From contig JAADYW010000159.1 of assembly GCA_010092845.1 (NCBI GenBank), positions 1 through 32,265 on the forward strand: 32,265 bases of DNA, written 5' to 3'. Within the stretch, counting starts at the first letter, position 1; each line of letters begins with the position of its first letter. Origin of the DNA: Chloroflexota bacterium (GTDB lineage: Bacteria > Chloroflexota > Anaerolineae > Aggregatilineales > J027). Made by a program: the position numbers and the translations under genes. The notes beneath the pieces were generated by a model. The model ran no database searches. It saw nothing but the letters and a program-made list of their open reading frames with translations, and was not told the origin of the DNA. This document shows, piece after piece, positions 1-32,265 of the stretch.

Positions 1-19
1 AGATGTGTATAAGAGACAG
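1..19. other. Nextera transposase mosaic-end adapter (library artefact)
   Basis: The first 19 bases, AGATGTGTATAAGAGACAG, are exactly the Tn5/Nextera mosaic-end sequence used in library preparation. They are not genomic. Translated in frame with the following ORF they give the well-known artefactual start 'MCIRDS'. Genome sequence begins at base 20. Confidence 0.97.
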
Positions 20-242
20 CCGGCAAATAATCCCCGAACTTACCCCGCGAGAGCGCCACGTATTGCTGTTGATCGCCCAAGGATGGAGCAACACCGAAAT
101 TGCTGAGGAGTTGGTTGTCTCCCCAAAAACTATCCGCAACTATGTCTCACGCATTTACGGGAAATTGGCTGTGGGCAGCCGTGCTCAAGCGATTGTACTG
201 GCCCGCGAAGCAGGCTTGGGACGGGATCGTACACAATCCTAA
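20..242 (+). CDS. LuxR/NarL-type HTH DNA-binding domain, C-terminal fragment
   Basis: This is the C-terminal end of a LuxR/FixJ/NarL-family transcription factor, cut off by the contig edge. The visible part is the four-helix DNA-binding domain, starting at 'LTPRERHVLLLIAQGWSN' and continuing 'TEIAEELVVSPKTIRNYVSRIYGKL', which is the classic LuxR signature with the recognition helix around SPKTIRNYV. The domain is followed by about 20 residues to the stop, normal for this family. The listed ATG at base 3 lies in the adapter, so the true start and the N-terminal sensor or receiver domain are off the contig. It could be a response regulator or a STAND-type LuxR regulator; the fragment does not distinguish them. 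It is convergent with the SRPBCC gene. Confidence 0.9.
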
Positions 243-312
243 GCACCGTGACTTGTGATCTCGTGCTGTCAAATGCCGACCTGCAACCCCGTCGCTTGCA
301 GGGACAACGAAT

Positions 313-762
313 TTAGGGGAGCGATTCGAGAGATGCTTTGAGCTCAGCAACCGTGCGTTTTCTTTCCTTGCGAGCAAAGTGGTTGGCGCGCGGCCGTATG
401 AGCCTGAAAATGCCAAATAAGCGCCCTTTGGCTGTGTGATGTAGCTTGGTGCCACCCTCAGTAGCTTCCAATATATATCCAGGGCATGTCTCCAGGACAG
501 GTATCCCCAGCCAGTGAAGGCGATGTTTGAACACGATCTTCGTTGGTCTCTGGAATTCGATGACTTCACCTCTAAATGTGCCGAGTGTCGTCCGGTCTCT
601 ATAGGTCGTCCCTACCCCAATCGGGCCTTGGGAAAGCTGACGCGTACTGACGAAGATCCCCTCGGGTGGTAGCCACTGCGAATATGCTGATATATCGGCA
701 AGGCGAGCAAAAACCTGGTCAATAGGGCACTTAATCATTTCATCAATTTCAAGCTGCAACAT
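313..762 (-). CDS. SRPBCC-family (polyketide cyclase/dehydrase-like) protein
   Basis: This 149-residue protein has the START/Bet v1-like (SRPBCC) pattern. The N-terminal strand and helix are 'EIDEMIKCPIDQVFARLAD', followed by 'YSQWLPPEG', as in polyketide cyclase 2 and CoxG-like proteins. Then come a 'GPIGVGTTYRDRT' strand pair and a C-terminal helix. The fold makes a hydrophobic pocket for a small ligand; the ligand is unknown here. Length is typical for a single-domain member and no signal peptide or membrane segment is visible. It lies 94 bases downstream of the FAD oxidoreductase on the same strand, with a strong nested hairpin between them, so it may be a separate or attenuated unit. Family assignment is from pattern recognition. 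Confidence 0.75.
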   Translation of the reverse strand: MLQLEIDEMIKCPIDQVFARLADISAYSQWLPPEGIFVSTRQLSQGPIGVGTTYRDRTTLGTFRGEVIEFQRPTKIVFKHRLHWLGIPVLETCPGYILEATEGGTKLHHTAKGRLFGIFRLIRPRANHFARKERKRTVAELKASLESLP

Positions 763-796
763 TGTCTTCTTCCCTCCTGTGTTTCAGTCTTGCCGT

Positions 797-847
797 GCCA
801 GCAGTATCATTGCAGCCGACAGCAGTTGTAGGCTGTCGACTGCTGGC
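797..847 (-). terminator. Nested hairpin between FAD oxidoreductase and SRPBCC genes
   Basis: A 9-bp perfect inverted repeat (GCCAGCAGT at 797-805, ACTGCTGGC at 839-847) encloses a second 7-bp stem (CGACAGC 817-823, GCTGTCG 832-838). An 11-base bulge lies on one side only. It sits just after the stop of the FAD oxidoreductase. There is no clear T-tract, so it may be an attenuator or mRNA-stabilising stem and not a simple terminator. Confidence 0.5.
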
Positions 848-856
848 CTACGGGTG

Positions 857-2251
857 TCAGGTTCTATGCTTGATGTTCTGGTTGACGTGGAAAAGGTTGT
901 CCGGGTCGTATTTGGCCTTGACCTGAACCAGGCGCGCATAGTTGTCACGATATGTTGCTTCGATGCGATCCTGGCCTTCCTCCATCATGAAGTTGACATA
1001 ACCACCCCCGGCTGAGAGCGGATGCAGAGCGGCCCAGTAGTCGCGCGCCCATTGCTTGAGATGTGTGGCATTCGCCGCGTCTTTGTCTACACCGACGATC
1101 ACGCGCGACCAGGTGACATCTCGGAAACTAAACGCTGTTTCTGACGCGGCGACATCGTGCACGGCACCGTTGATCGGGTAGAGGTGCATTGTCGACAGCT
1201 CGGTTGGCAGCGAGGACCCGTGCTCTGTATGGATGTCGATCGCTTCATCGCTGAGTTCCTTGACGAAATCGGCTTTCCAGTACCATTGCAGCCCTGGTGG
1301 GTAGTACAACTGATCGAACATGCGCTGCAGCGCTGGATAAGGCATTGGCCCGGCCATATCCAAAACCGGGTCGCCTAACTGGCGAATCGGCGCAAAGACC
1401 TCTTCCGCTTTGTCCATCGGCCCGGTGTAACACCATGTCATGACGCAACCATGATGGCCGTGTAACGCCTCGGGCAAGGGGGAGCCCGTTGGAACACGGT
1501 GGAAACCAAACCAGGCATAGATGTCTTCAGGAGCATCCGCGATGAAATCGCGGTACCACTTCATGAGTTCTTCGGCCTGGGAGATTGGCCAGATGATCGG
1601 CCCACCGTACACAGTGTGAACCGGATGTGCCTGGAACAGAAAGGATGTGACTACACCAAAATTGCCGCCACCCCCACGAATAGCCCAGAACAGGTCTTCG
1701 TGTTGGCTGGCGTTAGCTGTGACCAGACGACCATCGGCCAGTACCACATCGGGCTCTATCAGGTTATCGATGGTGAGGCCGTACTTGCGTGATAGGTATC
1801 CGTGGCCTCCGCCGAGGGTCAGGCCCCCGACACCAGTGGTCGAGATAATACCGCTGGGGACTGCCAAGCCAAATGCATGCGTTGCATGATCGACCTCGCC
1901 CCAGGTGCAGCCGCCTTGAACCCGCACGGTTTGGGCCGCTTGATCCACGCGGATACCCTTCAGAGGCGATAGATCAATGACTACGCCGTCATCAACCATC
2001 GCGAGCCCGGCCCCGTTATGCCCACCGCCGTGCACTGCCAGGTCCAGGCCATTGTCACGCGCGAAATTCACGGCGGCGATGACATCCGCCACATTGGCAC
2101 AGCGAGCGATCAGGTGCGGGTGTTTGTCGATCATGGCGTTATAGATTTCCCGCGCGTCATCGTAACTCTTGTCACCTGGTTCAATGAGATCGCCACAAAA
2201 GTCAGCAGCGATTGATTGCATAACCTCTTTGTCTATGGTTGGTGCTACCAT
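857..2251 (-). CDS. Berberine-bridge-like FAD-dependent oxidoreductase
   Basis: This is a 464-residue FAD-linked oxidase of the PCMH/BBE type. The N-terminal FAD-binding domain includes 'VHGGGHNGAG', where the His is the usual 8-alpha covalent FAD attachment site, and 'ISTTGVGGLTLGGGHGYL'. The second covalent Cys of bicovalent members is not at the expected position (SGIISTTG instead of a Cys-containing turn), so the flavin is probably attached once. The C-terminal BBE segment is 'ARLVQVKAKYDPDNLFHVNQN'. Such enzymes oxidise alcohols or sugars with O2 or another acceptor; the substrate is unknown. I chose the ATG at 2251 because GAGGAG lies 7 bases upstream; the ORF track's longer start adds 44 residues of non-conserved sequence. 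An in-frame ATG at 2269 is less likely. Confidence 0.9.
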   Translation of the reverse strand: MVAPTIDKEVMQSIAADFCGDLIEPGDKSYDDAREIYNAMIDKHPHLIARCANVADVIAAVNFARDNGLDLAVHGGGHNGAGLAMVDDGVVIDLSPLKGIRVDQAAQTVRVQGGCTWGEVDHATHAFGLAVPSGIISTTGVGGLTLGGGHGYLSRKYGLTIDNLIEPDVVLADGRLVTANASQHEDLFWAIRGGGGNFGVVTSFLFQAHPVHTVYGGPIIWPISQAEELMKWYRDFIADAPEDIYAWFGFHRVPTGSPLPEALHGHHGCVMTWCYTGPMDKAEEVFAPIRQLGDPVLDMAGPMPYPALQRMFDQLYYPPGLQWYWKADFVKELSDEAIDIHTEHGSSLPTELSTMHLYPINGAVHDVAASETAFSFRDVTWSRVIVGVDKDAANATHLKQWARDYWAALHPLSAGGGYVNFMMEEGQDRIEATYRDNYARLVQVKAKYDPDNLFHVNQNIKHRT

Positions 2252-2642
2252 GTGAGTACTCCTCTTCATTACTAGTATGCGAACTGTTGACTTCGCTTTC
2301 GGGGCAATCGAAAGCGTGCCGGGATTCAGCTTACTGCATGGGGAGGGGTTTTGTAGTGGGTGAGATGTCACCTTTTCCGACACGACGCGCGATTACAACG
2401 TGGGACAAGTGTCACCAAGCGCAAGTAAGCGACAAGCTGGGGTGTACTCAAAATGGGGTTATACACGCCGAATCTGTGCGGCGAACCTGAAGCCAAAATG
2501 GCCCGTGCTTCAATAGAGAAAAACGGCGACCCCGGCCGGCAGACAACGGCTCCGGGCGCGGGTGCTGCAACTATACTTACTGAGAGGCATTGGCGGGCAA
2601 ACTGATGATCATCCGCCTAGAAACTGCCCGCTCTGGCACCGC
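2252..2642. other. Intergenic region upstream of the FAD oxidoreductase
   Basis: This 391-base stretch has no convincing gene; its short ORFs lack ribosome sites and family patterns. It must hold the promoter of the FAD oxidoreductase on the minus strand (a weak TTGGTG-17-TAATCG candidate near 2390-2420). It also holds a 7-bp inverted repeat GCGGGCA/TGCCCGC (2593-2599, 2625-2631) next to the stop of the downstream-oriented WD40 gene, which could serve as that gene's terminator. Confidence 0.5.
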
Positions 2643-3917
2643 TCAATCGACAGTTTCACGTGAGCCGGGCATATTGTCCTGCACTTCCCACACGATAACT
2701 GTGCCCGAGGAATCGGCACTAGCGAAGTAGCGGCTATCCGGGCTCCACACGATGAACTTGACGAGGACCGTATGCCATTGCAGTGTTGCGATTTGCTCCA
2801 GACCCTCTAGGCGGTAAACCGCAATAGAGTGATCGTTCTCGCTTGACGAGCCCGGTCTGGCGACCCAACGCCAGTCCGGGCTTGGATAGGGTGTCAACAG
2901 TTCGAATCGCGACTCCTGTAAGACCTGGCCTGTCGTCAGGTCAATGCGCCGACTGCCGAGGAATGGCTCAAACACGACGAGCTCAGTGCCTTCAATCCGG
3001 TATTCCCCAAGATCGACATATTCTTGGAAGACGAACGCAGTGCGGTCGAAGTCCCACACAGTAAGTGTCAATGGCATGGAGGCGTAATCACCGCTTAAGG
3101 TAAGCAGGAAGTTCGCTTCCCACTGTAAACGGCCCGTTGGACCGCCCACATAGTTCCCGATGGTCGCGAGTAGCTCACCCGTTGTCGCAGCATAAATGCG
3201 CACTTTGGTATAGTCACTTGGGGCTGCCACACGCGTGCCATCCGGTGACCAGGCCAGCGCGGCAGTCATGTTGTAGATCGGTGCTGAGAGCCCTCGATTC
3301 AACGTCCATACATGGCGCGGTCCCAGATTGCGATAGCGGATGTCTTCCGGCACAACGACAAGCTGTGAACTGTCCGGACTCCAGGTGTGCGAGAAGTACG
3401 GATCGAGCGCGTAGCCACGGAGACTGTACCGCAGCTCGAGATTGGCCGCATCGTAGATCTGCAGGTCTGAGTGCACGCTGTCCACCGCGACCAGCGTTCC
3501 ATCAGGCGACAGATGTACGGATGCTCCGGTGTCTACTAGCGCGGCGCGGTTTGAAGCTGTCTCAACTGTCGCGTTGCGGATATCTACGATCTGCAGGGCT
3601 AAGTCATCCATGGAGCGCGCCAATAGGCGGTCGCCGTCGGGATACCAGGCAACCACATCACTGAACTCGAACAAGAGATCGCCTCCGGTCATCGCGTAGA
3701 CCTGCCACAGGCCAGGTGGATTGTGCTGTTCATTATGTTGACCGAAGTTAATGGCGATGAACTCACTCGTTGGCGACCATTCGATCGCGGTGAAGTCCGC
3801 AACATATCCTGCCGGTGGCTGGAAAACAAACCGTTGTTCTATGGTGGCGGTGTCGTCTTGGGCTCGAACCGGGATACCAGCCAGGAGCAATAGAAGAAGG
3901 GTTAGCCCGCGTTTCAT
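2643..3917 (-). CDS. Secreted WD40-like beta-propeller protein (second of a tandem pair)
   Basis: A 424-residue protein with an N-terminal signal peptide ('MKRGLTLLLLLLAGIPVRA', cleavage likely after the Ala before QDD). It has a series of WD40-type blades marked by 'WSPTSEFIAINF', 'WSPDSSQLVVV', 'AWSPDGTRVAA' and 'WSPDSRYFASADSSG'. The last repeat ends in 'TVIVWEVQD'. The fold is a beta-propeller exported across the membrane, usually a binding or scaffold protein; no catalytic residue is evident. The start codon overlaps the stop of the upstream paralogue (ATGA), so the two are translationally coupled. Secreted WD40 proteins of this style are common in Chloroflexota. Specific function unknown. 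Confidence 0.88.
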   Translation of the reverse strand: MKRGLTLLLLLLAGIPVRAQDDTATIEQRFVFQPPAGYVADFTAIEWSPTSEFIAINFGQHNEQHNPPGLWQVYAMTGGDLLFEFSDVVAWYPDGDRLLARSMDDLALQIVDIRNATVETASNRAALVDTGASVHLSPDGTLVAVDSVHSDLQIYDAANLELRYSLRGYALDPYFSHTWSPDSSQLVVVPEDIRYRNLGPRHVWTLNRGLSAPIYNMTAALAWSPDGTRVAAPSDYTKVRIYAATTGELLATIGNYVGGPTGRLQWEANFLLTLSGDYASMPLTLTVWDFDRTAFVFQEYVDLGEYRIEGTELVVFEPFLGSRRIDLTTGQVLQESRFELLTPYPSPDWRWVARPGSSSENDHSIAVYRLEGLEQIATLQWHTVLVKFIVWSPDSRYFASADSSGTVIVWEVQDNMPGSRETVD

Positions 3918-4879
3918 TGGGCGAGCTCCCCGACAACGAGGTCGTAACCGGGGTCAGTGCCCAGCCGCAGACAATTGAGAGCGAAGCGCTGGCCATCGGG
4001 GCTCCAGGCAAAACCTCTGGTCTGGCAATCTCCAAATGGCCAGACTGTAACCTGTCCACCTGTTTCTGCATCCCAAAGGAACACGCCATCCGCAGTTGCA
4101 CTGCTGATCCATTCTCCATCAGGATGCCAGGCAATCACCCCAACCATCTCCGGAATGACCATAACTGGCAGGCCCGTCGCTACATCCCGCACCTGATACG
4201 CGCTTGCCAAGCGTGTCGAATCTGGACTCCAGGCGGCGCTTGTTCCCGCCCAGAAGGTATCCAGCCGCTCGCCATCTGAAGACCAGAGGTGCATGTAATC
4301 GCGGCCCCAGTTGCCGGTAGTGGCGATCATTGTGCCATCTGGACTCCAATGCGCCTCGTACGGGATGTTCCAGTTCAATCCCAGTTCAGTGATGATTGCA
4401 CCCGTTGTACCGTCGTGAATATTAATCGCGTTGGTGACGAACCGGCGACAGTCGGGTGCCCACGAACTGTGTCGACCGCTATCCGAGTCTAGCTCAAACG
4501 CCAGTGCACCGGTTGCGGCGTCCCACACGCGAAACGGGCCGCGAAACGTACCCGCCGCGATCCACCGGCCATCCGGGCTCCAGGAGACAGAGGTGCCCGC
4601 ATGCGCCAGCGTATAGATGATGTCGCCCGTATCTACGTGCCAGACGTTAACGGTCGTTTCAGAACCAGCTGCGGCAATTCTTGTGCCGTCCGGGCTGAAG
4701 GCGAAATGTTCATTGAAGTTGCTCAGGATTGAGACCGTGCGTCTGATCCGCCGTATTTCCTGGGAATTTGGCGGATGGGGCTCAGCCAATACGCTGCGAT
4801 ATGCGCCGCGTTGTTGGCTAGCCTGCACCGGTAGAGCCAGTGCCAACAATATGCATACGATGAGCGCAGTTCGTCGCAT
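3914..4879 (-). CDS. Secreted WD40-like beta-propeller protein (first of a tandem pair)
   Basis: A 321-residue exported beta-propeller with signal peptide 'MRRTALIVCILLALALPVQA'. Repeated blades carry 'FSPDGTRIAAAGSETTVNVW', 'WSPDGRWIAAGT', 'HWSPDGTMIATTG', 'WSPDSTRLASAY' and 'AWSPDGQRFALNC'. The ATG at 4879 was preferred to the TTG at 4885 because AGAGGG lies 6 bases upstream of it. Its TGA stop overlaps the ATG of the next WD40 gene, indicating a two-gene operon of diverged paralogues. Ligand and role are unknown; the exported location suggests a cell-surface or periplasm-equivalent binding role. Confidence is high for fold and export, low for function. Confidence 0.88.
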   Translation of the reverse strand: MRRTALIVCILLALALPVQASQQRGAYRSVLAEPHPPNSQEIRRIRRTVSILSNFNEHFAFSPDGTRIAAAGSETTVNVWHVDTGDIIYTLAHAGTSVSWSPDGRWIAAGTFRGPFRVWDAATGALAFELDSDSGRHSSWAPDCRRFVTNAINIHDGTTGAIITELGLNWNIPYEAHWSPDGTMIATTGNWGRDYMHLWSSDGERLDTFWAGTSAAWSPDSTRLASAYQVRDVATGLPVMVIPEMVGVIAWHPDGEWISSATADGVFLWDAETGGQVTVWPFGDCQTRGFAWSPDGQRFALNCLRLGTDPGYDLVVGELAQ

Positions 4880-5008
4880 AGCCAACCCTCTGGAGATGAG
4901 ACTTGCGGATGGTGCTATTGTACCCCTTTGTTGGCGTGTTTTCTCCTAAGAATCTGTGTGCAAGGCTACGCGATCGCCGTTGGTGTGTTGCTGACGATAG
5001 AACGCGAA

Positions 5009-5036
5009 ACCGCCAGTCTCAGTTTGAGACGGCGGT
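5009..5036 (-). terminator. Hairpin terminator after the small secreted protein
   Basis: The stem ACCGCC/GGCGGT plus GTCTCA/TGAGAC with one bulged A and a GTT loop spans 5009-5036. On the minus strand it is followed by a T-rich but imperfect tail. It lies 25 bases past the stop at 5062, which supports 5062 and not 5127 as the original gene end. Confidence 0.6.
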
Positions 5037-5061
5037 CGGATCGGTCGGTGGTCGTCGCTAC

Positions 5062-5588
5062 TTAGCCGGCGGGTACGATGATAACGTCTGCTTCACCATG
5101 TCCCTCGAACTCCTCATAAACGGTGGTCATTGCTCTCTCGGTGATCTCCAAAGACAGGAGTAGTTCTCGATCAAACGCTGCCACGCATCCACAAGTAGCC
5201 TGTTGATCTTGTCTAGTTGTTCCTGGGTGGCGGGCTGGCCATTGATCATAGCCGACTCGACGGACCAGAAGATGCGCTGGCAATTGACATACGGAACCAG
5301 AACAGTCTCAGTGACCGACGGCACCTCCTGAGCAGGTGTAACTGAACCCTCACCAGCGACAATCGTCGCATAGAGCGTGACTTTGCCAGGCGTCAGATCC
5401 ACACTCAGGTCGGTGAAGGTGTTGGGGAATGGGTTTCTATAGGTTAGGAACCAATTGATCCGTCGCTCTGACAACGTGATCGACATGATTTCCGGTTCGT
5501 TCCCCTGGGCCATTGCTGGCACGGCCAGCGCTCCCAACAGAGCAATGATGCCGACGGCGAGAAACACGCGACGTAGCTTTCGGTACAT
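5062..5588 (-). pseudogene. Small secreted protein, apparently frameshifted near 5150
   Basis: The N-terminal part (start ATG 5588, AGGAGA 7-8 bases upstream) has a signal peptide 'MYRKLRRVFLAVGIIALLGA...AMA' and a conserved-looking mature part 'INWFLTYRNPFPNTFTDLSV'. In this frame the ORF ends at 5127 after an odd tail 'CLWRSPREQ'. The adjacent frame continues at the same spot as 'LEITERAMTTVYEEFEGHG' and 'EADVIIVPAG', ending at TAA 5062 just before a hairpin. Restoring one base near the AAA run at 5150-5152 joins the two into one 175-residue protein. I therefore treat the gene as frameshifted by real mutation or assembly error. No family was recognised. The longer ORF start at 5672 is not supported. 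Confidence 0.6.
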
Positions 5589-5721
5589 GGTCTTGTCTCC
5601 TGTGGTTTTGGGTTGATTGGGTTTTGAGGTCTTTGTTCCTGATGGCAGCCGTAGGACTTGCCTCACGAACACTCTAACTTTGCCGGTCGGATGTTGCTAG
5701 CGTGTAGAAACCATAGAATTT
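5589..5721. other. Upstream region of the small secreted protein
   Basis: Non-coding sequence holding the ribosome site (AGGAGA) of the minus-strand gene at 5588 and presumably its promoter. The ORF track extends that gene through here, but the added residues look like translated leader and not protein. Confidence 0.4.
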
Positions 5722-6035
5722 GCGCCAGGGGACACCCTGCTTTAGCGGGGTGGGGAAGGGCGCTTTCCTCCATGTAAACAAGCTGTAAAATGAGTGTGAA
5801 CCGCGGAGAGGTGCGGAAATGCTCATCCACATGATTGCGGTTCGGTCCAAAGCCGGAGCATGATGAAGGCTAGCGGGCAACGTCGTACCGGAGAAGCACT
5901 GGGTACCCAAAGCAAAGGACGTCCCGGAAATGAGACGCCCTCCCCTGATTGACAGGGACTTCCAATGAAGCGTAATGTTCCGTTGGCTGGAGCGCCAACG
6001 CGCCCAAACTAGCAGCCACTATAGGCAGTCCCTGT
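5722..6035. ncRNA. Strongly structured non-coding segment, possibly an IS200/IS605-type remnant or omegaRNA-like
   Basis: Four perfect or near-perfect stems crowd this 314-base stretch. First is ACCCTGC-TTTA-GCGGGGT (5734-5751) inside GCGCC/GGCGC (5722-5726, 5759-5763). Second is GAACCGC/GCGGTTC (5798-5804, 5837-5843). Third is CGTTGGC/GCCAACG (5981-5987, 5994-6000). The last is ACAGGGACT/AGTCCCTGT (5952-5960, 6027-6035), which encloses the third. No ORF here looks like protein. The C-rich hairpin with a TTTA loop resembles, from memory, right-end hairpins of IS200/IS605 elements whose 3' ends encode the TnpB guide RNA, but no tnpA or tnpB is present. Alternatives are a free-standing small RNA or a non-autonomous element. 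The structure is visible directly; the identity is inference, and strand is undetermined. Confidence 0.4.
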
Positions 6036-6298
6036 TTGCCTGCGGTTTCTTATGGGAAGATTAGGACTAGATCAGGATATCGGGGTGGTGTACCGCATAC
6101 ATTGACGAAATACCTTCATGAAAACGGCAGTTTACATAGCTACTGTGGTTAGTATACGGATTAGGCGTAAGATCAAGCGCAAGTTTGTTGATGTTTTGGC
6201 GTAAAACCAGGCGGATAAGGTAAAGCTTCTTTAGGAAATGATCAATGCTTCAAGTCCTGGCTACCAGAAGGCTTCAAGGCGTCGGTTGGATGGCAACG
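6036..6298. other. Intergenic stretch with no recognised feature
   Basis: Between the structured segment and the stop of the large regulator there is AT-richer sequence without a credible ORF or long hairpin. Only a short repeat of GCTTCAAG (near 6246 and 6270) stands out. Confidence 0.4.
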
Positions 6299-9200
6299 CT
6301 ACTCGCGGGAGCTGGAGTCAATGCATGCGAGACGCTCGCGGAGGGCAGCCGCCAGCGAAGGCAGGGAATCCGGCGTGCTGGAAACAGCTTCACGGAGCGG
6401 AATGCCCGCGATGTGCCGGGCTCCAATAGCATCACGACGCATCGCCTCGCTAGCGGAGGGATGTCCAATGATCGCTGCGCTCAGCCAGTGCACTTCCTCG
6501 CTCAGTCCCCGGCTAGCAAGGCTCATCAGGGCCGCGTTCAGCACGTCCAGAATTAAGCCCTCAGCGCCGATCTCTACAGCCACGTCCAGGGCAACACAGA
6601 GATCAGCTTTGATTTCATGCCAATCCCAGCCTCCCTGTTGCCCACGGCTACGCGCCAGATTGGCCAGAGCCAGGGCGATGCCCCACCGGTCACTGATCTC
6701 ACGGCTAAGTGTGAGACTCTCCGTGTAGTACTGCTGCGCCGCGCTATGATCGGGCTGAGCAGCCGCAACCAGGCCCAGGTTGTTCAGCGCAATCCCAATG
6801 CGGCGCCGGTCATTGTGTACACGATGGATCTGCAGGCTCTCCTGGAGCAGCGGATAGGCGCCCGTATGGTCCCCTTGCTCGTAGAGCACCAGGCCTAGGT
6901 TGCTGAGTGTATTGGCGATCTGGCGCTCGTTACCAGTTTTCCGAAAAAGAGAGAGGTTCTCACGGAAATAGACTGCCGCTGTAGCTGGGTCCCCGCGCTG
7001 TTGGGCGATAACGCCGAGACTATTGCGGATGTTGGCGATGTAGCGCGCGTCGTTGAGCTGTTGTGCGTTTTCCAGACACTCGGTGAACAGGTGCATCGCG
7101 GCGTCGCGATCCCCTTTGTCGCTCAGTAGACATGCCGTGAAGTAGCGTGCCACCAGTCTTGCCTGTGGTGCTGTTGCTGGTAAGTCAGCCAAAGCTTGAT
7201 GGAAGTCGCCCTCGGCAGCGGTGAAGTCCCCCAAACGGTAGGCGAATACACCCCGGTAGGTTCGTAACCGGCCAAGCAGAATCAGGTCTGTGTCCTCATT
7301 CTCCGCTTCGCAAGTTGACAATGCCAGACTGAACAGCTCTGCGCCTTCTGTGAGACGCCCTTGCCCGATGAGAAATGTGTACACTGGTGACAGCATCTCA
7401 CCGAGCACTGTCTGATCGCAATGGGCTGTTGCCCACAACCATGCGCTGCGTATGTCTGCCCAGCTGGCCGCGAATCTTCGCATGGTATCTGCGTTATTTC
7501 CACTTATCAGGTCCGTTTGCTGTTCTGCGGCCAACCCTGTGAAATAGTGGCTATGTGCGGCACGAGTTTCTTCTACCAACGTTGGGTAGGCTTCGTAACG
7601 CCTGCGGACAAATTGCCGGATAAGGGGATGTATATCATAGTGCGGCTGCTCTGGGCGGCGCAGCAGAGAATGCTCGACCAGCGTTACCAGGTCTGGCAGC
7701 TTCACACCGGCTGCGTAATGAGCAGCTTCGAGAGAAAACGGTGTCTCGAAGACGGCGAGCCGCATCAGTGCTCGCTGCTGGGATGGTGTCAACCGCTCCC
7801 ATGAATACCCGATAGCAGCTTCCAGACTACGATGCCGTAGGGGAATGTTCATCTCTCGATGGGCCAGCTCAAGATTGTGTCCAAGTTCTGCAGCAATCTC
7901 AGATACACTAGCGGCGTGGGTCCAGCTTGCCGCCAATTCGATGCCGAGGGGCAATCCCTCTACCAGGCGGCAAATCTGGCTAATGGTCGCCTGTTCGGTT
8001 GTCGAAAGGGACTCCTGGATCCCCGCGCGGTGCATACGTTCCGAGAAGAGCCATAGTGCGGCGAAATCGTGCATTTCGCCACGCTGGGCTGGATATGGCA
8101 AGCCTTCGAGGGGGAGGGTCGTCTCTCCCTGTAAGTTAAGCCGCTCACGCGAGGTTACCAGAATCCGCAGGGCTGGACAGTGGCGTAGCAGCCGGCTGAG
8201 TGTGTCTCGCCCTGGTAGCACATGCTCGAAATTGTCCAGAACCAGCAGGATTTCGCACTCGCGTAAGTGTGATTGCAATTGCTGGTAGCTGGCCTTTCCT
8301 TCCAACCCCAGGGCATTCTGTAACGTGCCAACTAGCTCGCTTGCATCTACTAGGCTGGCCAGTGGCACGAAGACAATACCATCAAGGAATAGCTCAACGC
8401 TGCGTGATGCGGCCTCCAGGGCCAACCGTGTTTTACCCACACCGCCCATACCCGTGATAGTCATCAGCCTCTGGGTGGGATCCCCTAGCCAAGCATTCAG
8501 CATCGCCAGTTCTGCTTCGCGCCCAACAAAGGATGTTGCGAAACGTGGCAGGACGGGTGCGCGTTCTTCCCGTAGCTGCAAAATCCGGCGGTAAAGTGCC
8601 TCCGTCTCCGGCATGGGGGCAACTCCCAGTTCGTCGGCCAGGATGCGGCGGCAGGCTTCGTATTGTGCCAGGGCTTCAGTGTACTGACGCTTGCGCCCTA
8701 GAAGGGTCATCAAAAGACGATGCGAGGCCTCGCGCCAGGGGTCAAGGGCCAGCAAACGGTGCGCTGCCTCTATGGCCGGGAGCGTGTTCCCCTGGCGCGC
8801 GTAGCGATCTGCTAGCCTTTCGAGAACCACTACCGCAGCCCGTCGAAAGCGCTCGCACTGACCAAGTAACCACTCCTCGAACGCCGGTGCATCCTTAAGC
8901 ATGAAACCATTCATGAAATCGCCGCTATAAAGGTCGCTAGCAGCCTCAAGCTGGGTGAGGTCCGCTGCCTGGTCTTGAGAGGTAGCCAGCAACTCAAGGG
9001 CATCGATCCACAGCGGAAGATCGGTATCGAGCGTTACGGTCTCGCGCGACGTCACAAGGTAGCCACCGATAAGCTTCCGCAGATTAGAAAGCGCCATCCG
9101 GAGATTGGTGCGCGCGTCGACGCCCGGCATCTCCGCCCATAACAAGCCGGTCAGGCTATCACGTTGATGGGGTAGGTTGGCCAGTGAGAGATACGCTAGC

Positions 9201-9310
9201 AAGGCGCGCACTTTGTTTGATACAAAACCATCAATGGGTGTGTCTTCAAGCCAGAAGGCGGTTTGTCCGAGGAGATAGATCTTCAAGGTCTTCATAAGTT
9301 TACGATCCAT
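6299..9310 (-). CDS. SARP-type (BTAD) transcriptional regulator with STAND ATPase and TPR repeats
   Basis: A 1003-residue regulator. Residues about 8-100 form an OmpR/SARP-like winged helix ('LKIYLLGQTAFWLE', 'KVRALLAYLSL', 'NLRMALSNLRKLIG'). About 100-250 is the bacterial transcriptional activation domain ('ALDPWREASHRLLMTLLG', 'YEACRRILADELGVAP'). A STAND/NB-ARC ATPase follows, with Walker A 'GMGGVGKTRLA', Walker B 'ILLVLDNFEHV' and a 'VTSRERL' sensor motif. About 700-930 is TPR ('NIRNSLGVIAQQRGD', 'NTLSNLGLVLYEQGD', 'ALNNLGLVAAAQPD'). Such proteins switch on transcription when a ligand bound at the TPR end drives ATP-dependent oligomerisation. It diverges from the plus-strand cassette at 9370, the natural candidate target. 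The start at 9310 or 9295 is unresolved because neither has a good ribosome site. Confidence 0.92.
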   Translation of the reverse strand: MDRKLMKTLKIYLLGQTAFWLEDTPIDGFVSNKVRALLAYLSLANLPHQRDSLTGLLWAEMPGVDARTNLRMALSNLRKLIGGYLVTSRETVTLDTDLPLWIDALELLATSQDQAADLTQLEAASDLYSGDFMNGFMLKDAPAFEEWLLGQCERFRRAAVVVLERLADRYARQGNTLPAIEAAHRLLALDPWREASHRLLMTLLGRKRQYTEALAQYEACRRILADELGVAPMPETEALYRRILQLREERAPVLPRFATSFVGREAELAMLNAWLGDPTQRLMTITGMGGVGKTRLALEAASRSVELFLDGIVFVPLASLVDASELVGTLQNALGLEGKASYQQLQSHLRECEILLVLDNFEHVLPGRDTLSRLLRHCPALRILVTSRERLNLQGETTLPLEGLPYPAQRGEMHDFAALWLFSERMHRAGIQESLSTTEQATISQICRLVEGLPLGIELAASWTHAASVSEIAAELGHNLELAHREMNIPLRHRSLEAAIGYSWERLTPSQQRALMRLAVFETPFSLEAAHYAAGVKLPDLVTLVEHSLLRRPEQPHYDIHPLIRQFVRRRYEAYPTLVEETRAAHSHYFTGLAAEQQTDLISGNNADTMRRFAASWADIRSAWLWATAHCDQTVLGEMLSPVYTFLIGQGRLTEGAELFSLALSTCEAENEDTDLILLGRLRTYRGVFAYRLGDFTAAEGDFHQALADLPATAPQARLVARYFTACLLSDKGDRDAAMHLFTECLENAQQLNDARYIANIRNSLGVIAQQRGDPATAAVYFRENLSLFRKTGNERQIANTLSNLGLVLYEQGDHTGAYPLLQESLQIHRVHNDRRRIGIALNNLGLVAAAQPDHSAAQQYYTESLTLSREISDRWGIALALANLARSRGQQGGWDWHEIKADLCVALDVAVEIGAEGLILDVLNAALMSLASRGLSEEVHWLSAAIIGHPSASEAMRRDAIGARHIAGIPLREAVSSTPDSLPSLAAALRERLACIDSSSRE

Positions 9311-9369
9311 TTACGATGACCGTATATACCTGAGTATAACCAAAAACTTCTGAGTGGACTCGTTGGCCT
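9311..9369. promoter_or_regulatory. Divergent control region between regulator and cassette
   Basis: A 59-base gap separates the two divergent starts. It contains overlapping TATA-like motifs (GTATATAC and GTATAAC, read TATACT on the minus strand) suitable as -10 elements. The compactness suggests shared or autoregulated control, but no clear operator repeat is visible. Confidence 0.4.
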
Positions 9370-9600
9370 ATGTCATCCTCACGCCCGGCTGAATACTATG
9401 CTTTTCTCCTCCGTTTCTGGCGGGAAGGTTCCGCGGGCGCAGAGTCTGGGGCAGCCATCTGCCGATTTAGCCTGGAGGACACCCAAACGGGCGAACGGTA
9501 TGGTTTCGCCGATTTCGAGTCTTTGGCCGCATTTGTGGTGAGTATGATGCAACGACAAGCCCGCTCTCAACGCAAGCCTGATGATAAGGAGAATCAATGA
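9370..9600 (+). CDS. Small conserved-type hypothetical protein (FLLRFWRE family)
   Basis: A 76-residue protein with the pattern 'YYAFLLRFWREG ... CRFSLEDTQTGERYGFADFESLAAFV'. I have the impression of similar small proteins in other Chloroflexota, often next to BTAD/STAND regulators, but cannot verify this. It has no signal peptide or membrane segment and is acidic-to-neutral with a basic, polar tail. Its stop overlaps the start of the next gene (ATGATGG context), so the two are co-translated. Function unknown; it may be a small partner or effector of the regulator upstream. Confidence 0.7.
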   Translation: MSSSRPAEYYAFLLRFWREGSAGAESGAAICRFSLEDTQTGERYGFADFESLAAFVVSMMQRQARSQRKPDDKENQ

Positions 9601-10190
9601 TGGAATACCCACTGACCTTGACCAAACGTATCGGGAAGATGAACGCTCGCCTGCATTTTGATGTCAAAGACGCCACCGGAAAACAGGTGATGCGCATCGA
9701 AGTGGACTCGCGCAAGCTCAATCAAAACGTGACCATTCCCGCGAATGACGCTAGCCCAATTTTTGATCTGCAGATCCAGTTCCATCGCAAAACTGGCCGG
9801 CAGTTGAGCGTGCGACTTCCCGACGGCCGCACCGTTGGCGAGGCGGTCCTACGCGGCAAGGGCCTAATGGCGGGCGAGGTCGTGTTGCACGACGCCACTG
9901 GCGCCCAAATCGGTACCATTGCCAGTGGTGATAGCTGGAAGACCGGTGCCAGCGTCGGCTTCATGACGCTATTCAGCGGCTTGCTGCCTCTCTTTGCACG
10001 GAACAAAGCCATGATCCCTACCTACAGGGTCACGCTACATGGTCGCGAGGCGCTCAAGCTGACGCCCAATAATAGAGGGATATCGACTGGTGAGGCGCGG
10101 CGCGTGATCGAGAAAGTAGGCGACGTGAAGCCTGAAGACGAACCATTAGTCTTGGGTGGGCTGTTTCTGATCGCGCCTCTCCTGACCTAG
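9597..10190 (+). CDS. Hypothetical protein, possibly tubby/LURP-one-like beta fold
   Basis: A 197-residue protein with AAGGAG 5 bases before the ATG. Most of it alternates short beta-strand-like segments with 'D..G' turns: 'LHFDVKDATGKQVMRIEVDS', 'LQIQFHRKTGRQLSVRLPDG', 'GEVVLHDATGAQIGTI'. This layout reminds me of the phospholipid-scramblase/LURP-one/tubby C-terminal fold, but the match is by layout only. A mildly hydrophobic stretch 'VGFMTLFSGLLPLF' and the C-terminal 'LVLGGLFLIAPLLT' could contact a membrane. It is second in the cassette facing the SARP regulator. Function not recognised. Confidence 0.6.
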   Translation: MMEYPLTLTKRIGKMNARLHFDVKDATGKQVMRIEVDSRKLNQNVTIPANDASPIFDLQIQFHRKTGRQLSVRLPDGRTVGEAVLRGKGLMAGEVVLHDATGAQIGTIASGDSWKTGASVGFMTLFSGLLPLFARNKAMIPTYRVTLHGREALKLTPNNRGISTGEARRVIEKVGDVKPEDEPLVLGGLFLIAPLLT

Positions 10191-10211
10191 AACCCTGAGG
10201 GTTACTATGCT

Positions 10212-10246
10212 GGCCAGCTCGGGCTGGCCGGCGCTAACGTAGCGCC
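10212..10246 (-). repeat. REP-like palindromic element, copy 1
   Basis: Read on the minus strand, the box ACGTTAGCGCC (10240-10230) is followed at once by a perfect hairpin GGCCAGC-CCGA-GCTGGCC (10229-10212). The box can also fold back on the preceding GGCGCT as AGCGCC. The outer bases AGCTCGGGC/GCCCGAGCT (10216-10224, 10244-10252) give an alternative stem. The same box plus a hairpin of different arm sequence occurs at 25827-25857. It lies between two genes of the cassette. Confidence 0.5.
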
Positions 10247-10343
10247 CGAGCTCTACGCCGCCACTCGTCTATCTTCTGACCGGAGTCTATGGCGCTTTCC
10301 AACAGCATTGCCACAGCAATAGAGAAGGAGTAATCGTTCCCCA

Positions 10344-11495
10344 ATGGCCGATAACGACCATCTGCTTACAAGCTACTTCTCTTTCACCCCCGCAGACTTG
10401 GATGCAAATCGTTCTGGTATGCTCTCGCCGGCACAGAGCCAGGTGCTTAATGCCAGAATCAGCGAGATGCAGCAGCAAGATAAGCAGACTCGGCGAACAG
10501 CGATTGCCTGTGCGCCACTCATGTTCTTAATCTTCACGGCTGTCTTTGCTGGCCGGCTTTTCTTTGCAGATGTTGCATTCGATGAATCGCTTCTGGTCCT
10601 GGGAATCCCACTTGGGATTTTGATCTTTGTCCTGGTCGTGAGCCTGCTATCCATAGGCCGGGCCACCAAGCGCGAGCGAGCTGGGTTTCTCGCTGGCCAA
10701 GTGCATCACGTTGAAGGTTCTGTCTCCATTCGGGCACTGGGTGGTGATGCGGATGGTAACCCGTTGTTTGCACTCCAAATTGGAGGTAAAACTTACGTGG
10801 AAGCGCTCAATCGCCAGCATTTTGACGAGGGTGCCTTCCATGCGCTCTCAGAGGGTTCTGTGGCTCGCGCTTATTATTTTGGCAACCGGTTGCTCTCCAT
10901 TGAGTTGATTGAATCGCAGAATATGCTCTATCCATCCCAACAGACTGATTCTCCTCCGCTGGGTCAGGCGTTCGTTTTCGACGCCACTGATCTCGCCGCC
11001 AATCGCATGGGTAATCTCAGTGAGGCCCAGCGTCAGCGCTTTTCCGCTGAAATGCGCTCGCCAGATCGGGCATGTCTGCTTATTGTACTCCTACTGGCTG
11101 CTGTCCCAGCGAGTATTCCTGTGGTGGCGTTGCTGACCAATGAGACTGAGAGTTTGCAGAGCGAAGCCGAGGCCAACCCTGTACTTCCGGTGATGTTGAT
11201 CGGGTTTAGTATAGTGGTTGCAGCGCTCGCATAATGGCTGGCGATTTCGGCAATCCGGACGCGTGTCGCTCTCCGGACGGGGAGTTTTGCCTATGGTACG
11301 GTGCGACCGATTGAAGGCGTTGTCAGAAAAAAGGAGTACTCACCAGGTGACGCCGAGACCACGGCGAGCTATCGTGTGCTGTGCGGCAGCACCTGGATTG
11401 ACCTCCGCCCTAGCGCGTATGAGGTGATCGAAGAAGGGCGTGCTTACCGGTTCTACCGGTATAAATGGACCGTAGTCTCAGCTGAGCCACTATAA
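10344..11495 (+). pseudogene. Duplicated-domain membrane protein interrupted by in-frame TAA (codon 297)
   Basis: The annotated ORF (10344-11234, 296 residues) stops at TAA 11232-11234, but the same frame stays open to 11495. The protein is two repeats. Each repeat begins 'FTPADLDANRSGMLSPAQ' or 'FDATDLAANRMGNLSEAQ', has two transmembrane helices, then a soluble beta-rich part. The first soluble part is 'GQVHHVEGSVSIRALGG'; its counterpart 'YGTVRPIEGVVRKKEYSPGD' lies beyond the stop. So a single base (TAA from, for example, TTA Leu within a transmembrane helix) truncates a 383-residue protein. It could be real truncation or a base-call error. The next gene starts 14 bases after 11495, consistent with an intact operon ancestor. 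Function unknown; the soluble parts look like small membrane-anchored beta domains. Confidence 0.75.
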
Positions 11496-11509
11496 GGAGA
11501 TGGGTAGTC

Positions 11510-12175
11510 ATGGCATCATTTCTCGACCATTTCACCGAGTATGTCGGTATGTCTTTCGCTCGGCAGCTCGCCCTATCAGATTATCTGGGGGAGTGTCGCT
11601 GGCAGGTCAATACTCTGGAGGGTGTCATCCGCTTTGAGAACAAGGGACAATACCCCATTCAGATCCTCGGGTCGGAATCTGACCTTGTAGGGACCTGGTT
11701 GTGGGCCTGGGCAAATGAGATGCTGATACGCGATGTGAAGCCCGACGTGCTGCGCGATGCACAAACCATGCGCCGCTATGGCGATCAGCATAGCATTGAA
11801 GAACTGACAGTAGCGGAGTTTGATCTGGATGGTCGTGCTGACGGGCATATGCTGTCGCAGTTGGCGGTGGGCGTTTGCAACGCAAACTGCTACTACCGTG
11901 GTCCCTATGATGAAGGGGCAAGCTTCTTCCTCTTGTATGACGTTCCGCTCGATCTCTTACCCATTCCAGTGGTACGCATCTCCACAGTAATCAGCGAGGT
12001 TACTGGCGTCTATCCCGTTGATCACCAGCGTATGGCTCATGCGTTCCTCACGCAGCAGGGATTCTCTATCTCTACCCAGGACTCTGAGTGGCTGGCCAAG
12101 CATGAAGATGGCCGCGAATTCCGTATCAGCTTTGACAGCGAACAGCGAATTGCTGAGATGAACTTTCAGGTGTAG
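11510..12175 (+). CDS. DUF6882-like protein
   Basis: A 221-residue soluble protein. The pattern 'FLDHFTEYVGMSFARQLALS', then 'CRWQVNTLEGVIRFEN', 'YPIQILGSESDLVGTWLWAW' and 'CNANCYYRGPYDEGASFFLL' matches what I know as DUF6882, an uncharacterised family. AGGAG lies 11 bases before the ATG. It is the last gene of the plus-strand cassette and ends 31 bases before a bidirectional terminator hairpin. The role is not known; related proteins often sit near SUKH-like or immunity-type genes, but nothing here proves that. Confidence 0.7.
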   Translation: MASFLDHFTEYVGMSFARQLALSDYLGECRWQVNTLEGVIRFENKGQYPIQILGSESDLVGTWLWAWANEMLIRDVKPDVLRDAQTMRRYGDQHSIEELTVAEFDLDGRADGHMLSQLAVGVCNANCYYRGPYDEGASFFLLYDVPLDLLPIPVVRISTVISEVTGVYPVDHQRMAHAFLTQQGFSISTQDSEWLAKHEDGREFRISFDSEQRIAEMNFQV

Positions 12176-12205
12176 AAGAGGTTTCACCGATTGCAGTAAG
12201 AAGAT

Positions 12206-12244
12206 TGTGCCGGTTAGGGCAGTGGGTTTGCCTTGACCGGCACA
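12206..12244. terminator. Bidirectional terminator hairpin between convergent operons
   Basis: A 9-bp perfect inverted repeat TGTGCCGGT/ACCGGCACA (12206-12214, 12236-12244) encloses a further AGGGCA/TGCCTT stem. It stands between the DUF6882-like gene (+) and the hydrogenase operon end (-), where a bidirectional terminator is expected. Confidence 0.7.
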
Positions 12245-12288
12245 TCGAATGTATTGCAAGCGTTGCGCTGCGCCAAGTCTGGTGCAGC

Positions 12289-12744
12289 CTATCCGGCCAT
12301 ACTGATGAGTCGAGTCCGCATATTATCCAGACGTGTGCCGATGACTCGCGACAATTGTTGCATGAGCTGATAGCCCCACTCAGGTCGTTCAGCCAGAAAG
12401 GCCCTCATCTTGACTGCATCGATAGCAATCAGTTTCGCTTCGCTGGAGGCTACTGCACTGAGTTTGTATTGATGTGGCTCTACTAGCGCCGACCACCCGA
12501 GCGGTTCGCCGGCTACGATAGTCTCGATCTCGGTGCGCGTCTCGCCGGTCTCGTCCATATCCATCAGCAGATCAACCGAACCCTCAAGCACGAGGAAGAG
12601 TTCGTCGGCGGTGTCTTTTTGCTGGAAGAGGTAGGTATCCTCTTCCAGGACTGTTTCTTCACAGAATTGGGCGATGTCGGCAAACATTTCAGGGGGTAAT
12701 CCTGCAAAAAGTTTGAAGCGTCGCAATAGTTCAGGTGAAATCAT
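12289..12744 (-). CDS. Stand-alone cyclic-nucleotide-binding-domain (Crp-like sensor) protein
   Basis: A 151-residue protein made only of a Crp/Fnr-type cNBD beta-barrel: 'LRRFKLFAGLPPEMFADIA', 'DTADELFLVLEGSVDLLMD', and 'VAGEPLGWSALVEPHQYKLS' at the phosphate-binding cassette. The cassette lacks the usual Arg that contacts cyclic-nucleotide phosphate, so cAMP binding is doubtful. There is no helix-turn-helix, so it cannot bind DNA in the Crp manner. Its start overlaps the stop of the maturation protease (ATGA), making it the last gene of the hdr-mvh operon. A regulatory or assembly role on the Hdr-Mvh complex is an inference from position. Confidence 0.85.
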   Translation of the reverse strand: MISPELLRRFKLFAGLPPEMFADIAQFCEETVLEEDTYLFQQKDTADELFLVLEGSVDLLMDMDETGETRTEIETIVAGEPLGWSALVEPHQYKLSAVASSEAKLIAIDAVKMRAFLAERPEWGYQLMQQLSRVIGTRLDNMRTRLISMAG

Positions 12745-13235
12745 TTTGTTTCCTGTTCTACGGAACTAGCCGGAATACTCAGCAGTCTAAAAACGGCGGT
12801 GCAGGCATCAGGCATGGCCGCCTGGACAGCCGGGGTAAGCTCTTCGCAAAAATCAAGGACCTGGTTAGCAGTTATCGCCACAATCTGAACGTGATGCATT
12901 TCGGGTAGTTTTGCCCCCAGTTCTCTGCCGATTCGCAAAGCTGTTGGCAGATCGGCATCGTGTGTGCTGCGGGTATTGAGCGTTTCAGGCAGATTCGACG
13001 CATCAAAGACGTGTACTTGCCCCGCCTGATCGGCCGGGGCCCACATCGCATCGATAATGATGACACGCTCGTAGCCGACCATATGCTCCATCAGCGTAAT
13101 GCCCCCGACGGATACTTCGATCACCTCAATCGGGCTCTCTTCTGGTAGCAACTCCTGGACCCGCCGCGCCGTGTAGATCCCAATACCGTCGTCGGACAGA
13201 ATCGGGTTGCCAAGGCCAATCACCAGTGTTTTCAT
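12741..13235 (-). CDS. [NiFe]-hydrogenase maturation endopeptidase
   Basis: A 164-residue HyaD/HycI/FrhD-type protease. It has 'LVIGLGNPILSDDGIGIYTA' at the N terminus with the nickel-binding acid in the family position, 'VIIIDAMWAP' for the second metal-binding acid, and 'THDADLPTAL' with the His ligand. This peptidase trims the C-terminal extension of the large subunit after the Ni-Fe site is loaded. It follows mvhA by 66 bases on the same strand and mvhA carries a 28-residue tail after its last ligand motif, so MvhA is the obvious substrate. The length is typical. It could be called FrhD/HyaD-like; I give no symbol because several names apply. Confidence 0.88.
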   Translation of the reverse strand: MKTLVIGLGNPILSDDGIGIYTARRVQELLPEESPIEVIEVSVGGITLMEHMVGYERVIIIDAMWAPADQAGQVHVFDASNLPETLNTRSTHDADLPTALRIGRELGAKLPEMHHVQIVAITANQVLDFCEELTPAVQAAMPDACTAVFRLLSIPASSVEQETK

Positions 13236-13253
13236 CGATGTTAATCCCGAGGA

Positions 13254-13278
13254 GTGCAGGACGTTAGGCGCCCTGCAC
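13254..13278 (-). repeat. Hairpin between mvhA and the protease, with degenerate REP-like box
   Basis: A 7-bp stem GTGCAGG/CCTGCAC (13254-13260, 13272-13278) flanks ACGTTAGGCGC. The loop is close to the ACGTTAGCGCC box of the two REP-like elements, with one extra G. It may be a degenerate third copy or an intra-operon processing stem. Confidence 0.35.
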
Positions 13279-13301
13279 CCGTACCTGATTCAGACTTCAA
13301 T

Positions 13302-14774
13302 TTAGGTTGTGTATTGCTCGCGGTGGTCAACCACCGTGCCATCAGGGCCAAAGATCACGACCTCGAGGGGCATTTGCCCGGGCAACGAGTGCGTAGCACA
13401 GCTAAAGCACGGATCGTAGCTACGGAATGCCATCTCCACCATATTGAGAATGCCGTCGGTCACGTTGCCAGCATGGATCAGTGAACTGGCGGCCTTCTTA
13501 ATGGTGTAGGTGATCGGGGCAAAGTTGTTGGTCGTCCCCACGATCAAATTGACTTTTGTCAGGATGCCGTTCTCATCTGTTTCATAGTGGTGGGTCAATG
13601 TGCCGCGTGGGGCCTCAACAGTGCCAATACCAACAGTTGGTGTCTCAGTTGGGATGGTGCGCACATTGGGGCTGGTGATTTCTTCATCGGTCGCCAGCTC
13701 CAGCATGCGCTCTGCAGCATAGAGAAGCTCGATCAAGCGTGCCCAATGGGTCGCCAGCGTATGATGCACCGGCTTGCCACCCAGTGTCTTGAACATTTCT
13801 TCATATGCTTCCTGAGCTTTGGGGGTCGCCATACCATCGGCAGCATTCAGCCGGCTAAGGGGTGTGCAGGCATACATCCCACTGTCCTTGCCGTCAGTGA
13901 AGCCTTTCCATCCGATCTTCTTCAAATACGGATATTTGAGATAGGCGTAGGGTTCCACGTGCTCGGCGATATGTTCGGTATAGTCCTGGGCGCGATATTT
14001 CGCGAACTCCTTGCCGTCGGGGTCAACAACGCGGATCATGCCATCGTAGAAGTTGACCTTATTGTTCTGGTCGACGAGGCCCATATAGTAGGTTTGCTGG
14101 GTATAGGTATCCCCAACAATCAAGTCAACATAGGCCTTGTTGGCTAGGACGATGTCACGGAAAATCTGCAGCGACCACAAGCCGAATTCCACGTTGTCGC
14201 GCGCCACCTTCTCCATGAACTGGCGTTCTTCTTCGTTAATCGCCTTGCTCATCCCACCGGGTAGCCCGGCGACAGGATGGACAGCGCGACCGCCGATGAT
14301 CTTGATGACTTCGTGGTTATGTTTGCGCGTGTTGATAACCTTCAGCCCAGCTTCTTTGCCGACCTTAGCAATCACCCCCAGGATGTTGCGTTCGGCCGCC
14401 GGCGCATCCGGTCCGACGACGAAGTCCGGCCCCCCCAATGCATAGAAGTGGGTGGTGTGATCTGTCACGTAGAAGGCGCTGTAGAACAGCTCGCGGAGCT
14501 TTTTGGCGGCTGAAGGCGGATCGACCTTGTAGAGATCGTCAAGGGCTTTGGCTGCTGCCATGTGGTGTGCCTCCGGGCAGACACCACAGATGCGGTTGGT
14601 GATGCGCGGCATTTCCTCGGCCGGTCGTCCCAAACAGAAGACCTCAAACCCACGCAGTTCAGGTACCTGGAAGTACGTGTTTTTGACCTCGCCTTGTTCG
14701 TCAAGGAAGATTTCGATTTTGCCGTGACCCTCCAGCCGGGTGATGGGATCAATGGTGATGCGTTGTGTCGTCAT
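13302..14774 (-). CDS. mvhA: F420-non-reducing [NiFe]-hydrogenase large subunit (MvhA, group 3c)
   Basis: A 490-residue catalytic large subunit that activates H2 at a Ni-Fe(CN)2CO site. The N-terminal L1 motif is 'RICGVCPEAHH'; the C-terminal L2 motif is 'DPCFSCATH', supplying all four Cys ligands, with Cys and not selenocysteine in each. After the L2 His there are 28 residues ('SLPGQMPLEVVIFGPDG...'), consistent with a tail cut by the adjacent maturation protease. The start is ATG 14774 with AGGAG 7 bases upstream; the ORF track's 580-residue version runs into mvhG in another frame and is wrong. It lies 10 bases after mvhG. Group 3c is inferred from the mvhD-mvhG-mvhA order and hdrA linkage. 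It is expected to be cytoplasmic, with no signal peptide on any subunit. Confidence 0.93.
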   Translation of the reverse strand: MTTQRITIDPITRLEGHGKIEIFLDEQGEVKNTYFQVPELRGFEVFCLGRPAEEMPRITNRICGVCPEAHHMAAAKALDDLYKVDPPSAAKKLRELFYSAFYVTDHTTHFYALGGPDFVVGPDAPAAERNILGVIAKVGKEAGLKVINTRKHNHEVIKIIGGRAVHPVAGLPGGMSKAINEEERQFMEKVARDNVEFGLWSLQIFRDIVLANKAYVDLIVGDTYTQQTYYMGLVDQNNKVNFYDGMIRVVDPDGKEFAKYRAQDYTEHIAEHVEPYAYLKYPYLKKIGWKGFTDGKDSGMYACTPLSRLNAADGMATPKAQEAYEEMFKTLGGKPVHHTLATHWARLIELLYAAERMLELATDEEITSPNVRTIPTETPTVGIGTVEAPRGTLTHHYETDENGILTKVNLIVGTTNNFAPITYTIKKAASSLIHAGNVTDGILNMVEMAFRSYDPCFSCATHSLPGQMPLEVVIFGPDGTVVDHREQYTT

Positions 14775-14784
14775 GGCTTCTCTC

Positions 14785-15813
14785 CTAGTCCTTGAGCTTG
14801 GGGTCCAAGCGTGGGGTTTCCTTGATCTGGGCGGCCATTTTCTGACCGTTCTCCATTTCAAGGCGTGTGCGATGCAGCATCGAATGGGCCAACCCAAAAC
14901 GATAGAAATAGCCTGCCGGGTCTGGCAGCGTATCCAGGATTTTGTCAATCTCTTCGGGGGAGTTGGCATCCAGCACCGAAGCGAGTGCGCTGATGAGTTT
15001 GGCCCCACCATCGATAACGCCTTCATTGGGGCCGTAACAGCCACGGCACCCCATATTCACACTCGGGCAAAGGGCGCCACAACCAGCACGTGTTGCAATG
15101 CCGGCGCAAAATAGCCCTTGATCGAGTAGGCATTTGTCAGGATCGGGGATGATCTCATAGGGGCGATAGAAGTGCGAGATCTTCTTCTCTTCTCTTTCGC
15201 GGGGGCATTCGTCGCAAACCGTGACATCCATACCGACAACTGTTCCTGGCGGGGGGAGTTCCCCGGCCATAACGGCCTCGACCAGAGCTTCGATCCATTT
15301 GGCTTCTGGCGGACATCCTGGAAGGTAGTATTCCACCGGGACCACCTGATCGAGTGTCTTGACGGTATTCCAGAAGCCTGGCAGCTCGAGTTCACCTTCC
15401 GCGACCTGGATTGCCTCGAGGGGAATGATCCCTTCAGGATTGACGACGGTGGGCGCGTCCTTGTAGATGAAGTTCATCATCTGCTCGCGGTCATTGAAGT
15501 TCGCCAACCCTGGCGCGCAACCTTCTGTTGCGCAGCTACCGAAGGCGACCAGGACCTGGCTCTTGCGGCGGAGTAGCTCGGCCATTTCCAGATTCTCGTC
15601 GGTGCGGATCGCGCCGTTGAACAGCGTCACCGCGATCTCACCGTCTTCCAACGCCTCAATATCGGATCGCTTGAAATCCAAAATACAGGGACAGAAGATG
15701 AAATCAAAATAGTCTGCCACATCCAGGATTTTCTCGTGAATGGCCAGGATCGCAATTTCACAACCTCCGCAGGAGGATGCCCAGTAGATAGCTAGTTTCG
15801 GTTTATCACCCAT
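14785..15813 (-). CDS. mvhG: F420-non-reducing [NiFe]-hydrogenase small subunit (MvhG)
   Basis: A 342-residue electron-transfer subunit carrying three Fe-S clusters from the Ni-Fe site to MvhD. The proximal cluster ligands are in 'SSCGGCE', 'FGSCATEGCAPG' and 'LPGCPPEAKW'. The C-terminal Cys-rich part 'CLLDQGLFCAGIATRAGCG' and 'NMGCRGCYGPNEG' holds the medial and distal clusters. There is no Tat signal, unlike respiratory hydrogenases, so the enzyme is cytoplasmic. I chose ATG 15813, with AGGAGG 6 bases upstream; the 15-residue extension in the ORF track is arginine-rich translated leader. The start overlaps the end of mvhD by 8 bases, so translation is coupled. Confidence 0.93.
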   Translation of the reverse strand: MGDKPKLAIYWASSCGGCEIAILAIHEKILDVADYFDFIFCPCILDFKRSDIEALEDGEIAVTLFNGAIRTDENLEMAELLRRKSQVLVAFGSCATEGCAPGLANFNDREQMMNFIYKDAPTVVNPEGIIPLEAIQVAEGELELPGFWNTVKTLDQVVPVEYYLPGCPPEAKWIEALVEAVMAGELPPPGTVVGMDVTVCDECPREREEKKISHFYRPYEIIPDPDKCLLDQGLFCAGIATRAGCGALCPSVNMGCRGCYGPNEGVIDGGAKLISALASVLDANSPEEIDKILDTLPDPAGYFYRFGLAHSMLHRTRLEMENGQKMAAQIKETPRLDPKLKD

Positions 15814-16306
15814 GTGTGGCCTCCTTCTCCGGCAAAGGCGGGAGGTGTGGCGACGCATCGTGATTGTTATCGTGCCACTTCAGCGGTCCCAACTTCGCAA
15901 TTTTCTCGGTCATCTCTTTGACAGTTTCAGTGAAGATAATGCCCTGTGCAGCCGAGGCCCAACCGAGTTGGACGCGATCAGGGTGGACACCGAGCTGGCT
16001 CAGGGTGCGGCGCAGCAGTGCCACACGGCGCATTGCTTTGAAGTTGCCCTCTTCATAATGGCACTGACCAGGGTGGCATCCCATAACGAGTACGCCATCG
16101 GCGCCTTCACGTAGCGCTTTGATGACAAAGGTTGGGTCCAGGCGGCCGGTGCACATGATACGGATGTCACGCAGTGTAGCCGGGTAGCCGAAACGGCTGG
16201 TCCCGGCCAGGTCAGCGGCACGATACGAGCACCAGTTGCAGAGGAACCCAATGATCACGGGGGATCTATCCCCCCACGCTGGATGGTATTGTTTATAGTC
16301 AACCAT
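15806..16306 (-). CDS. mvhD: Hydrogenase/heterodisulfide reductase delta subunit (MvhD)
   Basis: A 166-residue [2Fe-2S] protein that links the hydrogenase MvhAG to HdrA. The family Cys pattern is intact: 'GFLCNWCSYRAAD', 'IMCTGRLDP' and 'MGCHPGQCHYEEGN'. Its length and the single domain match MvhD and not the longer FlpD or HdrA-MvhD fusions. It starts 13 bases after the stop of hdrA and its end overlaps mvhG. Its position exactly between hdrA and mvhG supports a physical Hdr-MvhD-MvhGA electron path. A histidine-rich tail ('WHDNNHDASPHL') is unusual but without known meaning. Confidence 0.93.
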   Translation of the reverse strand: MVDYKQYHPAWGDRSPVIIGFLCNWCSYRAADLAGTSRFGYPATLRDIRIMCTGRLDPTFVIKALREGADGVLVMGCHPGQCHYEEGNFKAMRRVALLRRTLSQLGVHPDRVQLGWASAAQGIIFTETVKEMTEKIAKLGPLKWHDNNHDASPHLPPLPEKEATHG

Positions 16307-16319
16307 GTCTCAATTCCTC

Positions 16320-18347
16320 CTAAACCGGTTCCGTCTTTTGGAAAGTAACTTTTTCTTCGCCGTTGGGCCGCACATCCCACAGAAGACCTTCGATCTGCGA
16401 CATGATTGAGTTGAAGGTATAGTGCTGCCCATCGATTACCTGGCTGGGGCAAGCGGCGACACACGTGCCACATCCCTTGCACAGAGCCGGATTCACGCGG
16501 CTAACAGCGAGATCTTCCAGGAAGTCGATGGCATTATAGGGGCACAGATTGTTGCAGATACGACAACCTGAGCAACGGTCTTCGTCGATGTGGGCGCGCA
16601 CGGGTTCGATTTCAACTTCACCTTTGCCGATCAAACTCAGCACTCGCGAAGCGGCAGCGGCACCCTGGGACACACTTGCCGGAATATCCTTCGGCCCCTG
16701 ACATACACCAGCGATGAAAATACCGGCATTCATTGTCGCGATGGGGTCCAGCTTGGGGTGGCTCTCGTTGAAGAAACCAGCATCCGAGCAGCCAATACCA
16801 AAGCGGTGCGAGACCTCTTGCGAGTCGTGGCGCGGTTGCATACCCGCCATTAGAATCACCATGTCAACCGGAATCCGGCGCTGCTTGCCGATGAGGGTGT
16901 CTTCGGCTTGGACGATTAGCTTGCCAACTTCCTCCGGTTTGCGGGCCGCATCGGTTACCTCGGCGGCACGTCCACGAATGAAATGCGTACCTTCCTGCAT
17001 CAGCCGGTTGTAGAAGGTCTCGTAGTCCTTAGGCGCAGTCCGCATGTCGATGTAGAAATTATAGACTTCGGCATCGGTCTTTTCCTTGACCAGGTGGGCG
17101 AACTTGAGGGCGGCCATACAGCAGATGGCTGAACAGTAATCGTTGGTGTTCTTGTCGCGGCTGCCAATGCAGTGCAGAATCGCAACGCTTTTCGGCTCAG
17201 TGACGCCATCGCGCAACAGGACCTTGCCGTCGGTTGGGCCGGAGGCGTTGGTCATACGCTCGAATTCGAGGCTGGTGAAGACATTGGCCAAACGTCCATA
17301 GCCGTACTGTGGCAAACGCCGGGAGTCGAATAGATCGTAACCGGTGGCGAGCACGATGTTGCCGACCGAAGTAACGATGATCTCGTCTTCCTGGTCGAAC
17401 TTGATCGCGTCTGTCGGGCAGAACTTCTCGCAGGCGCGGCAACGACCGTTCTTGAAGTAGATACAGCTCTCGGTATCGATGACTGGATACTTCGGGACGG
17501 CCTGCGGGAAGGGCCGATAGACCGCAGTTCGGTAGCCCAGGCCGGCTTCATAGACGGTATCTACCACTTTGGCGGGGCAACGCTCCCAGCAATCACCGCA
17601 ACCCGTGCAGAGATCAACATCAATCATGCGCGCTTTCTTGCGGATCCTGACCGTGAAGTTGCCGACATACCCGTCCACTTGCTCAACTTCGCTGTAGGTC
17701 ATCAGCTCGATATTCGGGTGATTGCCTACGTCGAACATCTTCGGCGTTAGAATACAGGCGGAGCAATCCAGCGTCGGAAAGGTCTTGTCAAACTGGGCCA
17801 TGTGCCCGCCAATACTTGGTTCGCGCTCGACCAGGATGACCTTGTAGCCCGCATTTGCAATCTCAAGAGCCGTATTGATTCCGGCAATACCACCGCCGAC
17901 GACCAGCGTGGTCTCGTCAATGGGTGCGCGGAATGGCTCGAGGGGTTCGAGCTCCCGGGCACGGCTGACTGCGCCACTGACAATGGATTTGGCTTTCTCG
18001 GTGGCTGCTTCACCGTCGTCCTGGTGGACCCAGCTTGCATGCTCACGGATATTGGCCATTTCAAACAGATACGGATTCAAGCCCGCCCGCGAACACGCCC
18101 CGCGAAAGGTCGGCTCGTGCATGTGCGGTGAACAGGCGGCGACGACAACACGACTTAGCCCCTGTTCGGCAATATCTTCTTCGATAAGCTCTTGACCGAG
18201 GCTTGAACACATAAATTTATAGTCTTTTGAAACCGTAACATTCGGAAGAGACTTCGCCCATTCGGCGACTCCCTCCACATCGACTGTACCGGCGATGTTA
18301 TGGCCACAATGGCAGATATAGACACCAATTTTCTCTTCTTCGCTCAT
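16320..18347 (-). CDS. hdrA: Heterodisulfide reductase subunit A (HdrA), electron-bifurcating flavoprotein
   Basis: A 675-residue iron-sulfur flavoprotein. In order: an N-terminal domain with 'GVYICHCGHNIAGTVD' and 'YKFMCSSLGQELI'; a thioredoxin-reductase-like FAD domain starting 'VVGGGIAGINTALEIANAG'; 'DCSACILTPKM'; an inserted ferredoxin domain ('CTGCGDCWERCPAKV' and 'CRACEKFCPTDAI'); and a C-terminal two-cluster ferredoxin ('CSGCRICNNLCPYNAI', 'CKGCGTCVAACPSQVI'). In methanogens the FAD bifurcates electrons between ferredoxin and heterodisulfide. Size and domain order match full-length HdrA. ATG 18347 has GGAGGG 8 bases upstream and overlaps the hdrB stop (TGATG); the listed GTG adds one residue. 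Confidence 0.95.
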   Translation of the reverse strand: MSEEEKIGVYICHCGHNIAGTVDVEGVAEWAKSLPNVTVSKDYKFMCSSLGQELIEEDIAEQGLSRVVVAACSPHMHEPTFRGACSRAGLNPYLFEMANIREHASWVHQDDGEAATEKAKSIVSGAVSRARELEPLEPFRAPIDETTLVVGGGIAGINTALEIANAGYKVILVEREPSIGGHMAQFDKTFPTLDCSACILTPKMFDVGNHPNIELMTYSEVEQVDGYVGNFTVRIRKKARMIDVDLCTGCGDCWERCPAKVVDTVYEAGLGYRTAVYRPFPQAVPKYPVIDTESCIYFKNGRCRACEKFCPTDAIKFDQEDEIIVTSVGNIVLATGYDLFDSRRLPQYGYGRLANVFTSLEFERMTNASGPTDGKVLLRDGVTEPKSVAILHCIGSRDKNTNDYCSAICCMAALKFAHLVKEKTDAEVYNFYIDMRTAPKDYETFYNRLMQEGTHFIRGRAAEVTDAARKPEEVGKLIVQAEDTLIGKQRRIPVDMVILMAGMQPRHDSQEVSHRFGIGCSDAGFFNESHPKLDPIATMNAGIFIAGVCQGPKDIPASVSQGAAAASRVLSLIGKGEVEIEPVRAHIDEDRCSGCRICNNLCPYNAIDFLEDLAVSRVNPALCKGCGTCVAACPSQVIDGQHYTFNSIMSQIEGLLWDVRPNGEEKVTFQKTEPV

Positions 18348-19321
18348 CACTCATTCCCTCCGCTGTCCATTGATGGCATCGGCAGAGCCTTCTTATCCCG
18401 GCGTTTCGGGCGTTCGCGCGTTTTCTGCTCATCCACGGTGCCAATCTTGGCGAGGGCTGGTCCTGCGGGGATGATTTCACTCCCCAGGCCAAGCGCGTTT
18501 TCGCTCAACCCAAAAGCGATGCCCATTAATTGTGTGAAGAATAGCACTGGAATGTGGAAGTTCGTCCCAAACATGCGGTTAACTTCGTTCTGATAGGCGT
18601 CCAGATTAAGCTGGCACATCGGACACAGGGTGACAATGGCATCAGCACCGTAGTCACTCGCGTTTTGTAGGAGGCGACGGATGAGCTCGTAGGCGGTCTC
18701 TTCGCTGATCTGTGTCATATGGCCGCCACAGCAGTGCGTCTTCATGGGGAAGTCAACAACATCCGCCCCCAGGGTCACCATCAACTCGTCGAGATGAGTC
18801 GGGTATTCGGTGTTGTAACCCGTCTCAGGGCGTACAATCAAGCAGCCGTAGTAGGGGGCTACCTTGATACCGCTGAGGGGTTTGGTCACTTTCGTCTTGA
18901 TCTGCTCAAGTCCGACATCTTCAATTACCACATCCAGCAGGTGCCTCACATTAAGCGCACCGGCTTCATACGACAAGCCGCCAGCAGCAAGGGCCTGGTT
19001 AACCTGGCTGTTCAAATCCTTGTACTTGGACATGTAGTCGTTGGTCTTGCGCAGATTGAGGAAGCAAGCGCTACAGGGCGCCACCAGGTCCTGCGAGCCA
19101 TTCGATTGCACTGCTAGCGACAAATTGCGAGCTACCAGGCTATAGGCGGGCAACGCATCGACACTGAAGTACTCGGTTGCGCCACAACAATTCCAGTCGT
19201 CAATTTCATTAAACGTCAAGCCGAGCTGTTTATTCACGGCTTGCATCGATTCGTCATAGGCGTGTGCTGTCGCTTGAAGCGAGCAGCCCGGATAGTACGT
19301 ATAGGTTCGGCTATTCTCCAT
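18347..19321 (-). CDS. hdrB: Heterodisulfide reductase subunit B (HdrB)
   Basis: A 324-residue subunit that reduces the disulfide at two non-cubane [4Fe-4S] clusters. Both CCG domains (Cx(n)CCGx(n)CxxC) are complete: 'YYPGCSLQ', 'NCCGATEYF', 'PCSACFLNL', then 'YYGCLIVRP', 'HCCGGHMTQ', 'CPMCQLNLD'. This argues that the enzyme can handle a true disulfide or related two-electron acceptor. The C-terminal tail 'KTRERPKRRDKKALPMP' is a charged extension beyond the usual family end. Translation is coupled to hdrA by a TGATG overlap and hdrC lies 2 bases upstream. The physiological acceptor is unknown, as no methyl-CoM chemistry is in view. Confidence 0.95.
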   Translation of the reverse strand: MENSRTYTYYPGCSLQATAHAYDESMQAVNKQLGLTFNEIDDWNCCGATEYFSVDALPAYSLVARNLSLAVQSNGSQDLVAPCSACFLNLRKTNDYMSKYKDLNSQVNQALAAGGLSYEAGALNVRHLLDVVIEDVGLEQIKTKVTKPLSGIKVAPYYGCLIVRPETGYNTEYPTHLDELMVTLGADVVDFPMKTHCCGGHMTQISEETAYELIRRLLQNASDYGADAIVTLCPMCQLNLDAYQNEVNRMFGTNFHIPVLFFTQLMGIAFGLSENALGLGSEIIPAGPALAKIGTVDEQKTRERPKRRDKKALPMPSMDSGGNE

Positions 19322-19323
19322 TG

Positions 19324-19887
19324 TCAGGCCTCCTGCCGGGCAATGCGCTTAGCTTCTTTTAGGATGGCTGTTAGCTGGGGAAGGTTGTTAATCTTCTCCG
19401 GCGTAACGTTGAGGCGGCCTTTACGCATCATGCTGAAGCCCAGGCCACCTTTACGCAACATGCTCAGCGGGTGGTGTGTCAGGTGATAGCGTGTGGCCAG
19501 ACCGAACTCAAAACTCCGCCCGTACCGCTCGACGTAACCGATGAAGCTCTCGGAAAAGGCGGCGTGGGAGTCCTGATGGTATTTGCCGGCCTGAATGGCC
19601 TTTTGCTTGATGGCGTACATGAGATCAGTGATGGGGATATCTTGTGGACAGCGGACGGTGCAGTAATAGCAAGATACGCAGTACCACGGCGTATTGCTCT
19701 CAAGCACATCTTTGTCCATCCCGGCGGAGAGCAGAGCAAAAAGGCGGCGGGGGGTGGAATCCATATCCGCGCCTGACGGGCAGGAACCACCACAGGTTCC
19801 GCACTGCAGACACGTAATCAGGGTTTCACCTCCTGGTGTTTCCGCCATGACCTGCTCGAACAGTCCTCGTTCTGAGGTCTTGGGCAT
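19324..19887 (-). CDS. hdrC: Heterodisulfide reductase subunit C (HdrC)
   Basis: A 187-residue electron-transfer protein with two [4Fe-4S] ferredoxin motifs, 'CLQCGTCGGSCPSG' and 'CVSCYYCTVRCPQD', which carry electrons from HdrA to HdrB. The helical C-terminal part ('YGRSFEFGLATRYHLTHH...') is typical for HdrC. There is no membrane-spanning domain, so this is the soluble HdrC and not the HdrE-linked type. ATG 19887 is chosen because AAGGAAGG lies about 5 bases upstream; the ORF track start at 19962 is not supported. It is the first gene of the hdrCBA-mvhDGA operon, so the promoter must lie between it and the flavodoxin-like gene. Confidence 0.94.
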   Translation of the reverse strand: MPKTSERGLFEQVMAETPGGETLITCLQCGTCGGSCPSGADMDSTPRRLFALLSAGMDKDVLESNTPWYCVSCYYCTVRCPQDIPITDLMYAIKQKAIQAGKYHQDSHAAFSESFIGYVERYGRSFEFGLATRYHLTHHPLSMLRKGGLGFSMMRKGRLNVTPEKINNLPQLTAILKEAKRIARQEA

Positions 19888-20088
19888 AGGAACCTTCCTT
19901 GAATCCAGGTGGATGATCAGGAGGGTAAGGATGCGCGAGGGTTGTAAGGCACTCTTTATCAAAAAGTCATTTATTCAAGAAATTTCTAGTAAAATACAAT
20001 CTCTTCTACTAATGATTGCGAACTCTCTGGCCACGCTTAGCCATCAGTCTCGACGATCACGCGTAGAGCATCCCTAACCATATAAACA

Positions 20089-20118
20089 AATATATTAAAT
20101 TCATTAGAATTCTGTCAC
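20089..20118 (-). promoter_or_regulatory. Candidate sigma70-type promoter for hdrCBA-mvhDGA
   Basis: On the minus strand GTGACA (20118-20113) and TATATT (20094-20089) are separated by 18 bases. Transcription would begin about 190 bases upstream of hdrC. The match is by consensus only. Confidence 0.35.
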
Positions 20119-20143
20119 GTCTGATTGTCATGCACTATGTGTG

Positions 20144-20164
20144 ATGACTGTCATAACCTAGGTT
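20144..20164. promoter_or_regulatory. Two abutting palindromes, ATGACTGTCAT and AACCTAGGTT
   Basis: ATGAC-T-GTCAT (20144-20154) and AACCTAGGTT (20155-20164) are perfect dyads lying directly next to each other upstream of the candidate hdr promoter. They look like dimeric regulator sites. No regulator is assigned. Confidence 0.4.
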
Positions 20165-20209
20165 AAATTTGGAAATAACATAGGTTTTATTAAGTTTTTA
20201 CAGGGTAAT

Positions 20210-20227
20210 TCGTGAAATTATTCACAA
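20210..20227. promoter_or_regulatory. Rex-type redox operator candidate
   Basis: TCGTGAA-ATTA-TTCACAA matches the Rex consensus TTGTGAA-N4-TTCACAA at all but one base. Rex represses fermentation and hydrogenase-type genes at low NADH/NAD+. The site lies just upstream of the candidate promoter of the flavodoxin gene and about 90 bases upstream of the candidate hdr promoter. Confidence 0.55.
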
Positions 20228-20256
20228 TTAAGTTTAATGTGATTTCTGGTTATATT
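20228..20256 (+). promoter_or_regulatory. Candidate promoter for the flavodoxin-like gene
   Basis: TTAAGT (20228-20233) and TATATT (20251-20256) with a 17-base spacer. The -35 match is weak. It abuts the Rex-like site, which would fit repression by steric blocking. Confidence 0.3.
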
Positions 20257-20375
20257 ATGAGTGACATCGCGGCGGGATCGAATCGTAGTTTCGACTCTGC
20301 TTCCGCTTTTTGCCAGGCGAGCGGGAACGCGACAGTATTGCCAGGAGTTATTCAAATGTGTTAGTGGAGGTCGGT

Positions 20376-20894
20376 GTGAAAGAGAAATATCTGGTTACTT
20401 ATGCATCGCGCTATGGTTCTACGGCAGAAATTGCCCAGCATATTGCTGGGATCCTTGCGAAGCAGGGTTGGACCGTGGACACAAAGCCTGTTTCCGAAGT
20501 TGAAGACCTCGAAATCTATCGGGGGGTTTTGATCGGCAGTGCAATCTACTCTGGCGAATGGGACCAGGCCGCGGTCGAGTTTATCAAGGCGCAACAGCGA
20601 TTATTAGAGGGCTTGCCGCTGGCCATCTTCATGGTTGGCATGCGCCTGCGAGATCAATCCGAGGAGATGCGCAGCACGGTCCTGGCGCAGTTTGAAGTCT
20701 ACCAGGTGATGTTGAAACCGCTCGCGATCGGGCTCTTCGCCGGTGCTCTGTTCTATGACAAGCTTTCGCCGATTGTGCGTTTGCAGCTCAAAGGTAAAGG
20801 GTTACCCGAAGGCGATTTCCGCGACTGGAGTGCGATTGAGCGCTGGGCGGAATCGCTGCCCGGATTGTTTGCATCAACTGAGGCGGCTGAGTAA
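20376..20894 (+). CDS. Flavodoxin-domain protein
   Basis: A 172-residue single-domain flavodoxin-like protein. The FMN phosphate loop is 'VTYASRYGSTAEIAQHIAG', followed by 'GVLIGSAIYSGEWDQAAVEF', as in the flavodoxin_5/HemG-like group. The 'LFAGALFYDKLSPIVRL' segment also matches that group. It may carry electrons or act as a menaquinone-dependent protoporphyrinogen oxidase-like enzyme; the sequence does not decide. The GTG at 20376 is chosen because GTGGAGG lies 5 bases upstream; the longer ORF start is poorly supported. It is transcribed divergently from the hdr-mvh operon, sharing the Rex-like control region, so it is a plausible electron partner. Confidence 0.85.
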   Translation: MKEKYLVTYASRYGSTAEIAQHIAGILAKQGWTVDTKPVSEVEDLEIYRGVLIGSAIYSGEWDQAAVEFIKAQQRLLEGLPLAIFMVGMRLRDQSEEMRSTVLAQFEVYQVMLKPLAIGLFAGALFYDKLSPIVRLQLKGKGLPEGDFRDWSAIERWAESLPGLFASTEAAE

Positions 20895-20900
20895 AACCCA

Positions 20901-20927
20901 GGGAGGCGCCGGCGCTGGGTGCCTCCC
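20901..20927 (+). terminator. GC-rich terminator-like hairpin after the flavodoxin gene
   Basis: GGGAGGCGCC pairs with GGGTGCCTCCC (20901-20910 with 20918-20927, one G-U), leaving a 7-base loop, 6 bases after the stop codon. There is no T-tract, so it may be Rho-assisted or an mRNA-protecting stem. Confidence 0.6.
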
Positions 20928-21171
20928 TACGACACATGTGTTCTTACCGCCAGCAGACGCTATAACCCAGCTAATCAGCTTTGCCACCTATGACCGGGCA
21001 CGGTAGCCAGCTTCGTTTGATCCAACGGCTTTTGTATACTCTTGCCCCCTTAGGCCAATAAGATATGGTCAGCCTGGGCCACCTGGCAACCCGCTATCCT
21101 ACCGATGCAGATTCTTTCTCGGCCCCTACAATTTGTGGCATTAGAGAGGCCATGCATCGGGAAGGACGACC

Positions 21172-21873
21172 ATGCCGTTTTTGGAGATCAAGAATCTTGT
21201 TAAGGACTATCAATCACCCGCCGGAGAGCTATCCGTTCTACAGGGTGTCAACCTTGAGGTTGAGAAGGGTGAGTTCATAGCGATTGTCGGACCCTCCGGC
21301 AGCGGCAAGACTACATTGCTAAATATGATAACCGCCATTGACCGTCCAACGAGTGGCCAGGTCATTGTGGACGGGACTGTGGTGTCCGACGCGGGCCAAA
21401 ATCTGACGAAGTGGCGAGCTCGTAACATCGGTATTGTCTTCCAATTCTTCCAGCTATTGCCAACCCTGACCATAAGCAACAATGTCATCTTTCCGATGGA
21501 CTATGCGGATGTGCATCCCCGCTCTCAGCGTCGCGAAATCGCCCTGGACTTGCTGGAGCAATACGGAATCCGTGATCAGGCCGAGAAAACACCGGATATG
21601 CTATCAGGCGGGCAACGACAACGTGCCGCGATTGTCCGGGGTTTGGCCAATCACCCACCGTTGCTGATCGGTGATGAGCCAACCTCAGCTTTGGACTATA
21701 TGAACGCCAAGAATGTGTATGAGGATTTTAAGCGCCTAGCCGACAATGGCATGACTGTCATTGTGGCTACCTATGATTACGAGATCGTGCGCAACGCGCC
21801 CAAGGTACTCGAACTCAAAGACGGCGTTCTTCAGACCGTTAATCTTGAGGAGAAGGAGACACAAGTAGCTTGA
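21172..21873 (+). CDS. ABC transporter ATP-binding protein (MacB/LolD type) with altered H-loop
   Basis: A 233-residue ATPase of the MacB/LolD group. It has Walker A 'GPSGSGKTTLL', Q-loop 'GIVFQFFQLLPTLT', signature 'LSGGQRQRAAIVRGL', Walker B 'LLIGDEPTSALD'. The H-loop reads 'VIVATYDYEIV', with Tyr at the usual His of 'VTHD', which normally weakens ATP hydrolysis. GGAAGG lies 6 bases before the ATG. Its stop overlaps the start of the permease (TGATG). With the second ATPase at 24708 it probably forms a heterodimer under one duplicated permease. It exports or extracts an unknown substrate, such as a lipid, peptide or drug. Confidence 0.92.
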   Translation: MPFLEIKNLVKDYQSPAGELSVLQGVNLEVEKGEFIAIVGPSGSGKTTLLNMITAIDRPTSGQVIVDGTVVSDAGQNLTKWRARNIGIVFQFFQLLPTLTISNNVIFPMDYADVHPRSQRREIALDLLEQYGIRDQAEKTPDMLSGGQRQRAAIVRGLANHPPLLIGDEPTSALDYMNAKNVYEDFKRLADNGMTVIVATYDYEIVRNAPKVLELKDGVLQTVNLEEKETQVA

Positions 21874-24680
21874 TGAATCCGCGAAGCTCCATCAATCTCT
21901 CGACCATCCGCCAAATATGGGGAATTCTGATGGCCCGTAAAGGGCGCACAGCCCTGGTCGCCATTAGCATCTTCATCGGAGTTCTGGGTGTAGTAACACT
22001 GATCTCAGCCAGTGATATCCTTATCAGTCAACTGGAGTCTGATATCAAACAGAGTGAACTGCCTATGATCCAGGCGTTCATCCGGGCTGAGAGCGAGGCT
22101 AAGCCGCCGATCGATAACGAGGCACATCTCGAAACGCTGCGGCAGCAATCCGATGCCACTGAGATCGAAGCTCAAGCCAACTATCCCTTTTACTGGCGTA
22201 ATCCAGGCGAAGAGCGCTTCGACGAAGCGCGGCTATTTGCTTTTTCGGAGCCGTTCTCTGAGGTTGATATGGAACCTGCCAGTCTGGTTAAGGGTGAGTA
22301 CCCCTCCGCTGGCGAAAACGAGCTTGCAGTCGAACGCCGCATGGCTGAGGAGCGCGATTTGTCGGTAGGGGATTCTGTCGAGGTGCGGGTATTGGGCGCT
22401 GTTGATGGCGATGATGACCAAGAAGTTCCGACTGAGACATGGACAATCAGCGCGATCGTTTTCCATCCCTACGGGCAACAACCCGATAGCACCATGTTCG
22501 CGCCGATGGAGGATGCGCGCTATTTAGCCAATTTCAAGAGCTTTAGCCGCATTAGCGCGCGGTATCGTGATTTCTCCACTGCTGAAGAGTCGCGGGATAG
22601 CTTTTTGCAGGCGATCGCAGACCAAACACCCTACATCGTCATATTTGATATCGCCGAAGACCCTGCGCAGAACACGTTTATCCAGTCTACTCAGGACTAT
22701 GCCAATGTATTGACAGCGCTAGCCATCGTCGCGCTGGCCGTCGCCGCATTTTTAGTAATCAATGTGGTCAACGCACTGGTTATTGAACAGCGCGAGGAAA
22801 TTGGCGTAATGAAGTCGCTAGGGGCTACCCGGCTAGAGGTCTTCTTGATTTATGCGGGTGTAGTAGCTGTCTACGGGCTGATCGGGGTTATCCCGGGTGT
22901 GATTATTGGCATGCCGCTCGGCTATCAACTGGCAGTGTACATTGGGGATTTCATCAATGCGTACATCACTGATTTCGTGTTATCACCGCTTGGAATCGGG
23001 CTTGGGATTGGGCTTGGCTTAGCAGTACCAATCCTATCGGCGATCTTACCCGTCTACTATGGCACCCGTGTCACCATCCTCGAGGCCATGACCAATCTTG
23101 GCATTTCCGACGGTATGCGTGGCGGACCGATTGCCAGATTTCTTAAGCGTGCGCCGCTACACACCAACATCAAACAGTCACTGGGAAACATCAGCCAGAA
23201 GCAATGGCGCTTTGCGCTAACAGTGCTTGCGCTCACGATTGCCACTGCGGCGTTTATGGGGGTGTCGGCGCTATTCATTCAACTGGATGACACACTCCAG
23301 GATACGCTGGGAACATTTGACTACCAGGCTCAGATCGAACCCAATGAACTGCAGAGTTATGATGAGATGGAGTCACTAATTCGGAACAACGTGGGCGGGG
23401 TGGAGACAGTTTATCCAGGCACTGCCCTGGCTGTGGAAGCTGAGGGTTATGTCTCCCAGACGGCTGGGACGAACCGCTTGTTTGTACTCGGTATCGAAAC
23501 CGGTAGCGGGTTGGTCGACTTCGATCTGGAGGCTGGTACGGCGTGGCAAGATGATCCAGATCGCGAGGGCATTGTGCTGACCACAACAGTGACCAGCCAG
23601 CTCGATAAAGAGGTTGGCGATACCATCGTCTTGAGATCGGCTAGCAAACAGCTTGAAACTGAGATTATTGGCATTGCTAAGCTTCCGCTGGGGACCGGCT
23701 TCATGCGCTGGCAAACGCTATCATCCTTTGCTGGTTTCACCGCCGGTGCCCCAACCCCTAATCAGTACCTGACGACCCTTAGCGCGCCGGAGCAAATGAA
23801 TGGCCAAGTCACGGCCTGGGGAGTTGACCAGCAAGTTGCTGCGAGCCTTCCAGTTCAAGACGGGAGCTCCATTTCAGCCGATAGCCCGGACCAGGTGCTC
23901 CTCAGCCAATCAGCGGCCAAGCAAGCCGAACTGAGTGTTGGTGATACTATCACGCTCGGAGCAGGGGGGCAGTCGCGGGACTATACCATAGGCGGTGTCT
24001 TCTCCATTCCTGATCAACTCCAGCAACAGGTTGAAGAGGATGTTCCCGAAGAGATCGTAGTCTTCTACTGGGAGGAACTGGCCACGCTTGAAGGCCGCAA
24101 CCTTGACGGACAGCCGGTGCCCAATGCCTTCTTGATCGCAACCGAGAAGAGCGAGCCTACCAGCCAGGAGGTCGATGAGGTGATTGATGAGATCAACTCA
24201 GTCCTGGTGGACAATGGGATTACTGCATCATACCAGAATCAGGTACAAGTCACCGAACAAGCCTCCGATGCCATCTTGAGCGTTAGCGTAATTCTGAATA
24301 TCGCTTCTGTGATTATGGCAGCTGTTGGCGCTATCGGGTTGTTGACGACCTTGTCAATAGCTGTAGTGGAGCGGCAGCGAGAAATCGGCGTAATGCGTTC
24401 GGTGGGGGCCCGTTCTCCCACGATCATCGCTCAATTTCTGATTGAGGGTGCTCTGGTTGGCGTATTGGCCTGGGTAGTGGCCCTCCCGCTCGGTTACGGG
24501 CTAGGGATCCTGATCACGGATTTGCTTCCCGTGAGTAGCGGCCTGATTGAGTTCAGCTATCCGCCATTGATTGTAGTGGTTGGTCTGATCGGTGTGCTGG
24601 CCATTGCTGCCTTATCGAGCATCTGGCCGTCACTCGCTGCCGCTCGAAAGACAGTTTCTGAAATCCTACGCTACCAGTAG
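21873..24680 (+). CDS. FtsX/MacB-like ABC transporter permease, duplicated architecture
   Basis: A 935-residue permease. It is organised as N-terminal transmembrane helix and large extracytoplasmic MacB-PCD-like domain (about residues 20-280), three-helix FtsX domain ('FLVINVVNALVIEQREEIGV MKSLGA' region), then a second copy: helix, second large soluble domain, and a final FtsX domain ('VVERQREIGVMRSVGARSPT'). Two copies in one chain make a complete transmembrane pair, as in some LolC/FtsX-duplicated exporters of Gram-positive-type cells. The ATG at 21873 overlaps the upstream ATPase stop; the TTG at 21870 is an alternative. It uses conformational change to move or extract substrates at the outer face rather than through a channel. 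Confidence 0.9.
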   Translation: MNPRSSINLSTIRQIWGILMARKGRTALVAISIFIGVLGVVTLISASDILISQLESDIKQSELPMIQAFIRAESEAKPPIDNEAHLETLRQQSDATEIEAQANYPFYWRNPGEERFDEARLFAFSEPFSEVDMEPASLVKGEYPSAGENELAVERRMAEERDLSVGDSVEVRVLGAVDGDDDQEVPTETWTISAIVFHPYGQQPDSTMFAPMEDARYLANFKSFSRISARYRDFSTAEESRDSFLQAIADQTPYIVIFDIAEDPAQNTFIQSTQDYANVLTALAIVALAVAAFLVINVVNALVIEQREEIGVMKSLGATRLEVFLIYAGVVAVYGLIGVIPGVIIGMPLGYQLAVYIGDFINAYITDFVLSPLGIGLGIGLGLAVPILSAILPVYYGTRVTILEAMTNLGISDGMRGGPIARFLKRAPLHTNIKQSLGNISQKQWRFALTVLALTIATAAFMGVSALFIQLDDTLQDTLGTFDYQAQIEPNELQSYDEMESLIRNNVGGVETVYPGTALAVEAEGYVSQTAGTNRLFVLGIETGSGLVDFDLEAGTAWQDDPDREGIVLTTTVTSQLDKEVGDTIVLRSASKQLETEIIGIAKLPLGTGFMRWQTLSSFAGFTAGAPTPNQYLTTLSAPEQMNGQVTAWGVDQQVAASLPVQDGSSISADSPDQVLLSQSAAKQAELSVGDTITLGAGGQSRDYTIGGVFSIPDQLQQQVEEDVPEEIVVFYWEELATLEGRNLDGQPVPNAFLIATEKSEPTSQEVDEVIDEINSVLVDNGITASYQNQVQVTEQASDAILSVSVILNIASVIMAAVGAIGLLTTLSIAVVERQREIGVMRSVGARSPTIIAQFLIEGALVGVLAWVVALPLGYGLGILITDLLPVSSGLIEFSYPPLIVVVGLIGVLAIAALSSIWPSLAAARKTVSEILRYQ

Positions 24681-24707
24681 TACGAAATTAGTTAACAAAG
24701 GACCATC

Positions 24708-25412
24708 ATGGAACCATTGATTACGATGAAGAATGTCAGCAAGGTCTATGAGACCAAAGCTGGCCCCATTCATGCTCTTCGTGGCGTTGATCTGACCGTA
24801 AATGAAGGTGAATTCGTGGCAATCGTGGGACCTTCGGGTAGTGGAAAAAGCACGCTAATCAATGTCATCACCGGTATTGATACGCCAACGGATGGCGAAA
24901 TCGTTGTTGGTGGCCAACGCCTCAATGACATGAACCAGGACGATATTGCGACCTGGCGCAGCAAAAATGTTGGGGTTGTGTTCCAGTTCTTTCAACTGCT
25001 ACCGACTCTAACCGTACACGACAATGTTATTGTCCCCATGCAGTACGCCAATACGCATCGGGGTGAGCGGGGCGAACGTGCGCTGGCAATGCTGCGGCTG
25101 GTCGGCGCTGAGCATGTTGCTGACCAGTATCCGGCCCAGATTTCCGGCGGTGACCGTCAGCGGGCTGCCATAGCGCGGGCCCTCGTCAATGATCCGGTCG
25201 CTCTGGTTGGCGATGAACCGACTGGCAATCTTGATCCGGAATCAGCCGAAAAGATCATCCAGCTATTTGAAGAATTAGTGGATGCTGGCAAGACGATTGT
25301 GCTGGTCACTCACGACCGCGCCCTGGCTGGACGTTTGCCCCGCGTCGAAGAGGTGCGTGGTGGAAGTCTTGTTGCTGAAGAGGATATCGATGAGCGTTTG
25401 CTGGTGCGCTGA
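24708..25412 (+). CDS. ABC transporter ATP-binding protein (MacB/LolD type), second paralogue
   Basis: A 234-residue paralogue of the ATPase at 21172. It has Walker A 'GPSGSGKSTLI', Q-loop 'GVVFQFFQLLPTLT', Walker B 'VALVGDEPTGNLD', and normal H-loop 'IVLVTHDRALA'. The signature is 'ISGGDRQRAAIARAL', with Asp replacing the usual Gln after SGG. It follows the permease by 27 bases with AAAGG before the ATG. The two ATPases therefore have complementary departures: one in the H-loop, one in the signature motif. This is the pattern of an asymmetric heterodimeric ABC exporter with one main hydrolysis site. Confidence 0.92.
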   Translation: MEPLITMKNVSKVYETKAGPIHALRGVDLTVNEGEFVAIVGPSGSGKSTLINVITGIDTPTDGEIVVGGQRLNDMNQDDIATWRSKNVGVVFQFFQLLPTLTVHDNVIVPMQYANTHRGERGERALAMLRLVGAEHVADQYPAQISGGDRQRAAIARALVNDPVALVGDEPTGNLDPESAEKIIQLFEELVDAGKTIVLVTHDRALAGRLPRVEEVRGGSLVAEEDIDERLLVR

Positions 25413-25633
25413 GCATGCCAGATTATTGTCTCAATCAAAGTTGAAGTGATGCCTGGCTAGAGTGGGCTGGCCATGAGCCAGTGGCTTTGGGCTATTCGCA
25501 AGGCAGCCAAATGTCCACTGGATGTTGCTCTTGGCTCCAGCACCCTGCTCGTCAGCTGGGGCGTTTCACAGCGCCTCAGGGATTTGCTTTTCTTCAATAT
25601 CCATAAAGGGATATTCTGCGTTTTTGGATCGAT
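25413..25633. other. Intergenic stretch between ABC operon and CDF pseudogene
   Basis: No credible gene is seen here; the ORF starting at 25473 lacks family features and runs antisense to the CDF remnant. The one feature is the hairpin at 25596-25615, listed separately. Confidence 0.4.
25596..25615 (+). terminator. Hairpin with T-run, probable terminator
   Basis: AATATCC-ATAAAG-GGATATT (7-bp perfect stem) is followed on the plus strand by CTGCG and then five T bases. It could end the ABC operon, although it is about 180 bases downstream of its stop. Confidence 0.4.
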
Positions 25634-26097
25634 TCATTCCCGCATGGGGCACTTCTCGCTTTCGTACTCAACCGCAATAGTGATGTACTCGAGAGGCAAG
25701 CTATCAATTGCCCGCTTCCCGTCCTCCCGAATGCTCACAATCTCGTCGCTGGATGTTCCATCAGCGGCTTCACGGCTGACCGCGACGTGAATGCTGCGCG
25801 GAATGTGCTGTTTCTCGCGGTTGCGTCGGCCCGGACGGGGCCGTCAGGCGCTAACGTGGCCGGTTGCGGCGTGCGTAGCCGTGACGAGTAGCGTGTGTCG
25901 CTTTGCTTCTCTGAAACGTGTTCAAGGTACCAGGCTAGCTCTAATGAAAGGCTATCGCCCAGGTCGTGCAATGCATCGGACAGGATGGCGACACTGTTGA
26001 TGAGCAGTCCCCCAACAATCTCCGCCAGGGTGCAAGGTGAGATTCAGGAACAAGGCTGTCCCAATATCGCTGTGGTTATCCTGGTCCGGCTGTTCAT
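25634..26097 (-). pseudogene. Cation diffusion facilitator (CDF) efflux pump remnant
   Basis: This gene is absent from the ORF track as such. From ATG 26097 one frame reads 'MNSRTRITTAIL', is broken by TGA at 26046-26044, and resumes as 'TLAEIVGGLLINSVAILSDA' followed by 'LHDLGDSLSLELAWYLE'. That is the first half of transmembrane helix 2 and the metal-binding HDxxD of CDF zinc/cadmium exporters. The alternate frame covers the break as 'TALFLNLTL', matching the CDF helix 1 'FLNLxF'. After about 25840 the middle is missing. The C-terminal dimer domain continues in another frame as 'SDEIVSIREDGKRAIDSLPL' and 'EYITIAVEYESEKCPMRE', stop at 25634. So at least two frameshifts plus an internal deletion of most of the membrane part have destroyed it. 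Intact relatives are about 300 residues. Confidence 0.75.
25827..25857 (-). repeat. REP-like palindromic element, copy 2
   Basis: Read on the minus strand, the box ACGTTAGCGCC (25857-25847) is followed 3 bases on by the hairpin CGGCCC-CGTCC-GGGCCG (25843-25827). The box is identical to copy 1 at 10230-10240, while the hairpin arms differ in sequence but not in form. It sits at the internal deletion point of the CDF pseudogene. Confidence 0.5.
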
Positions 26098-26203
26098 GTT
26101 GGTGTGTCGCGTTGTTCCCTGCTCACCGACTGATGCTGTCCCCATTGCTGTTCAAACCCGGTCGGTTTTCGTAGTTTGGTGTTGCACGTAGTCAATATGG
26201 CGG
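26098..26203. other. Short intergenic stretch, no feature recognised
   Basis: Contains the upstream part of the CDF remnant on the minus strand. No ribosome site or promoter stands out, in keeping with a dead gene. Confidence 0.3.
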
Positions 26204-26248
26204 GCAAACCTGCGTGTGGAAGCAGATTCCTCCCGCACGCAGGTTTGC
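26204..26248 (-). terminator. 13-bp perfect hairpin after the LysM/GerMN gene
   Basis: GCAAACCTGCGTG (26204-26216) and CACGCAGGTTTGC (26236-26248) pair perfectly around a 19-base loop, 22 bases after the stop at 26271. No T-tract follows, so it may act by stalling or by protecting the mRNA end. Confidence 0.65.
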
Positions 26249-26270
26249 GTGGTGCATTGTTCACACGGGC

Positions 26271-27518
26271 CTAGCGAATGGCTTCGGCCAGAGGTTGCCC
26301 ATTAATCGAGATTGTCACCTCGTCGATGGTGTCATATTGCAATGCTGTCTGGCGGAGTTGTTGCTCAATGCGCGGAACATCACACACGCCGCCAATACTG
26401 ACGTCACCACTCAGGGCGATAATCGCTTCGCCATTCTGGATGTCGATGCCATCAACTATCAGGTTGGAGCGGTACAGCGCATTGTACAGGCCTGACTGGC
26501 CATAAGTACGCGTGTCAATTGCGAGCAACTCCCCTAGAGCCGCTGTCAAGGGAGCGATGGTCGGGCGGATGTCATCTATAACTGGCACAAGGCTATCTCC
26601 ACAGCCGATTTCCATGCCAGACCGACCTGCATCACCCAGTGCCACCAGATAGATCTGGGTTTGATCAAATAGTGCTGTTTCGGTTACCTCGAACACCTCA
26701 GAGATGGTTTCCTGATTATTGAGCACCACAACACCGACCCATTCCTCGCCAATGTCGGCGGTTTCGGGAATGGCCACTGTAGTTGAGAGGGTGCCGTCTA
26801 AGCCGATTTCACGCACAGCGAGGACATCGTATTCTGAGCGGAAGCGTCCCAGGCCAATTTCAACGCGTGCACCAGGCGGAAAGCCGGTGGCGGTCAGCGT
26901 GAGGACGGTGCCTGGCGGACCACTGTCCGGGGCGATAGATACGGTGTATGGGCTATCGGCGGTGGGTATCGCCAGGCGCTGTCCGGCGTAGATCAGGGAA
27001 GGGTCTACGATGTCTGGGTTGACCGCCAATAACTCAGCAACCGTGGTGTCACACGCCACAGCGATCTCTGAAAGGGTTACGCCTCGCTCGACTTCATAGA
27101 AGGCTCCACACTCTTCAGGATCTATATCGTTAGGTGGGGGCATGGGCGTGATAGGCTCAACTGGTTGCGCCGGATAGGAATCACATAGAATAGCCATTTC
27201 AGGATCGGTGGCATTCTCGGGTACCCGGTAATCATATGTGATACCGGCATAAGTTATTAGAAACTGATAGCCAGGTGTGATGACCTGCGCATATCCCTGA
27301 CCTGGCCTGGGGCAGCCAAGACTAGCATCCGGGAAGTCGCGTGCCTCCCATTGAAAACGTGTTATCGTTTCAAAATTAATGGGATCACCGGTTTGGATGG
27401 CCAAAGCGTCAAACGCCACTTCAATCTCTGGCGGCGGGGAAGGCTGTTGGGCTACTGCCGGTACAATTCCCAGCGCCGGCAGCAATAGTAGGACGATCAT
27501 GGTCAATATGCGTTTCAT
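26271..27518 (-). CDS. Secreted LysM and GerMN-like domain protein
   Basis: A 415-residue exported protein with signal peptide 'MKRILTMIVLLLLPALGIVP...A' ahead of a Pro-rich linker. An N-terminal domain has 'FPDASLGCPRPGQGYAQVIT', which I associate with secreted Chloroflexota proteins. Next is a LysM cell-wall-binding domain ('ERGVTLSEIAVACDTTVAEL', 'SLIYAGQRLAIP'). A beta-sandwich IPT/TIG-like domain ('SGPPGTVLTLTATGFPPGA') follows. The C-terminal part ends 'YDTIDEVTISINGQPLAEAI', like GerMN domains of spore and secreted lipoproteins. It probably binds peptidoglycan or another glycan outside the cell. ATG 27518 has AGGAGGAG upstream; the ORF track start at 27608 is too long. Confidence 0.82.
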   Translation of the reverse strand: MKRILTMIVLLLLPALGIVPAVAQQPSPPPEIEVAFDALAIQTGDPINFETITRFQWEARDFPDASLGCPRPGQGYAQVITPGYQFLITYAGITYDYRVPENATDPEMAILCDSYPAQPVEPITPMPPPNDIDPEECGAFYEVERGVTLSEIAVACDTTVAELLAVNPDIVDPSLIYAGQRLAIPTADSPYTVSIAPDSGPPGTVLTLTATGFPPGARVEIGLGRFRSEYDVLAVREIGLDGTLSTTVAIPETADIGEEWVGVVVLNNQETISEVFEVTETALFDQTQIYLVALGDAGRSGMEIGCGDSLVPVIDDIRPTIAPLTAALGELLAIDTRTYGQSGLYNALYRSNLIVDGIDIQNGEAIIALSGDVSIGGVCDVPRIEQQLRQTALQYDTIDEVTISINGQPLAEAIR

Positions 27519-27564
27519 GGTCTGTCTCCTCCTTGTTTTAAGGAAAGCACTGCGAGGGCATTGT

Positions 27565-27702
27565 CTACTTGTTCTTGTCGTTACCGAGCCGATCCCGGAT
27601 AGCTTCAAGAGCTTTGATGCCCCGGTAACCTAGAACGAAGTAGCCAATTGTTGCTACAAGGCCTACGATCGCAAGAATCACAGCTATGGTTTGAATATCC
27701 AT
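27565..27702 (-). CDS. 45-residue single-span membrane protein (not in ORF track)
   Basis: A small ORF below the track's length cut-off. ATG 27702 has AAGGA 8 bases upstream. The product is one transmembrane helix ('IAVILAIVGLVATIGYFVLG') followed by a basic, charged tail ('KALEAIRDRLGNDKNK'), stop TAG 27565. The ribosome site, the helix and the amphipathic tail make a chance ORF unlikely. It lies 46 bases upstream of the LysM/GerMN gene on the same strand and may be co-transcribed. Function unknown; such proteins often assist a larger membrane partner. Confidence 0.7.
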   Translation of the reverse strand: MDIQTIAVILAIVGLVATIGYFVLGYRGIKALEAIRDRLGNDKNK

Positions 27703-27928
27703 TGAAAACATCCTTCGCAGGTGTTGCCATTTAGGTGGTTGGTATGCTTCTTGCCGACAATGACCCTGCCAGACTCGACTTTAATTGCTCATCCAGATAT
27801 TACACATCAATCGACCGACTACAGTTTTCCTGGTCCGAAATGACCACATTCCGGCCTCGGGCCTTCTGACTACAACTTATTTCTATATGTGATCCGTGGA
27901 TTGGGCATTGCTGTCTGTTATTGGGCGC

Positions 27929-28990
27929 CTAAACTGGCGATGCATCCGGAGAATGATTCACTTCTATAATGTCCTTAATATAGATTTCGCGCACAAGGAC
28001 AATGGCGGCGACGGTAACGGGGGCTGCCAGCGCAATGCCAACAAAACCGACCAGCGCGCCCAGAATGAGCTGCACACTGAGTGTTAGGGCTGGCGGGAGC
28101 GCCATTGCGGTCCGTTGGAGCGTAGGGGTCAAGACAAGCGACTCGATTTGCTGGACGAGCCAGTACATGATGGCGGCATAGAGAGGGTACAGCGGGCCTA
28201 CCGTGAAGGCGACGAGTATGCCCGGGATTGCACCAATGAACGAGCCGATGAAGGGAATTATCGCAAAAGCTCCGGCAATGATCCCCAGGATGATGGCACC
28301 GGGTACGCCCAGGATCAACAAGCCTATTGCGGAGAGAAAACCTGTCGTGAATACGGATACCAATCGCACCGCAATCCACTCCTTGAGACTTTCCCCTAGT
28401 GCGCTTATGATCTCGCAAGCACGATCGCGATCGCGCACCGGAATCACGCGCAAAAAATTGTCCACGTAGAATGAGGGCTCAAGGCTGATCGTCAGCGCGA
28501 TGATCAGCACAAGTATTGTATTGGTCACCCCCGCCACAAGCGTTGAAAAGGTCCCAATAATTCTGGAAAAAGCGCCAGATTGGCCATTGGAAAGTAATGA
28601 GTTCAGGACTTCCGCGTTGTCGGGCATCGAATCGATGATCGACCGACCCCATTGATACTGTTCCAGTTCCGCTCGAATCTCTTCAGTCGCCTCTGGTAGA
28701 TTGCTTTCTAACTGCTCAATTTCGTCGACAAGATAGGGGGCCCCCAGATAGCCCACCGTGCCCACCACCGCAACGCCCCCCACGAGAAGTAGTATGAGGG
28801 CAACGCGGCGCGAAAACGGTGTTCTGCGGGATATCCAGCTACTGACTCCATCGAGCCATAAAGCCAGCAGTATACCAATGAAGATCAATAGCAGAATATC
28901 GAAGGTGTACCAGGCAATGACTAGCAGCAGCCCGATAGTAGCCAGAATCAGTACTTTATTGACAAAACTGGTATTGATATCGTCATTCAT
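27929..28990 (-). CDS. AI-2E family (PerM/YdiK-type) transporter
   Basis: A 353-residue integral membrane protein of the UPF0118/AI-2E family. The first half has helices 'VLILATIGLLLVIAWYTFDI', 'LLLIFIGILLALWLDGVSSW' and 'VALILLLVGGVAVVGTVGYL', then a large loop with acidic residues. The second half contains 'GVPGAIILGIIAGAFAIIPF', the 'IPFIGSFIGAIPG' motif and 'YWLVQQIESLVLTPTLQRTA', the hallmark of the family. Members export or move small molecules or ions; AI-2 transport is proven for few. The ribosome site is weak. It lies 39 bases downstream of the phosphoribosyltransferase stop, likely in one unit with it. Confidence 0.9.
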   Translation of the reverse strand: MNDDINTSFVNKVLILATIGLLLVIAWYTFDILLLIFIGILLALWLDGVSSWISRRTPFSRRVALILLLVGGVAVVGTVGYLGAPYLVDEIEQLESNLPEATEEIRAELEQYQWGRSIIDSMPDNAEVLNSLLSNGQSGAFSRIIGTFSTLVAGVTNTILVLIIALTISLEPSFYVDNFLRVIPVRDRDRACEIISALGESLKEWIAVRLVSVFTTGFLSAIGLLILGVPGAIILGIIAGAFAIIPFIGSFIGAIPGILVAFTVGPLYPLYAAIMYWLVQQIESLVLTPTLQRTAMALPPALTLSVQLILGALVGFVGIALAAPVTVAAIVLVREIYIKDIIEVNHSPDASPV

Positions 28991-29029
28991 GGTAGAAGCT
29001 TCAGGTTTCTATTGGTCATTTTGTGTTTA

Positions 29030-29689
29030 CTAGCGTGATGCATGCTGCTGCCAAGCCTTGGCGAGCAAATGACGCACTTCGTCATCAGTGGTCTGTGGGA
29101 AATGCCGGTACCATCTGCCTACTCCGCCAAAATGAGTAGGGGTCTGGGCGCAGATCACCTCGTCTGCTTGTCTCTCTAGTTCGGCACAGGTGTCGGCAGG
29201 GGCCACCGGAACGGCCACCACGGTCTGGGCGGGATTCCTCCGCTGCAAAGCCTGGATCGCCGCGCGCATTGTCGCCCCAGTTGCTAATCCATCATCGACC
29301 AGGATAACTGCCCGACCCATAATGGCCGGCATTGGTCGGTCGTCTCGATAGGTGGCTAGGCGGCGCTCTAGCTCGCGGCGTTCACGATCTGTAACGCGAT
29401 CTAGTACCTTTTCTGAGATGCCAGCGTGCTGGACGACTTCCCGGTTGACGACGCGTGGTCCATCCATCGCAATCGCTCCCATGGCCAGCTCTTCGTGTTG
29501 GGGAACACCAAGCTTACGAACAACGAATACATCCAGAGGGAGATCAAGTGCCTGGGCGACCTCAAACGCCACAGGAATACCGCCGCGCGGTAGCCCTAGG
29601 ACCAGACCATCGCTACGATAAGCATAGTGTTTCAACTTGGTCGCCAAAAAACGCCCGGCTTCCTGGCGATTCTCGAATCCGTTTTGCAT
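29030..29689 (-). CDS. Phosphoribosyltransferase-domain protein
   Basis: A 219-residue protein of the type I phosphoribosyltransferase fold. The PRPP-binding loop is 'AVILVDDGLATGATMRAAIQ' and the N-terminal loop 'LVLGLPRGGIPVAFEVAQAL' carries the family's PRGG motif. The insert 'RKLGVPQHEELAMGAIAMDG' is typical of the group often found as free-standing or fused to dienelactone-hydrolase-like domains. The base substrate is not evident, so I give no specific name. GGAGG lies about 10 bases before the ATG. It stands between an M50 protease and an AI-2E transporter on the same strand. Confidence 0.9.
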   Translation of the reverse strand: MQNGFENRQEAGRFLATKLKHYAYRSDGLVLGLPRGGIPVAFEVAQALDLPLDVFVVRKLGVPQHEELAMGAIAMDGPRVVNREVVQHAGISEKVLDRVTDRERRELERRLATYRDDRPMPAIMGRAVILVDDGLATGATMRAAIQALQRRNPAQTVVAVPVAPADTCAELERQADEVICAQTPTHFGGVGRWYRHFPQTTDDEVRHLLAKAWQQHASR

Positions 29690-29747
29690 AAGTCACGGCC
29701 TCCTCGTATTGATATTCAGGGGATACAACCAGGAGTAGTTGCTCGAT

Positions 29748-30953
29748 CTATACAGAGCCTACTTCCGAATGGACCTGCAACCAGCGAACAATATCGCGGC
29801 GGCGTAAGACGCCTGTGAGTTCTGAGCCGGATGCTGTAACTACGGGCACCTGGCGCACATCCTGTCGGGCCAGCTTGGTCCATGCATCCGCTGCATCGTC
29901 GTTAGCTTCAACTGTCATCAGGTTGTCAATGGGAGTCATCGCTTGCTGGACTGTTGTTTCTGACCATTTTTCGCGCGCTATGTTGCGAATATCCTGCAGG
30001 GTTATCAAGCCAACGAGGCGCTGGTTGTCTACTACTGGAAAGGCGTGATCATCATGTTTCATAACGTAGTCATCAACTAATGCCTGGATGGTGACTGTCG
30101 ATGCAACTGTGGGTGGATTCGAACGCATCATGTCGGCGACGGTGACATCTGCCAGAACGTCCTGAACCACGACGCGCTGATAGGTGGCCACCGCGGCACT
30201 ATTTAAGAACCAACCGATGAATGCCAGCCACAGGCCACCAACGACACCGGTTCCGAAGATAGGTATCTGCGCACCGAAAACCATAGCAATACCGGTCACG
30301 ATGAATAACCACGCGATGCCCTGGCCTACCCATGATGCCCAGCGGGTTGCCTGACGCAGGTTACCCGTCGAGGCCCAGAGTGCTGAACGAAGCAGCCGTC
30401 CGCCATCCAGCGGAAAGCCAGGGATCAAGTTGAAGAAGCCTAGTAGCAGATTGATTGAACCGAGCCACAGGAACAATGTGGCTGCAGGCTCCAGGTCGCC
30501 GAAGGTTGCTTCTGGATCGCTGACAGTGTCACCGATCGGGGCTGCTATGATATTGCCTGCCACCAATAAGATCACGCCCAGAATGATGCTGGCCAGCGGT
30601 CCTACAATAGTGATCAGAAATTCAGATTTCGGTGTGTCGGGGTCACGTTCAATATTGGAAACACCACCAAAGAGAAACAGCGTGATGCTGCGCACCGGCA
30701 CCCCCCGCGCCTGAGCAACCAGCGAATGAGCCAGTTCATGAATCAGTACCGAAGCAAAGAATAGGACAGCGGCAATAACTGCCAGGGCCAGGACTGAGCC
30801 TGTCTGCCAATCATCGTGAATCTGGTCGAAGCTCGCTGCTAAATTCCACGTGATCAGGAAAAAAATCAGCAACCAACTCCAGTCGATCCGGATGTTGATT
30901 CCAAAAAACCGCCCGATTTTGAGACTACTGGTCATCATTGGGCTGAAGACCAT
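29748..30953 (-). CDS. M50 (site-2) metalloprotease with two CBS domains
   Basis: A 401-residue integral membrane zinc protease. The catalytic motif is 'LIHELAHSLVAQARG' (HExxH) and the second metal ligand region is 'FPLDGGRLLRSALW' (the family's xPDG-like motif, here LDGG). About six transmembrane helices precede a C-terminal pair of CBS domains (about residues 265-400: 'DMMRSNPPTVAS', 'VVDNQRLVGLITLQDIRN', 'VVTASGSELTGVLRRRDIVR'), which sense adenine nucleotides in other proteins. It cuts substrates within the membrane; the target is unknown. The ATG at 30953 is preferred because AGGTG lies 5 bases upstream; ATG 30971 and the ATGs at 30938/30935 are alternatives. It is the first gene of the minus-strand unit. 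Confidence 0.92.
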   Translation of the reverse strand: MVFSPMMTSSLKIGRFFGINIRIDWSWLLIFFLITWNLAASFDQIHDDWQTGSVLALAVIAAVLFFASVLIHELAHSLVAQARGVPVRSITLFLFGGVSNIERDPDTPKSEFLITIVGPLASIILGVILLVAGNIIAAPIGDTVSDPEATFGDLEPAATLFLWLGSINLLLGFFNLIPGFPLDGGRLLRSALWASTGNLRQATRWASWVGQGIAWLFIVTGIAMVFGAQIPIFGTGVVGGLWLAFIGWFLNSAAVATYQRVVVQDVLADVTVADMMRSNPPTVASTVTIQALVDDYVMKHDDHAFPVVDNQRLVGLITLQDIRNIAREKWSETTVQQAMTPIDNLMTVEANDDAADAWTKLARQDVRQVPVVTASGSELTGVLRRRDIVRWLQVHSEVGSV

Positions 30954-31287
30954 CCTTTCACCTAATGTCAAGGAATTCTTCCGTGGTGTGCTTAAAAGCC
31001 AGTATTTGGCCCATCACCATTTTTTCACGCTAGTGTAAGCGATACATCTGGATAATTCGTCGTGGGGATGACCGATTTTGGCATGGTCCATACGGACTAT
31101 TCAAGCGAGCCTATCTGGACTGGTTTCTGAATGCCGGTCCTCAGCGGGGGTCTTGCTGAGGAGTGCTTTAGCAAAGGCGCGAAAACAGGAACGCGAGCCA
31201 GAGACAACAGGATGCTGGCGGCAATGGAGGGTCTGTGGACAATTGGTATCATGTGGATTCAGAGATCACGCAAGGAGACCTGAACTT
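30954..31287. other. Divergent intergenic region
   Basis: This 334-base gap separates the M50 protease (-) from the hydrolase remnant (+). It must hold promoters for both; none is clear. A 7-bp hairpin CCTCAGC/GCTGAGG (31139-31145, 31155-31161) is the only obvious structure. Short ORFs here lack any family pattern. Confidence 0.4.
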
Positions 31288-32075
31288 ATGCCCACAGTTG
31301 ATCTTGGTGGCATGGATATTCTCACTATACCGACGAGGGGCAGGGCGATGTATTACTGAACTTCCCTGACCATCTCCACTCATTACAAGTGTACGAGGCT
31401 GAGATTGCCCATTTCGCTGATCGTTTCCGAGTTCTTTCCTACGATTATCCAGGACGCGGGCAATCCACACGTGAGCAGAAATATGCGGATGAGCGTGCCT
31501 TCGATCAGTGGAATCACTGGTCGGACCTGGCGTGTCATCTTCTTTTGGCGCTAAAAGTTGCGAGCGCTTACGTGATGGGGGTGGGTGGCGGCGCTCGGGC
31601 AGCGCTGTTCTTTGCCGGCCATCATGCTCCAATGCACAATTTGATCACCAAAGGGGTACTGGCGGATAGCTTCCTGGCCGATCTCGACATGCGGACCTTT
31701 CACCGGTCCCTCGACGTTCGTGAGCACTTCTATGTGCGGAATCACCGCGCCCTTCAACTGCAACATGGCGATGACTGGCGCCAGGTGGTGGATGACGATA
31801 CCGCCTATTTGCGTGCTATCGCCTCACGCGGTGGGTATGCCTTGCCCGAATTTGTGCTGAATTCAGTACGGTGCCCTGTCTTGCTTACTGGCCACTAAAA
31901 AGACCCACTACGTCCAGGAATCGTGCGGGAATACGCACGTCTCGCCGGGATTATCCCCCAATGTAATGTCTATGTTGCTGCTGATGCCGGTCATCCGTAT
32001 ATTGAATATCCCTTCATGTGGAGCAACCCGGATATGTTTAGACAGTTGGCCGATCTTTTTCTCGCCGCCAACTAG
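31288..32075 (+). pseudogene. Alpha/beta-hydrolase-fold protein, frameshifted and with in-frame TAA
   Basis: From ATG 31288 (AAGGAG upstream) the frame reads 'MPTVDLGGMDI' and then shifts near 31320; the adjacent frame carries 'YTDEGQGDVLLNFPDHLHSL' and runs through 'LSYDYPGRGQSTRE' and 'YVMGVGGGARAALFFAGHH'. That frame is stopped by TAA 31896-31898 after 'CPVLLTGH', but the same frame then continues 'KDPLRPGIVREYARLAG' and 'AADAGHPYIEYP' to TAG 32075, including the expected C-terminal catalytic His (GHPYIE). So one indel and one nonsense base interrupt a protein of about 260 residues. The nucleophile elbow reads GVGGG with no Ser, so even intact it might not be a standard hydrolase. Real decay and assembly error are both possible. 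Confidence 0.75.
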
Positions 32076-32169
32076 CAATCTTTGCTGGTACACCTGCAAG
32101 CAGGTGAATCGATCCGTCTGGTGAGAGATCCAAACGTGCGAAACCCCGCGCCCGGGTTGGCGAACGTAT

Positions 32170-32208
32170 GGCGGGGACGGCGGGCATATAGCAAAAACCC
32201 CCCCGCCG
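32170..32208. repeat. GC-rich hairpin near the contig end
   Basis: GGCGGGG (32170-32176) can pair with CCCCGCC (32201-32207), and CGGCGGG (32178-32184) with CCCGCCG (32202-32208), so two alternative stems share one arm. It lies downstream of the hydrolase remnant. Confidence 0.35.
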
Positions 32209-32224
32209 AAACCCCCTAAGAAAT

Positions 32225-32240
32225 AGGGCCAACCGGCCCT
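32225..32240 (+). terminator. Terminator hairpin downstream of the hydrolase remnant
   Basis: AGGGCC-AACC-GGCCCT (6-bp perfect stem, 4-base loop), followed by a moderately T-rich tail (TTATTTTCT about 10 bases on). It fits the end of the plus-strand unit. Confidence 0.45.
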
Positions 32241-32265
32241 CATTCGCTATGTTATTTTCTGATGG

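Follow-up and report, generated by a model that had tools for sequence, protein, structure and literature searches.

Both ends of IS608 carry a hairpin that is bound by TnpA, and a guide sequence at the 5' foot of the hairpin pairs with the cleavage site (PMC5934647; PMC7290912). The guide RNA of ISDra2 TnpB (reRNA or omegaRNA) is made up of the tnpB 3' end plus the right end (RE) of the element (PMC8612924), and an ends-only IS605 element is known in Halanaerobium hydrogeniformans (PMC7290912). In the 32,265-nt stretch of Chloroflexota DNA analysed here (the window), the hairpin at 5722-5763 is almost certainly the left end (LE) of an IS200/IS605-family insertion sequence, this copy of which has been left as a solo fragment. 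It is like the left ends of IS608 and ISDra2 in being a subterminal imperfect hairpin that, in its family, stands directly 5' of a Y1 HUH tnpA; the family is further like these elements in having tnpB downstream and a related RE hairpin, and in being multi-copy and patchy. Unlike the IS608 and ISDra2 elements, the copy in the window is a solo LE lacking tnpA, tnpB and RE.

The segment 5722-6035 is set in a 626-bp gap between two minus-strand ORFs. The ORF on one side, whose start can be placed as far up as 5672, encodes a secreted protein of at most 181 aa; the gene on the other, ending at 6299, encodes a BTAD/NB-ARC/TPR regulator. No gene covers the segment, so the remark in the preliminary description that no ORF explains it is borne out, and the stems reported there are all present, including the 9-bp pair around a 7-bp hairpin (Table 1). 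These stems fall into two groups, the compound hairpin at 5722-5763 and the weaker stems between 5798 and 6035.

Table 1. The IS200/IS605-type remnants of the window and the sequence beside the left end.
Feature	Position	Strand	Remarks
Solo LE, IS200/IS605-type insertion sequence	5711-5775	+	Copies 90-100% identical; same segment directly 5' of tnpA in C118 (L009) and G012 (L084)
LE hairpin	5722-5763	+	Outer stem 5722-5726/5759-5763, inner stem 5733-5740/5745-5752, loop TTTA 5741-5744; DNA fold; compensatory changes; z about -3
Unique intergenic DNA beside the LE	5776-6035	.	No relatives; no sign that it belongs to the element
Stem GAACCGC/GCGGTTC	5798-5804/5837-5843
Nested inverted repeat	5952-6035		9-bp pair ACAGGGACT/AGTCCCTGT (5952-5960/6027-6035) around 7-bp hairpin CGTTGGC/GCCAACG (5981-5987/5994-6000); single copy; function unsupported
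tnpB 3' end and presumed guide-RNA (omegaRNA) scaffold, same IS family	25764-25880	+	93% identical to C167

The assignment to a left end follows from the other copies of the sequence. A DNA search of the organism's own genome (3.86 Mb in 312 contigs) finds nine further copies of the 65 bp at 5711-5775, at 90-100% identity, which brings the total to ten; at six of the nine, the contig stops soon after or inside the element, a behaviour typical of repeats in an assembly. In contig C118, about 30 bp separate the end of the LE from the ATG of an intact tnpA, whose product is a Y1 transposase of 129 aa (NCBIfam IS200/IS605 transposase, E 1.7e-42; ISHp608 TnpA in the PDB, 3e-29); tnpB follows (guided_TnpB, E 1.6e-82). 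In genome G012, which belongs to the same order but to another family, the LE is diverged and stands directly 5' of a 72%-identical tnpA; the element is complete here, in the order LE-tnpA-tnpB-RE, and measures about 1.68 kb, its ends being placed approximately. Sequences related to both flanks occur in other genomes of the group. In C118 and G012 alike, the LE thus forms the 5' end of an element encoding a Y1 HUH TnpA. The named records that share this LE are MAGs of Anaerolineae. Viral contigs scanned with exact patterns gave no match, and a pattern match in Bacteroidetes (L035), located within a coding gene and devoid of a hairpin, is attributed to chance.

At its right end the family has another sequence, CTCCCCGCTTTAGCGGGGAGAGTTGTCAC, which occurs in six places in the own genome. 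This RE has the TTTA-loop core in common with the LE, which is why the preliminary description thought of a right end; likewise, a C-rich TTTA-loop hairpin is carried at both ends, hence the resemblance to a guide RNA that was noticed there. Of that proposal, the link to IS200/IS605 TnpB elements stands, while the identification as a right end or guide-RNA scaffold does not: ISDra2 belongs to the same transposon family, but its guide RNA is built from the tnpB 3' end and the right end, whereas the hairpin at 5722-5763 is a left end, immediately upstream of tnpA in the intact copies. The segment aligns to the LE, and homology to the scaffold is found instead at 25764-25880.

The structure of the LE is conserved together with its position. 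The hairpin folds with z of about -3.2 on one strand and -3.4 on the other, which is more than chance, and its homologues agree. Across nine distinct LEs, 98.3% of the cells are paired, compared with at most 57% in slid controls. Five of the 13 hairpin pairs have changed on both sides, a level reached in none of 500 shuffles, through few independent changes that each occur in one sequence; the compensatory changes are seen in both helices in C118, and in G012, where most of the inner stem is replaced. The copies in G012, and most of those in G344, retain the first bases CCATAG and a hairpin with a short T/A-rich loop. CCATAG also makes up the first bases in most copies when flanks are compared, the flanks themselves showing a bias to T only; the boundary is placed approximately. 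Covariation, proposed in the preliminary description as a check on the stems, is thus present in the LE hairpin, while 5776-6035 offers no homologues to compare. Searched with a covariance model of the LE, 8 of the 298 genomes in the class have copies, six of them more than one, with up to 17 per genome; this patchy, multi-copy distribution is the pattern of a mobile element.

The copy in the window is a remnant. Its identity with the other copies breaks off abruptly at 5775, and it differs from the common consensus of the own-genome copies at one position within the hairpin, 5758 (T to G). The whole window has neither an RE hairpin nor an RE terminus, and 5776-6298, the approximately 500 bp after the LE, shows no decayed tnpA or tnpB; the right end expected of a complete or a non-autonomous element is therefore absent from this copy, which should be unable to move. 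The observation that no tnpA or tnpB lies nearby holds locally, but a 3' remnant of a tnpB of the same family is present at 25764-25880. This fragment is cut just before the right-end hairpin, and no intact tnpB accompanies it; the window thus preserves two distinct fossils from a single IS family, separated by 20 kb.

By analogy with IS608 and ISDra2, the single-stranded LE of an intact element would fold into the hairpin, to be bound by TnpA, the Y1 HUH transposase, which would cut just 5' of it during one-strand excision and insertion. Loss of tnpA, tnpB and the right end would leave the LE as a solo fragment. We infer that the solo LE probably arose by such a deletion of the rest of the element, its right-hand junction being one at which no relative carries an empty or intact site for comparison. 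The sequence that follows, 5776-6035, would most likely be ordinary host intergenic DNA, with its stems lying beside the LE by happenstance. A comparable remnant occurs elsewhere in the own genome (C310:4560-4620; L010 / L021), where LE and RE are fused within the common TTTAGCGGGG core into one hybrid hairpin, about 51 nt long; this hairpin is a scar from the deletion of a whole element body.

Reduced versions of the element are known from other loci of the family. L003 (own genome, C272) consists of LE, tnpA tail and RE in 186 nt; four loci in G012 (L098, L110, L115, L104) combine the LE with an unrelated interior of about 183 nt, the 90-nt scaffold and the RE, one of them with an extra insert. 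Like L095 in G313, they all have the LE and a right-hand segment of about 90 nt that runs through the RE, and have neither a tnpA nor a tnpB gene. The start of this retained right-end segment agrees to within about 2 nt between separate lineages of short elements, and it looks as if the scaffold were a unit retained in the short non-autonomous forms. The insert in L104 (G012, C30), about 180 nt long and located about 230-410 nt after the LE start, has inverted repeats GCTCGACTTTGCACAT / ATGTGCAAAGTCGAGC and an apparent short target duplication; it looks like a nested MITE.

These forms bear on a second reading of the locus, in which the whole of 5711-6035 is a PATE-like non-autonomous element of IS605 type, with an LE, non-coding cargo, a degraded or unrecognised RE, and mobilisation by a TnpA acting in trans. 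The window copy is like the PATE-like elements of H. hydrogeniformans (PMC7290912) in being reduced, with the LE hairpin retained and tnpA missing, and the relatives just described show that such elements exist in the family (L003, the four G012 loci, L095), with a length of 325-337 nt close to that of the reported segment. L003, L098 and L095 also retain a tnpB-tail/right-end part, as do the Halanaerobium elements (PMC7290912); unlike PATE-like elements reduced to their ends, however, the window copy is without any right end and hence is not ends-only. Neither an RE-like hairpin nor the terminus GAGAGTYGTCAC follows the LE, the interior is unlike all other interiors, and the sequence after 5775 is single-copy in the genome. 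This makes the reading very improbable, and the suggestion of a non-autonomous element keeping its guide-RNA part falls with the finding that the segment has neither a guide-RNA part nor a right end, although members of precisely that type are present at other loci of the family (L003; L098, L110 and L115 in G012; L095 in G313).

Just as improbable is a new structured RNA (a riboswitch, a small RNA or a cis element) of the neighbouring genes that is built from the stems of 5776-6035 and beside which the LE inserted by chance. The segment is non-coding, and part of it folds well: 5950-6037, around the nested repeat, reaches z -4.3 on the plus strand, within limits picked by hand, and 5776-6040 reaches z -2.3 on the minus strand. 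Against this, homology searching, which had recovered 5711-5775 repeatedly in the own genome, finds no second copy of 5776-6035 there, no match among 400 genomes of the Chloroflexota, nor in sequence collections of phages, plasmids and E. coli, and no homologue in 101 relatives beyond pieces of 28-31 nt; these last, in G026, G037 and G068, have E 0.003-0.009 per genome over the 101 genomes and are at the level of chance. No Rfam 15 family scores above its gathering score in the segment, matches to lncRNA and molybdenum-motif families (E 0.1-8) being due to chance.

Nor does the folding stand out. The whole 352-nt segment has z = -1.2 on the plus and -2.3 on the minus strand, and the 265 nt of 5776-6040, with -1.1 on the plus strand beside the minus-strand value given above, are unexceptional. 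Three perfect inverted repeats of at least 7 bp are matched by 34 of 300 shuffles; the stems other than the LE hairpin are weak compared with shuffles. The nested 9+7 pattern recurs in 2 of 300 shuffles but was chosen post hoc, and the nested inverted repeat at 5952-6035 is mildly unusual and unsupported by comparison. An unbiased scan along the complete window gives z <= -3 for 24 of 1464 stretches of 88 nt, none of them inside the reported segment. The new structured RNA envisaged in the preliminary description is thus left unsupported, its part outside the LE having neither homologues nor exceptional folding.

A further reading, in which the LE was captured with a structured intergenic RNA of unknown kind (5776-6035) to yield a cargo-bearing non-autonomous IS605 element whose RE was lost or remodelled, is very improbable as well. 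The idea that 5776-6035 holds the 5' part of a group II intron springs from a mere visual impression that the sequence is rich in purines and stems, and from the presence of group II introns in 19 of 101 related genomes. It is dropped as a negligible prospect, since there is no match to domain V or D1-D4, no group II RT in the own genome and no similarity to the introns of related genomes, the missing domain V and RT weighing more than the silence of the D1-D4 models, a weak test that finds 3 of 18 known introns in a positive control where domain V finds 13 of 18.

Two other hairpins were observed in the window. The strongest of the scan, at 12189-12276 (z about -6.7 as RNA), has a near-perfect long stem, TGTGCCGGTTAGGGCA / TGCCTTGACCGGCACA, and lies just after a DUF6882 gene; it is single-copy in the genome and has no T run. 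The intergenic inverted repeat GCAAACCTGCGTG / CACGCAGGTTTGC at 26181-26268 is strong on both strands and is possibly a bidirectional terminator-like hairpin.

With the hairpin at 5722-5763 read as a solo LE, the locus counts as an unremarkable transposon relic rather than a new RNA. A candidate for a new RNA is thereby removed, and the case shows how a solo transposon end can mimic one. As a by-product, a well-delimited IS200/IS605 family of Chloroflexota emerges, whose LE covaries and whose RE is defined; among its members are short non-autonomous elements that have dropped tnpA and tnpB and retained the 90-nt right-end segment, the expected site of the guide-RNA scaffold.

Follow-up and report, generated by a model that had tools for sequence, protein, structure and literature searches.

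The presence of a heterodisulfide reductase coupled to a hydrogenase in a bacterial genome raises the question of where the complex came from and what its Hdr arm would reduce. The operon considered here lies in the window (the whole 32,265-nucleotide stretch of DNA that was analysed), which is contig 72 of a 3.86-Mb genome that is 92% complete; the host is, judged by sequence kinship, an Anaerolineae-type Chloroflexota. The operon resembles the methanogen HdrABC-MvhAGD complex of Methanothermococcus thermolithotrophicus (PDB 5ODC) in its six subunits, cofactor ligands, HdrA bifurcation residues and HdrB fold. It is itself of a known kind. Bacterial group 3c Mvh-Hdr operons, partly from the same phylum, have been described (PMC6085437; in MAGs, PMC6472368, PMC8359207, PMC7509429), and Mvh-Hdr in bacteria and Chloroflexota is already on record (PMC6085437, PMC8359207, PMC6472368). 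What group 3c hydrogenases do in bacteria has been stated to be unresolved (PMC6472368), and a small literature search found no report of the activity of a bacterial HdrABC-MvhADG.

Organization of the operon

Positions 12289-19887 of the minus strand hold a single intact operon, hdrC-hdrB-hdrA-mvhD-mvhG-mvhA, followed by genes for a maturation protease and a small cNMP-binding protein. All eight reading frames are open and closely packed, with overlaps or short gaps, the widest being the 66 bp between mvhA and the protease gene. An earlier sequence-only reading had described six complete, tightly coupled subunit genes with their cluster cysteines and a protease gene after mvhA, and the open reading frames, Pfam matches and cysteine sets agree with that description. 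Its span also holds as one operon, but 12289-12744 encodes the cNMP-binding protein and not a subunit of the complex, and the starts of mvhG and mvhA had to be corrected.

The product of hdrC (19324-19887) carries motifs for two [4Fe-4S] clusters (CLQCGTCGGSC and CVSCYYCTVRC; Fer4 Pfam hits). A 2-bp gap separates it from hdrB (18347-19321), which encodes two CCG domains with all 10 cysteines (CCG, 1.5e-26). The overlap of hdrB with hdrA (16320-18347) is 1 bp, or 4 bp if the latter starts at the GTG at 18350; HdrA has an FAD/thioredoxin-reductase fold with N-terminal, inserted and C-terminal ferredoxin domains. After 13 bp follows mvhD (15806-16306; PF02662, 7.6e-51), the sole FlpD gene of the genome, encoding the [2Fe-2S] link between hydrogenase and HdrA. 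For mvhG (14785-15813; phmmer 9.2e-67 to 5odc_E), the hydrogenase small subunit gene, the start at 15813 (8-bp overlap) is likelier than the ATG at 15858 (53 bp). The [NiFe] large subunit gene mvhA (13302-14774; NiFeSe_Hases, 2.3e-39; phmmer 3.8e-112 to 5odc_F) follows after 10 bp; a start at 15044 was rejected, the longer frame being a mechanical extension. The maturation endopeptidase (12741-13235) belongs to the HycI family (PF01750, 1.6e-11; TIGR00072, 5.1e-31) and is overlapped by 4 bp by the last gene (12289-12744), whose 151-aa product is a stand-alone cNMP-binding domain (PF00027, 2e-12) and is likely regulatory.

Genes for cNMP-binding proteins also adjoin mvhA or the protease gene in at least 12 other related 3c loci, and a stand-alone one is encoded in this genome's group 3b hydrogenase operon as well (L013:7195-7653); neither the 3c nor the 3b proteins contain a recognised DNA-binding domain. 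To the left of the operon, on the plus strand, lie two reading frames without Pfam hit (9597-10190 and 10344-11234) and one for a DUF6882 protein (11510-12175). An electron-carrier role was considered for the flavodoxin-like gene at 20310-20894, which is divergent from hdrC, and was rejected, the gene being nearby in no relative. Within the window, no gene for a disulfide, a thiol pathway or a ferredoxin was linked to the operon. Elsewhere, with groups assigned from the gene neighbourhoods, the genome encodes a large subunit of group 1 type next to a CCG protein, the group 3b-type operon, another operon of HoxEFUYH type and a group 4/Nuo-like set. At a contig edge, locus L012 (G000 contig 218) has a large subunit of group 1 type next to a protease and a protein with a single CCG domain.

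Cofactor ligands and mechanism residues

The cluster cysteines are complete in HdrB (10 of 10, so that both CCG domains are intact, as had been claimed), HdrC (8) and MvhD (5), and MvhA has the four conserved [NiFe] cysteines. The cysteine sets of HdrA are likewise complete, with a 5-residue insertion in one motif (CIYFKNGRCRACEKFC). The closest solved relatives of HdrA (5odc_A, phmmer E 1e-224), HdrB and MvhG are methanogen Hdr/Mvh subunits; that of MvhA is another NiFe hydrogenase, 7t2r, with 5odc next. None of the Hdr or Mvh subunits reached the NCBIfam cut-offs of the methanogen CoB-CoM heterodisulfide reductase. HdrB scored 195 bits against 345, HdrC (TIGR03290) 83.6 against 160, and the VhuA model gave 404 against 800. 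HdrA scored 592 against cut-offs of 1300-1400, and 840 against 1100 for the HdrA2 model, where a low score is expected because that model includes MvhD.

By alignment, E364 and K416 of HdrA (GTG numbering) correspond to E356 and K409 of the M. thermolithotrophicus enzyme, and equivalents are present in all 72 aligned HdrA sequences, including that of the window. These two residues have been proposed to separate bifurcating from non-bifurcating HdrA (PMC12054007). In MvhA, the L1 motif RICGVCPEAH matches the group 3c pattern ICGxCxxxH, and L2 (SYDPCFSCATH) differs from AYDPCxxCATH (PMC6085437) in its first residue only; a C-terminal peptide extends past CATH.

Seven relatives from several phyla (L070, L083, L103, L110, L113, L133 and L146) have an in-frame TGA at the second cysteine of L1 (RICGV-TGA-P), corresponding to position 66 of the window MvhA, which is a cysteine; the residue at this L1 position bridges Ni and Fe. 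Each of the seven codons is followed, at the same distance, by a 6-7 bp hairpin with a 6-nt loop. The same hairpin score is reached by 19 of 105 Cys-type mvhA genes, the stem standing at another position in those high-scoring rows that were listed. The pattern suggests a candidate selenocysteine at this position in the seven relatives. A TGA is also found at the CxxU position of HdrA (199) in L113, L097, L140 and L203, and at Cys77 of MvhD in L113 and L110, L113 thereby having candidate selenocysteine codons for three subunits (HdrA, MvhD and MvhA) in a single operon. Selenocysteine is already known from the HdrA and MvhD families, and a review lists MvhA/VhuU selenocysteine only as UxxC (PMC13188914).

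The HdrB subunit

At its second CC pair the window HdrB reads CCGGHMTQI, whereas the methanogen protein of 5ODC reads CCGAGGGVRS, and an LPMP tail is added. In the HdrB tree (67 rows), the 29 rows with the HMTQI motif, a few of which differ at one residue (e.g., HLTQI or HMNQI), formed a single clade with a support of 99. A C-terminal LP[ML]P tail occurs in 28 of these 29 rows and in none of the others in the set. The clade is marked by E50, H201, M202, T203, Q204 and L313-P314-x-P316; E50 and 201-204 stand just after the two CC pairs, and it is at these five residues that the pocket differs from that of methanogens. A small literature search found no description of these HdrB subtypes, and the new element here is the HMTQI/LPMP HdrB as one clade, well supported in the sequence tree.

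All ten cysteines are kept in every relative with a full-length HdrB. By ligand order, Cys86 and Cys236 correspond to the displaceable Cys81 and Cys234, the fifth cysteines of the two CCG domains, which in Hdr are displaced by the substrate (PMC13083937). Ligation by H201 in the manner of EtfD was considered and rejected; the EtfD histidine is in the other CCG domain, just ahead of its last cysteine (PMC13083937). In the AlphaFold model (mean pLDDT 90.6) the core is confident, and the tail is probably flexible in isolation since its pLDDT is low (block means 66, 55 and 48). Foldseek ranked 7bkb_B and 5odc_B first for this model (5odc_B, TM 0.83/0.92).

Proposed function and electron acceptor

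The reading that we prefer, with a probability of about 0.7, is a reversible H2:ferredoxin:disulfide oxidoreductase, i.e., a native bacterial, soluble HdrABC-MvhADG whose disulfide partner would be other than CoM-S-S-CoB. A group 3c-like [NiFe] hydrogenase would be joined to Hdr, and MvhA would turn over H2; by way of MvhG and MvhD the electrons would reach the FAD of HdrA. There they would be split, or joined in the reverse direction, between ferredoxin and the HdrC-HdrB branch, which would reduce (or re-oxidise) the disulfide. Direct support covers the complete parts, the cofactor ligands, the HdrA residue pair, the displaceable cysteines of HdrB, the conservation of the operon and its bacterial ancestry; bifurcation, ferredoxin as the low-potential partner and disulfide chemistry are all three what we infer. 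A catalytic, disulfide-cleaving HdrB is favoured because both fifth cysteines are kept, unlike in EtfD; disulfide chemistry is, however, not assured, because the pocket departs from that of methanogens at E50 and H201-Q204. For the direction we lean slightly towards net H2 production in anoxic fermentation, with reduced ferredoxin from POR-type oxidoreductases (three POR-family loci are present in the genome) and a dithiol as the possible electron sources; H2 uptake is nearly as likely. The sequence-only reading left the acceptor unnamed and allowed either direction, rightly in our judgement.

It is unlikely, though it deserves attention, that the Hdr arm serves instead as an electron wire to a non-disulfide acceptor, such as menaquinone, a flavoprotein or another enzyme, in the manner of EtfD, SdhE-type fumarate reductase or the MetVF-linked HdrCBA of acetogens. 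The best HdrB-family NCBIfam score, 206 bits, was indeed that of SdhE, which is a subunit of a quinone-linked fumarate reductase (the HdrB model gave 195), and the genome encodes a COX1/COX2 heme-copper terminal oxidase, therefore a respiratory chain exists in the host. Related CCG proteins feed quinone pools (PMC13083937), and the HdrCBA-MvhD of Sporomusa binds MetVF (PMC9430772). However, the displaceable cysteine arrangement is lost in EtfD, where His and Thr have been substituted (PMC13083937), while the present HdrB retains its ten cysteines, and the operon has no membrane-spanning subunit. The acetogen complex (PMC9430772) does share the HdrCBA-MvhD module, but MetV (PF12225) had no match in the window's genome, where a hydrogenase stands in the operon instead. 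The CODH/hybrid-cluster family PF03063 had no match in the genome either.

DsrC is a known proposed partner of Hdr. A disulfide partner of the DsrC type, as proposed for the Hdr complexes of sulfate reducers, is nevertheless very improbable here: the family (PF04358) had no match in a search of the genome with an E. coli positive control, an absence that is not absolute because the genome is 92% complete.

Origin and distribution

That the operon is archaeal contamination or was recently acquired from a methanogen, readings for which the gene architecture equal to that of methanogens would speak, is hardly credible, given tetranucleotide correlations with the genome's own contigs (window, 0.97; operon, 0.91) that exceed the 0.64-0.81 of loci from other genomes, and given the positions of MvhA and HdrA among bacteria. 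The operon is native to its host genome. In the MvhA tree (126 rows) the window fell in a 51-row clade of Chloroflexota and other bacteria (SH-aLRT 99), the archaeal rows and 5ODC standing outside it and 5ODC on a distant branch. In the HdrA tree (72 rows; both are quick trees without bootstrap) it fell in a 33-row clade of Chloroflexota and one Planctomycetota (100), away from two methanogen HdrA. The Hdr and Mvh sequences did not cluster with methanogens in the MvhA, HdrB or HdrA trees. Bacterial homologues share 60-74% identity with the window MvhA, and for HdrB the identity to the methanogen protein is about 31%. Judged from these sequences, the operon is bacterial, not methanogen-type, by descent. 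"Methanogen-type", as the sequence-only reading had it, is thus right for the architecture and wrong for the ancestry, while its Chloroflexota host stands: the archaeal bin or clade and the contamination that it had named as contrary outcomes were looked for, and a bacterial genome, fitting composition and MvhA and HdrA nested with Chloroflexota were found. A CoM/CoB pathway is not to be expected in a bacterium, and the complex differs from that of methanogens in its bacterial MvhA clade and in having no expected CoM/CoB partner. A clade of Chloroflexi and Proteobacteria MvhA has been reported, with transfer from a methanogen suggested (PMC6085437).

Matches to MvhA at E <= 1e-60 were found in 79 of 301 Chloroflexota genomes, a set that takes in HoxH-type hydrogenases. 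The close type (>=60% identity) is present in 32 of the 301, this one included (31 of 300 others), and the order hdrCBA-mvhDGA-protease is kept in most relatives in which the operon is fully visible. Named genomes were scanned as well; the close type occurs there across many bacterial phyla, and some archaea have it too, including Bathyarchaeota and Thermoplasmata. Its presence in a bacterium is ordinary, because about one in ten sampled Chloroflexota has a close homologue and the literature records bacterial Mvh-Hdr. Mvh has been tied to obligate anaerobes (PMC6085437), whereas the window genome and 23 of its 31 close-type relatives have a heme-copper oxidase family gene, a count that takes in NO reductases.

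Possible exchange of hdrCB

A sister HdrB type (CCGGSLI and similar; support 100) is combined with the same HdrA-MvhDGA core in seven close relatives. A histidine kinase and two response regulators lie just upstream of hdrC in all seven of these loci but in only one of the 29 HMTQI rows (L091), counts that include mutually related rows and some loci truncated by the end of a contig. The two HdrB types interleave on the MvhA tree, where six changes are needed and four are forced by strongly supported branches, support inside the interleaving group being partly weak; the six changes are no fewer than with shuffled labels. This suggests that the hdrCB pair was exchanged between lineages under a stable core, or that the core itself moved. 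The HdrB variant, this possible exchange and the co-occurring terminal oxidase had been overlooked in the sequence-only reading.

The HMTQI-type locus of one relative (G192, L203) has hdrCBA-mvhD without mvhGA, therefore the Hdr-MvhD module is separable from the hydrogenase. Its neighbours are a gene of FNR-like, NAD(P)-binding type, one for a PFL-like enzyme and one for a protein of the GcvH family, and in the last it resembles the sHdr-LbpA system of sulfur oxidation, in which Hdr proteins occur with a GcvH-like lipoyl carrier (PMC6067878). The window operon, in contrast, has no adjoining lipoyl carrier and encodes a full HdrABC-Mvh, not sHdr proteins; the two GcvH-family loci of its genome lie outside the window. 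A lipoyl-carrier protein is one candidate partner of the HMTQI-type complex, but only a lead, because the GcvH neighbour was found at one locus (L203) among about 130 searched. In the Sporomusa MetVF system, lipoate and glutathione gave no effect (PMC9430772).

A tentative and somewhat doubtful extension of the disulfide reading is that the HMTQI/LPMP HdrB would mark an H2:ferredoxin:X complex with a dedicated disulfide partner, hdrC-hdrB being a swappable acceptor cassette on the HdrA-MvhDGA core, also in bacteria with terminal oxidases. The co-occurrence of heme-copper oxidases questions the tie of the complex to strict anaerobes. The apparent natural swaps of two HdrB types on one core offer a direct route to the missing acceptor, for which lineages or complexes that differ mainly in HdrCB can be compared.
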